Below the pieces are notes generated by a model. That model was not told the origin of the DNA and made no database searches. It saw only the letters and a list, made by a program, of their open reading frames with translations. This document shows, piece after piece, positions 1 to 64,000 of a stretch of 64,000 nt of DNA; within the stretch, counting starts at the first letter, position 1; every line of letters starts with the position of its first letter. Source of the stretch: Lysobacter gummosus (GTDB lineage Bacteria; Pseudomonadota; Gammaproteobacteria; Xanthomonadales; Xanthomonadaceae); contig NZ_CP011131.1 in NCBI RefSeq assembly GCF_001442805.1, positions 2,046,001-2,110,000 of the forward strand. The letters run 5' to 3'. Both the position numbers and the translations under genes were made by a program.

Positions 1-1
1 T

Positions 2-232
2 CACGACATGGGCGGCAATGTCAGCGAGTGGGTGGCCGATTGCTGGCACGACAACTACCGGCGCGCACCGCGCGACGGCGCGGCCTGGTTCAATCCGGGC
101 TGCCGCACGCGGGTATTTCGTGGCGGCTCGTGGTCGAGCTCGCCGGCGCAGACGCGCGCGGCGTGGCGCCAGGGCACCAGCGCGGACACCACCAACGGAC
201 GCCTGGGTTTCCGGGTCGTGCGGGATATTTGA
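2..232 (+). CDS. SUMF1/formylglycine-generating-enzyme family protein, C-terminal fragment
   Basis: The reading frame is open from the left edge of the window, so only the last 76 residues are present. They contain the GGNVSEW motif followed by a Cys-containing loop, an RVFRGGSW block and a terminal GRLGFRVVRD, which is the typical C-terminal signature of the formylglycine-generating-enzyme/SUMF1 fold. Members range from sulfatase-activating oxidases to non-catalytic domains in kinases and iron-dependent oxygenases, so the exact role cannot be decided from this tail. It ends about 150 bases before the next gene on the same strand. Confidence 0.8.
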   Translation, partial: HDMGGNVSEWVADCWHDNYRRAPRDGAAWFNPGCRTRVFRGGSWSSSPAQTRAAWRQGTSADTTNGRLGFRVVRDI

Positions 233-379
233 GTTCGGCCGGCGGCGGTCCATGATGGGGCGCCTGCGGCCGGTCGGCGGCAGGAGTCGAGCGGGTCGAT
301 GCGGCGTTCGCGAAGGCGGCGCGGCGCGATCGCAGGGTAGGGCGTTCAGCGCTCGCAGGCAGGTTTCGGGAGTGTGCAG

Positions 380-1303
380 ATGAGGATCGATCCCCTCGGC
401 AATCAGGCGCAGGGCGGACGGCGCGGATTCGGCGGTTTTCGCTGGTGGATCCTGTTGTTGTTCGGCTTGTATGCGGCGTGGTCGTGGTTCGGCAGCGCCA
501 AGACCGATCCCTACACCGGCGAGAAGGCGCATTACGGCGCCAGCGCCGACGAGGAAGTGCAGCTCGGCGAGCAGGCCTTCGTGCAGGTGCTCAACGACGC
601 CACCGCGCAGCGCGCGCTGTTGCCGTCGGCCTCGCCGCAGAGCCAGGACGTCAGCGAGATAGCCCAACGCCTGATCAACAAGGTGCCGCAGGTGACCCAG
701 GCCTTGGCGCAGCAGAACAATCAGACCGCGCCGGAGGACTACAAGAACTTCAAGTGGAGCGTGGCGGTCATCAATTCGCAGGAGGCCAACGCCTTCTGCC
801 TGCCCGGCGGCAAGATGGCGGTGTACACCGGCCTGCTGCCGGTGACCCAGAACGACGACGCGCTGGCGGTGGTGATGGGGCATGAAATCGCCCACGCGCT
901 GTTGCGCCACGGTTCGCAGCGCATGGCCCAGCAGAAGCTGGTGCAGATGGGGCAGATGGCCGCCGGCATGGCGGTGGGCGGCATGGACCCGCAACAGCAG
1001 CAGATGATCATGGGCGCGCTCGGCGCCGGCGCGCAGTACGGCCTGGTGCTGCCGTACGGCCGCAATCACGAGACACAGGCCGACAAGGTCGGTCTGATGC
1101 TGGCGGCGGCGGCCTGTTACGACCCGCGTCAGGCGATTCCGCTGTGGCAGCGCATGTCGCAACTCGGCGGCGGCCAGCGCCCGCCGGAATTCGCCTCGAC
1201 CCACCCGGATCCGGCCAACCGCATCCAGACGCTGGAGGCGCTGATGCCTACGGCGATGAAGTTCTATGAGGCTAATTGCGCGGGGAAGCCGCTGGCCAGG
1301 TGA
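380..1303 (+). CDS. M48 family membrane-anchored metalloprotease
   Basis: A 307-residue zinc metalloprotease of family M48 (Ste24/HtpX/LoiP-like). One hydrophobic segment near residues 20-40 (RWWILLLFGLYAAWSWF) anchors it in the inner membrane. The HEIAH zinc motif is at residues 168-172 and a downstream ETQAD motif supplies the third ligand. The C-terminal half has the usual tandem EFASTHPDPANRI block found in the periplasmic M48 proteases of proteobacteria. The ATG at 380 is preferred over a GTG two codons upstream because GGGAG lies 7 bases before it. The likely role is quality control of envelope proteins. A second M48 enzyme (htpX) lies about 4 kb away. Confidence 0.85.
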   Translation: MRIDPLGNQAQGGRRGFGGFRWWILLLFGLYAAWSWFGSAKTDPYTGEKAHYGASADEEVQLGEQAFVQVLNDATAQRALLPSASPQSQDVSEIAQRLINKVPQVTQALAQQNNQTAPEDYKNFKWSVAVINSQEANAFCLPGGKMAVYTGLLPVTQNDDALAVVMGHEIAHALLRHGSQRMAQQKLVQMGQMAAGMAVGGMDPQQQQMIMGALGAGAQYGLVLPYGRNHETQADKVGLMLAAAACYDPRQAIPLWQRMSQLGGGQRPPEFASTHPDPANRIQTLEALMPTAMKFYEANCAGKPLAR

Positions 1304-1375
1304 GGTGGCCGCGGCGGTTCGCTTGCGGCGCTGTGCGCTCGTCATTCGAGGTAGGGCGCACACATTTGCTCGTGC

Positions 1376-1755
1376 TCGTCATTCCCGCGAACGCGGGCTG
1401 CGCTTTACTTCGGGGGAGCCGAACATCCAGAGACTTCAGAGTCGTGTGGCGATAAAGCCCTGGATCCCCGCCTTCGCGGGGATGACGTACGGGTAGAGCG
1501 CGCGCGTTTGCTCTTGCTTTTGCTCGTCATTCCCGCGAGGGCGGGAATCCAGAGGCTTCAGAGTCATGTTGCGATAAAGCCCCGGATCCCCGCCTTCGCG
1601 GGGATGACGTACGGGGTGAGGCGTGCGCGTCTGCTCTTGCTCGTCATTCCCGCGAACGCGGGAATCCAGCGACTTTTCTGCCGGATCGCGAAAGACACTG
1701 GATGTTCGGCTCCGCCGAAGTAAAGCGGAGCCCGCGTTCGCGGGAATGACGGACG
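1376..1755. repeat. Array of GTCATTCCCGCGAANGCGGGAATCCAG-type repeats in alternating orientation
   Basis: At least six copies of a short palindromic element can be read. Forward copies (CGTCATTCCCGCGA...GCGGG) start near 1379, 1529 and 1644. Reverse copies (CCCGC..TCGCGGGGATGACG) end near 1486, 1609 and 1750. Two outer copies also carry the sequence CTTTACTTCGG..GAGCCGAACATCCAG, in opposite orientation at about 1400-1435 and 1690-1735, so the whole block behaves like a large inverted repeat. A shortened single copy occurs at 39302-39327. Such elements are common dispersed intergenic repeats in several proteobacteria. They may act as transcript-end hairpins between the convergent flanking genes. 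Confidence 0.85.
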
Positions 1756-1780
1756 TGAGAGGACGTGGGCAGCCACAATC

Positions 1781-1835
1781 CGACTTCGACTTCGACTTCG
1801 ACTCCCGAGTCCCGGGTCCCGGGTCCCGAGTCCCA
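1781..1835. repeat. Short tandem hexamer (CTTCGA) and heptamer (CCCGAGT/CCCGGGT) tract
   Basis: Three to four CTTCGA hexamers run directly into about four CCCGRGT heptamers. The tract ends six bases before the stop codon of the reductase gene on the minus strand. It resembles in unit length and position the TTCCCGA heptamer array after fimX and the GAATCCC heptamers in the arginine cluster. Confidence 0.85.
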
Positions 1836-1840
1836 GCCCC

Positions 1841-2581
1841 TCAAAAACTCATAAACAACCCACCATTCACGGGAATATTCGCCCCGGTAATGAACCCCGC
1901 CTCCTCGGCGGTCAAGAACTCCACTGTGCGCGCGATCTCGCTGGGCTTGCCCAGGCGACCGACCGGGACGCTGTCGATGATCTTGCCGCGGATGTCCTCG
2001 GCGATCGCCATCACCATCGCGGTTTCGCAATACCCCGGCGACACCGAGTTCACCGTCACGCCCTTGCGCGCGACCTCGCGCGCCAGCGCCATCGTGAAGC
2101 CGTGCATGCCGGCCTTGGCCGCGGAGTAGTTGGTCTGGCCGAACTGGCCGGTCTGGCCGTTGACCGAGCTGATGTTGACGATGCGGCCGAAGCCGCGCTC
2201 GGCCATGCCATCGACCGCATGCCGGCACAGGTTGAACACGCCGTCGAGATTGACGCTGAGCACGTCGTCCCAGGCGCGCTTTTCCATCTTGCGCAAGCTG
2301 CCGTCGCGGGTGATGCCGGCGGCGTTGACCAGGATGTCGATCGCGCCGTCCTCGCCCACGATGCGTTCGATCGCCGCGCCGCAATCGTCGTAGTCGGCGA
2401 CGTTGGCCGCTTCGAAGCGGATGTCGAAGCCGTCGGTGAGCGCGGCGAATTGCGCGATGCGTTCTTCGCGCGCGCCCAGGTCCAGCGCGATCACGCGGCG
2501 TCCGGCGCGCGCCAGCGACAGGCAGATTTCGGTGCCCAGGCCGCCGATGCCGCCGCTGACCACGGCGATGCGTTTGTTCAT
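1841..2581 (-). CDS. phbB: Acetoacetyl-CoA reductase-like SDR (PhbB-type), copy 1
   Basis: A 246-residue classical short-chain dehydrogenase/reductase. The cofactor motif GGIGGLG is near residue 10, followed by NAAG, the catalytic Ser of NISSVNG, and YSAAKAG with the YxxxK pair. The SSVNGQTGQFGQTNYSAAKAGMHGFT stretch is characteristic of PhbB, the NADPH-dependent reductase making (R)-3-hydroxybutyryl-CoA for polyhydroxyalkanoate synthesis. The ATG ending at 2581 has a GGGGA ribosome site; a TTG five codons upstream is less likely. Lies 170 bases downstream of phaR and parallels a second reductase on the other side of phaR. Confidence 0.85.
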   Translation of the reverse strand: MNKRIAVVSGGIGGLGTEICLSLARAGRRVIALDLGAREERIAQFAALTDGFDIRFEAANVADYDDCGAAIERIVGEDGAIDILVNAAGITRDGSLRKMEKRAWDDVLSVNLDGVFNLCRHAVDGMAERGFGRIVNISSVNGQTGQFGQTNYSAAKAGMHGFTMALAREVARKGVTVNSVSPGYCETAMVMAIAEDIRGKIIDSVPVGRLGKPSEIARTVEFLTAEEAGFITGANIPVNGGLFMSF

Positions 2582-2751
2582 GTCGGTTCCCCACAACGAG
2601 AGACGCGCCGCATGCCGGCGAGCCCTGAATTCACGGATAGCGGCCGCCGCCAGGCGAGCGGACGCGGAAGATTCACGCGCCCCGGCACCGTCCCCACGGC
2701 CCGCGAACGATCATCCGCGCCGATGCGCGGCGCGCAAGAAAAAAGCGCGGC

Positions 2752-3240
2752 TCAACGCTCGCGCTTGGTATCGGTCTTCTGCTTCGGCGTGACCGGCTGG
2801 CCCACGCTTCCGGAAAGATTTTGCTGGAACTCTTTCCACAAGGTCAGGTTGCGCTCGGTGAGCTGATTCATCATCGCCCACGGCGTCTGCCCGAGCATGC
2901 CGCCCATCTGGTTGCGGAAGGTCTGTTGCTGATCGAGGAACACCTGCATCGATCGTTCCAGGTAGTTGCCCATGAAGCCCTGCAGCGAGTCGCCGTAGAA
3001 GCGGATGATCTGGCTCAACAACTGCGTGGAGAGCACCGGTTCGCCGTCTTGTTCGTGCTCGGCGATGATCTGCAGCAGCACTTGCCGGGTGAGGTCGTCG
3101 CCGGAGCGCGCGTCGCGCACTTCGAACTCTTCGCCATCGACGATGAGTTGTCGCACGTCCTCGATGGTGATGTAGCTGGAGATCTCGGTGTCGTAAAGAC
3201 GACGGTTCGGATACTTCTTGATGATGCGGGTCGAGGCCAT
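2752..3240 (-). CDS. phaR: Polyhydroxyalkanoate synthesis repressor PhaR
   Basis: 162 residues. The N-terminal PHB/PHA accumulation regulator DNA-binding domain (residues 3-65) has the typical RIIKKYPNRRLYDTE start and ITIEDVRQLI. It is followed by the PHB-accumulation domain (LLSQIIRFYGDSLQGFMGNYLE). PhaR binds DNA upstream of phasin and reductase genes and is titrated off by nascent PHA granules. Its position between two acetoacetyl-CoA reductase genes on the same strand supports the role. No PHA synthase (phaC) gene is in this window. The C-terminus is polar and charged (KQKTDTKRER). Confidence 0.92.
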   Translation of the reverse strand: MASTRIIKKYPNRRLYDTEISSYITIEDVRQLIVDGEEFEVRDARSGDDLTRQVLLQIIAEHEQDGEPVLSTQLLSQIIRFYGDSLQGFMGNYLERSMQVFLDQQQTFRNQMGGMLGQTPWAMMNQLTERNLTLWKEFQQNLSGSVGQPVTPKQKTDTKRER

Positions 3241-3576
3241 TGAGCTTTGGCTCTAAAAACGTGGTGCCTTGCAGCATGGCGCAGGGCGCAGGGGCTTGCA
3301 ACAGGGGCGTGCGGGAGGCTGCGCAGGGCGGGCTGCCACGGCCGCGCGGGATATTCGCCGCGCCCGCGCCCGATCCGCCGCCGGGCCCGAACGGGCGGTA
3401 AAAAACCCTTCGAATCAGCCCTCAAGCGCGCAATCGTCAAGGCCGCCGGCCGGGCCGGGAGCGTGCCGGATCGGTAAACCGAAGGGTTCGCGATTTTCGT
3501 GGAAGCAACGCTTGCGCGCCGCCGGTGCGCGGAGCCGGAGACCTGAACAGGCCTCCGGCCCGAACGCGCGCCAGGC
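3241..3576. other. Intergenic region between phaR and second reductase
   Basis: 336 bases of GC-rich sequence. It should hold the promoter for phaR on the minus strand, but no clear -35/-10 pair, terminator or palindrome can be identified by eye. No convincing small gene. Confidence 0.5.
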
Positions 3577-4317
<741 letters not shown>

Positions 4318-4359
4318 GCTGAGCTCTCCTTGACCGCGAAGGGCGGTCTCGTCCCGATT

Positions 4360-5352
4360 CTAGACAGCATTCGCGCAAGGATCGTTGTGCATCGCGGCGA
4401 GACCGGAGACGGTCTGCGGAATCTGTGCCGGGCTGAACGAAACCCGTGCCGCGGCGAGCAATTGCGTGACAGTCGCCACCTCATCCAGGGTGTGCGGATC
4501 CTGGCCTAGCGCCTGCCATGCGGCGCGCAGCGCCGGCAGCGGATCGGCGGGATCGAGCGGATGGGCGGCGTCGGATTTGGACAGCTTGCGGCCGTTCGCG
4601 TCGAGCAGCAGCGGCAGATGCGCGTAGTCCGGCGTGGCCAGGCCAAGCGCGCGCTGCAGCAGGATCTGGCGCGCGGTGGAATCGAGCAGATCCGCGCCGC
4701 GGACCACTTCGGTGATGCCCTGGTCGGCGTCGTCCACGACCACCGCCAGTTGATAGGCCCAGTAGCCGTCGGCGCGGCGCAGGACGAAGTCGCCGACTTC
4801 GCGGGCGACATCCTGGTGCTGCGGGCCGAGAATCGTATCGACGAAATCGACCGCGGCGCCGTCGGCCACGCGCAGGCGGATCGCCGGCTGCGGCGCGCCG
4901 TGTCCCGGGCGCGGCGCGGCGGCCACGCAGTGGCGATGGATGCCGCCGCTGGCGGCGAGGTCGCTGCGGCTGCAATGGCAGGCGAAGGCGAGGCCGGCGT
5001 CGAGCAGGCGATCCAGCGCGGCCTGATACAGCCCATGGCGATCGCTTTGCCGGATCACCGCTTCGTCGCTGTGCAGGCCGAACGCGGCCAGCGCCTGCAA
5101 CTGGCGCTGGGCGGCGCCGGGAACTTCGCGCGGCGGATCGAGGTCTTCGATACGTACCAGCCACGCGCCGTCGTGATGGCGCGCCAGCAGCCAGCTGCCG
5201 AACGCCGCCAGCAGCGAGCCGGCGTGCAGTTCGCCGGTGGGCGAGGGCGCGAAGCGGCCGCGGTAGCGCACGCGCGCCGCGGCCGGCCGCCCGGCCGATG
5301 GACGGGCCGAGGGATCGGTAGGCGACTGGGCTTCGGCAGGATGTCCGGACAA
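4360..5352 (-). CDS. gluQ: Glutamyl-Q tRNA(Asp) synthetase
   Basis: 330 residues, similar to the catalytic half of GluRS and lacking the anticodon-binding domain, as expected for GluQRS. This enzyme attaches glutamate to the queuosine of tRNA-Asp. Class I signatures are present: [14 protein letters not shown] (HIGH variant HAGS) and KLSKSD (KMSKS variant). A CHC...C cluster in the CHCSRSD region corresponds to the zinc-binding site. The start is uncertain. The longest frame begins with TTG at 5352, but the first 27 residues are low complexity and a GTG at 5271 would begin just before the catalytic core. Divergent from htpX. Confidence 0.88.
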
Positions 5353-5515
5353 TGAACGAAGGCTCGCGCGGCGGTGGGTTTACGGCCGATTCTCGTTGAA
5401 TTAACCGCCGCTTTGCCACATTTGAACTATCGCGGCGTTGCGCCGCGGACAAACAACGACAGGGACCGTCGCCCTGAAGCCGCGCATGGTGCGCGGCACG
5501 ATACGCCCTACGACC

Positions 5516-6430
5516 ATGTTCAAACGCATAGCGCTTTTCCTCGCCACCAACCTGGCCGTGCTGGTGCTGCTCGGCATCGTGATGTCGGTGCTGCAGAACG
5601 TCTTCGGCATCCGTCTGGGCAATAACGGCGCGATCCTGGTGATGGCGGCGGTGTTCGGTTTCGGCGGTTCGCTGATTTCGCTGCTGATGTCCAAGTGGAT
5701 CGCCAAGCGCACTACCGGCGCCTACGTCATCGAGCAGCCGCGCAATGCCGACGAGCAGTGGCTGGTGTCGACCGTGCGCCGCCAGGCCGAAGCGGCCGGC
5801 ATCGGCATGCCCGAGGTCGCGATCTATGAGGCGCCGGAAATCAACGCCTTCGCCACCGGCGCCAATCGCAACAACGCGCTGGTCGCGGTGTCGACCGGCC
5901 TGCTGCGGGCGATGACCCGCGACGAGGCCGAGGCGGTGCTCGCGCACGAAGTCAGCCACGTCGCCAACGGAGACATGGTGACGATGGCGCTGATCCAGGG
6001 CGTGCTCAACACCTTCGTGCTGGTGGCCGCGCGCGTGGTCGGCGGCTGGATCGACGCGATGATGAGCGGCGGACGCGAGTCGCGCGGCCCGGGCCTGTTT
6101 TATTTCGTGACGGTGTTCGTGCTGGATATCGTGTTCGGCATTCTGGCCAGCATGATCGTGATGGCGTTCTCGCGGTATCGCGAGTTCCGCGCCGACGCGG
6201 GCGGTGCGCGTCTGGCTGGGCGGCAGAAGATGATCGCGGCGTTGCAGCGTTTGTCGCAGACCTATGGCGAGAGCACGCTGCCCAAGCAGGTGCAGGCGTT
6301 CGGTATCAGCGGCGCGGTCGGTCATGGTCTGTCGAAGCTGATGCGCAGCCATCCGCCGCTGGAGGAGCGCATCGCGGCGTTGCGCAATGCGCCGCAGGAG
6401 CAGGTGGGTGGGGGCGTGGTTGCTCGTTGA
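5516..6430 (+). CDS. htpX: Heat-shock protease HtpX (M48B)
   Basis: 304 residues. Two N-terminal membrane segments (about residues 4-27 and 38-58) precede the cytoplasmic metalloprotease domain. The HEVSH zinc motif is at residues 144-148. Two further hydrophobic segments follow (about 158-180 and 195-215), then [10 protein letters not shown] with the third zinc ligand. HtpX cleaves damaged inner-membrane proteins together with FtsH. The ATG at 5516 gives the conserved MFKRI start; the longer upstream frame is not supported. The gene ends shortly before a palindromic repeat and a bidirectional terminator. Confidence 0.93.
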
Positions 6431-6456
6431 GGCAAGAGCAAGAGCGAATCCCCCAG

Positions 6457-6479
6457 CCCCCCCTTTTTCAAAGGGGGGG
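6457..6479. repeat. Dispersed palindrome CCCCCTTTTTCAAAGGGGG, copy 1
   Basis: The copy sits between htpX and the terminator and is preceded by AGCGAATCCCC. Two more copies of the same element in opposite orientations lie at 33896-33914 and 33994-34015, with the same flanking AAAGCGAATCCCC context. A dispersed intergenic repeat able to fold into a GC-rich hairpin. Confidence 0.85.
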
Positions 6480-6503
6480 AACAGCAACAGCTGAAGCAAA
6501 AAG

Positions 6504-6535
6504 CAAAAAAAGCCCGCCGAAAGGCGGGCTTTTTG
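6504..6535. terminator. Bidirectional Rho-independent terminator
   Basis: Stem AGCCCGCC / GGCGGGCT with a GAAA tetraloop at 6511-6530. An A-run precedes it and a T-run follows it, so it can stop both htpX (plus strand) and fimX (minus strand). Confidence 0.92.
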
Positions 6536-6554
6536 TTGGGTGAGGTTTTAGCCT

Positions 6555-6643
6555 TTCCCGATTCCCGATTCCCGATTCCCGATTCCCGATTCCCGATTCC
6601 CGATTCCCGATTCCCGATTCCCGATTCCCGATTCCCGATTCCC
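6555..6643. repeat. Heptanucleotide tandem array (TTCCCGA) x about 12.7
   Basis: Nearly perfect head-to-tail copies of TTCCCGA with no interspersed spacers, ending four bases before the fimX stop codon. Because the unit is seven bases, length changes would not be expected to preserve any reading frame. There is no CRISPR-like structure. Confidence 0.97.
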
Positions 6644-6647
6644 AGCC

Positions 6648-8747
6648 TTACTGGAAGTCGTAATCCATATCCGGCCCCGCCGCGGCCAGGAAGTGGCCCT
6701 GGGCGTAGTCGATGCCGGCGGCGAACAGCAGGCTCATGCTGGCCGCGTCCTGGACGAACTCGGCGATGGTCTGCCGGCCCAGTTCGCGCGCCTTTTCGGC
6801 GATTTCGCGCACGCGCTGCTGGTGGTCGGGGTTGGAGGTGAGGTCTTCCATGTAGCTGCGGTCGATCTTGAGGAAGGCCGCGTCGAAATGGGTCAGCAGC
6901 TGGAACGAATTCAGGCCGGCGCCGAATTGCTCCAGACCCACGCGCACGCCGTAGTGGTAGATGCGCGACTGGAACTCCTGCGCCGCGCGCAGGTTGGTGA
7001 ATACCTTCGACTCGGGCAACTGCAGCACCAGCAGCTTGCCGTCGGCGCCGTGCTTGGCCAGCAGTTCGACGATGTGCTGCTGCAGGCTTTCGTCCTGCAG
7101 CGAGGCCTGGGTGATCTTGACCAGCAAGGTGGTGCGGCGTCCCTGGCGCATGCGCTCGCCGATCACCTGGATCGCGCGGCCCACCACCCAGCGGTCGATT
7201 TCCCACAGCAGGCCGTGTTCTTCCGCCACCTGCAGGAACGACAGCGGCTGCACCAGCTCGCCGCCGCCTTCGTCGGTGCCCGGGCCCAGGTTCTGCATGC
7301 GCAGATAGGCCTCGTACATCTCGATCGGCTCGCCGTGCAGGTTGATCAGCGGCTGGTAGTTCATCACGAAGCGGTCGGCGTCGAGCGCGTCGCGGATGCG
7401 CGCGACCCAGGCGGCGATGCGTTCTTCCTCGGCGCGATCGGCCGCGCCCGGGTCGAACAGCTCGATGCGGTTGCCGCCGATGTCGCTGGCCGATTGCAGG
7501 CATTGCGCGGCCTTGCCCAGCACCGCGGTGACGCTGGCGATCTTCTCGCCGATCTGCACGCCGCCGACGCTGGCGGTGGCGCTGAGCGAAAGATGGTCGG
7601 TTTCCAGCACCCGCGCCGAGAACGCTTCGCGCAGCTTGTCGCCCAGGCCAGAGGTGTGCGAATGATCGCTGTGCAGGGTCAGCACCGCGAACTGGTGTTC
7701 GCCGAAGCGCGCGGCGACGTCGTCCGGGCCGATCGCTTCGCGCAGACGCTCGCCGCAGGCCTTGATCAGCTGGTCGGCCTGGTCCAGGCCGATTTCCTGC
7801 AACAACTGGTTGTAGTGGTCCGGCTCGATCAGCAGCAGGCCGTGATGCGCCGAGTTCTGCGCCGCGTCGGCGACCGCGTCTTCGAGCGCGCGCAGGAAGG
7901 TCGCGCGGTTAAGCAAGCCGGTGACCTGGTCGCGCTGACGCAAGGCTTCGACCTCGCGCGCCAGTTCCGGATCGACCTCCTGCCGGCGCAGCACCACCTG
8001 CAGGCATTGCTCGCCTTCGTAGGTGGCCGCGGTGAATTCCATCACCGCCGGGAAGGCGTTGCCGTCGAGCGCGCGGGCCTGGGTTTCGTAGGTCGGCGGC
8101 GGCGTTTCGCCCTTGCTGAGCTGCTTGAGCAATTGCTTGAAGCCATCGACCTGGCCGGGCGCGACCAGATCGAGCAGGGACATGCCCTCGATGTCCTCGA
8201 AGGACTCGAAGCCAAAAATTTCCAGGTACGCGGCATTGGCACGGATGTGCATGCCTTCGTGGATGTAGGCGATGGGGTCGCGCGAGGAATCGATCAGCGC
8301 ATCGCAGCGGCGCTCGGTCTCGCGCACCTGCGCTTCCAGGCGGCGCAGCGAGCGGCGGGCTTCCAGGTCGGCCCATTCGGCGCGGACCACGTTCTGCAGA
8401 TGGCTGATGTTGGAGCGCAGCACGATGCCGCGCGCGCCGATCTCCATCACCCCGAGCACGGCGGCCTCGTCCACGGCCTCCATCAGCACCAGCACCGGCA
8501 GGTCCTTGCCGCTGGCGTCCACGCTCTGCATCAGCTTGAGCAGGGAGATGTTGCGCGAATTGCGCGCGGCCAACACCAGATCCGGCGGATGCTGCAGGAT
8601 CAGCGCCGACAGTTCCTGCTCGTTCTCGGGGCGGGTGGGCCGCACCGCGATACCGCTGTTGCGCAGCGCGCTGACGATGGCTTCGGCCGCCTCGACGCTG
8701 TCGTCGACGATCAGCAAGCGCAACACCATGTCTTTGCCGAATTGCAT
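6648..8747 (-). CDS. fimX: FimX-like REC-PAS-GGDEF-EAL c-di-GMP effector
   Basis: 699 residues with a receiver-like domain (about 7-120), PAS (about 150-270), degenerate GGDEF (about 285-440) and EAL (about 450-695). Both enzymatic domains look inactive. The GGDEF loop reads FGEHQF, the EAL motif reads EAY, the metal-binding DD pair of DDFG is EQ (LEQFGAG), and the catalytic Asn strand is LVKIT. This order and pattern fit FimX, which binds c-di-GMP through its inactive EAL domain and signals to PilZ/PilB in type IV pilus assembly. The start is set by GGAGGTGG before the ATG at 8747. A strong terminator and a heptamer array follow the stop. Confidence 0.78.
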   Translation of the reverse strand: MQFGKDMVLRLLIVDDSVEAAEAIVSALRNSGIAVRPTRPENEQELSALILQHPPDLVLAARNSRNISLLKLMQSVDASGKDLPVLVLMEAVDEAAVLGVMEIGARGIVLRSNISHLQNVVRAEWADLEARRSLRRLEAQVRETERRCDALIDSSRDPIAYIHEGMHIRANAAYLEIFGFESFEDIEGMSLLDLVAPGQVDGFKQLLKQLSKGETPPPTYETQARALDGNAFPAVMEFTAATYEGEQCLQVVLRRQEVDPELAREVEALRQRDQVTGLLNRATFLRALEDAVADAAQNSAHHGLLLIEPDHYNQLLQEIGLDQADQLIKACGERLREAIGPDDVAARFGEHQFAVLTLHSDHSHTSGLGDKLREAFSARVLETDHLSLSATASVGGVQIGEKIASVTAVLGKAAQCLQSASDIGGNRIELFDPGAADRAEEERIAAWVARIRDALDADRFVMNYQPLINLHGEPIEMYEAYLRMQNLGPGTDEGGGELVQPLSFLQVAEEHGLLWEIDRWVVGRAIQVIGERMRQGRRTTLLVKITQASLQDESLQQHIVELLAKHGADGKLLVLQLPESKVFTNLRAAQEFQSRIYHYGVRVGLEQFGAGLNSFQLLTHFDAAFLKIDRSYMEDLTSNPDHQQRVREIAEKARELGRQTIAEFVQDAASMSLLFAAGIDYAQGHFLAAAGPDMDYDFQ

Positions 8748-8924
8748 TGACCACCTCCGTGGGCCGGTTTTATGACACGAAGCACCGGCCTCGTCCACGC
8801 AAGGACGAGAATCTGTGACCCGTTATAGGGTTCGATCACGCAAAGAGTGCATCGCTTACGCTGTTGTGCTTGCGCCGCGTGCTATCGCTGCGTTCCCCGA
8901 TCAAACCCCATCCAGATTACAACC

Positions 8925-9956
8925 TTACAACGGACGCTTGCCCGGGTCGCCTGCCACTTCTCGCACCAGCTTGGGCACCAGGTAGCCGGAGATGCGCGCG
9001 GCCAGGGCGCGGTGCAGCGCGCGCGCGGCCTCGTCGGAGATCTCGAAATGGGCCGATCCCTGGACCCGGTCGAGCTGGTGCAGGTAGTAGGGCAGCACGC
9101 CGGCGGCGTAGCTGCGCTCGCTCAGCGCGGCCAGGGCCTCGACATCGTCGTTGACCCCACGCAGCAGAACCGCCTGATTGAGCAAGGTGGCGCCGGCGCC
9201 GCGCAGGCGCCGCATGGCCGAGTCCACTTCGGCGTCGAATTCGTTCGCGTGATTGGCGTGCAGCACCACCGCCACCGGCCACGGCAGGCCTTGCAGCCAC
9301 TGGGTCAGCGCGGCATCGACGCGCTCGGGCAGCACCACCGGCAGGCGGGTGTGGATGCGCAGGCGCTTGAGGTGGGCGATCGGCGCCAGCGCGTCGGTGA
9401 GCTCGGCCAGCTTGGGCGTGGCCAGCGACCAGGGGTCGCCGCCGGACAGGATCACCTCGTCGATGCCCGGATCGGCGGCGATCGCCGCGACCGCCTCGCC
9501 CCAGCCGGCCGCGGCCGCGGTTTCCTGCGCGTAGGGGAAGTGGCGGCGGAAGCAGTAGCGGCAATTGATCGCGCAGCTGCCGGTGGCGATCAGCAGGGCG
9601 CGGCCGTTGTACTTGCGGATGACGCCGTGGCCGGCCTTGGCCGCGCCGTCGCCGACCGCGTCCAGGCTGAAACCCGGCATCGGCCGCATTTCATCGTCCA
9701 GCGGCAGCACCTGGCGCAGCAGCGGGTCGGTCGGGTCGGCGTGGCGCATGCGGGCGACGAAACCGCGCGGCACCCGCAGCGGAAACTGCGCCGCGGCCGC
9801 TTCGGACACGGCCAGGGCGGCCTGCGACAGGCCGAGCAGGGCCAGCAGCTCGCGCGGATCGCGCACCGCATCTCGCCACAGGGCCTGCCAGCGCGGCGGC
9901 GCGGCGGCGCCCTGGGGAGCGGCTGGATGCGGGACGGGTTGCGCAGCAGGTATCAT
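8925..9956 (-). CDS. epmB: EF-P beta-lysylation protein EpmB (lysine 2,3-aminomutase-like)
   Basis: A 343-residue radical SAM enzyme. It carries the CxxxCxxC cluster in [17 protein letters not shown], then EVILSGGDP and the [12 protein letters not shown] block typical of the KamA/EpmB family. EpmB isomerises (S)-alpha-lysine to (R)-beta-lysine for attachment to elongation factor P. It is shorter than catabolic KamA because it lacks the C-terminal extension. Its assignment is strongly supported by the divergently transcribed efp gene 266 bases away. The partner ligase EpmA is not in this window. Confidence 0.93.
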
Positions 9957-10222
9957 GTGGGGCTAGCCTTCAGGGTTCCGATCACGGCGCCCGGGCTCGG
10001 TCCACGCGGAAAACCGCTGCGGACGGAGCCGGCGCAGCCCGACATTCTAGCCTTGCATCGCCGGCATGGCGGTCCGTACGCGCCTCCGGCGCCTGGACCC
10101 CGCCCGCGACCCGGGCCGGCCCGGGTCGGCGCCGCCACGACGGCAGACGACGGCCCCGGCGCAAGGCGGGGGCGGCCGGACCCCAATCACCGCCACATTA
10201 TTCATTTGTTAGGAGTTCCAGC

Positions 10223-10789
10223 ATGGCCAGCCTAGGCATGAACGACGTCAAGACCGGACAGAAGATCCTGGTCAATAACGACCCGTGCATCATCACCGAG
10301 ACCGAGTACGTCAAGCCGGGCAAGGGCCAGGCCTTCACCCGCATCAAGTACCGCAGCATCAAGTCCGGCCGCGTGGTGGAAATGACCATGAAGGCCACCG
10401 ACAGCGTCGAGCAGGCCGACGTGGTCGATACCGACATGCAGTACCTGTACTCCGACGGCGAGTACTGGCACTTCATGAACCAGGAATCCTTCGAGCAGGT
10501 GCAGTCCGACAAGGCCGGCATGGGCGGCGCGGAGAAGTGGCTCAAGGGCGAGGAAGAGTGCGTGGTGACGCTGTGGAACGGCGTGCCGATCGCGGTGCAG
10601 CCGCCGAACTTCGTCGAGCTCAAGATCACCGAGACCGACCCGGGCGTGCGCGGCGATACCTCCGGCGGCGGCGGCAAGCCGGCGACCCTGGAAACCGGCG
10701 CGGTGGTGCGCGTGCCGCTGTTCGTCGGCCAGGAAGAAACCATCAAGGTCGATACCCGCTCGGGCGAGTACGTCAGCCGGGTGAAGTGA
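10223..10789 (+). CDS. efp: Elongation factor P
   Basis: 188 residues, the normal length. The KOW-like N-terminal domain carries KPGKGQAF with Lys34 at the loop tip, the residue that is beta-lysylated. Two OB domains follow and the protein ends with the conserved [16 protein letters not shown] relieves ribosome stalling at polyproline. The ATG has a TTAGGAG ribosome site about 8 bases upstream. It is divergent from epmB, giving a compact factor/modifier pair. A hairpin follows the stop codon. Confidence 0.97.
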
Positions 10790-10800
10790 CCCATCGGCCC

Positions 10801-10827
10801 GTGGCCGCCCAGGCGGCCACGGCTTTG
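10801..10827 (+). terminator. Hairpin after efp
   Basis: Perfect 9-bp stem GTGGCCGCC / GGCGGCCAC with a 2-base CA loop, starting 11 bases after the efp stop codon and followed by only a weak T-run (GGCTTTG). Probable terminator or 3'-end stabiliser. Confidence 0.6.
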
Positions 10828-11071
10828 CCGATGCGCGATTCCCGCGAAGGCGGTTTGACGCTTTCGCACGCTGCCGCGGATTCCCGTCCCGTCAGCAGAT
10901 CCACCGAGCGACCCTGCCGCGACGATTCGGGCGATCCGAACGCAAGATCCACTGCGAGCCCGGGGCCGCGCGGTCCAGGGCGCCGCACAGCGGTAGCCGG
11001 CGAATGCCATAGTCCTCGCCGGCGCTGCCGCACGACAGCGACACGCACTTCAACCAGCACGTGAGACGCGA

Positions 11072-12412
11072 ATGACGACAGAGACTTCCGCCATCCCCTG
11101 CGACCTGTTGATCGAAGCGGGCTGGGTGGTGCCGGTCGAGCCGCATGCCGTCGTGCTGGACGACCACGCCGTCGCCATCAAGGGCGGGGTGATCGTCGAT
11201 ATCCTGCCGATCGCCGACGCCCGCGCGCGCTACGCAGCGGCCGAAACCGTCCGCCGGCCCGAGTCGGCGCTGATCCCGGGCCTGGTCAACGCCCACACCC
11301 ACAACCCGATGACCCTGTTGCGCGGCATCGCCGACGATCTGCCGCTGATGGAATGGCTGCAAGGCCACATCTGGCCGGTCGAGGGCGCGGTGATCGGGCC
11401 GCAGTTCGTCGAGGACGGCATCACCCTGGCGATCGCCGAGATGCTGCGCGGCGGCACCACCTGCGCCAACGAAAACTATTTCTTCCCCGACGTGCAGGCC
11501 GCGGTCTACAAGCGCTACGGCTTCCGCGCCCGGGTCGGCCTGCCGGTGATCGATTTCCCCACCGCCTGGGCCAAGAGTTCGGACGAATACTTCGACCGCG
11601 CCGGCGAAGTCCATGACCTGTGGCGCGACGATGCGCTGGTGGCGACCGCGTTCGCGCCGCATGCGCCATACACGGTCAGCGACGCCAACTTCGAACGCAT
11701 CCGCATGCTGGCCGACCAGCTGGATCTGCCGATCCATCTGCACACGCACGAAACCGCGCAGGAAGTGGCCGACTCGATCAAGCTGCACGGCCAGCGTCCG
11801 TTGGCGCGCCTGGACCGCCTGGGGCTGGTCACCGACCGTCTGATCGCGGTGCACATGACCCAGCTCACCGATGCCGAAATCGCCCTGTGCGCCGAGCGCG
11901 GCGTCAGCGTGGTGCATTGCCCCGAATCCAATCTCAAGCTGGCCTCGGGCTTCTGCCCGGTGTGCAAGCTGCAGCAGGCCGGGGTCAATCTGGCCATCGG
12001 CACCGACGGCTGCGCCAGCAACAACGATCTGGACATGTTCGGCGAAACCCGCACTGCCGCGCTGCTGGCCAAGGGCGTGGCCATTGATGCCAAGGCCCTG
12101 GACGCGTTCAGCGCGCTGCGCGCGGCGACCCTGGGCGGCGCCAAGGCGATGGGCTTCGAGGACAAAATCGGTTCGATCCAGATCGGCAAGCAGGCCGATC
12201 TGGTCTGCGTCGATCTGGGCCAATTGGAGACGCAGCCGGTGCATCACGTGGTCTCGCAGCTGATCTACGCCACCGGCCGCCATCAGGTCGGCGATGTGTG
12301 GATCGCCGGCCGCGCCAAGCTGCGCGAACGTGCGCTGGTCGATATGGATACTGCGGCGCTGGTCGCGAATGCGCGGCAGTGGCGCGCGCGCATCGCGACG
12401 ATCAAACGCTGA
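11072..12412 (+). CDS. mtaD: TRZ/ATZ family amidohydrolase (methylthioadenosine/S-adenosylhomocysteine deaminase-like)
   Basis: A 446-residue metal-dependent amidohydrolase. It has the NAHTH metal pair (near residue 75), [20 protein letters not shown] and IGTDG motifs that define the MtaD/TrzA/AtzA branch. Most bacterial members deaminate 5'-methylthioadenosine or S-adenosylhomocysteine. The substrate here is inferred from the family. It is followed on the same strand by ubiG, whose reaction produces S-adenosylhomocysteine, which makes an SAH-related role reasonable. Chlorohydrolase activity of the AtzA type is unlikely but not excluded. Confidence 0.75.
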
Positions 12413-12548
12413 CGCCGAGCCCCGCGCACGCGCGCGGCGGCCGCGTCGTCGCGTCGCGTTCACACCCGTAGCCTCGGGCTTGATTCAAACTAGCCACGCG
12501 CGCCGCCCGGCGGCCGCGCGAGGCACCGACCGCAGTGAGCAGGCAGGC

Positions 12549-13328
12549 ATGAGCGCAGCAAGCAAGGCATCCGATCCTCAGGGCAGCGATTCGCAACACG
12601 CCGCCGGCGGCCACGACAACTTCAGTCAGGCCGAACTCGACAAGTTCGGCGCCCTGGCCAATCGCTGGTGGGACCCGTTGGGTCCGCAGAAGCCGTTGCA
12701 CGCGCTCAACCCGGTGCGTCTGGACTACGTCGCCCGGCGCGCGCCCTTGCCGCAGGCGCAGGCGCTCGACGTCGGCTGCGGCGGCGGGCTGCTCAGCGAG
12801 GCCCTGGCCGCCGCGGGCGCGCAGGTCACCGCGATCGATCTGGCGCCGGAATTGATCAAGGTCGCCAAGCTGCATCGGCTGGAAACCGGCGTCGCCGTCG
12901 ATTACCGACTGCAGTCGGTCGAATCCCTGGCGCAGGAGCGGCCGGAGAGTTTCGACACCATCACCTGCATGGAAATGCTCGAACACGTGCCCGACCCGGG
13001 CGCGATCGTGCGCGCCTGCGCCAGCCTGCTCAAGCCCGGCGGGCGCCTGTTCCTGTCCACGCTCAACCGCACCCCGGCCGCGTTCGCGCTGGCCATCGTC
13101 GGCGCCGAGTACCTGGCCCGGCTGCTGCCCAAGGGCACTCACCAGTACCGCGACTTCATCAAGCCCTCCGAACTGGCGCGCTGGCTGCGCGAAGCCGGCC
13201 TGGAGCTGGAAGACGTCAGCGGCCTGATGTACGAGCCGTGGCGCAACGGCGCGCGGATCACCTCGCGCACCGACATCAACTATCTGGCCTGCGCGTACAA
13301 GCCGGCCGCGCAGGTGTCGGCGGCATGA
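12549..13328 (+). CDS. ubiG: Ubiquinone biosynthesis O-methyltransferase UbiG
   Basis: A 259-residue class I SAM-dependent methyltransferase. It has the UbiG start motif ([23 protein letters not shown]), SAM-binding [11 protein letters not shown], the [10 protein letters not shown] block and the TLNRTPAAF region. UbiG carries out both O-methylations of the ubiquinone ring. The ATG at 12549 is chosen because the preceding frame is Arg-rich noise. The first 20 residues are a polar extension. The stop overlaps the start of the next gene (ATGA). Confidence 0.95.
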
Positions 13329-14023
13329 GCGCGGCCGCTCCCGCGCTGAGCGGCGCGGCGTATCCGCAGGCGGTGTTGTTCGATCTGGACGGCACCTTGC
13401 TCGACAGCGCGCCGGACATGCTCGCCGTCGCCAACCGCATGCGCGCCGACCGCGGCTTGCCGCCGATGCCGATGACGCCGCTGCGCGCGCAGGTGTCCAA
13501 GGGCTCGCGGGCGATGCTCGGCGCGGCCTTTCCCGATGTCGATCCAGTGCAGCGCGACGGCTGGGTGCAGGAGTTCCTGGACCTGTACGAAGCCGAGCTC
13601 GGCCTGCACGGGGCGCCGTTCGACGGCGTGGAGGCGATGCTGGCCGCGCTGGAAGCCGCCGGTTCGCCGTGGGGCATCGTCACGAACAAACCCGAATACC
13701 TGGCGCGCAAGCTGATGCCGCTGCTGGGCTGGGAAACCCGCTGCGCGGTGCTGATCGGCGGCGACACGCTGAGCGTGCGCAAACCCGATCCGCTGCCGCT
13801 GACCACCGCCGCGCACCGGATCGGCGTGGAGCCGGCGCATTGCATCTATGTCGGCGACGACGAGCGCGACATCGTCGCCGCGCGCGCCGCCGGCATGCCC
13901 TCGGTGGTGGCGCTGTGGGGTTACCGCCTGGATCACGACGATCCGCTCGCCTGGCAGGGCGATGCGATGATCGAATCGCCCTCGGAACTGATCGGGGCGG
14001 GCGCATGGCCGGCGACGCGATGA
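13325..14023 (+). CDS. gph: Phosphoglycolate phosphatase (HAD superfamily)
   Basis: 232 residues. HAD motif I is [13 protein letters not shown], motif II lies in IVTNKPEY, the Lys motif is RKPDPLPL and motif IV is GDDERDI. It dephosphorylates 2-phosphoglycolate, a product of DNA repair. It sits immediately after ubiG with a 4-base ATGA overlap, the same neighbour pair seen in many gammaproteobacteria, and overlaps the next gene by 4 bases as well. These junctions indicate translational coupling. Confidence 0.92.
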
Positions 14024-14790
14024 AGCCGCAGGTCGCCGCCGAAGTCGAGGCCGCTTCGCAGGAGCAATCCTCGCAGGAGCAGGCGCTGCAGGACTTCGCC
14101 GGCAAATGGCGGGCGCGCTGGCCGGAATGGTCGGTGGCGGAGGTGTTCGTGCCGCGCGCGCAGCGCGGCGTCGCGGTGGCCTGGGCGGCGCTGCAACAGG
14201 AGCTCACCGACGCGGCCTGGGGCGGCACCGACGCGCTGCCCGGCGAGGCCAAGCTGGGCTGGTGGATGGAAGAACTGCAGGGCTGGCGCATGAACCGCCG
14301 GCGCCACCCGCTGGGGCTGGCGCTGCAGCGGCAGGCCGCGCCCTGGGGCGATCTGGCCCTGGCCCTGCCGGCGCTGCGCGACAGCCGCGAGCGCCCTGGC
14401 GACCGCAACGAAGCCTTCGACGGCCTGATCCCTGTCGCCACCGCCATCGGCGCCATCGACATGGCCCTGTTCGAGCCGGTGCCCGGCCAGCTGGCCGAGG
14501 CCGCGGTGCCGGCGATCCAGTCGAGCCTGCTGGAATCGCGGCTGGTCCTGCAGGGCGACGCCTGCGTGCCGCTGAGCGTGGTCGCGCGGGCGATGGCGCG
14601 TCCGGGCGAGGGCGCGGCGGTGGAATGGAGCCGCGAGCTGCTGGCGCAATGGCCGGCGCGCTTCGGCGCGACCGTGCCGCGGCGGCTGTGGACCGCGCTG
14701 GCGCATACCCGGCTGCAGCGCGGCGACGCGGCGCGGCCGTTGTCGCCGTGGACGGCCCTGCTGGCGGCCTGGCGCGGCGCCCGCAACTGA
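14020..14790 (+). CDS. Squalene/phytoene synthase-like protein of unknown function
   Basis: 256 residues, no confident function. The sequence has the helical, Ala/Leu/Trp-rich character of diverged squalene/phytoene synthase relatives (LGWWMEELQGW, AAPWGDLALALPAL, SPWTALLAAWRGAR). The two aspartate-rich substrate motifs of real synthases are not visible, so catalysis is doubtful. It starts within the gph stop codon (ATGA); an in-frame ATG at 14005 is an alternative start. folE2 follows. The ubiG-gph-this-folE2 order suggests an operon role linked to quinone or isoprenoid metabolism, but that is inference. Confidence 0.6.
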   Translation: MKPQVAAEVEAASQEQSSQEQALQDFAGKWRARWPEWSVAEVFVPRAQRGVAVAWAALQQELTDAAWGGTDALPGEAKLGWWMEELQGWRMNRRRHPLGLALQRQAAPWGDLALALPALRDSRERPGDRNEAFDGLIPVATAIGAIDMALFEPVPGQLAEAAVPAIQSSLLESRLVLQGDACVPLSVVARAMARPGEGAAVEWSRELLAQWPARFGATVPRRLWTALAHTRLQRGDAARPLSPWTALLAAWRGARN

Positions 14791-14878
14791 GCGTTGCAGG
14801 CCCGGGCCGGGGCGGGCGGGCCGGGCCCGGTAGAATGGCGCCGTTGCGTTTCCCCCACGCGCCCCCACTGATTTCGTC

Positions 14879-15814
14879 GTGACTATTCCCCAGACCCCCT
14901 CGCGTTCCGCCTTGCCCGATGTCGCCTTCGATGCCGCCGCCGCGGCGCGCGCGCTGGACTGGGTCGGCATGTCCAACATCGCCCTGCCGCTGCGCATCGC
15001 CGGCGGCGACGGCACCCCGATCCAGGTCGCCGCCTCGGTCGATGTCTCGGTCAACCTGCGCGACGCCAACGCGCGCGGCATCCACATGTCGCGCATGTAC
15101 CTGCATCTGCAGAACGCCTTCGCCAGCGAGACGGTGACCCCGGCCGGCCTGCGCCGCGCGCTGCAGAGCCTGATCGACGGGCAGGGCGGCATCTCCAACG
15201 CCGCGCGGCTGGTGCTGCGCTACGAGCAACTGCTGCTGCGTCCGGCGCTGGCCAGCCACAACGCCGGCTGGAAGCGCTATCCGGTCGAGATCGACGCGCG
15301 CCTGATCGATGGCCATCTGCACCTGGGCCTGCGCTTCGCGGTCGAATACTCCAGCACCTGTCCGGCCTCGGCGGCGCTGTCGCGCCAGCTCAACGCCGAA
15401 CGCTTCGCCGCCGATTTCGCCGCCGCCCATCCGCTGTCCACCGCCGTGGTCAGCGACTGGCTCGCCTCCGAACGCGGCATGGCCGCGACTCCGCATGCGC
15501 AGCGCAGCCGCGCCGACGTGCGCGTGGAGCTGCGTCCGGCCTTCGACGAGTTGCCGCTGGTGGCGTTGATCGACGCGCTCGAACGCGCGCTCGCAACGCC
15601 GGTGCAGACCGCGGTCAAGCGCGAGGACGAGCAAGCCTTCGCCCGCCTCAACGCCGAGAACCTGATGTTCTGCGAAGACGCCGCGCGCCGGGTCGCCGCG
15701 GCGCTGTCGGCCGATGCGCGCATCGAGCGCTTCGACGCCGAAGTCGCGCACTTCGAAAGCCTGCATGCGCACGACGCGGTCGCCCGCGTCACCGGGCAGG
15801 GCGCGCGCGAGTAA
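14879..15814 (+). CDS. folE2: GTP cyclohydrolase FolE2
   Basis: 311 residues of the type IB GTP cyclohydrolase (COG1469). Visible family blocks include HMSRMYLHLQ, VEYSSTCPASAALSRQL with the conserved cysteine, and the acidic RLNAENLMFCEDAARR. It converts GTP to dihydroneopterin triphosphate for folate and queuosine synthesis using varied metals, and is often a zinc-sparing substitute for FolE. Translation starts at GTG 14879. The window also holds gluQ, a queuosine-related gene, though not nearby. No Zur-like site was recognised upstream. Confidence 0.93.
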   Translation: MTIPQTPSRSALPDVAFDAAAAARALDWVGMSNIALPLRIAGGDGTPIQVAASVDVSVNLRDANARGIHMSRMYLHLQNAFASETVTPAGLRRALQSLIDGQGGISNAARLVLRYEQLLLRPALASHNAGWKRYPVEIDARLIDGHLHLGLRFAVEYSSTCPASAALSRQLNAERFAADFAAAHPLSTAVVSDWLASERGMAATPHAQRSRADVRVELRPAFDELPLVALIDALERALATPVQTAVKREDEQAFARLNAENLMFCEDAARRVAAALSADARIERFDAEVAHFESLHAHDAVARVTGQGARE

Positions 15815-16181
15815 ATCGCGCCGCTTTGGCGCCGCCGCGGTGTGCGGAGTCTGGCGCCTTTGACCTCGCGATTCGCGCGGCAAACACAGGCGCGCCCGGT
15901 CTCGCTCGCCGATCGGCCGAGGCCGCGGAACAACACCTGGTAAAACGCCCGCCGCGCGCCTGAGTTCGGCGCCGGAAAACGTCGCGAGCCGTCGGTTTTG
16001 CCGGCAGCTGCGCGTGCGCGCCCGGGTGTAGGATCACCGGCCGATAGACCCGAGCGGTGCGGCAATGCATGCAGGCGTGTGCGCGGGCACACTACAAGTC
16101 GCAAACCGTGATGGTCCCCACCCCCGGAATATAGGGGCCTTGGGCTATGCTCAGGTCACCAGACTAGTGACCGGAAGGGGC
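15815..16181. other. Intergenic region before the diguanylate cyclase gene
   Basis: 367 bases with no credible gene. Its last part holds the promoter region of the next gene and one clear inverted repeat (listed separately). The frame upstream of 16182 is open but has no ribosome site. Confidence 0.5.
16154..16172. promoter_or_regulatory. Inverted repeat GGTCAC-N7-GTGACC
   Basis: A perfect 6-bp dyad with a 7-base spacer, ending two bases before the GAAGGGG ribosome site of the diguanylate cyclase. Position and symmetry fit a repressor operator or a small 5'-UTR hairpin. No known regulator can be assigned. Confidence 0.4.
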
Positions 16182-17954
16182 ATGGGGAAACCCTGGCGTC
16201 GTGGCTGGCAGGCCCTGTTGGTTCTGCTGGGGATGTGGGCGGTGGCGGCGATCGCGTCGGCGCAGGACGTAAGCCTGCCCCAGCCCGGCCCCTCCGCGCC
16301 TTCGCCGGTGGCCCCGCGTTCGGATCGCGAACCCTACGACCCCACGCACTACCGCGCGCCGTCCCTGAGCCTGTCCCGGCTCGAACAGGATCCGGTGCCG
16401 GCGCGGGTGCTGGCCGGCGAGTTCGAGCGCCGCTTCGAAGCGGTCTCCGGCGACATGCTGTGGGCGCACAAGGGCCAGGCGACGTGGTGGCGCATCATCG
16501 TCAATCAGGACGTCGCCGAAGCCGACGCGCCGCAGCTCACCATCGACCGCCCGTCGCGGCGCGAAATCGAACTGTGGCGTCCCGGAGACGACCTGCCGCT
16601 GCGCCGCTCGATCTACGGCCCCGACACCGACTTGAATCATTCCACGCGGATGATCGTGTTTCCGTTGCCGCGCGGCCTGCGCAAGGGCGATCGCCTGTAC
16701 CTGCGCATGCTCGCCGCCGACGTGATGAGTTCGCGCGTCGAGATCCAGCCGCTGGCGCGGGTGCAGCGCGAGGACATGATGCACGTCGGCCTGCGCAGCG
16801 TGGTGTTGACCGCGATGGGCGTGATCGCCGTGCTCGCGTTCGGTTTCTGGATCGGCCTGCGCGAACGCGGCTACGCCTATCTGGGCCTGACCCTGGTGCT
16901 GCAGATACTCACTCTGACCTCGGACGGCGGCGAGATGCGGGTGGTGCCGTGGCTCAACGAGATCGCGCCCGACAGCCGCACCAACATCGTGCTCAATACC
17001 GCCGCGGTATTGGCCAGCATCCGCTTTCTGATCTTCTTCCTCGGCCTGCGCACCACGCAGCCGAAGGCCGCGCGCCTGCTGGACTGGTGCAGCATCTCGC
17101 TCGGCGGCCTGCTGCTGGTGTCCTTGTTCCGGACCTGGAAGTACAGCGCGCTGTTCGGCAACCTCAACCTGCTGGTGGTGGTCGCGCTGGTGCTGTACTG
17201 CACCGTGGTCGCGGTCTGGCGCCGCCAGCGCGAAGCCTATTTCCTGTTGCTGGCATGGCTGCCCCTGATGCTGTTGCTGGTCGCTCTGGTCGGCGCAAAT
17301 CACCAGTGGTGGCCGGAATTCAGCTGGCTCGAATACACCTTCCCGGTCGGCCTGGCCTTCGGCGGCCTGGGCCTGCTGCTGGGTCTGACCTCCAAGCTGC
17401 AGCAACTGCGCCGCGATCGCGACACCGCCAATCGCCTGGCGACCTACGACAGCCTGACCGGCGCGATGACCCGCGCGGCGATCTCGCAAAGCCTGCGCAA
17501 CGCGGTGGACAGCGCGCACCGTTCGCACCGGCCGCTGTCGGTGGTGTTCTTCGATATCGACCACTTCAAGCGCATCAACGACGAACACGGCCATCGCGTC
17601 GGCGACGAAACCCTGCGCATCGTCTCGCTGCGCACCCGCAACCGTCTGCGCGCCTACGACCTGTTCGGCCGTTACGGCGGCGACGAGGTGCTGGTGGTGC
17701 TGGCCGACACCCATCTGCGCGACGCGGTCCGCGTCGCCGAGCATCTGCGCGAGTCGGTCAGCGGCAGCCCGCTGTCGATCGACGGCCGCCTGCTGCCGGT
17801 CAGCCTGAGCCTGGGCGTGGCCGAGCTGATGCCGGATGAAACTCCGGAGCAGCTGCTCGAACGCGCCGACGCGGCGCTGTACGCAAGCAAATCCGCCGGC
17901 CGCGACCGCGTCACCGGCCACAGCGTCGAGCCCGAGCGCGAGGTGGTGTCGTGA
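16182..17954 (+). CDS. 7TM-DISM type membrane diguanylate cyclase
   Basis: 590 residues. Signal peptide (about 1-28), periplasmic sensory domain of the 7TMR-DISM type (about 70-190), seven hydrophobic helices (about 205-410), a short coiled coil, and a GGDEF domain (about 425-580). The active loop is GGDEV at residues 499-503, with an RAYD inhibitory-site motif five residues upstream, so c-di-GMP synthesis with product inhibition is expected. The ATG at 16182 has GAAGGGG just before it. The next gene starts within its stop codon (GTGA), implying a coupled function. Confidence 0.88.
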   Translation: MGKPWRRGWQALLVLLGMWAVAAIASAQDVSLPQPGPSAPSPVAPRSDREPYDPTHYRAPSLSLSRLEQDPVPARVLAGEFERRFEAVSGDMLWAHKGQATWWRIIVNQDVAEADAPQLTIDRPSRREIELWRPGDDLPLRRSIYGPDTDLNHSTRMIVFPLPRGLRKGDRLYLRMLAADVMSSRVEIQPLARVQREDMMHVGLRSVVLTAMGVIAVLAFGFWIGLRERGYAYLGLTLVLQILTLTSDGGEMRVVPWLNEIAPDSRTNIVLNTAAVLASIRFLIFFLGLRTTQPKAARLLDWCSISLGGLLLVSLFRTWKYSALFGNLNLLVVVALVLYCTVVAVWRRQREAYFLLLAWLPLMLLLVALVGANHQWWPEFSWLEYTFPVGLAFGGLGLLLGLTSKLQQLRRDRDTANRLATYDSLTGAMTRAAISQSLRNAVDSAHRSHRPLSVVFFDIDHFKRINDEHGHRVGDETLRIVSLRTRNRLRAYDLFGRYGGDEVLVVLADTHLRDAVRVAEHLRESVSGSPLSIDGRLLPVSLSLGVAELMPDETPEQLLERADAALYASKSAGRDRVTGHSVEPEREVVS

Positions 17955-18814
17955 CCCCGGACGGCGGAGGCCCCGGCGCGATCCAGGCCGCGCAACTGCG
18001 TACCGGCGACGTGCTACTGATGCGCGCGCGCGGCTCGTTGGCGGCGCTGATCGCCTGGTTCAACGAAAGCAGCTACAGCCATGTGGCCTTGCTGGGGCGC
18101 GCGGGCTATCTGATCGAGGTCGGCGTCGGCGGCGTGGTCGAACTGTCGCTGTCGCAGCGCCTGACCGATCCGGCGCTGGTCGCGGTGGACGCGCGCCGCC
18201 CGCTCGGCGCCAGCGCCGACCCGCAGGACAACGATCGCATCGCCGTGCTCGCGCATGCCTTGTCGCTGCGGCGGCCGGCCTTCTCCGGCGATGCGCTGGC
18301 CGCGCTCGGCCGCGCCGCGGCCCTGCGCGATCGCAGCCTGCCGCCGTCGCCGCAGCTGCGCGCGGTGCTGCGCGAAGCGCTGCATCACGCCGCGTTCGAC
18401 AACGCCGGGGCGATGAGTTCGAGCGAGTTCGTTTATCGCTGCTTCGCGGAAAATACCGCGCAGCCGCGGGGCCGTCTCGCCCCGAGCCTGCCGGTCGCCG
18501 CGCCCTCGGCGCTGGCGTTTCCGTCGCTGGATTGGGAAGCCTTGTGGCGCGATATCGCGCCCTGCCTGCGCCCGGCGCGCCGCGATGCCCTGCGCCTGGA
18601 CGAACACGGCCAGCCCGGTTCGGCGCAGGAAGTCGGCGAAGACGAATTCGCCGCCGCGGTCGCCGACACGCGCCAGCGCCTGGGCCTGATGGAGCGCGGC
18701 AACGCCTTGCTGGCGATGGCCGGGCCGCGTCTGCCGAATCCCAAATGCGTGCGGCTGCGCGAGTTGGAGCAGTCGCCTTCCTTCGAGGTATTGGGCTCGC
18801 TGCTGAAGCCCTGA
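17951..18814 (+). CDS. NlpC/P60 (YiiX-like) protein with apparent Cys-to-Ser change
   Basis: 287 residues. The start LRTGDVLLMRARG and SSYSHVALLGR (His44) match the permuted NlpC/P60 or YiiX/YebB-like papain fold, in which a later CSEFV-type motif supplies the nucleophile. Here that motif reads MSSSEFVYRCF (residues 155-165), so the expected cysteine (about 157) is serine. A cysteine at 164 is a structural position in the family. There is no signal peptide. It begins with GTG overlapping the stop of the diguanylate cyclase by four bases. Function unknown; possibly non-catalytic or a serine variant acting on a lipid or peptide bond. Confidence 0.6.
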   Translation: MTPDGGGPGAIQAAQLRTGDVLLMRARGSLAALIAWFNESSYSHVALLGRAGYLIEVGVGGVVELSLSQRLTDPALVAVDARRPLGASADPQDNDRIAVLAHALSLRRPAFSGDALAALGRAAALRDRSLPPSPQLRAVLREALHHAAFDNAGAMSSSEFVYRCFAENTAQPRGRLAPSLPVAAPSALAFPSLDWEALWRDIAPCLRPARRDALRLDEHGQPGSAQEVGEDEFAAAVADTRQRLGLMERGNALLAMAGPRLPNPKCVRLRELEQSPSFEVLGSLLKP

Positions 18815-18827
18815 GCGACGCGCCGGC

Positions 18828-19703
18828 TCAGGGCGCGCTCTTGCCCGCCTGCATCGCCTGCGCGCGTTCGAGTACCAGCAGCGGATCGATGCGCACATCG
18901 AACCAGTTCATGCCCCAGTGCAGATGCGGACCGGTCGCGCGTCCAGTCGCGCCGACCGCGCCGATGATCTGCCCCTGGCTTACCCGGTCGCCGACCTTCA
19001 CGTCGATACGCGACAGGTGCAGGAAATTCGAACTCACGCCATGGCCGTGATCGAGCAGCACGGTGCCGCCGGTCAGATACAGGTCCGGCCCGGCGAAGGT
19101 GATCACGCCCGCGGCCGGCGCCTTGATCGCGGTGCCGCTGGGCGCGGCGATGTCCATGCCCGAGTGGCCGGAACCTTTCTGGCCGTTGTACACGCGCTGA
19201 TTGCCGAAGCGACCGCTGATGCGGCCCTGCACCGGCCAGATGAAGGCCTGGGCGAAATCGGCGCGGTCGTCGTCGCGCGCGCGCGCGGCCACCACCTGCG
19301 CCTGTTCGCGCTCGATGCGCGCGGCGATCTCCGGCGGCGGATTGACCGTCTTGGGCGGAACGCCCTGGATGTATTCGGTCGGGAACTCGCGCGCGGCGAC
19401 CGCGATGCTGGCTGTTTCGACCCGGCCCGGCGCGACTTCGACCTGCACGGTCAGCGGCCCGCTCGCATCGCGACCGACGCCGAACACCACCGTGCCGTAT
19501 GCCGTGGTGCGCAACTGGCGTTCGCCGTAGCGCACCTTGCTGCCGGGCGGGACCTTGCCGATGACCAACCCGCCCTGCGAAACCTGCGAGGGAAAAACAA
19601 TCCGCGCATCCGCCGGAGCCGTCGCCGCCGTTTGCGCTTGCGCCATCAGCGCCGAGCAGGGCGCCAGCAAAGCCAGCGCCGCAGCGATGACGCCAAACCT
19701 CAT
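18828..19703 (-). CDS. M23 family metallopeptidase (periplasmic, LytM-type)
   Basis: 291 residues. Signal peptide (1 to about 23), a beta-rich N-terminal domain, then a LytM domain starting near FIWPVQGRISGRFG. Zinc ligands are visible as GSGHSGMDIAAP (HxxxD), and the catalytic HLH occurs in TGPHLHWGM. These enzymes cut peptidoglycan cross-links or act as amidase activators. All key residues are present, so an active endopeptidase is likely. Its ATG overlaps the stop of the upstream dihydroorotase gene by four bases. Confidence 0.9.
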   Translation of the reverse strand: MRFGVIAAALALLAPCSALMAQAQTAATAPADARIVFPSQVSQGGLVIGKVPPGSKVRYGERQLRTTAYGTVVFGVGRDASGPLTVQVEVAPGRVETASIAVAAREFPTEYIQGVPPKTVNPPPEIAARIEREQAQVVAARARDDDRADFAQAFIWPVQGRISGRFGNQRVYNGQKGSGHSGMDIAAPSGTAIKAPAAGVITFAGPDLYLTGGTVLLDHGHGVSSNFLHLSRIDVKVGDRVSQGQIIGAVGATGRATGPHLHWGMNWFDVRIDPLLVLERAQAMQAGKSAP

Positions 19704-21031
19704 CGAGCGAACGCCAAGCGCTGCCCGTTCGGCGCGCCGACCAGCGAAGTCCCGTCCCAGGCCAGCACGCCGTTGACCCAGGTCGAGGCGATGCGCGAGT
19801 GGAAGGTGCGGCCTTCGAACGGCGACCAGCCGCACTTGGACAGCACGTCCTCGCGCTGCACGGTGTAGGGCAGGTCGTCGATCAGCACCAGATCGGCGAA
19901 GTAACCTTCGCGCAGGAAGCCGCGGTGTTCGACGTCGAACAGCTTGGCCGGCGCATGCGCGAACTTGTCCACCACCTGGGCGGTGCTCAGGCGGCCTTCG
20001 TGGACCAGTTCCAGCGCCGCGTTGAGGGCGAACTGCACCAGCGGCAGGCCGCTCGGCGCGGAGGTATAGGGACGGGCCTTTTCTTCCAGCGTGTGCGGCG
20101 CGTGATCGGTGGCGAGCACGTCGATCACGTCCTCGGCGATTGCGCGGATCAGCGCCTCGCGATCGGCCGGGTCCTTGATCGCCGGGTTGCACTTGATCAG
20201 ATGGCCGAGCTTGGCGTAGTCGTCGCGATCGAAACGCAGGAAGTGGATGCAGGTCTCGGCGGTGATGCGCTTGCCCTCGATCGGGCCGGCCTGGAACAGC
20301 GCCAGCTCGTCGGCGGTGCTGATGTGCAACACGTGCAGGCGGGTGTTGTGCTTGCGCGCCAGCGAGATCGCCAGCTCGGTGGATTTCTTGCAGGCCTGGC
20401 GCGAGCGGATGTCGGGATGGAACTGCGCCGGAATGTCGTCGCCGTATTTCGCCTTGTAGACGGCGAGCTCGGCGTCGATCATCGGCGTGTCTTCGCAGTG
20501 GGTGATGATCGGCGTGGGCACGTCGCGGAAGATCGCGTCGAGGGTGACCGGATCGTCCACCAGCATGTTGCCGGTCGATGCGCCCATGAACACCTTCACC
20601 CCCGGCGCGGTGCGCGGGTCCAGCGACTGGATCGCGGCGAGGTTGTCGTTGCTGGCGCCCAGGTAGAACCCGTAGTTGGCCCGGGCCCGTCCGGCCGCGC
20701 GCCGGTACTTGTCCTCCAGCGCGGCGGCGTCGAGGGTGGGCGGGTTGGTGTTGGGCATGTCCATGAAAGTGGTCAGCCCGCCGGCCACCGCGGCGGCCGA
20801 TTCGGTGGCCATGTCGGCTTTGTATTCCAGGCCGGGTTCACGGAAATGAACCTGATCGTCGATCATGCCCGGCAGCAGGCGCCGGCCGCGCGCGTCGATC
20901 ACGCTCTCGCCGCCGCGCCCGGACAGGCCGGTGCCGATCTGGGCGATGCGGCCGTCTTCGATGCGCAGGTCGCCGTCGTACTCGCGTCCTTCGTTGACCA
21001 GGCGGGCGTTGACGATCAGGGTCGATGGCAT
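19700..21031 (-). CDS. pyrC: Dihydroorotase
   Basis: 443 residues of the type I dihydroorotase/amidohydrolase family. It catalyses cyclisation of carbamoyl-aspartate in pyrimidine synthesis. The order of motifs is [34 protein letters not shown] (the candidate carbamylated Lys), HISTADE, and [13 protein letters not shown] near residue 310. The usual metal HxH is QVH, a substitution that seems to define one dihydroorotase subgroup rather than a defect. It overlaps yidD by 16 bases at its start and the M23 peptidase by 4 at its end. Confidence 0.88.
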
Positions 21032-21324
21032 GAGCAGTTTCCGGAAGGGGGCGCGGAGGAGGCGGCGGATTCGCGAAGTTGCGGATCCGGCGGGGAGGAA
21101 TCGTCCTCGGTGCCGGGCACCGGGTCGTAGCCGCCGGGATTGAGAGGATGGCAGCGCGCCAGTCGCTTGACCGTGAGCCAGCTGCCCTTAAGTGCGCCGT
21201 AGTGCCCGATCGCCGTCATCGAATACGACGAACAGCTGGGATGAAAGCGGCATCGTTGGCCGAGTAATGGGCTTATCCAACGTTTATAGCCACGTAGCAG
21301 GGCGATGAGCAGGCGGTCGATCAC
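21016..21324 (-). CDS. yidD: Membrane protein insertion efficiency factor YidD
   Basis: 102 residues. The conserved core [27 protein letters not shown]...A..HG-type region and [13 protein letters not shown] define YidD, a small amphipathic inner-membrane protein that aids YidC insertion. It normally sits between rnpA and yidC. Here it is the first gene of a yidD-pyrC-M23 run and its last 16 bases overlap pyrC. The tail after about residue 72 is acidic and Ser/Pro-rich and longer than in E. coli. Confidence 0.92.
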
Positions 21325-21680
21325 GTTTCCTTAATGCCGGCAACGGTAGTGACGGGGGCGGGGAAGCGTGTCGCGAAGCCCCGCGCAGGACGCTATTTTA
21401 CGCCGCGATCGGCCTCGCACAGCGCGGTTGCCGCGGGTGCCGCAGCAGGGTATAACAGCGCGCTTTCCCCAAACAAGGCAAGTGCAAGACGAAGGTCCGC
21501 CGCAGCGTGGAATCGCTGTTGCCGTGCTGGTCGGATCGGGCGAAAACCGGCTTGTTGCCGGATTTCACTTGCGGTCATCGAGCGCATGTGCATTTGATGG
21601 CCGGGTGGGTCATGCTTGGCCCGCGATGTCTCCGGACAGCGTTCGGAGGCGCCCTCAGGGAATAGAAGGACAAGCCGCTC
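21325..21680. other. Divergent intergenic region yidD / dksA
   Basis: 356 bases between divergent starts. It should carry both promoters. Open frames here have no ribosome site or recognisable domain. AGAAGGA is seen 11 bases before the dksA GTG. No other motif identified. Confidence 0.5.
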
Positions 21681-22778
21681 GTGGCAGTGAAAAAACCTGC
21701 GAAGAAGGCCGCCAAGGCGGTCAAGAAGACCGTCAAGCCGGCCGCGAAGAAGGCGGCCAAACCTGCGGCCAAGCCCGCGCCGAAGAAAACGGTCGCCAAG
21801 AAGGCGGCGGTCAAGAAGGCCCCGGCCAAGGCGGCGGCGAAAAAGCCCACGGCGAGTAAACCGGCGGCCAAGCAGGCCGTTGTGACCAAGAAAGCGGCGC
21901 CGGCCAAGCCGGCACCGGCGAAGAAGACCGTCGCCCCACCGGCCGCCAAGCCGGCGGCAGCGGTGAAGAAAGCGGCGCCCGCGCCGGCCAAATCCGCGAC
22001 CGCACCCTCCGCGGCAGGCAAGAACGTAGCAACAAAGACGCCGGAGCTTAAAAAAGTTGAAGCTAAAAAGCCCGAAGCTGTGAAGCACAAACCTGCGCCT
22101 GCCGCCAAACCGCCCGCATCGCAGCCCCCCGCCCCGGAGGCGGCCGCTGCGGCACAGGCCGACCGTATCTCCGACCAAAACAAGAACACAGTGACCCAGA
22201 CAGCATCCAGCAAGACACCCGCGGGTAAACCCGCGACGACGACCGCCGCTGCGGCCCCGCGTCCGGCCGGCAAGGTGGCCGTGGCCATCACGGCCAAGCA
22301 ACCGACTGCGCCGGCCCCCAAGACCAAGGTCAAGGTCGTGGCTTACAAGAACGATCCCGCCACTGGCCGCCCGATCGTCCCGGAGGGCTACAAGCCCGCC
22401 TCGGACGAGGAATACATGAGCCCGTTGCAACTCGAGTACTTCCGTCAGCGCCTGCTGCAGTGGCGCACGGATCTGGTCGAGGAGTCCAAGCAGACCATCG
22501 AGAACCTCAAGGACGAAGTGCGCGACGTCGGCGACGAAGCCGAACGCGCGACGCGTGAGACGGAGAACTCGCTCGAACTGCGCACCCGTGACCGTTATCG
22601 CAAGCTGATCAGCAAGATCGACAGCACGCTCAAGCGGGTGGATTCGGGCGACTACGGCTTCTGCGTCGATACCGGCGAAGAAATTGGCCTGGAGCGCCTG
22701 GAGGCGCGCCTGACCGCCGAGCGCACCATCGACGCGCAGGAGCGCTGGGAACATCTGCAGAAGCAGATGGGCGACTGA
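21681..22778 (+). CDS. dksA: DksA-family RNA polymerase-binding factor with long histone-H1-like N-terminal tail
   Basis: 365 residues, more than twice the 151 of E. coli DksA. Residues 1 to about 225 are a disordered Lys/Ala/Pro tract of repeated PAKKAA, KPAAK and KKAAP units, like the alanine-rich histone H1-like proteins. Residues about 226-365 are DksA: a coiled coil (LEYFRQRLLQWRTDLVEESKQTI...), the acidic tip (DEVRDVGDEAERATRE) and the globular C-terminus. Only one of the four zinc cysteines remains (GFCVDTGEEIG, then TIDAQE), so it should be zinc-independent. GTG start. The tail may bind DNA or RNA. A strong terminator follows. Confidence 0.9.
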   Translation: MAVKKPAKKAAKAVKKTVKPAAKKAAKPAAKPAPKKTVAKKAAVKKAPAKAAAKKPTASKPAAKQAVVTKKAAPAKPAPAKKTVAPPAAKPAAAVKKAAPAPAKSATAPSAAGKNVATKTPELKKVEAKKPEAVKHKPAPAAKPPASQPPAPEAAAAAQADRISDQNKNTVTQTASSKTPAGKPATTTAAAAPRPAGKVAVAITAKQPTAPAPKTKVKVVAYKNDPATGRPIVPEGYKPASDEEYMSPLQLEYFRQRLLQWRTDLVEESKQTIENLKDEVRDVGDEAERATRETENSLELRTRDRYRKLISKIDSTLKRVDSGDYGFCVDTGEEIGLERLEARLTAERTIDAQERWEHLQKQMGD

Positions 22779-22810
22779 TCGGCGCTTCGCACGCCGCTCT
22801 ATCCAGAAAG

Positions 22811-22836
22811 AGCCCCGCGCAAGCGGGGCTTTTTTG
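22811..22836 (+). terminator. Rho-independent terminator after dksA
   Basis: Stem AGCCCCGC / GCGGGGCT with a short loop (GCAA region) followed by TTTTTTG, 32 bases after the dksA stop. Confidence 0.92.
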
Positions 22837-22850
22837 TGGCTGCATTCTCT

Positions 22851-23018
22851 CCCTCTCCCGCTGGCCACCCAAGGTGACTTCCTTCGGGGCGCGGGAGAGG
22901 GCTGGGGTGAGGGATGAGCGCCGCAGGCGCGAATGCTCTTGCAAGTTCCCGCGCCCCTCACCCCAACCGCTCTCCCGCGCCCCGAAGGAAGTCACCTTGG
23001 GTGGCAAGCGGGAGGGGG
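22851..23018. repeat. Large inverted repeat of a CCCTCTCCCGC...GCGGGAGAGGG element
   Basis: Two arms of about 63 bases in opposite orientation at 22851-22913 and 22955-23018, separated by about 40 bases. Each arm contains CACCCAAGGTGACTTCC (or its complement) and its own internal stem CCCTCTCCCGC / GCGGGAGAGGG. It lies between the convergent dksA and MFS genes. The arms differ by a few bases, as two insertions of a dispersed element would. Confidence 0.88.
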
Positions 23019-23047
23019 GCTATAGCGGCGTCCTCGTTGTTGGCGGC

Positions 23048-24337
23048 TTACTGCAACTCGCGCAAATCCAGCCGCCGCAGCTTCGGCGCCAGTTTCGCCG
23101 TCGCCCCGACCACGGCCAGGGTCATGCAGCCGCCGAAGATCACCGACGGCACCAGCCCCATCAGTTTGGCCATCAGCCCGGATTCGAACGCGCCCAACTC
23201 GTTGGACGAGCCGATGAAGATGCCGTTGATCGACGATACCCGCCCGCGCATTTCGTCCGGCGTGGACAACTGCAGGATGGTCGAACGCAGCACCACCGAC
23301 ACCCCGTCGCACATGCCCGACAGCATCAGCATCGCCGCCGACAGCCAGAAACTGCGCGACAAGGCGAAGCCGATGATGCACAGGCCGAACCCGGCCACGG
23401 CATACAGCAGCAGGCGCCCGGAGTTCTTCTGCGGCGGGTGCCGGGCCAGCCACAACCCCATCAGCACCGCGCCGGCGGCCGGCGCCGCGCGCAGCACACC
23501 GAGGGCTTCCGGGCCGTAGTGCAGGACGTCGTGGATGAATGCCGGCAGCAGCGCCACCGCGCCGCCGAACAGCACCGAGAACATGTCCAGCGCCTGCGCG
23601 CCGAGCACGATCTGGTTGTTGAAGACGAAACGCAGGCCTTCGCCAATGCTCTTGAACACCGGCGCGCGCTCGGCCTGCGGCGGCGGTTCGGTCACGCGCA
23701 GGGTGATGATCGCGATCGCGCCGGCCAGGGCGAAGCCGGCGGCGACCAGATAGGCCGAGGTCTTGCCGCCCCAGGCCACCAGCGCGCCGCCCAGCGCCGG
23801 GCCCAGCACCAGCCCGGTCTGCATGACCACGCTGCTGATGCCCGAGCCGCGCGCGAAGTGCTCGCGCTTGAGCACACGCGCGAACAACGACATGTACACC
23901 GGCGACAGGAAGGCGCGGACCACACCGTTGATCGCGATCGCCGCGTAGATGGTCAGAGTGGCGAAGCCGAAGCCGCCGGTGGGCAGCACGCCGGCGGCGA
24001 CGCCGGCCAGCATCAGCGTGGTCAGCAGCAGGCCCAGGCAGGCGAACATGCCCAGCTTGCGCCGCGGCAGATGATCGACCGCGTAGCCGGCGAACAGGGC
24101 GAAGCAGAAGTAGGGAATGACTTCGGTGAGCCCGATCAGGCCCAGCGCGAACGGATCGCGGGTGATCTCGTAGACGTGCCAGCCGACCGTGACCGCGACG
24201 ATCTGGTACGACAGCATCGCCAGCAGGCGATAGACCAGCAGCCCCGCGAACCCGGGATTGCGCAGCAGGCGCGAGGCGCTGATCGGGGTGGGGCCGTTCG
24301 TGGTGCCGGGCTCGGCGCGGACGGCGTCCTCGCTCAC
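23048..24337 (-). CDS. MFS transporter (EntS/enterobactin-exporter-like)
   Basis: 429 residues with about 12 hydrophobic segments in two six-helix halves and a central cytoplasmic loop (residues about 200-225, PPPQAERAPVFKSIGEG). The loop 2-3 motif LFAGYAVDHLPRRKLG matches the MFS signature. The arrangement resembles the EntS/YfiS group of exporters. The substrate is unknown. Translation most likely starts at GTG 24337, which overlaps the sufE stop codon (GTGA), so it is the third gene of a coupled cysS-sufE-MFS operon. Confidence 0.85.
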   Translation of the reverse strand: MSEDAVRAEPGTTNGPTPISASRLLRNPGFAGLLVYRLLAMLSYQIVAVTVGWHVYEITRDPFALGLIGLTEVIPYFCFALFAGYAVDHLPRRKLGMFACLGLLLTTLMLAGVAAGVLPTGGFGFATLTIYAAIAINGVVRAFLSPVYMSLFARVLKREHFARGSGISSVVMQTGLVLGPALGGALVAWGGKTSAYLVAAGFALAGAIAIITLRVTEPPPQAERAPVFKSIGEGLRFVFNNQIVLGAQALDMFSVLFGGAVALLPAFIHDVLHYGPEALGVLRAAPAAGAVLMGLWLARHPPQKNSGRLLLYAVAGFGLCIIGFALSRSFWLSAAMLMLSGMCDGVSVVLRSTILQLSTPDEMRGRVSSINGIFIGSSNELGAFESGLMAKLMGLVPSVIFGGCMTLAVVGATAKLAPKLRRLDLRELQ

Positions 24338-24783
24338 AGCCGGCGCTGCGCCTGTTCGCGGATGAAGGCCAGCAACGCGGCCAGGCCGTTGTTGCGGGTC
24401 GGCGAGAGGTGCTTGGCCAGGCCGATGTCGGCGATGTAGTCGGCCTGGGTGGCGACGATTTCGGCCGCGCTGCGGCCCGAGTACACGCGCAGGGCCAGAT
24501 AGATCAGGCCCGATACGATGGCCGAATCGCTGATCGCGTGGAAGGTGAGACCGCTGGCGTCGCCTTCCACCATGATCCACACCATCGACTGGCAACCCAG
24601 CAGGCGGTGTTCTTCCGTTTTCCACTCCGCCGGCAGGTCCGGCAGCTTGCGGCCGAGGTCGATCAGGTACTGATAGCGCTCGGACCAGTCGCCGAAGAAG
24701 GCGAACTCGTCACGGATCGCCGCCTGCGCGTCGGCGGCGCTGGCTTCGATCGGGAAGGGCGAGGCGAGGGTGGCGACGTTCAT
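24334..24783 (-). CDS. sufE: SufE family Fe-S cluster sulfur acceptor
   Basis: 149 residues. SufE fold with [10 protein letters not shown], where Cys64 is the persulfide-accepting residue, and a conserved [13 protein letters not shown] helix. SufE accepts sulfur from the cysteine desulfurase SufS for iron-sulfur cluster assembly. It is sandwiched between cysS and an MFS gene with 4-base overlaps at both ends. No suf operon is present here, so it works in trans. Confidence 0.93.
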
Positions 24784-26204
24784 CGCGAACGCTTCCAGCG
24801 CACGCCGGCCGGCGTGTCTTCGAGCACGATGCCTTGGCTGGCCAACATGTCCCGGATTTCATCGGCACGGGCGAAATTACGAGCTTTCTTAGCTGCGTCG
24901 CGCTCTGCAATGTAATCGTCGATTGATTTCAGTTCCCCGGAAACAAGCGAAACACTTGATGACACGCCGTCCACCATGTGCACCGATAAGTCGACGGCCT
25001 TGGGCTGGAACCAAGCCTCGGGAGGCTGCTGCAGCAGGCCCATGGCCAGGCCGGCGCCGAGCAGGTCGCGCTTGAGCCGCGATTGTTCGGCCGGATCGGT
25101 GGCCTTGCGGGCCTCGCCGGCGATGCGCGCCAGCTCGGCCAGAGCGCGCGGGGTATTGAGGTCGTCTTCGAGCGCGGTTTCCACGCTGTCGGGAATGGCG
25201 ACAGCGCCGGCATCGACGCCGGCCAGATCGCGCAGCGTGCCGTACAGGCGTTCGAGCGTGCGCGTGCATTGCTCTATCAAGCCGTCCGACCACTCCAGCG
25301 GCTGCCGGTAATGCGCCGACAGCAGGGCGTAGCGCAGGACTTCCGGCGGATATTGCGCGATCAGATCGTGGATCTTCTGGATGTTGCCGACCGACTTCGA
25401 CATCTTGCCGCCGTCGAAATTGAGCATGCCATTGTGCAGCCACCAGCGCGCGAACACCTTGCCGCCGTGGGCGCATTCGCTTTGCGCGATCTCGTTCTCG
25501 TGGTGCGGGAACTGCAGATCGACGCCGCCGGCGTGGATGTCGATGGTCTCGCCCAGGTGCGCGGCGGCCATCGCCGAGCATTCGATGTGCCAGCCCGGAC
25601 GGCCGCGGCCCCAGGGCGATTCCCAACCGGGAAGCTCCTCGCTGGAGGGTTTCCACAACACGAAGTCGCCCGCGTCGCGCTTGTACGGCGCCACTTCGAC
25701 CCGCGCGCCGGCGCGCATGTCTTCGATGTCGCGGCGCGAAAGCTTGCCGTAGCCGTCGAAACTGGCGATCGAGAACAGCACGTGCTGCTCGGCCTCGTAG
25801 GCGTGGCCGCTATCGATCAGGCGCTGGATCATCGCCACGATTTCACCGATATGCGCGGTCGCTGCCGGCTCCAGATCCGGCGGCTGCACGCCGAGCGCGG
25901 CCATGTCCTCGCGGTAGGCGGCGGCGAAACGGTCGGTGATGGCCGAGATCGGTACGCCTTGCTCGGCCGCGGCGGCGTTGATCTTGTCGTCTACGTCGGT
26001 GATGTTGCGCGCATAGGCCAGCGCGCCGTAGCGCCGGCGCAGCAGGTCGGCGAGCACGCCGAACACCACCGGGCCGCGCGCGTTGCCGATATGGACGTAG
26101 TTGTAGACCGTGGGGCCGCAGACATACATCGTCGGGCGCGAGGGATCCAGCGGCTGGAAGGGTTCGACCTGCCGCGACAGGCTGTTGTAGAGATGCAGGC
26201 TCAT
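24780..26204 (-). CDS. cysS: Cysteinyl-tRNA synthetase
   Basis: 474 residues. Class I signatures are VHIGNARGP (HIGH) and [10 protein letters not shown] (KMSKS). Zinc ligands appear in YVCGPT, HIECSAM and FPHHENE. The DALR anticodon region ends with the usual [27 protein letters not shown]. The stretch just before it ([21 protein letters not shown], about residues 407-427) is not typical in wording, and its DNA (24885-24985) is visibly less GC-rich. The start is the ATG at 26204. It overlaps sufE by ATGA, giving a cysteine-related operon. Confidence 0.95.
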
Positions 26205-26495
26205 GGATAGAAGGCTTGGGGTCGGGTTCATTCTAGCGGTCGTACGTGTTCGCGGACGCGGCGACGGGCGAATATTCCGCCCGAATGCGGTAATTCGGCG
26301 AAACCCGGCGGCCCTTGCCGCGTTATCGCCGCCGGCACGGGCGCGAAGCGGCCGCGCAGACCGGCGCGGACCGGGCCTGCGATCCGGGGCGTGGGGCGAG
26401 GCCATCGCCAGCAGGGACGGGGCCTAAAGGCGGGATTCAGGCCGTGAGCGGACACTGCTCTTACACTTTATTCACAGTTCCCACTCGCGAGCCCG

Positions 26496-26966
26496 ATGAA
26501 CCGAATCGCCCTGCAGGTCTCGATCCTGGTGCTGACCGGCGCTGTGGCGGCCCTGTGGACGAAGCCGGCGGCGGCGCAGCAGCACACGGTGATCCAGGCC
26601 GAAAACGTGCGTTTCGACTACGCCCAGGTGCTGCGAGTGACCCCGGTCTACCAGACTTTGCGTGCGACCACGGTGGAACAGCAGTGTGATCCCGAGCCCA
26701 CCGGCAAGGCCGATTCGCGCCTGTCGCGCGTGGTCGGCGCGGTGCGCGAGGCCCTGGGCCGCGAGCGCGATCCCAAGCCCAGCACCGGCGAAAACTGCCG
26801 CCCGGTGCCGGTGGAGCGCGAATTCCGCCGGCCGATCGCCTACGACGTGGATTACGTCTACAAGGGCAGCCGGTTCCGCTCGCGCCTGCCCGAAGACCCG
26901 GGCAACAAGCTCAAGGTCCGGGTCGCGGTAACCCCGGTCATCGCCCCGACCAGCACCTCGCGCTGA
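26496..26966 (+). CDS. Exported hypothetical protein related to glycine-zipper 2TM proteins
   Basis: 156 residues with a signal peptide (cleavage likely after AAAAQ-type site near 27-28). The start of the mature part (ENVRFDYAQVLRVTPVYQTLR) and its end (RPIAYDVDYVYKGSRFRSRLPEDPGNKLKVRV) match the flanks of envelope proteins that normally carry a glycine-zipper 2TM domain between them. Here that middle is replaced by a charged linker (RVVGAVREALGRERDPKPSTG). Function unknown; the two cysteines may form a disulfide. Stands alone between cysS and the arginine cluster. Confidence 0.7.
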   Translation: MNRIALQVSILVLTGAVAALWTKPAAAQQHTVIQAENVRFDYAQVLRVTPVYQTLRATTVEQQCDPEPTGKADSRLSRVVGAVREALGRERDPKPSTGENCRPVPVEREFRRPIAYDVDYVYKGSRFRSRLPEDPGNKLKVRVAVTPVIAPTSTSR

Positions 26967-27192
26967 GCGCCGCCTGCCGCGGGGTTCGCGTTTCCGCTCT
27001 GCGCGGCTTGCGCCCCGGCCCCGTGCATGCGAGCATTCGCGGCCTCATGAACCCGAACTACGCCGACGCCGATATCCTGACCTCCGCCTACATGGCGGCG
27101 GGCATGACCTCGCGCGCGCGCCGACCGTTGCCCTGCCAATCCGCTGGGTGACGGCGCTCGCCGTCGTTCGTGTAACAAGCTGCACACACGAG

Positions 27193-27219
27193 AAGCCCAG
27201 CCTAGCGCTGGGCTTTTTT
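27193..27219 (+). terminator. Rho-independent terminator upstream of argF'
   Basis: Stem AAGCCCAGC / GCTGGGCTT with a 5-base loop followed by six T residues. It lies 226 bases after the exported-protein gene and insulates the arginine cluster. Confidence 0.9.
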
Positions 27220-27230
27220 GTTTTTACCGC

Positions 27231-27356
27231 CGGGATTCGGGATTGGGGAGTCGGGATTCGTAAAGCAACACTACGGCTTCCTGATCGACCATCGCGCTTC
27301 CCATCCTCGCGTCCTAAAGCTGTTGCGAATCCCCAATCCCCAATCTCGAATCCCGA
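27231..27356. repeat. GGGATTC/GAATCCC heptamer repeats, inverted pair before argF'
   Basis: GGGATTC-type heptamers at 27231-27260 and complementary GAATCCC/CAATCCC heptamers at 27327-27356, about 65 bases apart. The second block ends two bases before the argF' ATG and takes the place where a ribosome binding site would be expected. Confidence 0.9.
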
Positions 27357-27358
27357 AC

Positions 27359-28372
27359 ATGCCCAGACACTTTCTCAACACCCAGGACTGGTCGCGCGCC
27401 GACCTCGACGCGCTGCTCGCGCAGGCCGCTGTGTTCAAGCGCAGCAAGCTCGGCGATGAGCTCAAGGGCAAATCGATCGCATTGGTGTTCTTCAATCCGT
27501 CGATGCGCACCCGCACCAGTTTCGAGCTGGGCGCGTTCCAACTCGGCGGCCACGCGGTGGTGTTGCAGCCGGGCAAGGACGCGTGGCCGATCGAGTTCGA
27601 TCTGGGCACTGTGATGGACGGCGATACCGAAGAGCACATCGCCGAAGTGGCCAAGGTGCTGGGCCGTTACGTCGATCTGATCGGCGTGCGCGCGTTCCCG
27701 AAGTTCGTGGACTGGGCCAACGACCGCCAGGACAAGGTGCTGGCCAGCTTCGCCAAGTATTCGCCGGTGCCGGTCATCAACATGGAGACCATCACCCATC
27801 CCTGCCAGGAACTGGCGCATGCGCTGGCGCTGCAGGAGCACTTCGGCACCCGCGATCTGCGCGGCAAGAAGTACGTGCTGACCTGGACCTATCACCCCAA
27901 GCCGCTCAACACCGCGGTCGCCAACTCGGCGCTGACCATCGCCACGCGCCTGGGGATGGACGTGACCTTGCTGTGCCCGACGCCGGAGTACGTGCTCGAT
28001 GAGCGCTACATGGGCTGGGCCGAGCAGAACGTCGCCGAGAGCGGCGGCTCGCTCAAGATCAGCCACGACATCGAAAGCGCCTACACCGGCGCCGACGTGG
28101 TCTACGCCAAGAGCTGGGGCGCGTTGCCGTACTTCGGCAACTGGGGCCCGGAAAAGCCGATCCGCGACCAGTACAAGCACTTCATCGTCGACGAAGCCAA
28201 GATGGCGCTGACCAACAACGGCGTCTTCAGCCATTGCCTGCCGCTGCGCCGCAACGTCAAGGCCACCGACGGGGTGATGGACTCGAAGCAGTGCATCGCC
28301 ATCGACGAGGCCGAGAACCGTCTGCATGTGCAGAAGGCGATCATGGCCGCCCTGGTGGGCGGCCGGGATTAG
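27359..28372 (+). CDS. argF': N-acetylornithine carbamoyltransferase
   Basis: 337 residues of the aspartate/ornithine carbamoyltransferase fold. The carbamoyl-phosphate motif is NPSMRTRTSFE. The later HCLPLRRNVKATD, in place of the OTCase HCLPA..GxE pattern, marks the acetylornithine-specific enzyme described from Xanthomonas, in which a carboxylated lysine is used. It makes N-acetylcitrulline. Neighbouring argG, N-acetylcitrulline deacetylase and NAGS/K confirm the acetylated route. There is no visible ribosome site: GAATCCC repeats run up to the ATG. The stop codon TAG lies inside another heptamer run. Confidence 0.93.
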   Translation: MPRHFLNTQDWSRADLDALLAQAAVFKRSKLGDELKGKSIALVFFNPSMRTRTSFELGAFQLGGHAVVLQPGKDAWPIEFDLGTVMDGDTEEHIAEVAKVLGRYVDLIGVRAFPKFVDWANDRQDKVLASFAKYSPVPVINMETITHPCQELAHALALQEHFGTRDLRGKKYVLTWTYHPKPLNTAVANSALTIATRLGMDVTLLCPTPEYVLDERYMGWAEQNVAESGGSLKISHDIESAYTGADVVYAKSWGALPYFGNWGPEKPIRDQYKHFIVDEAKMALTNNGVFSHCLPLRRNVKATDGVMDSKQCIAIDEAENRLHVQKAIMAALVGGRD

Positions 28373-28393
28373 GGATTCGGGATCAGGGATTCG
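28365..28393. repeat. GGGATTA/GGGATTC heptamers overlapping the argF' stop
   Basis: Four consecutive 7-base units (GGGATTA, GGGATTC, GGGATCA, GGGATTC). The first supplies the TAG stop codon of argF'. A complementary block lies inside the start of argG at 28480-28507. Confidence 0.88.
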
Positions 28394-28456
28394 TAAAGCG
28401 CATCTCACTGTCCAGATCATCATCAAGACACCATCTTCAATACGAGACACCTCCCC

Positions 28457-29704
28457 ATGTCGCAGCAATCGGCTTCCACGAATCCCGAATCCCAAATCCC
28501 GAATCCCGGCTCCAAAGACATCGTCCTCGCCTTCTCCGGCGGCCTCGACACCAGCTTCTGCGTGCCCTACCTGCAAGAGCGCGGCTGGGCCGTGCACACC
28601 GTGTTCGCCGACACCGGCGGCGTGGACGCGGAAGAGCGCGCTTTCATCGAGCAGCGCGCGGCCGAGCTGGGCGTCGCCAGCCACGTCACCATCGACGGCG
28701 GCCCGGCGATCTGGTCGGGCTTCGTCAAACCCTTCGTCTGGGCCGGCGAGGGCTATCAGGGCCAGTACCCGCTGCTGGTGTCGGACCGTTACCTGATCGT
28801 CGAAGCCGCGCTCAAGCGCGCCGACGAACTGGGCTGCAAGGTCATCGCCCACGGCTGCACCGGCATGGGCAACGACCAGGTGCGTTTCGACCTGGCGGTG
28901 AAGGCGCTGGGCGATTACGAGATCGTCGCGCCGATCCGCGAAATCCAGAAAGAGCACACCGAAGTGCGCGCCTACGAGCAGAAGTACCTCGAAGACCGCG
29001 GCTTCGGCGTGCGCGCCAAGCAGAAGGCCTACACCATCAACGAAAACCTGCTCGGCCTGACCATGTCCGGCGGCGAGATCGACCGCTGGCAGGCGCCGGG
29101 CGAGGGCGCGGTGGGCTGGTGCAAGCCGCGTGCGCAGTGGCCGAGCGAAGCGCTCAAGGTCGCGATTACGTTCGAGAACGGCGAAGCGGTTGCGCTTGAC
29201 GGCGAGAAGATCGCCGGCCACACCATGCTGGCCAAGCTCAACGGCCTGTTCGCGCAGTACGGTGTTGGCAGGGGCCTGTACACCGGCGACACCACCATCG
29301 GCCTGAAGGGCCGCATCATCTTCGAAGCGCCGGGCCTGATCGCGCTGCTGACCGCGCATCGCGCGCTGGAAGAAGCGGTGCTGACCAAGCAGCAGAACCG
29401 CTTCAAGCCCGAGGTGGCGCGTAAGTGGGTCGAGCTGGTGTACGAAGGCTTTTTCCACGATCCGCTCAAGACCGACCTGGAAGCGTTCCTGGCCAGCTCG
29501 CAGTCCACCGTCAACGGCGAAGTGGTGCTGGAAACCAGCGGCGGCGTGGTCAACGCGGTCGCGGTGAATTCGCCGCACATCCTCAACGCCAAGGGCGCGA
29601 CCTACGCTCAGGCAGCCGACTGGGGCGTGGCCGAGGCCGAGGGTTTCATCAAATTGTTCGGAATGAGCAGCACGCTGTGGGCCGAGATCAATCGCAAGCG
29701 CTGA
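28457..29704 (+). CDS. argG: Argininosuccinate synthase
   Basis: 415 residues. The ATP pyrophosphatase loop is [15 protein letters not shown], and later the family blocks [27 protein letters not shown] and [16 protein letters not shown] are present. It condenses citrulline and aspartate to argininosuccinate. Residues about 9-19 ([11 protein letters not shown]) are encoded by four in-frame GAATCCC heptamers, so the N-terminus before [10 protein letters not shown] looks like translated intergenic repeat. The core is intact. A GTG/ATG start after the repeat is not available, so initiation at 28457 seems real. Confidence 0.95.
28480..28507. repeat. GAATCCC heptamers within the argG coding start
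   Basis: Four 7-base units (GAATCCC, GAATCCC, AAATCCC, GAATCCC) starting 23 bases after the argG ATG. They are complementary to the GGGATTC block at 28365-28393, so the argF'-argG junction could fold into a hairpin. Confidence 0.9.
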
Positions 29705-29718
29705 CGCGCTTGCGATGA

Positions 29719-29820
29719 GGAAAGAGTGGAGTGGAGTGAGGAGTGAGTAAAACACCCGTCACTCTTGCCGCGTCCGCGCTCCCGCTCTTACTCACTCCTT
29801 ACTCCTCTTAACTCACTCCT
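29719..29820. repeat. GAGTGAG-type heptamers, imperfect inverted repeat between argG and argE'
   Basis: GGAGTGAGGAGTGAGTAA at about 29731-29750 and the complementary TTACTCACTCC... at about 29787-29818. Twelve bases (AGGAGTGAGTAA) pair perfectly. Again a 7-base periodic repeat at a gene junction. Confidence 0.75.
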
Positions 29821-29833
29821 ACGAACGGCTCCC

Positions 29834-30925
29834 ATGCTCCCCGACGTCCTCAAGCACCTGCAGGCCCTGGTGTCCTACGACACCCGCAATCCGCCGCGCG
29901 ATATCGGCACCGACGGCATCTTCGATTACCTGCGCAGCCAGCTCAGCGGCTTCAATGTCGATGTGATCGACCACGGCGCCGGCGCGGTGTCGCTGTTCGC
30001 CGTGCGCGGCACGCCGCGCCGCTTGTTCAACGTCCATCTGGACACCGTGCCGTCCTCGGAAGCCTGGAGCGCCGATCCGCACGCGCTGCGGGTCACCGAC
30101 GACCGCGCGATCGGCCTGGGCGCATGCGATATCAAGGGCGCCGCCGCCGGCCTGCTGGCCGCGGCCGCGGTCACCACGGGCGATGCCGCGTTCTTGTTCA
30201 GCACCGACGAAGAAGCCAACGACGCGCGCTGCATCGCCGGTTTCCTCGGCACCGATCACGGCTTCGCGGAAGCCATCGTGGCCGAGCCGACGATGTGCGA
30301 AGCGGTGCTGGCCCATCGCGGCATCAGCTCGGTGCAGCTGCGTTTCCGCGGCGTCGCCGGCCACGCTTCCGGCGCCAATGCCATGCAGGCCAGCGCGCTG
30401 CATCAGGCGATCCGCTGGGGCGGCAAGGCGCTCGATCACGTCGAAGCGCAGTCGCACCAGCGTTTCGGCGGGCTCACCGGCCTGCGCTTCAACATCGGCC
30501 GCGTCGAAGGCGGCATCAAGGCGAACATGATCGCCTCCAGCGCCGATCTGCGCTTCGGTTTCCGCCCGCTGCCCTCGCAGTCCATCGACAGCCTGCACGA
30601 AGTGTTCGGTACGCTGATCGAGGCCGGCGCGATCGAACGCTACGAAGAAACCTTCCGCGGCCCGCCGCTGCCGGCCGGCGATGTCGCCGCCGCCGAGGAC
30701 CGCCGCCTGGAAGCGCGCGATCTGGCCGACGCGCTGAACCTGCCGATCGGCAACGCGGTGGATTTCTGGACCGAAGCCTCACTGTTCTCGGCCGGCGGTT
30801 TGACTTCGATCGTGTACGGCCCGGGCGACATCGCCCAGGCGCACACCGCCGACGAATGGGTCGCGCTGGAACAACTGCAACGCTACGCCGACAGCGTCGC
30901 GCGGATCATGGGGAGCAACGCGTAA
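29834..30925 (+). CDS. argE': N-acetylcitrulline deacetylase (M20 family)
   Basis: 363 residues, M20 zinc peptidase fold. Metal-site motifs are [28 protein letters not shown] and the terminal [16 protein letters not shown]. The dimerisation-domain signature is RGVAGHAS. In the xanthomonad pathway this enzyme removes acetyl from N-acetylcitrulline to feed argG, rather than acting on acetylornithine. The choice rests on the adjacent acetylornithine carbamoyltransferase. The ATG at 29834 gives the conserved start; the stop overlaps the next start by one base (TAATG). Confidence 0.9.
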
Positions 30926-32253
30926 TGAGCGTGTCGATGGACAATCATCTGCAAACGCGACAGACCATCGTGCGGTTGCTGTCGAGCATGGCCAGCGCGA
31001 AGGAAATCTCGCAATACCTCAAGCGGTTTTCGCAGCTCGACTCCAAGCGCTTCGCCGTGGTCAAGGTCGGCGGCGCGGTGCTGCGCGACGATCTGGCCGC
31101 GCTGACTTCCTCGCTGGCGTTCCTGCAGGACGTGGGCCTGACCCCGATCGTGATCCACGGCGCCGGCCCGCAGCTCGACGAGGAACTGTCGGCCGCCGGC
31201 ATCGTCAAGCAGACCGTCAACGGCCTGCGCGTGACCTCGCCGGAGGCGCTGGCGATCGTGCGCCGCGTGTTCCAGGCGCAGAACCTCAAGCTGGTCGAAG
31301 CGCTGCAGTCCGGCGACGGCCGCGCCACCTCGATCATCTCCGGCGTGTTCGAAGCCGATTACCTCGACCGCGACACCTACGGCCTGGTCGGCGAGGTGAA
31401 GAAGGTCAATCTGGCGCCGATCGAAGCCAGCCTGCAGGCCGGATCGATCCCGGTGATCGCCAGCCTCGGCGAAACCGCCGGCGGGCAGATTCTCAACGTC
31501 AACGCCGACTTCGCCGCGAACGAACTGGTGCAGGTGCTGCAGCCGTACAAGATCGTGTTCCTGACCGGCACCGGCGGCCTGCTCGACGACAACGGCAAGG
31601 TCATCGATTCGATCAACCTGTCCACCGAGTACGAGCACCTGATCCAGCAGCCGTGGATCAACGGCGGCATGCGGGTCAAGATCGAGCAGATCAAGGATCT
31701 GCTGGACAAGCTGCCGCTGACCTCGTCGGTGTCGATCACCAAGCCGGCCGAGTTGGCGAAGGAATTGTTCACCCACAAGGGCTCGGGCACGCTGGTGCGG
31801 CGTGGCGAGCGCGTGCAACAAGCGCGCAGTTGGGATCAACTCGATCTGGTGCGCTTGCGCTCGCTGATCGAATCCGCGTTCGGGCGCAAGCTGGTCGATG
31901 ACTATTTCGAGCGCACCACGCTCAAGCAGGCCTACGTCAGCGAGAACTACCGCGCCGCGGTGATCCTGATCGAAGCCGAAGGCCGTACCTATCTGGACAA
32001 GTTCGCGGTGCTCGACGACGCCCAAGGCGAGGGCCTCGGCCGCGCGGTGTGGCAGGTCATGCGCGAACAGAATCCGAGCGTGTTCTGGCGTTCGCGCCAC
32101 GGCAACGCGGTCAACCCGTTCTATTACTCCGAATCCGACGGCTGCCTCAAGCAGGAGAAGTGGAAGGTGTTCTGGTACGGCATGAACGGCTTCGACGAAA
32201 TCGCCGCCTGCGTCGATTATTCCAGCCGCCGCGCGCCGACCCTGGAGGACTGA
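30925..32253 (+). CDS. argB: Bifunctional N-acetylglutamate synthase/kinase (NAGS/K)
   Basis: 442 residues. An N-terminal amino-acid kinase domain (about 40-285: [33 protein letters not shown]) is followed by a GNAT acetyltransferase domain (about 295-440: [31 protein letters not shown]). Such fused enzymes in Xanthomonas and Maricaulis carry out both the first and second steps of arginine synthesis and are inhibited by arginine. The N-terminal helix (residues 8-35, [23 protein letters not shown]) is the segment used for oligomerisation and arginine response. One-base overlap with argE'. Confidence 0.93.
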
Positions 32254-32256
32254 GCG

Positions 32257-32886
32257 ATGAGCGATCAGGTCCATGCCGCGTGGAGCGCGCAGCCGCGCCT
32301 GAGCGGCGAGCACGTGACCCTGGAGCCGTTGAGCCGCGACCACGCCGCCGGCCTGCGCGCGGCGCTGGCCGGCGGCGAACTGGCGCAGGCCTGGTACACC
32401 AACGTGCCCGCGCCGGACGGCGTGGACGCTTACATCGACGGCGCGCTGGCGATGCAGGCCAAGGGCGTGGCCTGGGCGTTCGCCGTGCTCGACGCGGCGG
32501 GCGAGGTGGTCGGCAGCACGCGTTACTACGATATGGACCCGGCGGTGCCGCGCGTGCAGATCGGCTATACCTTCTATGCGCCGCGCGTTCAGCGCACCGG
32601 TTTGAACACCCAGGCCAAGTGGTTGCTGCTCGGCCACGCCTTCGAGAAGATGGACTGCATCGCGGTCGGTTTCGAGACCAGCTGGTTCAATCTGGCCTCG
32701 CGCACCGCGATCGCGCGCCTGGGCGCCAAGCAGGACGGCGTGCTGCGCAACCATCGCCGTCACGCCGACGGCAGCGCGCGCGACACGGTAGCGTTTTCGA
32801 TCATCGACAACGAATGGCCGGCGGTGAAGCGTAATCTGCAGTACAAACTGGACCGGCACGGCAATGGAGCGGGCACGCATGGCTAA
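32257..32886 (+). CDS. GNAT family N-acetyltransferase (RimJ/RimL-like)
   Basis: 209 residues with the RimJ/RimL layout: [16 protein letters not shown] at the N-terminus, [12 protein letters not shown] in the middle, [24 protein letters not shown] as the acetyl-CoA motif A, and [18 protein letters not shown] near the end. The substrate is unknown. It sits between NAGS/K (3-base gap) and argC (8-base overlap), a position it also appears to hold in related genomes, so a role coupled to arginine metabolism is plausible but unproven. Confidence 0.85.
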
Positions 32887-33844
32887 GACCGTTGGCATCG
32901 TAGGCGCGCGCGGCCATGTCGGCGCCGACCTGATCCGCCTGATCGCGGCGCACCCGCGCTTCGAGTTGGCCTTCGTGTCCTCGCGCGAACTGGCCGGGCA
33001 GCCTCTGGCCGAGCACATTCCCGAATACGCGGCGAAGAATTCCGATCTGCGCTACAGCTCGCCGAGCCACGAAGAACTGCCCGGCCTGGGCGCCGACGCG
33101 GTGGTGCTGGCGCTGCCCAACGGCAAGGCCGCCGACTGCGTGGCCGCGTTCGACGCGGTCGGCGCCGAGCCGGTGATCATCGATCTGTCGGCTGATTACC
33201 GCTTCGACGATCACTGGTACTACGGCCTGCCGGAACTCACGCGTGCCGGCTATCACGGCCAGCGCCGCATCAGCAATCCGGGCTGCTACGCCAGCGCCAT
33301 GCAGCTGGCGATCGCGCCGCTGCTCAACGTGCTGGAAGGTCCGGTGCAGTGCTTCGGCGTCTCGGGTTATTCCGGCGCCGGCACCACGCCGTCGGACAAG
33401 AACGATCCCGACAAGCTGCGCGACAACCTGATGCCGTACGCGCTGACCGGGCATATGCACGAGCGCGAAGTGACCCGGCATTTGGGCCATCCGGTCGAAT
33501 TCATGCCGCATGTGGCCGCGCATTTTCGCGGGCTCACCATCACATCCAACCTGCATCTGTCGCGGCGCTTCGATCGCGAGGAACTGGTTGAGCACTATCA
33601 CCGCCATTACGACGGCGAACCGATGGTGCGGGTGCAGGAAGAGGCGCCGTGGGTCAGCAAGATCGCCGGCAAGCACCATGTCGATATCGGCGGCTTCACC
33701 ATGGCCGAAGACGGCCGCCGGGTGGTGGTGGTTTCGACCCTGGACAATCTGCTCAAGGGCGCGGCGACGCAGGCTTTGCAGAATTTGAATGTGGCGTTCG
33801 GGTTCGAGGAGTTGCTTGGGATAGAGGTCGAACCCGTCGTCTGA
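32879..33844 (+). CDS. argC: N-acetyl-gamma-glutamyl-phosphate reductase
   Basis: 321 residues. NADPH-binding start [17 protein letters not shown], catalytic cysteine in [22 protein letters not shown], and a catalytic His in the HVAAHFRG region. It reduces N-acetylglutamyl phosphate to the semialdehyde. The ATG at 32879 overlaps the GNAT gene by 8 bases. It is followed by a 228-base gap filled with repeats and then by proS, which interrupts the usual argC-argH order. Confidence 0.95.
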
Positions 33845-33895
33845 TCGACAGCCCGGGTTGTTTCCGTCCTTTAGAAGAGGCCGCCCGTGCTGTTG

Positions 33896-34015
33896 CCCCC
33901 TTTGAAAAAGGGGGCGGACGACCGCGAAGCGGGCGCGGGGGATTTGCTTTTGCTTTTGCGGTGTAGGGCAAAAACAAAAGCGAATCCCCCCAACCCCCCC
34001 TTTTTCAAAGGGGGG
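33896..34015. repeat. Paired inverted copies of the CCCCCTTTTTCAAAGGGGG element upstream of proS
   Basis: The first copy (CCCCCTTTGAAAAAGGGGG) is at 33896-33914 and the second, in opposite orientation, at 33994-34015. Between them GGGGATTTGCTTTTGCTTTTGC and GCAAAAACAAAAGCGAATCCCC are also roughly complementary, so the whole 120 bases form a long imperfect inverted repeat. It lies 58 bases before the proS ATG. A related single copy is next to htpX. Confidence 0.88.
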
Positions 34016-34072
34016 AACTGCGAGGCGGCGATCGGGGCAGTGCGTCGCCGGTCGCAAGAATCTGGAGTCGTT

Positions 34073-35425
34073 ATGCGTTTGTCGCGTTACCTGTTGCCGA
34101 CCTTGAAAGAAAACCCCGCCGACGCGCAGATCGCCTCGCACCGGCTCATGCTGCGCGCCGGATTGATCCGCCAGGAAGCGGCCGGCATCTATTCATGGCT
34201 GCCGGCGGGCCTGCGTGTGCTGCGCAAGATCGAAGCCATCGTCCGCGATGAAATGAACCGCGCCGGCGCGCTGGAACTGCTGATGCCGACCCTGCAGCTG
34301 GCCGATCTGTGGCGCGAAAGCGGCCGTTACGACGCCTATGGCCCGGAGATGCTGCGCATCAAGGACCGCCACGAGCGCGAGCTGCTGTACGGGCCCACCA
34401 ACGAGGACATGATCACGGCGATCTTCCGCGCCAACGTCAAGTCGTATCGCGCGCTGCCGATGAACCTGTACCACGTGCAGTGGAAGTTCCGCGACGAACA
34501 ACGCCCGCGCTTCGGCGTGATGCGCGGGCGCGAGTTCCTGATGAAGGACGCGTACTCCTTCGACGTCGACGAAGCCGCCGCGCGCCGATCCTATCAGCGC
34601 ATGTTCGTCGCCTACCTGCGCACCTTCGCGCGCATGGGTATCCGTGCGATTCCGATGCGCGCCGAGACCGGCCCGATCGGCGGCGATCTGTCGCACGAAT
34701 TCCTGGTGCTGGCGCAGACCGGCGAATCGGCGGTGTACTGCGACCGCGCCGTGCTCGACCTGCCGATTCCCGCCGACGACACCGATTACGACGGCGACCT
34801 GAGCGGCATCGTCCAGCAATGGACCAGCCGCTACGCCGCCACCGAGGACGTGCACGACATCGAGCGCTTCGAGCGCGAAGTTCCGGCCGATCAGCGCGTG
34901 CACACGCGCGGCATCGAAGTCGGACAGGTGTTCTACTTCGGCACCAAGTACTCCGCGCCGATGAAAGCGCTGGTGACCACGCCCGAAGGCGAAGAACGTC
35001 CGATCCACGGCGGTTCCTACGGCATCGGCGTGTCGCGCCTGCTCGGCGCGATCATCGAAGCCAGCCACGACGACGCCGGCATCGTCTGGCCCGACGCGGT
35101 GGCGCCGTTCAACGTCGGCCTGGTCAACCTGGACCCGGGCGATGCGCAGATCGACGAGGTCTGCGCCAACCTGCAGACCGGCCTGGAACTGCTCGGCGTC
35201 GATGCGCTGCACGACGACACCGACGATCGCGCCGGGGTGAAATTCGCGCGCATGGACCTGCTGGGCCTGCCGTGGCAGATCGTGGTCGGCCGCCGCGGGC
35301 TCGCCCGCGGCGTGGTCGAGCTCAAGCGCCGCGCCGGCGGCGAGCGCGTCGAACTGTCGCCGGCCGAAGCGGTACGGCACATCGCCTCGCACCTCAATCC
35401 GCTGCATCCCGTTTCCTTGACCTGA
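34073..35425 (+). CDS. proS: Prolyl-tRNA synthetase, short form lacking the editing insertion
   Basis: 450 residues. Class II synthetase with motif 2 ([18 protein letters not shown]), motif 3 ([19 protein letters not shown]) and an anticodon domain ending near residue 440. The start [20 protein letters not shown] and [16 protein letters not shown] are typical of the short ProRS of alphaproteobacteria. The roughly 180-residue INS editing domain of the usual gammaproteobacterial ProRS (about 570 residues) is absent. It lies between argC and argH, 20 bases before argH, with GGAG before its ATG. Probable horizontal acquisition, serving as main or spare ProRS. Confidence 0.93.
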
Positions 35426-35445
35426 CCGACTTCGAGCGCCCCCCC

Positions 35446-36735
35446 ATGTCCGATCTGCTTTGGCAAAAACCCGGCGTCAAGGTCGACGCGCGCATCCAGA
35501 ACTTCCTCGCCGGCGAGGACGTGATTCTCGATCGCGAATTCTTCCTGTTCGATATCCAGGCCAGCGCCGCGCACGCGCAGGGCCTGCAGCAGATCGGCAT
35601 CCTCAGCGCGGATGAGCTCGACGGCCTGTCGCGCGAGCTCGACGTGCTGGCGGAAGATTTCAAGGCCGGCCGCTTCGTACTCGACGATCGCTTCGAGGAC
35701 GGTCATTCGGCGATCGAAGGCCGCCTGATCGAACGCCTCGGCGATGCCGGCCGCAAGATCCACACCGGCCGCAGCCGCAACGACCAGATTCTGGTCGCCA
35801 CGCGCCTGTGGTTGAAAGATCGCCTCAGCCGCCTATACGCGCTGTGCCGCGAAACCGCCGAGGTCGCGCTCGCGCGCGCGCAAGCCGAAAGCGCGCTGCC
35901 GTTGCCGGGCTACACCCATCTGCAACGCGCGGTGGTATCCAGCGCCGGCATGTGGTGGGGCGCCTGGGCCGAAGGTTTTATCGACAACGCCCTGCGCGCG
36001 AAGCAGACGCTGGAGTGGGTCGATGCCAATCCGCTCGGCAGCGCCGCCGGTTACGGCGTCAATCTGCCGCTGGCGCGCGATCACACCACCGCCGCGCTCG
36101 GCTTCGGCCGCCTGCAGGTGTCGGCCGCGTACGCGCAGCTCTCGCGCGGCAAGTTCGAACTGGGCGCCATCGACGCGCTGTCCACCGCGGTGCTCGACCT
36201 GCGCCGTCTGGCCTGGGACCTGAGCCTGTTCACCAGCGCCGAATTCGGTTTCGTCGCGCTGCCGGCCGAATACACCACCGGCAGCTCGATCATGCCGAAC
36301 AAGCGCAACCCGGACGTGATCGAACTCATGCGCGCCAGCTACGCCAGCATCGCCGCCGGCCGCGCCGAGATCGAACACCTGCTGTCGCTGCCGTCGGGGT
36401 ATCACCGCGATCTGCAGTTCTCCAAGGGCGCGATCTTCCACGCCTTCGGCCGCGGCCTGGGCGCGCTGGAGCTGTTGCCCGACCTGCTGCGCAATCTGGA
36501 ATGGAAGCCGGAGAAGATCCGCGCCGCGCTCGATCCGTCGATGTATTCGACCGATCTCGCCGTCGATCTGGCGCGCCAGGGCCTGCCGTTCCGCGAAGCT
36601 TACAAGCAAGCCGCCGACCCGGCGCGCTGGGCGCAAGGCGATCCCGAAGCGAGCCTGGCCGCGCGCGTGTCGCCCGGCGCCGCCGCCGACTTGCGTCTGG
36701 ACACACTCAAGCAACGTTTGCAGGCGCTTACATGA
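35446..36735 (+). CDS. argH: Argininosuccinate lyase
   Basis: 429 residues of the fumarase/ASL superfamily. Visible blocks are [30 protein letters not shown] (catalytic His) and the signature loop [12 protein letters not shown]. It releases arginine and fumarate, the last step of the pathway. It is slightly shorter than the E. coli enzyme (457). The C-rich stretch just before the ATG leaves no clear ribosome site. The stop overlaps the proB start (ATGA). Confidence 0.95.
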
Positions 36736-37973
36736 CCGCGCCGGCAAAGGATTTCGCAGCGCAGCCTTTGCCGCCCTGGCGCCGCGCCGTACTCAAGGTC
36801 GGCAGCAGCCTGCTCGCCGGTTTCGCCGACCAGAGCGGCGGCGGACTCGATCCGCGCTACGCCGCGGGCCTGGCGCGTTTCATCGAACAAGCGCGCGCGC
36901 AGCAGCGCGAAGTGGTGCTGGTGTCGTCCGGCGCGGTCGCCGCCGGGCGCAGCCGCATCGATGCCGGCGGCAACGGCCTGGTGTTGCGCCAAGCGTTGGC
37001 AGCCTTGGGCCAAGCCTCGCTGATCGCATTCTGGCAACAGCTGTCGAGCGTGCCGGTGGCGCAAGTGCTGCTGACCCACGACGATCTGCGCAACCGTCGC
37101 CGCTATCTCAACGCGCGCGCCTCCTTGCGCGAGCTGTTGCGGCTGGGCGCCTTGCCGGTGATCAACGAGAACGACACCGTCGCCGTCGATGAGCTCAAGC
37201 TCGGCGACAACGATAACTTGGCCGCGGCGGTAGCCTCGCTGGTCGATGCCGACCTGCTGTTGATCGCGACCGACATCGGCGGGCTCTACAGCGGCCATCC
37301 GCAGCGCGATCCCGGCGCCAAGCCCATCGCCAAGGTCGCCGCGGTGACGCCCGAACTGTTGCAGGCGGCCAGCGGCGGCGCCGGCGCGCTCGGTACCGGC
37401 GGCATGCGCACCAAGCTGGAAGCCGCGGCGAAAGCCGCGACGGCCGGCGTGGCGACCGCGCTGTTCTGCGGCCGCGATGCCGAGGTGGTCGCCGCGCTCG
37501 CCGGCGGCACTTTGCACGGCACCCTGGTCGCCGCGCGCAGCGACCGCCTGCGTGCGCGCAAGCAATGGCTGCGCCACGCGCCGGCCAGCGGTTGTCTGCG
37601 CATCGATGCCGGCGCCGCGGCGGCGCTGCATCAACGCGGCGCCTCGCTGTTGCCCGGCGGCGTGGTCGCGGTCGAAGGCGAATTCCGCCGCGGCGACGTG
37701 GTCGAACTGCGCGCGGCGGGCGAGGGCGATGAAGTCCTCGGCCGCGGTCTGGTGCAATACAACTCGGTCGAAGTCGGGCGCATCAAAGGCCGTCACAGCC
37801 GCGAGATCGAAGCGCTGATCGGCTTCGGCTACGGCGAATCGGTGGTGCACCGCGACGATCTGGTATTGGTCGGCAACGACGCCGCGCCGTCTCCGGCGCA
37901 GGCGGCCGCCGACACCGCGGCCGACGCCATCGGCGCGTCGCCTCAATCGCAATCCAACGAGGTGTTGCCATGA
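36732..37973 (+). CDS. proB: Glutamate 5-kinase
   Basis: 413 residues. The amino-acid kinase domain (about 18-270) has [19 protein letters not shown] and [20 protein letters not shown]-terminal PUA domain (about 290-385) follows, and the protein ends in an Ala/Pro-rich tail of about 30 residues. It phosphorylates glutamate for proline synthesis and is usually inhibited by proline. Four-base overlaps with argH before it and proA after it tie proline synthesis to the arginine transcript. Confidence 0.95.
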
Positions 37974-39256
37974 GCGGTTACGTCCGGAATCTGGCCGAAC
38001 AGGCGCGCGCCGCGTCCAGCGTGCTCGCCGCGCTCGACGGCGCGGCGCGGCAGGCCTTGATCGACGCGATGGCCGCGCAGCTGGACGCGCAGCGCGATGC
38101 GATCCTCGCCGCCAACGCCGAAGACCTGCAACGCGCCGCCGCGGCGAATCTGAGCGCGGCCATGATCGACCGGCTCAAGCTCGATCCCGCGCGGCTGTCG
38201 GCGATCGCCGATGCCTTGCGCGAAGTGGCGCTGCAGGCCGACCCGCTCGGCGCGGTGACCCGAAGCGAAACCCGCCCGAACGGATTGCTGATCGAACGCC
38301 AGCGCGTGCCGCTGGGCCTGATCGCGATGATTTACGAAGCCCGCCCCAACGTCACCGCCGACGCCGCGGCGCTGTGCCTGAAGGCCGGCAACGCGGTGCT
38401 GCTGCGCGGCGGCTCGGAAGCGCGCGCCAGCAACGCAGCGATCGCCGCCTGCCTGCACGCGGCCTTGCGTGCGCAAGGGCTGCCGGAAGCGGCGGTGTCG
38501 CTGATCGAAGACCCGGCGCGCGAACACGTGCTGGAACTGCTGCAGCTGTCGGACCTCATCGACCTGGCGATCCCGCGCGGCGGCGAAGGCCTGATCCGTT
38601 TCGTCGCCGAGCACGCGCGCGTGCCGGTAATCAAACACTACAAGGGCGTGTGCCATCTGTACGTGGACCGCGCCGCCGATCCGGCCCTGGCCCTGAACCT
38701 GCTGGTCGACGGAAAGGCCTCGCGCCCGGGCGTATGCAACGCCCTGGAGACGCTGCTGGTGCATCGCGACATCGCCGAACGCTTCCTGCCGGACGCACTC
38801 GCCGCGCTGGCTGCGCGCGGCGTGCAGGTGCGAGGCTGCGAGCGCACGCGCGCGCTGGCCGGCGAGCATTCGGCCGCGATCGCCGCCGCCGACGACAGCG
38901 ACTACGCCGCCGAATATCTGGACCTGATCATCGCCGCGCGCGTGGTCGATGATCTGGACGAAGCCCTGGCGCATATCGCCCGCTTCGGCTCCGATCACAC
39001 CGAAGTCATCGCCACCGAAGACGCGGCCACGGCCGATGCCTTCGTGCGCCGCACGCGCAGCTCGGCGGTGATGGTCAACGCGTCGTCGCGTTTCAACGAC
39101 GGCGGCCAGCTCGGTCTGGGTGCCGAGATCGGTATCTCGACCACGCGCCTGCACGCCTATGGGCCGATGGGGGTGGAGTCGTTGACGATCGAACGCTTCG
39201 TGGTGCGCGGGGAAGGGCAGGTGCGGCATGCGGAATCGTTGACGAATCGGGAGTGA
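37970..39256 (+). CDS. proA: Gamma-glutamyl phosphate reductase
   Basis: 428 residues of the aldehyde dehydrogenase fold. Family motifs are [38 protein letters not shown] and [14 protein letters not shown], with the latter Cys the expected nucleophile. It also has the terminal [21 protein letters not shown]. It makes glutamate 5-semialdehyde from the ProB product. It is the last gene of the arginine/proline run; a convergent serine hydrolase follows after 76 bases. Confidence 0.96.
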
Positions 39257-39301
39257 AGGCCGGCGATGGAATATGTTCCATCGGCGACGCTTCTCCCGCC
39301 G

Positions 39302-39327
39302 CCATTCCCGCGAACGCGGGAATCGGG
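39302..39327. repeat. Single ATTCCCGCGAACGCGGGAATC repeat copy
   Basis: An isolated short copy of the palindromic element seen as an array at 1376-1755. It sits between the convergent proA and serine hydrolase genes. Confidence 0.85.
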
Positions 39328-39332
39328 CGACT

Positions 39333-40838
39333 TCAGCGCGATCCTGCGTTAGGGCTCCGAGTGCTCGCCTCTGGACCTGCCATCGCCAGCTCCAGCGTCG
39401 CGCCAGCACTGAGCGTTGCCGACCAGCGACCCGCGGCGAGGGCTCGTAGCTCATACAGTCCGAACGGGGTCGCAAGCGCGGCGCGCGACAGCGTGCCGTC
39501 GCTGGTCAGTGCGACGATGCGCAAGCTGCGGCTTGGCCATGCGGTTGCTTTCGCGAAATACTCGCGCAGCGGCGCGGATGCAGCCAATTCGCCTACGCAG
39601 CGGCCGCGCTCCAATCGGAACGTGGCTTCCAGATCGAAGCGGACGTTCTTGAGCGTGCCGGCCATGCGGCCCGCGACAGGACAATCCGCCGTGACCAGGC
39701 CGGCTGGTCGCGGGCGGAATGGAGCGGCGAGCAGTTGCGTCGTGGGTTCCATCGACGATACCCACAGCGCGTTCGACAACACGCTGGCGGCGGTGTCCTC
39801 GCCGGGCCACAGCATCAGCATGCTGCGCGCGCCGATGGTGATGCCCGCATGGTGCGCGATGCGGTCGCCGCCGGCATCGCGGCCGAGCCGCCAGCCGAAA
39901 CCGACCTCGTAGTCGCGCTCGCGCGCGGGCTCGCCGCTGGCCAGCAGGGCCGGTTGCTGCATCACCTGCCAGCGCGCGGCGCCGACGATGCGGTGTTCGA
40001 GCACGCGGCCGCCGAATTGCGCCAAGGCCTCGGGCGTGGCCGCAAGCCCGCCCGCGGGCCAGATATAGCTCATGTCGGTGCGCGGCATGTGCACGATCGC
40101 GCCGCCTTCGATGGCGTACAGCTGCGAAGCGTTTTCGGCGGCCGCTTCGCCGTCGGCGTCGATCGCCAGTCCGTCGGTGACTTGGCGCTTGACGTAGTGG
40201 AGGAAATGCTCGCCCGAGATCGCTTCGATCACCGCGCCGAGCAGCGTATAGCCCCAGGACGAGTAGCTGTAAGACGCGCCCGGCGCGGACAGCAGTGCGC
40301 GCCCGGAGAAGATGCCGACCGCGTCGCGCGCGGTGGGATAGCGGACACGGCCGAGCACATCGAGGTCGTTGCCGGAGTAGTGCGGCGCGCCGGAGGTATG
40401 CGATGCGAGTTGGCGCGCCGTCACGGGCGACCACGGCTTTGGCAGCCAGGGCAATACCCCGCCTACCGGCGCGTCGATATCGAGCCGGCCTTCCTCGGCC
40501 AGCTTCGCCACCGCGGTGGCGGCGATGATCTTGGATACGCTGGCCAGACGGAACACCGTGTCGCGCCGTACCGGTTTGCGCGCTTCGACATCGCGCAACC
40601 CGGCGCAGCCGGTCCACACCACGCGGCCATTGCGCCATACGGCCGCGCCCATGCCCGGCACGGCGTTGGTATCGATCAAGGCCTGCAGTATGCGTTGCGC
40701 GGTGGCCGCAGCTTCATCGGTCGCGGGCGCGTCGCAGGTATCGGCGGCCTTCGACGGTGCGGCCAGGAAAAACAGCGCAATCGCGCATGCCGCGGACAAG
40801 GGATAGCGCACGGACGGAAGCATTGGCGTGATGGACAT
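39333..40838 (-). CDS. Beta-lactamase-fold serine hydrolase, exported
   Basis: 501 residues. Signal peptide (about 1-31), then a class C beta-lactamase/DD-peptidase fold. The SxxK motif is SVSK at residues 100-103, the YxN-like position is in SYSYSSWGY, and a late HHAG replaces KTG. A C-terminal extension of about 120 residues follows the catalytic domain. Such proteins include esterases and D-aminopeptidases as well as lactamases, so resistance should not be assumed. It is convergent with proA. Confidence 0.85.
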   Translation of the reverse strand: MSITPMLPSVRYPLSAACAIALFFLAAPSKAADTCDAPATDEAAATAQRILQALIDTNAVPGMGAAVWRNGRVVWTGCAGLRDVEARKPVRRDTVFRLASVSKIIAATAVAKLAEEGRLDIDAPVGGVLPWLPKPWSPVTARQLASHTSGAPHYSGNDLDVLGRVRYPTARDAVGIFSGRALLSAPGASYSYSSWGYTLLGAVIEAISGEHFLHYVKRQVTDGLAIDADGEAAAENASQLYAIEGGAIVHMPRTDMSYIWPAGGLAATPEALAQFGGRVLEHRIVGAARWQVMQQPALLASGEPARERDYEVGFGWRLGRDAGGDRIAHHAGITIGARSMLMLWPGEDTAASVLSNALWVSSMEPTTQLLAAPFRPRPAGLVTADCPVAGRMAGTLKNVRFDLEATFRLERGRCVGELAASAPLREYFAKATAWPSRSLRIVALTSDGTLSRAALATPFGLYELRALAAGRWSATLSAGATLELAMAGPEASTRSPNAGSR

Positions 40839-40966
40839 CGGTCGGCTCCAGTGGGAGCCATCAAGCTAATGCGGCATGACCCGCGTTTCAGCGCTGGCGC
40901 GGCGGAACGTGCTTGCCTTGCGCCGATTCGGTAACGGGCCTGGCCCAATGGCACCGGATGCGCGGA

Positions 40967-41710
40967 TCAGCCCGCCGCGTGAAGCGCGGACAACAGCGAG
41001 TCGATGTAGGTGCGGCTCACGCGCACGGGCGTTCCGTCGCGCAGGCGCACGAGCGCGTCGCGGTTGGTCAACGGCTGGAACTCGGCGACCTGGTCCAGGC
41101 GCACGATGGAGGATCGATGCACGCGCACGAAACGCGCAGGGTCTAGCTGCATCGCCAGTTGATGCAGCGATTCGCGCACGATGTACGTTCGCTCACCGGC
41201 GTGAAGAACCGCATAATCGCCGTCGGCGCCGATCCACGCCACACTGTCGGCCTCGATGAACAGTGTGCGATGGCCGATCCGCACCGAGAATTTCTGCAAG
41301 TGCTTCGTCGGTGCGTTCGCAGCGGCGCGGGCGTCGTCCACGGCGCGCAGACGCAGCAGCTGGCGTGCTCGCTCGACCGCTTCGGCGAAACGCAGATCGT
41401 CGATGGGCTTGAGCAAGTAGTCGACCGCATTCAAGGCGAAAGCCCGCACCGCGAAGCTGTCGTGCGCCGTGAGCAGGATGGACAGTGGCCGGCTTGCGGG
41501 CGGGAGCGCGGCCAACACGTCCAGACCGTTCATGCCAGGCATCTGCACATCCATGAAGACCAGATCCGGCGGCTGCGCCAGCAGCCCCGCCAGGGCCGTG
41601 ATGCCATCTTCGTATTCGGCCGTCACTTGCATATCGTCGAACGTGGCGAGCAGCGAAACGACGCCGCGACGCGCCAACGGTTCGTCGTCGATCACGCAGA
41701 CGCGGATCAC
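40967..41710 (-). CDS. LytTR family response regulator
   Basis: 247 residues. Receiver domain (about 1-120) with acidic pair DDE, phosphoacceptor in FMDVQMPG and LKPIDD. It is followed by a LytTR DNA-binding domain (about 140-245) with VRIGHRTLFIEADSVAWIGADGDY and FVRVHRSSIVRL. This AlgR/LytR class often controls virulence or envelope genes. It starts with GTG overlapping the stop of the sensor kinase gene (GTGA), so the two form a coupled two-component pair. Confidence 0.92.
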   Translation of the reverse strand: MIRVCVIDDEPLARRGVVSLLATFDDMQVTAEYEDGITALAGLLAQPPDLVFMDVQMPGMNGLDVLAALPPASRPLSILLTAHDSFAVRAFALNAVDYLLKPIDDLRFAEAVERARQLLRLRAVDDARAAANAPTKHLQKFSVRIGHRTLFIEADSVAWIGADGDYAVLHAGERTYIVRESLHQLAMQLDPARFVRVHRSSIVRLDQVAEFQPLTNRDALVRLRDGTPVRVSRTYIDSLLSALHAAG

Positions 41711-42861
41711 GCGCCCGGCTCCGGCGCGATGCGATCGGGCCCGGTGTGAACGGGTTCGGTGCTGAACGGCAACATCATCCGAACCTGGTAGCGGCCGTCG
41801 TCGTCGATGCCGGCATGCAGCGTCGCGCGATCCGGGTACAAGCGCGCGATGCGGGCGCGCACGTTGTCCAGGCCCACTGTTTCGCCGCAGCTGTCGTCCC
41901 GTGGCGCCGATTCGCCGGGCGCGGGCAGATCGTTGCCGATACGGATATCCAGGCAAGCGGCATCGCGTGCGATGCGGATGTCGACGCGGCCGGGCGCGCT
42001 GCGCGGTGCGATGCCGTGACGGATCGCATTCTCCACCAAGGGTTGCAACAGCAAACAGGGCACCTGCGCGGCGAGCACACCGTCGCCTAGATGCCACGAC
42101 ACCACCAGGCGCTGGCCCAGCCTGGCTTTCTCGATCTCCAGGTAGGTGTCCGTCATGGCGATTTCCTCCGCGAGCGCGATCTCATGGCCTTGCCGGGTCT
42201 GGAGCACGCAGCGCAGGAAGTCGCCGAGCCGCGCGAGCATCTGCCGCGCCTGTGCGCCGCGTTCCTCGGCCACCAGCGTCGAGATCGCGTTGAGCGTGTT
42301 GAACAGGAAGTGCGGTTGCAGTTGATAACGCAAGGCCCGCAGTTCCGCATCGCTCGCCAATGCCCGCGCTTCCAGGTGTTCGGCCTGTTCGCGGCGCAAT
42401 TCCGCGTAGTACGTCACCACCGCATGCACCGCGCAATAGGCCACCAACACCAGCCAGGCGCCTTCCAGTCCACGCAACAGGAGCGATGCGTCCAACATGC
42501 CGGCAGTCGTCAGCCGCGCTAGTTGGCCGGATGGGAATGTCTGTAGCGCGATACTGAGCAGGCGCGTAGCCAGCGCCATCAGATAGGTGGCCGCCAGCAG
42601 GATCAGTGCGATTCGCCATACCGGCAACCCACGCCGCCAGAGTCGCCGCTGCAGCAGCGTCAACGGCAGCACCCAGAGCACGAACGCCGACAGATACAGC
42701 GTCCGCGCCAGCGTGGCGTTGCCATGGCCGAGGATCGGAATAGCCATCACCAGCAGGCATGCGCCCAACGGAAGGCCGGCGAGCACCGGCAGCCAGAAGG
42801 GCGGAAGCATGCGCCGCCCGGGGCGAGAGGGCGTCATGGGCGACCCAGCGCGGGTGAGCAT
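41707..42861 (-). CDS. LytS/AlgZ-type sensor histidine kinase
   Basis: 384 residues. Four membrane segments (about 20-40, 53-72, 82-105 and 120-150) form an N-terminal membrane module. The His-kinase domain (PF06580) has LRYQLQPHFLFNTLN, with the phosphorylated His at residue 184. It is followed by LLLQPLVENAIRHG and a C-terminal ATPase segment. It partners the overlapping LytTR regulator. The first ATG is used here; an ATG eight codons later (42837) is equally possible because neither has a strong ribosome site. Confidence 0.92.
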   Translation of the reverse strand: MLTRAGSPMTPSRPGRRMLPPFWLPVLAGLPLGACLLVMAIPILGHGNATLARTLYLSAFVLWVLPLTLLQRRLWRRGLPVWRIALILLAATYLMALATRLLSIALQTFPSGQLARLTTAGMLDASLLLRGLEGAWLVLVAYCAVHAVVTYYAELRREQAEHLEARALASDAELRALRYQLQPHFLFNTLNAISTLVAEERGAQARQMLARLGDFLRCVLQTRQGHEIALAEEIAMTDTYLEIEKARLGQRLVVSWHLGDGVLAAQVPCLLLQPLVENAIRHGIAPRSAPGRVDIRIARDAACLDIRIGNDLPAPGESAPRDDSCGETVGLDNVRARIARLYPDRATLHAGIDDDGRYQVRMMLPFSTEPVHTGPDRIAPEPGA

Positions 42862-43274
42862 CCGTCAACGGATATCGAGACACAAGCGCCTTGCGAGCCG
42901 ACTCGCCCGAGCAGGGCGCGGTCCTCTGTGCCTTGCTCGCGCACCCGGTGACCCGCGGCTGGTTCCTTGTGGGCGGACATGATGTTTGAGTGGCGCATGA
43001 GGCTGGAATGGCTGCGTTTGTCGGATAGATACAGCATGCGGCAGCGGCCGTCGAATGGCCGCGTCTGCCTGACTTCCATTACGGCCACGGGCGACGGCAG
43101 ATTTTCGGAGCCAAGCCCACCATCGAGGCGCAGACCGGCGAATACCAGCGCGATGCGCCGAACGGGTAGTTTCCTGCGGTAACGCGATAGCAAGGCGATG
43201 CGGCCTGCGTCGCCGCGTACGCGTCTTGCCGCATGATCAATGCGCTGGAGGGCTTTTGGAGATCGCGCCAGCTC

Positions 43275-43499
43275 TTAATCTGCGCCCAACTCGCTCAAGC
43301 GTGCTCGAATGCTCTGCTCATTCAAATGCTGGTGGATGTAGGGCCATTGCCGGGTCCAAGCGGAATAGCACGCCATCAAAGCCGTCACAAAACCCATGAC
43401 AGCCGAGCCAATGGCAAGACCCACCGGGCTGATCGGGTACGGCCTGACAACGCCGCTTCCGACCCAGAGCGGACATTCCACTTGCATCAGTTCGCGCAA
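43275..43499 (-). CDS. Possible small membrane protein
   Basis: 74 codons. One hydrophobic segment (PVGLAIGSAVMGFVTALMACYSAW) lies near residues 25-48 and a charged C-terminus (QSIRARLSELGAD) follows. No family was recognised. The N-terminal codons overlap a dispersed GTCCGCTT-type repeat, so the true start may lie inside the frame or the frame may be spurious. Listed with low confidence. Confidence 0.3.
   Translation of the reverse strand: MRELMQVECPLWVGSGVVRPYPISPVGLAIGSAVMGFVTALMACYSAWTRQWPYIHQHLNEQSIRARLSELGAD
43453..43476. repeat. GTCCGCTTTCGACCC-type dispersed repeat, copy 1
   Basis: GCCGCTTCCGACCCAGAGCGGACATT matches an imperfect palindrome also seen at 46821-46846, 49776-49810, 53101-53128 and 55874-55905. 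All five are intergenic or at gene edges in the accessory region. Confidence 0.65.
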
Positions 43500-43517
43500 C
43501 GAACCAGGTGATTGTCG

Positions 43518-44369
43518 TTAGTGGGGCCGCGATGCCCATGCCGCGATCCGTTCCGCGATCGCCTCGGGGGCCTCGATGTGCAGGAAGTGACCGACGTCAG
43601 GGACGACTTCCAGCGCGTGTGGGCCGGCGAACCGATGGCTGTCGTTGACCTGTTGGGGCAAGATGCAGCCATCGTCGTAACCGTGGAGCTGCAGCAGGGG
43701 TGTTGTGATCGGCTGAGCTAGGCGGCGCATCGCCCTAAGCATGCCGGGTCGCAGCAGCCCTCGGTAGTAGCGCAAGGGCGCAGGCATACTCGCCCGCAGG
43801 GTCTCGTGTAGCTCCGCCTGGAGAGCTGGATCGAGCGAGAGGCTGGGCGACCACTGACGCCATAGGTGGTCGATGAGGGCGAGATCTCGAGCGCTGACGA
43901 TCCAGCCGCTTCCCGGCAGTTGGAAGAGCCCCATGTACCAGCTCCGGCGTAGCTGAGCGAGGCGAGGCTGGCTCAGAAACGTCAGTGGGTGGGGGAATGC
44001 TAGCGTGACTGCGCGTTTGATCCGCTCTGGCGCGGTGACGCAGACATCGTATGTGACCGCGCCGCCCCAGTCGTGGCCAATCAACTCTATGGCTCGCCCG
44101 GGAGACCAGCGGTCGATCAGCGCGAGCACGTCGCCGGTGAGGGCGGCCATGTCGAACGGCCCCGCGGTCGGGGACGGCGCGTAACCGCGAAGCCAAGGTG
44201 CGACGACGTGACGTCCGCGGCGTCCAAGCTCGGCGAGGAAAGGCTTCGCGGTGGGCGGATGGTCCGGGAAGCCGTGCAAGACGAGCGTCGGTTGCCCATC
44301 GGGATCGCCACCCTGCAGCGCATGAAAGGTGCCGTGTGGCAGGTCGAAGGTGACGTGTTCGAACTTCAT
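43518..44369 (-). CDS. Alpha/beta hydrolase (epoxide hydrolase/haloalkane dehalogenase-like)
   Basis: 283 residues. Oxyanion motif LVLHGFPDHP, nucleophile elbow GHDWGGAV with aspartate as nucleophile, and terminal VGHFLHIEAPE with the catalytic His. An Asp nucleophile points to epoxide hydrolases, haloalkane or fluoroacetate dehalogenases rather than esterases. The substrate is unknown. It is the third gene of a minus-strand set (FAD oxidoreductase, methyltransferase-like protein, this hydrolase) divergent from a TetR regulator. Confidence 0.85.
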   Translation of the reverse strand: MKFEHVTFDLPHGTFHALQGGDPDGQPTLVLHGFPDHPPTAKPFLAELGRRGRHVVAPWLRGYAPSPTAGPFDMAALTGDVLALIDRWSPGRAIELIGHDWGGAVTYDVCVTAPERIKRAVTLAFPHPLTFLSQPRLAQLRRSWYMGLFQLPGSGWIVSARDLALIDHLWRQWSPSLSLDPALQAELHETLRASMPAPLRYYRGLLRPGMLRAMRRLAQPITTPLLQLHGYDDGCILPQQVNDSHRFAGPHALEVVPDVGHFLHIEAPEAIAERIAAWASRPH

Positions 44370-44442
44370 GTGTGTCGTGGCTTCTTCAGGAGCGGTCGGA
44401 TAAGAGATGCTGATGCTGGCTTCGTTGTCTCGGGTTTTATGA

Positions 44443-44916
44443 TCAGAGCCAGCGGCGAACCTCGGTCTTGTAGCGGCGGTAGTCGTCGCCGAACTTCGCT
44501 TCGAGATAGCGCTCCTCGCGGGCGATCACCTGCGTCTGGATCGCGATGAGCACCAACGGGAGCAGGGCGAAGGCGATCGGCCCGTCGAAGCCGATCGTAA
44601 GGCTGGCATAGACAAGGGCCATGCCGAGATACATGGGATTGCGGGTCCACCGATAAGGACCTGTCGTTGCGATGAGGGTCGTTGGCTGCGACGGCGGAAC
44701 GTTGGTGCCCAGCCGCCGGAACAGCCCCGCCGCCGCAAGCATCATCGCCGCTCCGGCAACGAACAGCAGCGCGCCCGTCGCGACCAGCAACCACCCATCG
44801 ATGCCGAAAGAGCGCAGGGTGACGAACCGCTCCGCCGTCAGCCCCAACAGCAGCGCTCCCAGATAGATGAAGGGCGGGGGGAAACGCACACCCGCGCTGT
44901 CCGGTTCCACGGCCAT
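44443..44916 (-). CDS. Isoprenylcysteine carboxyl methyltransferase-like membrane protein
   Basis: 157 residues, four hydrophobic segments. The C-terminal half has TTGPYRWTRNPMYLGMAL, a short loop, and AREERYLEAKFGDDYRRYKTEVRRW. This is the PEMT/ICMT-type SAM-binding signature shared by bacterial phospholipid and isoprenylcysteine methyltransferase relatives. The precise substrate is unknown. The ATG at 44916 is preferred because TTGGAGA lies 6 bases before it. Located 22 bases after the FAD oxidoreductase gene in the same direction. Confidence 0.82.
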   Translation of the reverse strand: MAVEPDSAGVRFPPPFIYLGALLLGLTAERFVTLRSFGIDGWLLVATGALLFVAGAAMMLAAAGLFRRLGTNVPPSQPTTLIATTGPYRWTRNPMYLGMALVYASLTIGFDGPIAFALLPLVLIAIQTQVIAREERYLEAKFGDDYRRYKTEVRRWL

Positions 44917-44938
44917 GCTCATTCTCCAATTTCTGCTC

Positions 44939-45832
44939 TCAAACCAGCATCGACTGCTGGGCGAAGATGCCCGCCATCGCGCCGTGCGATGACGCCAGGG
45001 TGACCGAGGGGATGCCGGGGTTGACGAGGTCGCCGGCGGCGTAGATGCCGGGCATGCTGGTTTCGCGACGCTCGTCGGCCTTGAGGACGATGCCGAGGGG
45101 CGTATCGACCGTGGCGAGGCCCAGTGATTCATGCAGGCTTGCGGACGGCTTGTTGCGCGGATGCGCGAACAGGATGTCGACCGCGACATTGGGGCCGGTA
45201 GCGAGATTGACGGTGGCGGTATGGCCCCCGTGATGGGCGATCGCGGTGATCCGGTCATCGACGACAGGTATGTTGCGACGCGCCAGATCGGCCCGGATAT
45301 CGGGCGGAATGTCGTGACCATCGGCGAAGAGCGTCAACCTGTCGGTCCAATCGTGGAACAGCCTCACTGAATTGTGCGACTGCGGGCCGGACCAGACGAG
45401 GCCCCAATGCTGGCCGGCGACTTCAAAGCCGTCGCAATAGGGGCAGGGCACGATGGACGTGCCCCAGCCTTCGGCAAAGCCCGGAACATCAGGCATCTGG
45501 TCAACGACGCCATAGCTCAGGATCAGGCGGCGCGCCCGAAGACTTTCACCATCGCCAGTGAGAACGGAGAAATCGTCGATGGCGCCGGAGACGCCGTCGG
45601 CCCGGGCATTGACCAGCCTGATCGTGGGATAGCGCGCCAGCTGCTGCCGCGCCTCGGCCAGGATGGTCAGCGGTGGCTTGTGATCGTGGCCGAGCAGGCC
45701 ATGCGAGTAGCCGGCGAAGCGATTGCGCGGCAGGCCAGTATCGAGAACGGTGACCTTGCGGCGGGCGCGGCCGAGCTGCAACGCGGCGGCGAGACCGGCG
45801 AAGCTGCCGCCGATGATGATGACGTCATCCAT
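44939..45832 (-). CDS. Thioredoxin reductase-like NAD(P)/FAD oxidoreductase
   Basis: 297 residues. FAD dinucleotide motif IIIGGSFAGLAAALQLGRA at the N-terminus, a CPYCDG redox-type disulfide in the middle, and the C-terminal GIYAAGDLVNPGIPSVTLASSHG. It resembles thioredoxin reductase in size and layout, but the NAD(P)H-binding GxGxxA motif is weak (WSGPQSHNS). It may belong to the ferredoxin/bacillithiol or dithiol-oxidase branches. Divergent from the TetR gene, which likely controls it. Confidence 0.85.
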   Translation of the reverse strand: MDDVIIIGGSFAGLAAALQLGRARRKVTVLDTGLPRNRFAGYSHGLLGHDHKPPLTILAEARQQLARYPTIRLVNARADGVSGAIDDFSVLTGDGESLRARRLILSYGVVDQMPDVPGFAEGWGTSIVPCPYCDGFEVAGQHWGLVWSGPQSHNSVRLFHDWTDRLTLFADGHDIPPDIRADLARRNIPVVDDRITAIAHHGGHTATVNLATGPNVAVDILFAHPRNKPSASLHESLGLATVDTPLGIVLKADERRETSMPGIYAAGDLVNPGIPSVTLASSHGAMAGIFAQQSMLV

Positions 45833-46061
45833 GGTGGTGGGCTCCGGGTTGTGGATGGAGGAGGTTGGGCTGGGCTTGGCGCGCAATGTCGTCCGGAGAT
45901 GCGCGTTCGAAACCGGCAGCGAGCAGGGCTTCGGCATCTGCGAGAGAGTCGCCCATCACTGTGTTGACCGGCCGGACAATGCCGCATTCGATATCGCCGG
46001 CGGCCCGGGAAAACTTGATTTGGAGGACGGTTGAAACCTATCCATTGGCTTGCATATTTAA

Positions 46062-46098
46062 GATACTCGGTGGTATCCTAATTAAAGAATTTGGATAC
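46062..46098. promoter_or_regulatory. Nested operator-like dyads between the oxidoreductase and TetR genes
   Basis: GATAC-N6-GTATC at 46062-46077 and GTATCC-N14-GGATAC at 46073-46098 share one half-site. They lie in an AT-rich gap only 21 bases before the TetR start codon. Likely TetR operators that also cover the divergent promoter. Confidence 0.6.
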
Positions 46099-46118
46099 TG
46101 TCAAGTACCGGAATTTTT

Positions 46119-46766
46119 GTGACCGAAAACAGCCAGGGTCGGCGCGGCCGGCCCACCAACGAGGCGCTTGGCCAAACGATAGTCGACGCCGCGTACGAAC
46201 TCTTTGTGAAATTGGGTTTTCAAGCGACGACCTTGGACAAGGTCGCCCAGCGGGCGAAGATATCCAAGCTCAGCATTTATCGACACTTCGAGAACAAGGA
46301 GGCGCTGTTCAGCGCGGCCATCGCGGCCCGCTGCCATCAGTTTGCACCGCAGGCCCTTTTTGAAAGCGTCGACGGTTCCGCCGAAGATCAACTCATGGCG
46401 GTGGGATCATCCCTGCTTCGCACACTGCTGAACCCGGAGGTCCGCAGTGTCGAAGCCATGGTCATGGCCGACAAGACGAATCAAAAGTCGTTAAGCAAGC
46501 TCCATTACGAAGCCGGCCCCGCCCATGTCATCGCCCAAATCGAGGCACTGCTGCGTCAGTTGCACGCGAAGGCGGTTCTGAACGTGCCCGATCCTCTCCG
46601 GTCCGCCCGCTTGTTTGCCGCGCTTTTCAAAGGATCTGATCTTCTGGTTATCGCACGCTTCGATAAGGCGAGGGCAGAGGACGACAACGAAATCGAATCC
46701 TATTGCCGGTCGGCCGTTGCCATGTTCATCGCCGCGCACGGTGGCAACGACCACGCGGGCGGATAG
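46119..46766 (+). CDS. TetR/AcrR family transcriptional regulator
   Basis: 215 residues. The N-terminal helix-turn-helix (about 12-60) has IVDAAYELFVKLGFQATTLDKVAQRAKISKLSIYRHFENKEALF, the classic TetR pattern. A C-terminal ligand and dimerisation domain follows, of the AefR type. GTG start with a weak upstream site. Divergent from a FAD oxidoreductase/methyltransferase/hydrolase set, which it probably represses. Nested dyads lie just upstream. Confidence 0.9.
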   Translation: MTENSQGRRGRPTNEALGQTIVDAAYELFVKLGFQATTLDKVAQRAKISKLSIYRHFENKEALFSAAIAARCHQFAPQALFESVDGSAEDQLMAVGSSLLRTLLNPEVRSVEAMVMADKTNQKSLSKLHYEAGPAHVIAQIEALLRQLHAKAVLNVPDPLRSARLFAALFKGSDLLVIARFDKARAEDDNEIESYCRSAVAMFIAAHGGNDHAGG

Positions 46767-46820
46767 CCGCGTCGCTATTCTGATCGCCGCTGACAGATTC
46801 GCTGTTGGTGGTTCGCCGAA

Positions 46821-46846
46821 GTCCGCTTTCGACCCTAAGCCGAAAC
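46821..46846. repeat. GTCCGCTTTCGACCC-type dispersed repeat, copy 2
   Basis: GTCCGCTTTCGACCCTAAGC then CGAAAC, shortly after the TetR gene. Shares 20 bases with the copy at 53101. Confidence 0.75.
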
Positions 46847-47001
46847 TGTTCGGGCATGACAGCCCGTCAGGGGCTGTGGAAATTGACAACAAGATGCAGG
46901 CGATTTGCCGGTGGCCGTCATTGGCTCCGCGCGAAGGCCGCTGTACTGGGATGCTCCGGACCGGGTTCATGCCCGGAGTACCGTGGCGTCCGGAAAGCAC
47001 C

Positions 47002-47916
47002 TTATTTTCCCAGGGGCGCCGTGTCGGCCAGACGCGCCCGCAAGCGCGGCGTCACGAAGTCCAGGAATGCGCGCACCTTCAGCGGCAACCGACCTTGCTG
47101 CAGGTAGACGAGATTGATCGGCCACGGCACCGGCTCGAATTCCGGGAGGACGAGCTCCAGCGTTTTGCGCCGCACATGCTCGGCGAGTTGATAGCACAGG
47201 GTCCGCGTCAGGCCGGCGCCGGCGATGGCCGCCGCGACCGCCGCGTCTGCGGTATTGACGGTCATCCGCGCGCGCACGGGAACCGAGGCTTCGGACGAAC
47301 CCATGCGGAATTTCCACGCCCCCGGCCCCGTCAGATGGTCGAAAGTGATGATGTCGTGGCCGGACAAGTCGGTCAGCTGCTGTGGGCGGCCATGCCGGTC
47401 CAGATAGGCCGGGCTGCCGCTCACCACGTGGCGGGTCGCGCCCACGCGCGAGGCCACCAGCGTGCTGTCGGGGAGTTCGCCGATGCGGACTGCGAGATCC
47501 ACATGCTCGTCCAGCAGATTGAACATGCGGTCGCCCAGCACCAGCCGCACGTCCACGTCCGGATAGGCCCTGAGGAACTCGGCGGTGATCGGCACGACGT
47601 GCAATCGGCCGAACGCGATCGGTGCGGTGATCACCAACTCGCCCTTGGGCGCGCTGAATTCGCCGGCGGCACTGCGTTCGGCTTCCTCGACATCGTCAAG
47701 GATGCGCCGACAGGCGATGAGGTAAGCCGCGCCGGCATCGGTAAGCACGAGCTGGCGCGTTGAGCGCTGCAGCAACCGCGCCTTCAGGTGCGCCTCCAGG
47801 TCGGACAGCTTGCGGCTCACGGTGGCCAGTGGCATGTGCAGTTGCCGACTCGCCGCCGAGAGACTGCCGGCGTCGACCACCGCCCGGAACACCATCATCG
47901 CTTCGATGCGATCCAT
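47002..47916 (-). CDS. LysR family transcriptional regulator 1
   Basis: 304 residues. Winged helix start MDRIEAMMVFRAVVDAGSLSAASRQLHMPLATVSRKLSDLE, then the substrate-binding domain from about residue 90. The CrgA/AaeR-type clues (RSTRQLVLTDAG, LVITAPIAFGR, HVDLAVRIGELPDSTLVASRVG) place it with regulators of small oxidoreductase genes. It is divergent from an AhpD-like/NTF2/pyridoxamine-oxidase-like set with a 117-base gap holding dyads. Closely resembles LysR 3 at 54942. Confidence 0.93.
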   Translation of the reverse strand: MDRIEAMMVFRAVVDAGSLSAASRQLHMPLATVSRKLSDLEAHLKARLLQRSTRQLVLTDAGAAYLIACRRILDDVEEAERSAAGEFSAPKGELVITAPIAFGRLHVVPITAEFLRAYPDVDVRLVLGDRMFNLLDEHVDLAVRIGELPDSTLVASRVGATRHVVSGSPAYLDRHGRPQQLTDLSGHDIITFDHLTGPGAWKFRMGSSEASVPVRARMTVNTADAAVAAAIAGAGLTRTLCYQLAEHVRRKTLELVLPEFEPVPWPINLVYLQQGRLPLKVRAFLDFVTPRLRARLADTAPLGK

Positions 47917-47931
47917 TTACTTCCAAATTTC

Positions 47932-47981
47932 AGAAGGATACTTCTCGAATTTACCGTCTAGTTGCGTCAATCGGAAGTATC
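47932..47981. promoter_or_regulatory. Dyads in the LysR 1 / AhpD-like divergent promoter
   Basis: AGAAG-GATA-CTTCT at 47932-47945 is a perfect 5-bp dyad starting 16 bases from the LysR start. GATACTTC (47937-47944) recurs inverted as GAAGTATC at 47974-47981. Likely LysR activation/recognition sites. Confidence 0.5.
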
Positions 47982-48033
47982 TACGCTTTCTCCACCGGCC
48001 AAACCAGCCCGGCCAGACCCGAGGAGAATCCTG

Positions 48034-48585
48034 ATGTCCCGTCTTCCGACCCCCGCCACGATCGAGTCCGCCCCTGCCGCCGCCCAGCCGTTGCTGCAGG
48101 CGGTGAAGCAGCAGCTCGGCTCGGTGCCGAACCTGTTTCGCCTGGTGTCCAACAGCCCGGCCGCACTCGAGGGCTACCTCGGCATGAACTCGGCACTGGC
48201 CAAAGGCGCGCTGCCCGCCGCCACCCGCGAGCGCATCGCCCTGGCCGTTGCCGAAATCAACGGCTGCAGCTATTGCCTGTCGGCGCACACCTACCTCGGC
48301 AAGCACGTAGCCAAGCTCGACGACGCCGAGATGACCGCCAACCGCAACGGCGCGTCCAACGATCCGTTCGCCGACGCGGCCGTGCGCTTCGCCGCCCGGG
48401 TTGCCGAACGGCGCGGTCACGTCGGCGGCGAGGATGTGGCCGCAGTCAAGGCCGCCGGCTACAGCGATGCGCAAGTCGTCGAGATCGTCCAGCATGTCGC
48501 GTTGAACACTTGGACCAATTACATCAATGAAGTCGCGCAAACCGAAATCGATTTTCCGGTGATCGGCGCGCGCCAGGCGGCTTGA
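48034..48585 (+). CDS. Carboxymuconolactone decarboxylase/AhpD-like peroxidase-related protein
   Basis: 183 residues. AhpD/CMD fold with the redox motif [15 protein letters not shown] (CxxC plus a nearby His proton relay) near residue 75, and [24 protein letters not shown] at the C-terminus. Proteins of this type reduce peroxides or alkylhydroperoxidase partners. The ATG at 48034 has a GAGGAG site 7 bases before it. It is the first of three plus-strand genes divergent from LysR 1. Confidence 0.9.
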
Positions 48586-48653
48586 GCCTCAACCGCACCG
48601 ACGGCGCCCGTCGCGCCGTCGGTGATTCGCCCTCCAGGGAGACGACAACGATC

Positions 48654-49118
48654 ATGAGCCGCCCACCGCTGCCTCCGTTCACGCTCGAATCGGCAACGCA
48701 GAAAGTCCGCCTTGCCGAAGACGCCTGGAACTCGCGCGATCCTGCACGTATGGCGCTCGCGTATACCCCCGATAGCCGTTGGCGCAATCGCTCGGAATTC
48801 CTCCAGGGCCGAGCGGCAATCGAGGCGTTCCTGACCCGCAAGTGGCAACGCGAACGCGACTACCGGCTCATCAAGGAGTTATGGGCGTTTGTCGACAACC
48901 GCATCGGCGTGCGCTTCGCCTACGAATGGCGGGACGATGCCGGGCAATCGTGGCGCAGTTACGGCAACGAGAATTGGGAGTTCGATGGTGACGGTCTGAT
49001 GCAAGTCCGGTTGGCCAGCATCAATGACCTCGCGATTGGCGAGGACGAACGACTCTTCCACTGGCCGCAAGGCCGCCGTCCCGACGACCATCCGTCCCTG
49101 AGCGCACTCGGGCTATGA
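48654..49118 (+). CDS. NTF2-like/DUF1348 family protein
   Basis: 154 residues with the DUF1348 layout: [33 protein letters not shown], then [21 protein letters not shown] and [19 protein letters not shown]. This SnoaL/NTF2 alpha+beta barrel has no known reaction and probably binds a small hydrophobic ligand. The second ATG (48654) fits the family start. Middle gene of the LysR 1-linked set. Confidence 0.85.
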
Positions 49119-49122
49119 GGCC

Positions 49123-49737
49123 ATGACCATGCACTACGCCAGTGACATCGCCTTTACTCCGACGGTGAAAGCCATCCAGGCGAGCAAAGGATCGCGCCGC
49201 GCCTACGCCCACATGGAACAGGCCGGCTCGTGGGAAACAACCATCACTGCCGAGCTGAAGGCCTTCGTCGAGGCGCAACGCAGCGTTTTCCTGGCTACGG
49301 TCAACGGCGATGGCCAGCCTTATATTCAGCACCGGGGCGGGCCACCGGGCTTCCTGCGCGTGCTCGACGAGCACACGCTCGCCTTCGTCGATTTTTCCGG
49401 CAACCGACAATTCATCAGCACCGGGAACCTGCAGGAAAACCCGAAAGCGCATCTGTTCCTGATCGACTACCGCCAACGCAAGCGGGTAAAGGTATGGGGT
49501 GAGGCACACATGGTTGCAGCCACCGATGATTTGCTGGCGCAGCTGATGCCGCCGGGCTACCGGGCGCGTCCCGAACAGGTGCTACGGTTCACCGTCAACG
49601 CTTGGGATGCCAATTGCCCCCAGCACATCCCGCCACGCTTCGAAGCCGAGGACGTGCTGGCGGCGTTGCAGGACAAAGACGCACGTATCGCCGAACTGGA
49701 GGCGGAGCTGGCAAGGTTCCGGGCGGCAGCCGGATAG
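49123..49737 (+). CDS. Pyridoxamine 5'-phosphate oxidase-like flavoprotein
   Basis: 204 residues. Split beta-barrel FMN-binding domain with RSVFLATVNGDGQPYIQHRGGPPGFLRVLD, NRQFISTGNL and KVWGEAHMV. A predicted helix at the C-terminus (EDVLAALQDKDARIAELEAELARF) looks like a short coiled coil. General stress or flavin-dependent reductase of the PNPOx-like family. Four bases after the DUF1348 gene, so probably cotranscribed. Confidence 0.87.
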   Translation: MTMHYASDIAFTPTVKAIQASKGSRRAYAHMEQAGSWETTITAELKAFVEAQRSVFLATVNGDGQPYIQHRGGPPGFLRVLDEHTLAFVDFSGNRQFISTGNLQENPKAHLFLIDYRQRKRVKVWGEAHMVAATDDLLAQLMPPGYRARPEQVLRFTVNAWDANCPQHIPPRFEAEDVLAALQDKDARIAELEAELARFRAAAG

Positions 49738-49775
49738 GCGTTCGAACGTGGGTCGTTGGCGGCGCGTCACCAGGA

Positions 49776-49810
49776 TGGAATGCCCGCTTCTGGTCGGAAG
49801 CAGACAGACT
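49776..49810. repeat. GTCCGCTTTCGACCC-type dispersed repeat, diverged copy 3
   Basis: TGCCCGCTTCTGGTCGGAAGCAGAC is an imperfect palindrome of the same type, in the short gap between the PNPOx-like gene and the next convergent hydrolase. Confidence 0.5.
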
Positions 49811-49907
49811 GCTTCGTTTCAGCACGGCCACTCGCAGGGGCGAGAAAGGTACCGAGGGCGGCCGGACGCGGTGCGGTGTGTCGGCATCCGGCATGTTGCG
49901 ATGGCGC

Positions 49908-50696
49908 TTACTTGGTCGAGCGCCTCGCTTCCTTTGCTGCGCGATCGATCGTGTCAGCGACCACTTTGGGCTGGGTCATGAAGACTGCATGGCTGGCGGC
50001 GACCTTGGTGATGCGCGCTTGGATGCGCTCGGCCATATGGATGAGCATGGCCTGGTCGAACGCCTTGTCTTCGGTGGCAATCACAGCCCAACTGGGCTTC
50101 GTGCGCCAAGCGGCCTGCGTCAGTTTGGTCCCGAACACCGACATGTTGATCGGCACCTGCGAGTCGCGTAGGAATGCTGCGTCGGCATCGCTGGTGTCGT
50201 GGGCGAAACCTGCCTTGAACTTCGCGGGGCTGATGAAGCCGTAGCCGTCGCTGCCCGTTTCGATGACGAACTCGGGCGTGGGCGCGAAACCGGCGTATTG
50301 CTGCGCGGTGGTTTCACCTGCATCCGGCGCGAGCGCGGAGACATAGACCAAGCCCGCCACCTTGTCGTGGACGCCGGCTTCGGTGATGACCGTGCCACCC
50401 CAGGAATGCCCGACGAGAATGGCGGGGCCATCCTGGCGGTCGAGCACACGCTGTGTGGCCTTTACGTCATCGGCGAGCGAGGTCAACGGGTTCTGTACGA
50501 TCGACACGCGATAGCCGCGCGCGGTCAGCTCATCGTAGACCGGGCGCCAGCCCGAGCCGTCGGCGAAGGCGCCATGCACCAGAACGACATTCTTCACCTG
50601 CCCGCCATCGCGGGCTGCGGCATCGTGGGCTTGGGCGGAGGGGGAGATGCTGGCCGCCAGAGCGGCTGCGAGCACTGCGGGGATGAGCTTGATCAT
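49908..50696 (-). CDS. Exported alpha/beta hydrolase
   Basis: 262 residues. Signal peptide (about 1-23, ending SPSAQA), then VVLVHGAFADGSGWRPVYDEL, nucleophile elbow GHSWGGTVI (Ser), and the late SHAVFMTQP with His. This salicylate/hydroxynitrile-lyase-like family acts on esters or related small molecules; the substrate is unknown. It lies downstream of the SDR/SnoaL pair on the same strand, with a 231-base gap, so it probably has its own promoter. Confidence 0.87.
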   Translation of the reverse strand: MIKLIPAVLAAALAASISPSAQAHDAAARDGGQVKNVVLVHGAFADGSGWRPVYDELTARGYRVSIVQNPLTSLADDVKATQRVLDRQDGPAILVGHSWGGTVITEAGVHDKVAGLVYVSALAPDAGETTAQQYAGFAPTPEFVIETGSDGYGFISPAKFKAGFAHDTSDADAAFLRDSQVPINMSVFGTKLTQAAWRTKPSWAVIATEDKAFDQAMLIHMAERIQARITKVAASHAVFMTQPKVVADTIDRAAKEARRSTK

Positions 50697-50927
50697 GGAC
50701 GTAGCCTCGGGCGGTGGGTGGTGGTGGTTCGATGTGCGGCATTGGCCGGCAGGGCTACTTTGCGGGGCGAGCCCGGACCATCGGTGACCGAACGTCCTGA
50801 TAACTTGACCGAACGTATTTATCAGCCGCGAACAAAAACTTGCCCGGATCGAGGGGCTCGTCGGCGGGAAACGTGCTCCCGGAAACAACCGGGGGCCGGG
50901 ACGCACCGATGCGGCCGGTCCGGGTGG

Positions 50928-51710
50928 TTACACCGTCGGCACGGTTCCGCCGTCGATGGTGTATTCCGTCCCCGAGATCGACGCGGCCCGGGGAGAGACC
51001 AGGAACGCGATAAGGTCGGCCACTTCACCCGGCTTGGCCGGGCGACCCAACGGAATCCCGCCCAGTTCCTTCATGACCAACTGCCTGCCGCCTTCGTAGT
51101 CCGTCCCCGCATGGGCCGCGACGCGCTCGACCAACGCGACGGAAGCCTCCGTCTCGATCCAGCCTGGCGAGACACGAACCACGCGCACGCCCTTCGGTGT
51201 GACTTCCTTGGACAGCGCCTTGCTGTAGGTCGATAACGCGGCCTTGGCGGCTGCGTACGCGATCGTAGCGTCCGGCAGCGGCAGCGTGCGCTGGATCGAA
51301 GTGACGTGCAGGATCACACCCGATCCTTGCGCGATCATCGCGGGGAGCAAAGCGCGATCCAGCCGCACGGCCGACATCAGATTCAGATCGAGCGCCTTCG
51401 CCCACTCCGCATCGCCCAGGGCGGCGAACCCGCCCGCCGGCGCCGACGATCCGCCTACCACGTTGATCAGGGCATCCACGCCACCGAGATGGCGCAGTGC
51501 CGCCTCCGCCGCTTGGCGAGCGCCTTCGGCCGTGGCGAGGTCGGCCGCCACATAGTGCACATCGTCGATGGGCCAATCCGGCTGCGAGCGCGCAGTCGCC
51601 ACGATACGTGCGTCGAGCTGGGACAACCGTTCGACTACGGCAGCGCCCACACCGCGCGAGCCCCCTGTCACCAGGACGCGCTTGCCGGCCAACTGGAGGT
51701 CGAAGCTCAC
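50928..51710 (-). CDS. SDR family oxidoreductase
   Basis: 260 residues. Cofactor motif TGGSRGVG near residue 16, NVVGG in place of NNAG, catalytic Ser in HVTSIQ, YAAAKAA (YxxxK), and terminal [16 protein letters not shown]. The substrate is unknown. The stop of the SnoaL-like gene overlaps its start by 4 bases, so the two are coupled. Both are divergent from LysR 2. Confidence 0.9.
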
Positions 51711-52036
51711 GGCACGATCTCCAGCGCGGCGATCTTGCCGCGCTCCAGGGTGAAGCTATAGCGCAGGTCCACCGGACTGCCGGGGAAGTTGCCAGCGACG
51801 CGTGCCGTCACGATGTAGGTGCGCTCCTGCTTCTCCAGCGTGTGGGGCTCGGCGGTATAGGTGTACTTGGCGGATGAGTCGGTCTTCCACGCCTCGATCG
51901 CAGCGGGGCCCGAGTGGGTCTTGCCCTCGTCCCGCACAAGCCCGTCTGTGGTGAAGCAGCGGACGACCGCTTGCGCGTCCTGGGTGTCGGCATCGAAGTA
52001 GGCCGCGATCGGCTCGGGCAGGTTCAGATCTTTCAT
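51707..52036 (-). CDS. SnoaL/NTF2-like protein
   Basis: 109 residues. Nuclear transport factor 2 fold with [43 protein letters not shown], and terminal [17 protein letters not shown]. Small ligand-binding or isomerase-like protein of unknown substrate. First gene of the minus-strand pair with the SDR (4-base overlap), divergent from LysR 2. Confidence 0.88.
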
Positions 52037-52075
52037 TGCAATGCTCCGGTGGGGTCACGGAGCAAGGTTGACCCG

Positions 52076-52127
52076 TTCTCATAGATAAGAGAATCACCTA
52101 CTATCTGATCAGGCTATGTAGAGATCA
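52076..52127. promoter_or_regulatory. Dyads in the SnoaL-like / LysR 2 divergent promoter
   Basis: TTCTC-N8-GAGAA at 52076-52093 and TGATC-N12-GATCA at 52106-52127, in an AT-richer 98-base gap between divergent start codons. Candidate LysR sites. Confidence 0.45.
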
Positions 52128-52134
52128 GTGCACA

Positions 52135-53070
52135 ATGCGCGGCTCTGAATTTGCGGAACTCAAGGCCTTCGTGGCCGTCGTCGACCGGGCCAGCTTCGCC
52201 CGGGCCGCCGATCACTTGGGACTGTCCCGGTCCGCCCTCAGCCAGATCATTCGCCAGCTGGAATCACGCTTGGGTGTCCGTCTGCTGAACCGGACGACGC
52301 GTAGCGTTTCGCCAACCGAGCCGGGCCGCCGATTGCATGAGCGCATGGCCCCGATGCTCCGCGACATGGACGAGGCCGTTGCGCAGGCCGTGGGAACGAG
52401 CGCGCGTGCCGCGGGAACCCTGCGGATCAACACCCTCAGCATGGCTGCGAAGAAGGTGATAGCGCCACGACTCGGTCGTTTCGCCAAGGCGCATCCCGAT
52501 GTGGTGCTCGACATCGTGATCGACGATGGGCTGAGCGATATCGCCGGCGAAGGATTCGATGCAGGCATCCGCGTGGGCGGCCGCCTGCACAAGGACATGG
52601 TCGCGGTCCGACTTACTCCGGACATCGAACTGCTGGCCGTGGCCTCGCCCGACTATCTCGCCAGACGCGGCGAGCCCAAGACACCTGTCGACCTGAGTCA
52701 TCACGCCTGCATCAACTGGCGTTTTCCGGGCAGCGGCAAGGTCGCGGGATGGGAGTTCAAGCAGAAGGGGAAAGAGGTCGAATTCTTTGGCGACGGTACC
52801 GTGACTGCCAACCATCAGGACATCATCGTGCCCGCCGCGCTTCAAGGCCTGGGCATCCTCTATGCCTACAACGACGATGGCATTGCAGAGGCGCTGCAGG
52901 ACGGGCGCTTGAAGCGCGTCCTCAGCGATTGGTCGCCGACGGTCCCCGGCTTGTACCTCTACTACTCCAGCAGGCGTTACCTGCTTCCCGCACTTCGCGC
53001 GTTCATCGACTGCCTGCTTGATCGCGATCTCGGCAGTGAGGGCCCTTCGAAGTCAGGAACTAATCCCTGA
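52135..53070 (+). CDS. LysR family transcriptional regulator 2
   Basis: 311 residues. Winged helix (about 1-62: ELKAFVAVVDRASFARAADHLGLSRSALSQIIRQLESRLG) and an effector domain with LRINTLSMAAKKVIAPRL, DAGIRVGGRLHKDMVAVRL and VAALQGLGI-type motifs. It probably controls the divergent SnoaL-like/SDR pair. Sequence details differ from LysR 1 and 3. Confidence 0.92.
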   Translation: MRGSEFAELKAFVAVVDRASFARAADHLGLSRSALSQIIRQLESRLGVRLLNRTTRSVSPTEPGRRLHERMAPMLRDMDEAVAQAVGTSARAAGTLRINTLSMAAKKVIAPRLGRFAKAHPDVVLDIVIDDGLSDIAGEGFDAGIRVGGRLHKDMVAVRLTPDIELLAVASPDYLARRGEPKTPVDLSHHACINWRFPGSGKVAGWEFKQKGKEVEFFGDGTVTANHQDIIVPAALQGLGILYAYNDDGIAEALQDGRLKRVLSDWSPTVPGLYLYYSSRRYLLPALRAFIDCLLDRDLGSEGPSKSGTNP

Positions 53071-53100
53071 TCGATCCGGTGCCAGTGTCGATCTCTTCAA

Positions 53101-53128
53101 CGTCCGCTTTCGACCCTAAGCGGACATC
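53101..53128. repeat. GTCCGCTTTCGACCC-type dispersed repeat, copy 4
   Basis: CGTCCGCTTTCGACCCTAAGCGGACATCG, the best preserved copy. The ends GTCCGCTT and AAGCGGAC are perfectly complementary. Confidence 0.85.
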
Positions 53129-53189
53129 GTCTAATGCCCGAACGCCCTATTTGGCGGTAACTGTAGTGTTGCCGCGTAGTGTCGGTGGA

Positions 53190-53864
53190 TCAGGCGATGT
53201 GCAATGAACCCTGCTGGTGAAGGTACTCGCGAAGCCTCGATGCGTAGTCCGCACCGACGGCATGGATCACGCTGGGTCGGGCTGCCAGCGCAGATCGCCA
53301 CGCGTCAGTGCGAGGCAGCTTGTCGAAGATGGGGCGGGATATGGCGGGATCGAGCATTCCGAAATACCGGAATATCGGCGCAAAAACGGCATCGACCATG
53401 CCAAACAGGGCGCCGTCGAAGTACGGACCAGCGCCAAGCTCGGTCTCCAGCCGCTCCAGTTTCGTCCTGAGTGCTGCCTGCCTCGTCTCCGCCGTGATGC
53501 GATCGGTTGCGTGAAGAAATTGCCAGGCATCAGACAGCGTCGAGCCGGCAAACTCGATCCAGCTCCGCTGGCGGGCACGCGACAGTGCGTCTTGGGGGTA
53601 CATCGGTGCGCCGCTCTGGGTTTCCTCGAGGTACTCGCAAATCACCATGCTCTCGAAGATGACAACTTCACTGCCATCGGGCTTGCCGACCAATAGCAGC
53701 GGAACTTTGCCCGTGGGAGAGAGAGCCAGGAACCAGTCGGGCTTGGCCGCCAGGTCCACTTGGATCCGCTCAAACGCGGTGCCCTTTTCGAGCAGGACGA
53801 TGGCTGCGCGCTGCACGAAGGGACAAAGAGGATGGCTGATGAGCTTCAACATGGATTCGGACAT
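53190..53864 (-). CDS. Glutathione S-transferase family protein
   Basis: 224 residues. Thioredoxin-fold N-domain with HPLCPFVQRAAIVLLEKG, LSPTGKVPLL and FESMVICEYLEE (the glutathione ESxxI region). An all-helical C-domain ends near ADYASRLREYL. The CPFVQR start is typical of the omega/beta-like bacterial GSTs with an active-site cysteine. The ATG at 53864 is used; a TTG five codons upstream is weaker. A single gene flanked by LysR-controlled SDR modules. Confidence 0.88.
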   Translation of the reverse strand: MSESMLKLISHPLCPFVQRAAIVLLEKGTAFERIQVDLAAKPDWFLALSPTGKVPLLLVGKPDGSEVVIFESMVICEYLEETQSGAPMYPQDALSRARQRSWIEFAGSTLSDAWQFLHATDRITAETRQAALRTKLERLETELGAGPYFDGALFGMVDAVFAPIFRYFGMLDPAISRPIFDKLPRTDAWRSALAARPSVIHAVGADYASRLREYLHQQGSLHIA

Positions 53865-54045
53865 GGCGATATGCACCAAACGGTGAGGGCTTGGATGGAT
53901 CAGATGCGGTCAGCGTCGAGTCGCAGGTCAGACCGCAGGGCTCGCCAAGGCCTGCGTGAGTCGAAACATTCGCCCGCCATTTCTGTCGCTTGGCGCCAGG
54001 TTCACAGGCGGCCTGTTCTGGCCGCCTCCTGCGGGCAGGACACAC

Positions 54046-54798
54046 TCAGCCGTTGAGCATGCGTCCGCCATCGACGACGATTTCCGAGCCGACGGTCCAA
54101 CTCGACTCATCACAGGCCAAGTACACCACCGCCTTGGCGATTTCCTCAGGCGTGCCGAAGCGCCCAAGCGGAACGCTCGCTGCGATGTCCTGATCGAGCT
54201 GCGCGCGGTAGGCATCGGGGACGCCGAGTTTGTCGTAGAGCGGCGTCTGGACCGGGCCGGGACTGACGGCATTGATGCGGATGCCACGCCCCAACAGCTC
54301 GCTTGAGAGCGTCCTGGTCATGCTCAGAAACGCGGCCTTGGTCGCGGCGTAGACGGAGGATTGGGCGGCGCCCACATGGGCGCTGACGGAGGTGTTGAGC
54401 ACGACCGACGCAGGCGTCGAGAAGAACGGCAGCAGCGACTGCATGAGGAAGAACGGTCCCTTCACGTTGATGTCAAAGGACGCCTCGAACGCCTGCTCGG
54501 TCCATTGTTCGATCGGCGCCCAGACCGCGACCCCCGCATTCAAGAACGCGACGTCCAATTGGCCGAAATGGGCCTGTACGGCCTGGGCTAGTTCTTGCTG
54601 TGCGGCGACGCTGCGGGAGTCGGCCCGCAGTACCAGAACGTCGCTCCCGAGGGTCGCCTTAGCCTGGGTGATGGAGTCCGGATTCACTCCGGTGACGATG
54701 ACGCGTGCGCCTTCGGCCAAGAATTGCTTGGCGGTTTCCAGGCCGATGCCACTGGTGCCGCCGGTGATGAGAGTACGTTTGCCTGCAAGACGGGACAT
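54046..54798 (-). CDS. SDR family oxidoreductase
   Basis: 250 residues. TGGTSGIG near residue 13, LNAGV, catalytic Ser in NTSVSAHVG, YAATKAA (YxxxK), and the C-terminal WTVGSEIVVDGGRM. The substrate is unknown. The start at 54798 is supported by AAGGAG about 8 bases upstream; the longer frame is not. Divergent from LysR 3 across a palindrome-bearing gap. Confidence 0.92.
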   Translation of the reverse strand: MSRLAGKRTLITGGTSGIGLETAKQFLAEGARVIVTGVNPDSITQAKATLGSDVLVLRADSRSVAAQQELAQAVQAHFGQLDVAFLNAGVAVWAPIEQWTEQAFEASFDINVKGPFFLMQSLLPFFSTPASVVLNTSVSAHVGAAQSSVYAATKAAFLSMTRTLSSELLGRGIRINAVSPGPVQTPLYDKLGVPDAYRAQLDQDIAASVPLGRFGTPEEIAKAVVYLACDESSWTVGSEIVVDGGRMLNG

Positions 54799-54910
54799 GG
54801 GGATGCTCCTTGGGGTCAGCGATGGGACCCGCCAAAGTGGCGGATCTTCGTTGGCGGAAAGCATGCACTCATGCCTCAATTGTAATAATACCTGGTTTTC
54901 GAATAGCATT

Positions 54911-54927
54911 TATGCGTATGACGCATA
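54911..54927. promoter_or_regulatory. Perfect palindrome TATGCGT-ATG-ACGCATA
   Basis: Seven-base arms with a 3-base centre, 14 bases before the LysR 3 start codon, in an AT-rich gap between LysR 3 and the divergent SDR gene. A strong operator candidate, either autoregulatory or for a second factor. Confidence 0.65.
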
Positions 54928-54941
54928 GGTCGGAGGGGTAG

Positions 54942-55829
54942 ATGGATCGATTTCTGCTTATGACCTGCTTCGCGCGCGCGGTGGAAACCGGCAGCTTCTC
55001 TGCTGCGGCCCGCGACATCGGCATTGGGCAGCCCAACGTCAGTCGCTATGTGGCTGCACTGGAAGATCATCTCCAGACACGCTTGCTCAATCGCTCCACG
55101 CGCAAGCTCGTGTTGACCCCCGAAGGTGAGCGCTACTACGCGGAGGTCCGTCGCATACTCGATGCGGTCTCCGAATCGGAGATGTCGCTGCGCGAAAACG
55201 TCATGCCGTCGGGGCTACTGCGGGTGGCGTGTCCGACGGCGCTGTCCCACATGTACGTCATGCCATTGGTGCCCGGTTTTCTGCAGCGGTATCCCGATCT
55301 GGAGCTCGATCTTCAGATCAGCGACCGCTTCGTCAATTTGCTGGACGAAGGCGCGGAGCTAGCCATCCGCATCGGGCATCTGGACAGCAGCTCACTGCGC
55401 GCGCGACGTATCGGGTCTTTCAAGCGCGCATGCGTGGCCAGCACGGGCTACCTGGAAAAGCGAGGGACACCGCAGGTGCCGTCTGACCTGAAACATCATG
55501 ACTGCGTCATCTACACCTTGCTTGCATCAGGGGCTACATGGCGCTTCAAGGATGAGGAGATACCGGTCTCGGGCCGAATTCGCGTCAACTCACCCGAGGC
55601 GTCACGCGAGTCGGTCCGTGCGGGTCTTGGCATAGGCCAAGGCCCAGCCTGGCTATTCGAAGACGGGCTCAGGTCTGGTGATCTCCAGATCATTCTTGAT
55701 GAGTTCTCCGCTCCGCCGGTGCCCATGCAGATCGTGTACGCAGCCAACCGGTTGGTCTCGAAGAGAGCCATTGTCTTCATGGACTTCATTGCTGAAGAGT
55801 TCGCGAAGATCCCTCAGCTCAATACCTAG
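54942..55829 (+). CDS. LysR family transcriptional regulator 3
   Basis: 295 residues. Winged helix (RFLLMTCFARAVETGSFSAAARDIGIGQPNVSRYVAALEDHL) and an effector domain with LRVACPTALSHMYVMP and DEGAELAIRIGHLDSSSLRARRIG. The RSTRKLVLTPEG stretch parallels RSTRQLVLTDAG of LysR 1, so the two are probably paralogues of the CrgA type. Likely controls the divergent SDR gene. GGAGGGG precedes the ATG. Confidence 0.92.
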   Translation: MDRFLLMTCFARAVETGSFSAAARDIGIGQPNVSRYVAALEDHLQTRLLNRSTRKLVLTPEGERYYAEVRRILDAVSESEMSLRENVMPSGLLRVACPTALSHMYVMPLVPGFLQRYPDLELDLQISDRFVNLLDEGAELAIRIGHLDSSSLRARRIGSFKRACVASTGYLEKRGTPQVPSDLKHHDCVIYTLLASGATWRFKDEEIPVSGRIRVNSPEASRESVRAGLGIGQGPAWLFEDGLRSGDLQIILDEFSAPPVPMQIVYAANRLVSKRAIVFMDFIAEEFAKIPQLNT

Positions 55830-55873
55830 TGCTTTCCGGGTGGCGCCGACAGGGCCTGAGCGATCGAGTGTCT

Positions 55874-55905
55874 GGATGTCTGCTTATGGCCGGAAGAGGA
55901 CTTCA
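55874..55905. repeat. GTCCGCTTTCGACCC-type dispersed repeat, diverged copy 5
   Basis: ATGTCTGCTTATGGCCGGAAGAGGAC, followed by a partial second copy (ATGTCTGCTCGGCCAAATGC). Between LysR 3 and the convergent amidase gene. Confidence 0.45.
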
Positions 55906-55952
55906 CTGCTCAGATGTCTGCTCGGCCAAATGCAGACGTTCGGCCGTGGGTG

Positions 55953-57437
55953 TTAAACCCCGAAACCCGGCGGCGCCTGAAACCCGCCAAGCTCTTGTGC
56001 GATCAGTCGGGCTACTTCAATAGTGGTGCGATCGCCATATTCCGGGCCGATGATCTGCAGGCCGATCGGAAGCCCATCGCGCGACAGTCCGCTGGGGAAA
56101 GCGGTGCTCGGCAAGTATGCGACGGTCGCCAGGCCTACCCAGAAGTAGTGCTCGTAATGCGAAGTTTGTGTCGCGTCGACGGCGAGAACTCTCTCGGGCC
56201 TGGGCCGATGGTCATGTTTGTAGGCCGTTGTCGCGGAAATCGGGCATATCACTACATCCCAATCGTTGAAGAAGGCGCGCCACCGCAGTCGGTAGTTGGT
56301 GCGCGCTTCATCGTGATCGGACCAGCTTCGATGATCCAGTACGCGGGCACGGGTAAGCACCGCTAACGGCGACTCATCTCTCGCATCGAGCTCTGCGGCC
56401 ATGCCCGCGATGGCGGAATAGTATTCATCCGGAAGGTTTGCGAGTCCTGACGATGCCAACAGGTTCAGATAGGTGTTGTGCGATTGTCTTGGAGAGATTT
56501 CAGGGCGAGCCAGATCGCTGACTATCGCGCCAGCCCGGGCAAGAACTTCCCCGACGTCCCGCACGCGATCCGATATCTCGGCAGAGGTAGGAGCGAAATC
56601 CTCCTTCGGCCAAATCGCGACGCGCAAGCCCCGTAAAGTGCTCGCCCTTGGCGGTGGAAGCACCAGTCTCCAGCCCGATGACCGGAACCGGTCGGGGCCC
56701 GCTACGACATCCAGAGCCAGTTGCAAATCTTCCGCGCTCCGCGCCATGGGCCCGACGACATTCAGATCCGGCGCGGATACGACGCCAAGCGGATTGTGGC
56801 CCAACGTTGGGACGATTCCATAAGTGGGTTTGTGTCCATACACGCCACAGAAGTGCGACGGATTTCGGATCGACCCACCGATATCGGAGGCGAATTCCAG
56901 GCCGGTCAAACCGGCCGCCAGCGCGGCGGCCGATCCGCCGGAAGATCCGCCCGGCGACCTGCGCGTATCCCAGGGGTTGTTGGTTGTTCCGTAAATGTCG
57001 TTGTAGCTCTGCCAGTCCGCGAGCCGCAGCGGGACGTTCGTCTTCCCCATGAAATGGGCGCCGGCCGCCTTCAGGTGCTCGACAACCGCGGCATCGTTCT
57101 GGGCGAGGTTGTCCCGTTGCTCCGGCACGCCCCAGGTAGTCGGCAATCCGGACACATCGAAGGCTTCCTTGATCGTCATCGGGACGCCGTGCAGCGGTCC
57201 CGATCGGTGCCCCCGGGCAAGAGACGCATCGGACAACTTCGCCGCTTCCAGTGCGTGTTCGAAATTCCGCACCACCACGGCGTTCAAGGCTTTATCGAAC
57301 TGTTCGATGCGCTCGATGTAGTACCGAGTGAGTTCGAACGAGCTGACTTGTTTTCGCTGGATCAGTTGCGCAAGGTCGGTCGCTGACGAAAAAGCCAGCT
57401 CTATCGACCTGTCTGTGGGGCGGCGGTCTTCAGTCAA
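55953..57437 (-). CDS. Amidase signature family protein
   Basis: 494 residues. Amidase signature core with Lys in TIKEAFDVSG, cis-Ser in the GGSSGGSAAALAAG loop and nucleophile Ser in SDIGGSIRNPS, the standard Ser-cisSer-Lys triad. The C-terminal half has GLPIGLQIIGPEYGD, typical of the end of the fold. The substrate is unknown; no GatB or GatC gene lies near it, so a role in tRNA amidation is unlikely. It stands alone, convergent with LysR 3. Confidence 0.92.
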   Translation of the reverse strand: MTEDRRPTDRSIELAFSSATDLAQLIQRKQVSSFELTRYYIERIEQFDKALNAVVVRNFEHALEAAKLSDASLARGHRSGPLHGVPMTIKEAFDVSGLPTTWGVPEQRDNLAQNDAAVVEHLKAAGAHFMGKTNVPLRLADWQSYNDIYGTTNNPWDTRRSPGGSSGGSAAALAAGLTGLEFASDIGGSIRNPSHFCGVYGHKPTYGIVPTLGHNPLGVVSAPDLNVVGPMARSAEDLQLALDVVAGPDRFRSSGWRLVLPPPRASTLRGLRVAIWPKEDFAPTSAEISDRVRDVGEVLARAGAIVSDLARPEISPRQSHNTYLNLLASSGLANLPDEYYSAIAGMAAELDARDESPLAVLTRARVLDHRSWSDHDEARTNYRLRWRAFFNDWDVVICPISATTAYKHDHRPRPERVLAVDATQTSHYEHYFWVGLATVAYLPSTAFPSGLSRDGLPIGLQIIGPEYGDRTTIEVARLIAQELGGFQAPPGFGV

Positions 57438-57656
57438 GGGGGCCTGATTCCTACTGGCTTGCGCTGCAGTGCCGGAATTCTAGCGGAAACACAAGTGGCC
57501 GAAACGGGGCGGCGGCGGTCATAGGAAATGACCGCTCCGGCTGGAGCCCCGATCCTATGCCCGGACCCGTGCATCCAGTTCGCACCCATGCGACCCTTCC
57601 GCCCATTCGCTCATCCATGACATAGCAGCCGCCCTTCGCGGCCAGGGGAGAAAGGA

Positions 57657-59933
57657 ATGCTTCGCGCCGTTGTCGTGTGCTGTCTGTGGTTGCTGCTGTC
57701 GTGCCCGGCGTTCGCCGCCGCGGACTATCCGTTTCCCGCCACCGCGGTCGAGAGCCGCGCCGAACTCGATCGGGCCATGCCGACGCTGGCCGGGCAGGTC
57801 GTCGCCGATTACGCCGACAGCGATCGCGTGCGTTACCTGGGCACTGCGGCGAGGCTGCAGATCGTCGCCGGGCAGTACCCGCAGGCGCTGGCTTCGATCG
57901 AGGAACTGCGCCGGCTGTCGCCGCTGGGCGGGGCGCCGCAGCAGCGCGCGACGATGGCGCAGTACGAGATCTACGCGGCGAGCAAGCAGTTGCAGGCGCG
58001 CGAGCGGATCGAGTTCGATGGCGCGTTCCGGCGCAGTTTCGAAACCGCGTTCGGGTCGATGGACGATCGCGCCGCGGCCATCGCGATGCGCGGGTTCGGT
58101 CGCGATCAGTTCAATTCGGCGGGGGAGCAGCGGGCGCTGGACGCGGCGCTGGCTGGGCAGAAGGATAAGTCGCGCATCGATCAGGCCTCCGCATTGGCGC
58201 TGGTTCGCGCCTATCTGGTCGCCACCGTCTATCGCGACTTCAGTGCCCAGGCGGCCGACTTGCTGGCTGCCGACGATGCCCGGCGTTATCTGATCCAGCG
58301 CGATGTCGCGGTGCGCACGCCCGAGGGCGCGACCGTGTGCGCGTTGATCGTGCGCCAGCGTGCGGCGCCGGCCAAGCTGACCGCCTTGCTCAATTTCACC
58401 ATCTACGCCGATCCGGCGACGATGCTCAACGAAGCGCGGCGCAGTGCGTCGAACGGGTATGCGGGCGTGACCGGGCTCAGCCGCGGCAAGGGTTGCAGTC
58501 CCGATACGCCGGTGCCGTACGAGCACGACGGTGCCGATGCGGCGGCGTTGATCGACTGGATCGCCGCGCAGGCGTGGAGCGACGGGCGGGTCGGCATGTT
58601 CGGCGGCAGTTACGAGGGCTTCACGCAATGGGCCACGGCCAAGCATCGGCCGAAGGCGCTCAAGGCGATGATGCCGTCGGTGACCGGCGCGCCCGGGATC
58701 GACGTGCCGATGGAGGGCGGGATTTTCTTCGGTTTCCAGCATTACTGGCCGTTCTACGTCGCCAACAACAAGACCCTGGATTACCCGGCGTATGAAGACG
58801 ATGCGCGCTGGCAGCGCATGTTCCGGCAGTGGTATGTGCAGGGTGGGGCGTATCGCGAACGCGATAGGCTCGACGGAACCACCAACACCTTGTATCGGCG
58901 CTGGCTCGATCATCCGGATTACGACGCCTATTGGCAGAGCATTACTCCGTACCGCCAGGAGTACGGCGCGATCGATATTCCGGTGTTGACCACCACCGGC
59001 TATTTCGACGGCGCGCAGATCGGCGCGCTGCACCATCTGCGCGAGCACTATCGCTATCGGCCGCAGGCGGAGCATTACCTGGTGATCGGCCCCTACGACC
59101 ACTTCAGCGGCCAACGCGGGACGGTGGTGGCCGGGAACACGGTGCGCGGCTACACGGTCGATCCGGTCGCGGGCATCGACATCGGCCAGTTGCGTTATCA
59201 GTGGTTCGACTATGTCTTCAAGGGCGCGCCCAAGCCGGCCTTGCTGCAGGATCGGATCAACTACCAGGTGATGGGCGGCAACGTGTGGAAACACGCGCCA
59301 TCGCTGGCGGCGATGGGGCCGCGGCGCACGCGCCTGTATTTCGGCGCGGCGCGCGAGGACGGCACCTGGCGTTTGCAGGGCGAAGCGTCGAAGCGGCCGT
59401 CGGCGGTGCAGACGCTGGATCTGGCCGACCGCCGCGACGCCGACCGTACCGTCCCCGGCGGCGATATCGTCGATAAGGTGCTCGATACCGAGGGCAGCGT
59501 GGCTTTCGTCAGCGAGCCCTTCGCCGCCGCTGTCGAGTTCAGCGGGCTGTTTTCAGGGCATCTGGAACTGGTCACGAACAAGCGCGACGTCGATCTGCAT
59601 ATCGGCTTGTATGAGCTGACCGCGCAGAACGAGTACTTCGAGCTGTCGCGCTATCAGTCGCGCCTGAGCTATCAAGGGCATCCGGAGCAGCGGCGGCTGT
59701 TGCAGCCGGGCAAGCGGCAGCGTTTCGATTTTATCGCCGGGCGCGCCACCAGCCGCGCGTTCCGGCCCGGCAGCCGCTTGGTCGCCGTGGTCGGGCCGGG
59801 CAAGGGGCCGCAGGATCAGATCAATTACGGCAGCGGCAAGGATGTCAGCGACGAGACCATCGCCGATGCGGGGGTGCCGTTGCGGATCGAGTGGTTGGGG
59901 CGGAGCTATTTGGAGGTTCCGTTGGCGCGGTGA
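57657..59933 (+). CDS. CocE/NonD family (S15-like) hydrolase with N-terminal extension
   Basis: 758 residues. Signal peptide (1 to about 21), then about 200 Ala-rich helical residues not part of the hydrolase, and an alpha/beta hydrolase with VRTPEGATVCALIVRQ. The nucleophile is Ser in GMFGGSYEGFTQW (near residue 320). TTGYFDGAQIGAL carries the expected Asp and GPYDHFSG the His. A C-terminal jelly-roll domain (about 565-755) matches the X-Pro dipeptidyl-peptidase C-terminal domain. It likely acts on acyl-peptide or ester bonds in the periplasm. The substrate is unknown. Confidence 0.88.
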   Translation: MLRAVVVCCLWLLLSCPAFAAADYPFPATAVESRAELDRAMPTLAGQVVADYADSDRVRYLGTAARLQIVAGQYPQALASIEELRRLSPLGGAPQQRATMAQYEIYAASKQLQARERIEFDGAFRRSFETAFGSMDDRAAAIAMRGFGRDQFNSAGEQRALDAALAGQKDKSRIDQASALALVRAYLVATVYRDFSAQAADLLAADDARRYLIQRDVAVRTPEGATVCALIVRQRAAPAKLTALLNFTIYADPATMLNEARRSASNGYAGVTGLSRGKGCSPDTPVPYEHDGADAAALIDWIAAQAWSDGRVGMFGGSYEGFTQWATAKHRPKALKAMMPSVTGAPGIDVPMEGGIFFGFQHYWPFYVANNKTLDYPAYEDDARWQRMFRQWYVQGGAYRERDRLDGTTNTLYRRWLDHPDYDAYWQSITPYRQEYGAIDIPVLTTTGYFDGAQIGALHHLREHYRYRPQAEHYLVIGPYDHFSGQRGTVVAGNTVRGYTVDPVAGIDIGQLRYQWFDYVFKGAPKPALLQDRINYQVMGGNVWKHAPSLAAMGPRRTRLYFGAAREDGTWRLQGEASKRPSAVQTLDLADRRDADRTVPGGDIVDKVLDTEGSVAFVSEPFAAAVEFSGLFSGHLELVTNKRDVDLHIGLYELTAQNEYFELSRYQSRLSYQGHPEQRRLLQPGKRQRFDFIAGRATSRAFRPGSRLVAVVGPGKGPQDQINYGSGKDVSDETIADAGVPLRIEWLGRSYLEVPLAR

Positions 59934-60015
59934 TGCATGGGCGGCGGGGTGGGGGTTTTTGAAAAGCAGTGTTGGTAGTGCGATTTCTACAGGATTTTCG
60001 TAGTTGGTTTTATGT

Positions 60016-61287
60016 TCAGTTCCTTGGCCTGAACTCGATCGGCACGATCACCACCGCGGCGATCGGCTTGCCCTTGCGCATCGCCGGAGCGAAACGCCAG
60101 CGGCGCACGGTGCTGATCGCCGAGCGATCGAGAACGCGGTTGCCGCTGCGCCTGCTGAGGTCGACCTTGAGCGGTCGGCCGTCGGCCGAGACTTGCACGC
60201 GCAGCGTCACCAGCCCGCCTTCGCTGTGGCGCAGCGCTTCGACCGGATAGGGCGGTTTGGGACTGAAGCCCGGCAGCGGCCGCGGCTTGGCGCTGGCGGC
60301 GTCGGCCGCGCGGGCGAGGCGTTCGCTCGCGGCGCGGGCCTGGGCGAGGCGCGCTTTCTCCGCGGCGGCCGCCTTCGCGGTCGCCGCGATCGTAGCGGTG
60401 GCGAGGCGATCGATCTGCGACAAGCGCGCCGTGGTTTGTTCGATCAACTCCGGCGCAGCCTCCAGCCCCGGACGGTCCATGCCCGGCGTGCCTTCGATCG
60501 CCTGCATCGGCGCCGAGCTTTCGATCTGCCGGTAACCGTGCGAGACCACGATCAGCACGCCGATCACCAACGCGATCGCGCTCAAGGCCAGCGCCAGCAG
60601 CCATGAATTGGTCGGCGCTTCGGCCGGACGCGCGAACTTCGGCATCTTCACCGGCGGGAACGGTTGCGCCGGCGGGCTCGGCGCGACCGCGCTGACCGAC
60701 AAGGGCACGGCGTGGTCGGGATCCATGTGCAGCACGCTGACGCGGCCGGCGTTGAGCGCGGCGGCGACTTCGCTGCTGGCGCCCAGCGCGCGCGCGACTT
60801 CCTCCAGCGCGACGCTGCGCTGCGAGCCGCGGCGTTCGCTGCTGGCTTCGGCGAAGCGCCAGCGGTTGTATTCGGCCCAGATCAGCAGCAACGCCACCAC
60901 CACGCCGGCGGTCGCGGGCAAGGCCAGCATCAGGAACGGATCGACCTCGTGCTTGCGCAGGTACAACTCGGAGGCGACGTTGCGGATGCCGAGCAGCCAC
61001 AGCACCAGGGTCAGTACCGGCGTCCACAGATACAGGTAGATCAGCCAGAACGCGCCGGTGACCATGCCCCACAGCGTGCGCGGCAGCGCCGGTTGCGCGC
61101 CGGGTTTCTGGATCAGTCGCGAATCGTGCTTGTGCGGCGTCGGATTGGCTCCGTCTTTCTTCTTCGCTTTCGCCGGGCGGGCCGGATGCAGCACCGCGTG
61201 CGCCGGCCGCGAGAACGTTGCCGCCGCGCGTCCGGTGTCCGCGCCCGTGCCGGGCGTGGCGCCCGGTGTGATGTGATCGCTGTTCAT
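60016..61287 (-). CDS. pgaD: PgaD-like membrane protein fused to a TonB C-terminal domain
   Basis: 423 residues. After a basic Pro/Lys-rich N-terminus (1-54), residues 55-160 read as PgaD (SRLIQKPG, two membrane segments at about 72-100 and 117-137). A linker follows, then a third membrane segment (about 229-248), an Ala/Lys/Arg-rich helix (280-335), and a TonB_C domain (343-423: KPPYPVEALRHSEGG, VDLSRRSGNRVLDRSAI, RRWRFAPA). PgaD assists PgaC in poly-N-acetylglucosamine synthesis. TonB domains contact outer-membrane partners. Topology (in, out, in, out) puts the TonB part in the periplasm. pgaC stops 4 bases inside its start. Confidence 0.85.
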   Translation of the reverse strand: MNSDHITPGATPGTGADTGRAAATFSRPAHAVLHPARPAKAKKKDGANPTPHKHDSRLIQKPGAQPALPRTLWGMVTGAFWLIYLYLWTPVLTLVLWLLGIRNVASELYLRKHEVDPFLMLALPATAGVVVALLLIWAEYNRWRFAEASSERRGSQRSVALEEVARALGASSEVAAALNAGRVSVLHMDPDHAVPLSVSAVAPSPPAQPFPPVKMPKFARPAEAPTNSWLLALALSAIALVIGVLIVVSHGYRQIESSAPMQAIEGTPGMDRPGLEAAPELIEQTTARLSQIDRLATATIAATAKAAAAEKARLAQARAASERLARAADAASAKPRPLPGFSPKPPYPVEALRHSEGGLVTLRVQVSADGRPLKVDLSRRSGNRVLDRSAISTVRRWRFAPAMRKGKPIAAVVIVPIEFRPRN

Positions 61288-62543
61288 CGCAGTCCCCGAT
61301 CCGGGCTGACCCAGGTCGCACGCGTGCCGCGGCGTTTGAGCAGGGCCTTGGGCACCGCGGTGACCGTGGTCGCGAAGCTCAGCAGCCAGTACGCCATCGG
61401 GTACCAGATCATCCAGTAGTAGTTGCGGCCGACGCCGGTTTCATAACGGCGGTCGATGATGATGCTGGCGGCGAACTGCAACAGGCAGATCAAGGCCAGG
61501 ATTACGCCGTGCCACGACGGAAGCAGCGTGGTCACGCGCAGTTGCTCGGGCAGTTCGACGAACAGGCCCAGCGCCCACAGCGCGATGATGAAAGCCATGA
61601 TGTAGGCCCAGCCCACGCTCATCACGTATTCGGCCAGCACCGCCCACATGCGTCGCTTGCGCCAGGAGAACAGATCGCGGGTATGGCGCAGCAACACTTC
61701 CACGCCGCCCTGGGCCCAGCGCAGGCGCTGCTTCCACAGGCCCTTGAGGGTTTCGGGCATGAGGATGAAGCACATCGCGTTGGGCTCGTAGCGGATGTCC
61801 CAGTGGTCTATCTGCAGGCGCCAGCTGATGTCGATGTCTTCCGTGACCATGCTGTCGGACCAGTAGCCGATCCGGTGCAGGGCGCTGCGCCGGAACGCGC
61901 AGATCACCCCGGACACGGTGAAGATGCGACCGTAGACGCGCTGGGCGCGCTTGATCATGCCGATGATCGAAGAGAACTCGCCGACCTGCAGCCGTCCGAG
62001 CAGGGTCGAGCGGTTGCGGATGCGCGGATTGCCGGTGACCGCGCCGACCCGCGCGCCTTGGCACAGATGCCAGACCATCCAGTGGGTGGCGAATTCGTCC
62101 AGCAGCGCGTCGCCGTCGATGCACACCAGATACTCCGCGCGCGCCGCCAGCGCGCCCATGCGCATGGCGTTGGCCTTGCCCAGGTTGCGGTCCAGGTGGA
62201 CCACGCGCAGGCGATCGTGCTGCGCGGCCAGGCGGTTGAGCTTTTCGCCGGTATCGTCGCGGCTGCCGTCGTTGATGGCGATCACCTCGAAGTCCGGATA
62301 ACGCTGCGCCAGCGCCGCGCCGATGGTTTCGTGGACGTGATCGCCCTCGTTGTGGCACGGGATCAGGATCGACACGAACGGCGCGTCGCTCATCGGCGGC
62401 GGATCGGTGCGCGGCCGCGCGTGGCGTTCGCGACGGAAGTAGTAGTACAGCCCGCCGGATATCCAGAAGAACGACATCACGATCGGATAGAAGAACGCGA
62501 ACTGAAACAGCGCAGTAAGTAGTGGGCTTGCGGCAGGATTCAT
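61284..62543 (-). CDS. pgaC: Poly-beta-1,6-N-acetyl-D-glucosamine synthase PgaC
   Basis: A 419-residue family 2 glycosyltransferase with an N-terminal membrane segment (about 8-33), then VSILIPCHNEGDHVHETI, CIDGDALLDEFA (DxD), MVTEDIDISWRL and the QRLRWAQGG product-binding motif. Membrane segments follow (about 300-335, 345-370 and 380-410). It polymerises UDP-GlcNAc into the PNAG biofilm polymer. Four-base overlap with the PgaD-TonB gene downstream and a 63-base gap from pgaB upstream confirm a pgaB-C-D operon. PNAG synthases of this type are controlled by c-di-GMP. Confidence 0.94.
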   Translation of the reverse strand: MNPAASPLLTALFQFAFFYPIVMSFFWISGGLYYYFRRERHARPRTDPPPMSDAPFVSILIPCHNEGDHVHETIGAALAQRYPDFEVIAINDGSRDDTGEKLNRLAAQHDRLRVVHLDRNLGKANAMRMGALAARAEYLVCIDGDALLDEFATHWMVWHLCQGARVGAVTGNPRIRNRSTLLGRLQVGEFSSIIGMIKRAQRVYGRIFTVSGVICAFRRSALHRIGYWSDSMVTEDIDISWRLQIDHWDIRYEPNAMCFILMPETLKGLWKQRLRWAQGGVEVLLRHTRDLFSWRKRRMWAVLAEYVMSVGWAYIMAFIIALWALGLFVELPEQLRVTTLLPSWHGVILALICLLQFAASIIIDRRYETGVGRNYYWMIWYPMAYWLLSFATTVTAVPKALLKRRGTRATWVSPDRGLR

Positions 62544-62606
62544 GGCGATCTCATGACGGTGTGACGGCGGACTTGCGTCGTGGCCGCGGTCGCGGCCACC
62601 GTTGGT

Positions 62607-64000
62607 TCAGCGTTCGAGGTAGGGAAAGCCGCGCGCGGACATGATTTCGCGAGCGTCGGCGGTGGAAGGGCGGTCGTCGATGAAGTTGTCCGGATACCAG
62701 GCCAGATGGCGTGCGCCGGCGGCTTGCAGCCGGCGCGCCATCGCCTTGAGTTGCGCGGCCGGGATCGGACGATCCTGGTGACGCCAGTCCACGGTCTGCA
62801 GTTCGAAGATGGTGCGGGCCAGGCCGCGCGGCGACTGCTTGACCTTGGTCATCAGCACGTCCATCCAACGCTGCGGATCGCGGCTGTTCTCCATCCACGG
62901 CATCGCCATCACCGCGGTGTAGTCGTAGGCTTGGTTGAACGCGGCCAGATTCTGCGCGAACCAGGCCTCGCTGTTCGGATCGAGCACCGGCGCGGCGAAC
63001 AGGTTGCGCACGGTGATCAGCTTCGGCCGCCACTTGCCGGCGGCGCGCGCCAGCTCCTGCGTGAATCCGATCAAGGCCTGGGTGCGCGCGGCCGGATCGG
63101 CCGGCGCCTGCCCGCGCAGTTCGTCCTCGCGCAGCAGCGCGTCGTCGTGGAACAGCAGGCCTTCGGTGTAGCCGCTGACGGCGAGGTCTTCGTACAGATC
63201 GGCGACGATCTTGCGCGTACGCGGTTCGAATGGATTGAGGCGATGGGTCTCGGCCGGGTTGCTGGCCTTGATTTCCAGCTGCGCGTTCAAGGCCTTGTCC
63301 GGCAGTTCGAAGCCCAGCACCGGCAACCAGGCGAACACCTTGACGTGGGCGCGGGTCTTGAGCTGCCAGGCGACGCGGTTGTACAGGTCCGCGCGCATCG
63401 GCATATGGCGGTTGGGGAAGTACATCGCATCGGCCGAGCCGTTGCCGTCGGGATCGGCGAAGGCCTGCAGGAACACGTGGCTGGGCGCGACCTGCTTGAC
63501 TCGCTCGATCAGCTTGTCGAGATTGCGCGCCTGCTGTTGCGGATCGGCGTCGTAGACGTAGTCCAGATCCACCTGCAGCGCGCGCACGCCGTCGAGTTCT
63601 TCGTCGTGGCGCAGTTCGTAGGCCAGATCGTTGACGGTGGGATTGTCGAACATCAGCAGGCGGGCCAGGCCGTGCAGGTCGCGGCCGACCGCCTGATGGC
63701 GACCCTCCAGGTCGAAGGTGACGTTCATGCCGAGCTGATCGGCGATGGCGTTGGTCTGGCTGTTGTAGGCCGCGTACGGCCACACCACCGACTGCGGCGA
63801 GACGCCGAGCTCGCGCTTGATCGCGGCCGCGCTCGCGGACAGATCCTTGCGCACCCGCGCCAGATACTCGGCTTCGCTCTCGTAGCGCTGGGCCTTGGCG
63901 TCCCACTCGCGGGTGATCGCCGCCGGCATGGTGTTGCCCTGCGGGTTGGAGGTCACGCCGCGATGCAGATTGTCGCTGTGCGAGGCGATTTCGATCAGGC
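62607..64000 (-). CDS. pgaB: Poly-beta-1,6-N-acetyl-D-glucosamine N-deacetylase PgaB, C-terminal part
   Basis: The frame stays open to the right edge, so the start and most of the N-terminal deacetylase domain lie outside the window. The visible part begins with LIEIASHSDNLHRG, the metal-binding HxxxxH region of the PgaB deacetylase. It continues into the GH-like C-terminal domain with RALQVDLDYVYDADPQQQARN, VKVFAWLPVLGFELPD and GLLFHDDALLREDE. PgaB partially de-N-acetylates PNAG for export. The GTG that starts the inner frame at 63956 is not the real start. Confidence 0.93.
   Translation of the reverse strand, partial: LIEIASHSDNLHRGVTSNPQGNTMPAAITREWDAKAQRYESEAEYLARVRKDLSASAAAIKRELGVSPQSVVWPYAAYNSQTNAIADQLGMNVTFDLEGRHQAVGRDLHGLARLLMFDNPTVNDLAYELRHDEELDGVRALQVDLDYVYDADPQQQARNLDKLIERVKQVAPSHVFLQAFADPDGNGSADAMYFPNRHMPMRADLYNRVAWQLKTRAHVKVFAWLPVLGFELPDKALNAQLEIKASNPAETHRLNPFEPRTRKIVADLYEDLAVSGYTEGLLFHDDALLREDELRGQAPADPAARTQALIGFTQELARAAGKWRPKLITVRNLFAAPVLDPNSEAWFAQNLAAFNQAYDYTAVMAMPWMENSRDPQRWMDVLMTKVKQSPRGLARTIFELQTVDWRHQDRPIPAAQLKAMARRLQAAGARHLAWYPDNFIDDRPSTADAREIMSARGFPYLER

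Follow-up and report, generated by a model that had tools for sequence, protein, structure and literature searches.

A PgaD-TonB fusion in the pga operon of Lysobacter gummosus as a candidate passive tether of the PNAG synthase

The PgaCD synthase of PNAG lies in the inner membrane, and PgaA together with PgaB completes export of the polymer. To our knowledge, how the inner-membrane synthase and the outer-membrane exporter come together is an open question in the field. At a locus of Lysobacter gummosus, PgaD is joined to a TonB C-terminal domain within one protein. We asked what kind of protein this is, how widely it occurs and what its TonB part, here called the head, may do. The window, meaning the whole stretch of DNA analysed, is 64,000 nucleotides long, and positions follow its numbering unless they are given for the genome.

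Operon and domain layout of the fusion protein

The fusion gene and the other pga genes are arranged as follows.

60016..61287, minus strand: pgaD-tonB fusion gene (423 aa); one frame matches both the PgaD and the TonB_C profile above the curated cut-offs
61284..62543, minus strand: pgaC, PNAG synthase (GT2), TIGR03937 645 bits (cut-off 422)
62607..64000, running on to 64571 in window numbering, minus strand: pgaB, TIGR03938 792 bits (cut-off 322)
64568-66658 in window numbering (start assumed), past the window edge and upstream of pgaB: pgaA, TIGR03939 388 bits (cut-off 367)

All four pga genes scored over their curated cut-offs, so the pgaABCD operon is complete, and the fusion is its final gene. 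The fusion gene starts with ATG, runs uninterrupted through 423 codons and overlaps pgaC by four bases (ATGA, 61284-61287); an ATG at the equivalent offset was present in 21/21 operons examined. The preliminary description had reported the single PgaD-TonB frame, the overlap and the presence of pgaB, all of which were borne out, and the PgaA-type porin that it suggested looking for beyond the right edge is indeed there. On the opposite strand, the two genes neighbouring the operon encode an S15 peptidase and a GH92 hydrolase. A promoter and terminator scan across the operon gave no signal above that of shuffled sequences, and no tandem repeats were found. Inspected by eye, PgaB N-termini, including that of the pgaB at 62607-64571, lack a clear lipobox whether or not the operon carries the fusion; E. 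coli PgaB is a lipoprotein.

Profile matches placed PgaD at residues 59-189 (Pfam, E 1.8e-20) and 58-196 (NCBIfam TIGR03940, 107.1 bits against a cut-off of 31.45), and the TonB C-terminus at residues 343-420 (Pfam TonB_C, E 5.9e-20; NCBIfam TIGR01352 tonB_Cterm, 60.7 bits against a cut-off of 27.1). The preliminary description had seen a PgaD-like segment at 55-160 and had allowed that it might match no PgaD profile. The TIGR03940 score settles that it does; only the extent needed correction, to 58-196. The protein divides into the following parts, all on the minus strand.

61135..61287, minus strand: variable N-terminal tail, residues 1-51 (5 to 63 residues across ten fusions; AlphaFold pLDDT <50)
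60700..61116, minus strand: complete PgaD domain, residues 58-196 (membrane helices 70-98 and 117-152 plus a cytoplasmic C-terminal part)
60604..60687, minus strand: Pro-rich linker after PgaD, residues 201-228 (probably cytoplasmic; from the alignment)
60538..60603, minus strand: third membrane helix (TM3), residues 229-250, without S-x3-H
60280..60537, minus strand: Ala-rich linker, residues 251-336 (probably periplasmic; helix 280-331 predicted with modest confidence)
60019..60279, minus strand: TonB C-terminal head, residues 337-423 (includes S-P-K-P-x-Y-P)

Hydropathy gave three hydrophobic segments (83-101, 118-136 and 230-248), and AlphaFold predicted helices at 70-98, 117-152 and 228-258 in a model whose confidence is low everywhere but in the head (mean pLDDT 65, pTM 0.29). 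The PgaD part is thus predicted to contribute two membrane helices, and the third membrane segment first placed at 229-248 was recovered by both methods. With a cytoplasmic N-terminus, three helices would put the head in the periplasm, where the preliminary description had also placed it; hydropathy and helix alternation support this location. We observed that Tyr347-Pro348, at the entry to the head, is invariant (26/26 fusions). In VIA-align comparisons, which covered the chains ranked highest by Foldseek, the head superposed on TonB from BtuB, FhuA, FoxA and TbpA complexes. Sequence and predicted fold both identify the head as a complete TonB C-terminal domain, as had been claimed.

The fusion shares with PgaD (TIGR03940 / PF13994) the full profile match, the two membrane helices, the pgaABCD gene order and the pgaC overlap. 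Unfused same-genus PgaD terminates at about residues 201-228 of the fusion. Compared to unfused relatives (n=11; 145-189 aa), the fusion continues beyond the PgaD part for about 220 residues, which include a third helix and the TonB head. What we see is a PgaD-type synthase subunit in a variant form, within a kind of system already known. Alg44 of the alginate synthase is likewise described as a c-di-GMP-linked synthase partner with its own periplasm-reaching domain (PMC8461298), a likeness of analogy only. Alg44 has PilZ and membrane-fusion domains, neither of which gave a Pfam match in the fusion protein at E up to 1, and we found no homology between the two proteins.

Distribution, conservation and origin of the fusion

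We found PgaD in 78/247 genomes of the family, at 81 places, all of which were examined with purpose-built PgaD and TonB profiles. This survey of pga operons, which the preliminary description had proposed, revealed PgaD and TonB in one frame in 10 of the 78 PgaD-bearing genomes. Eight of the fused genomes belong to the same genus as L. gummosus, in which 13 genomes bear PgaD, and the other two to a further genus, probably Luteimonas; five genomes of the first genus keep a complete pga operon whose PgaD is headless. Two PgaD matches lie ~2 kb apart in each of genomes G026 and G122, which belong to one genus, suggesting a duplicated pgaD.

When the protein database was searched with a profile, 36 proteins matched. 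Both Pfam domains were present in 33 of them; of the other three, two were partial entries showing PgaD alone, and one was a TonB_C-M56 protein. Their sources include Lysobacter enzymogenes, L. capsici, L. antibioticus, L. firmicutimachus, Luteimonas aquatica and one Pseudomonas sp. CGJS7, and every fusion that carries a name is called PgaD. A scan of named genomes returned 14 loci with eight full fusions (six Lysobacter, Luteimonas panaciterrae and Luteimonas aquatica). Across 398 genomes of the order (at least six fused), the matches listed included no fusion outside the two genera. In 369 genomes of the class, at a threshold of 1e-28 that distant fusions could escape, only the L. gummosus genome itself was returned. 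Two protein searches, each scoring 8000 candidates and likewise open to missing distant cases, found none beyond Lysobacter and Luteimonas apart from the one entry labelled Pseudomonas sp. CGJS7. The fusion is real and common to many members of two genera, and a lone oddity is ruled out.

The literature searched, which gave partial coverage, contained no published description of a PgaD-TonB fusion. A Lysobacter capsici gene has been reported with a PgaD domain in a paper whose main text does not mention TonB (PMC10384520), and the main text of a pga operon survey names neither TonB nor Lysobacter (PMC7112194).

The preliminary description had raised two artefacts, and neither was upheld. A frameshift or assembly error joining two genes was rejected on the frame, which is intact in 10/10 fused genomes. 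We also considered that the TonB domain might belong to a separate downstream gene in relatives; no TonB_C ORF of at least 60 aa flanked unfused pgaD within the 1.5 or 4 kb covered (less at contig ends). The same result gives no support to an origin by stop loss between pgaD and a neighbouring tonB. Nor did the five unfused same-genus genomes show a clear tonB remnant in the ~1.9 kb that follows pgaD, where the best tblastn match had E 0.029.

Head dN/dS was <1 in 7/7 pairs. Conservation of the head was lower than that of PgaD in 5/7 pairs (by 2 to 8 points) and higher in 2/7 (by 8). The linker, also with dN/dS <1 in 7/7 pairs, keeps a length of 77-95 residues (26 sequences) while its sequence drifts much faster than the flanking parts. 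As judged from these sequence comparisons, the fused heads are under purifying selection.

To place the head, we built a TonB_C domain tree of 53 rows from the L. gummosus genome and three relatives. It draws on 30 of 39 matches and leaves out one weak match of L. gummosus; two rows repeat fusion heads, and two identical heads were entered once. Under midpoint rooting, the fusion heads formed one clade (bootstrap 97). Closest to them was a stand-alone protein of G070 (Luteimonas), the second gene of a tandem TonB-like pair (support 97); the corresponding second-pair genes of L. gummosus, G015 and G229 joined the fusion heads at a support of only 48. In L. gummosus this tandem pair of stand-alone TonB_C membrane proteins (genome positions about 3322257-3323770) has helices without the stator motif and sits between serS and aroA, with like pairs in G015, G229 and G070. 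Its second gene (about 3.3236 Mb) and the G070 counterpart encode a single motif-less helix and a linker, as the fusion does, but unlike the fusion these proteins stand alone.

The headless same-genus group fell with fused Luteimonas in the PgaA, PgaB and concatenated trees (support 58, 69 and 83), whereas the PgaC tree placed it with fused Lysobacter (support 96). Two changes between the fused and headless states are required on the PgaABC tree; a topology with all fusions as one clade was not rejected (p-AU 0.0875; 0.411 for the PgaD part alone). From the trees, a single origin of the fused head is supported.

A candidate tether and its possible partners

PgaC and PgaD form the synthase, which is stabilised by c-di-GMP (PMC8461298). 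In E. coli, the TPR domain of PgaA binds PgaB and is required for biofilm (PMC5933820). In the fusion, the PgaD C-terminus runs on into a third membrane helix, a linker and a TonB-type head, which would sit on an arm that could span the periplasm. The head may then serve as a passive dock that keeps the PgaCD synthase beside a partner located at the outer membrane or close to it. The likeliest such partner would be PgaA, alone or in complex with PgaB, and docking could pass the polymer straight to the exporter. Such a tether would track the c-di-GMP-dependent stability of PgaCD.

Because the arm would bring a docking domain to the place at which synthase and exporter have to come together, we favour, tentatively and at somewhat less than even chances, a passive trans-envelope tether that links c-di-GMP-controlled PgaCD to a partner in the periplasm or outer membrane; the first candidates are PgaA and PgaA-PgaB. 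The preliminary description had likewise suggested a physical tie of PNAG synthesis to the outer membrane. That part survives as the best reading; its suggestion of a TonB-dependent receptor as partner went unsupported, the neighbouring genes being those for the S15 peptidase and the GH92 hydrolase. A more specific version is possible but rather doubtful: the head would be the synthase's built-in dock for PgaA, and the arm would engage or open the exporter, so that c-di-GMP control reached the outer membrane without proton-motive force.

PgaA itself has an ordinary TPR and barrel make-up, and a search with Pfam gave no plug match. This, and the headless PgaD in complete pga operons of five same-genus genomes, speaks against the tether. 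We considered a special PgaA in fused species and rejected it, as TPR and barrel were alike in one unfused and two fused PgaA (Pfam). The make-up was also alike in the displayed part of a 21-sequence alignment. Fused Lysobacter PgaA shares about 50% identity with unfused PgaA, compared to 85-88% for PgaC, a gap that may be unexceptional.

The head might instead dock a TonB-dependent receptor, or compete with TonB for one, which would couple PNAG synthesis to nutrient uptake and not to PgaA. The full TonB fold, its alignment with TonB in receptor complexes and the invariant Tyr-Pro at the head entry are what such docking would call for. However, neither of the two genes neighbouring the operon encodes a TonB-dependent receptor, and TonB_C domains occur in other settings in the same genome. 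We counted 13 TonB_C matches there (12 over cut-off), several of them outside canonical TonBs, including secreted-looking proteins (by eye). TonB_C was also seen by eye on lipoprotein-like proteins with a lipobox-like Cys (genome positions 6044790, 3278407 and 5036309); judged from their sequences, these are unlikely to be ordinary energy transducers. Because TonB_C sits on such lipoprotein-like and secreted-looking proteins, the TonB fold alone does not imply a receptor, and we regard receptor docking as unlikely.

The same 13 matches, several of them non-canonical, make TonB_C resemble a general envelope module. This is consistent with a head that binds peptidoglycan or another periplasmic partner and merely positions or stabilises the synthase, a reading to which we assign a small probability.

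Possible energisation by ExbB-ExbD and the remaining alternatives

The preliminary description had also suggested that the fusion uses proton-motive force for polymer export. In such a scheme, ExbB-ExbD would drive the head, and proton-motive force would push or gate export. Stator engagement by TonB and TolA uses a membrane-helix motif that includes S-x3-H, described as essential for stator association and use of proton-motive force (PMC8928145). The fusion resembles TonB and its paralogs (PF03544) in its complete C-terminal domain, linker and membrane anchor. Unlike TonB, it is anchored by the third helix of a synthase subunit, without S-x3-H and with no ExbB gene nearby, a neighbour that TonB genes often but not always have. 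The motif was found in 0/26 fusions within residues 225-256, and none of the 26 had a charged, Asn, Gln or His residue within 229-248. At the end of TM3, Ser249 is invariant and is followed by His250 in 16/26, but the other 10/26 have Leu, Gln or Phe at this position. As a control, a TonB of the same genome that lies 11 kb from an ExbB match has the helix His (by eye). As in the fusions, S-x3-H is missing from the helices of the head's nearest stand-alone relatives (by eye).

The genome holds four MotA_ExbB matches, the nearest about 0.49 Mb from the operon. One of them, at 2.6 Mb (about 2597.5-2600.4 kb of the genome), falls in the last part of a 611-aa protein that looks secreted. The TonB-like protein beside this ExbB-like gene, with TonB_C below cut-off, has a helix without the His (by eye), so S-x3-H is not an absolute rule. 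This case, the Ser249-His250 pair, the four stator-type matches and the pairing of a TonB domain with a membrane helix are what speak for energisation. Since TM3 lacks S-x3-H in 26/26 fusions, energisation by ExbBD appears unlikely from the sequences, and a proton-driven export role is disfavoured to the point of being very improbable.

The head could also be a passenger that currently contributes nothing to PNAG, as the five same-genus genomes with a headless PgaD in the same operon might suggest. Against this, the head is nearly as conserved as PgaD, its dN/dS values are below one throughout and the frame is intact in every fused genome, and we give a passenger very little credence. Hardly credible is a separate TonB-like protein made in addition from an internal start near Met214: a Met precedes TM3 at 210-218 in 15/26 sequences but is absent from 11/26, including three L. 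enzymogenes and two aligned Luteimonas entries.

The passive tether, our preferred reading, bears on both PNAG export and the use of TonB domains. A natural fusion between a synthase subunit and an envelope-spanning module, found beside headless close relatives, offers a direct genetic handle on synthesis, export and localisation. The fusion also points to TonB domains being used apart from ExbBD, and the name PgaD in database entries conceals the TonB part. If the docking to PgaA is true, it would represent a passive, non-energised TonB domain that serves secretion and not uptake.
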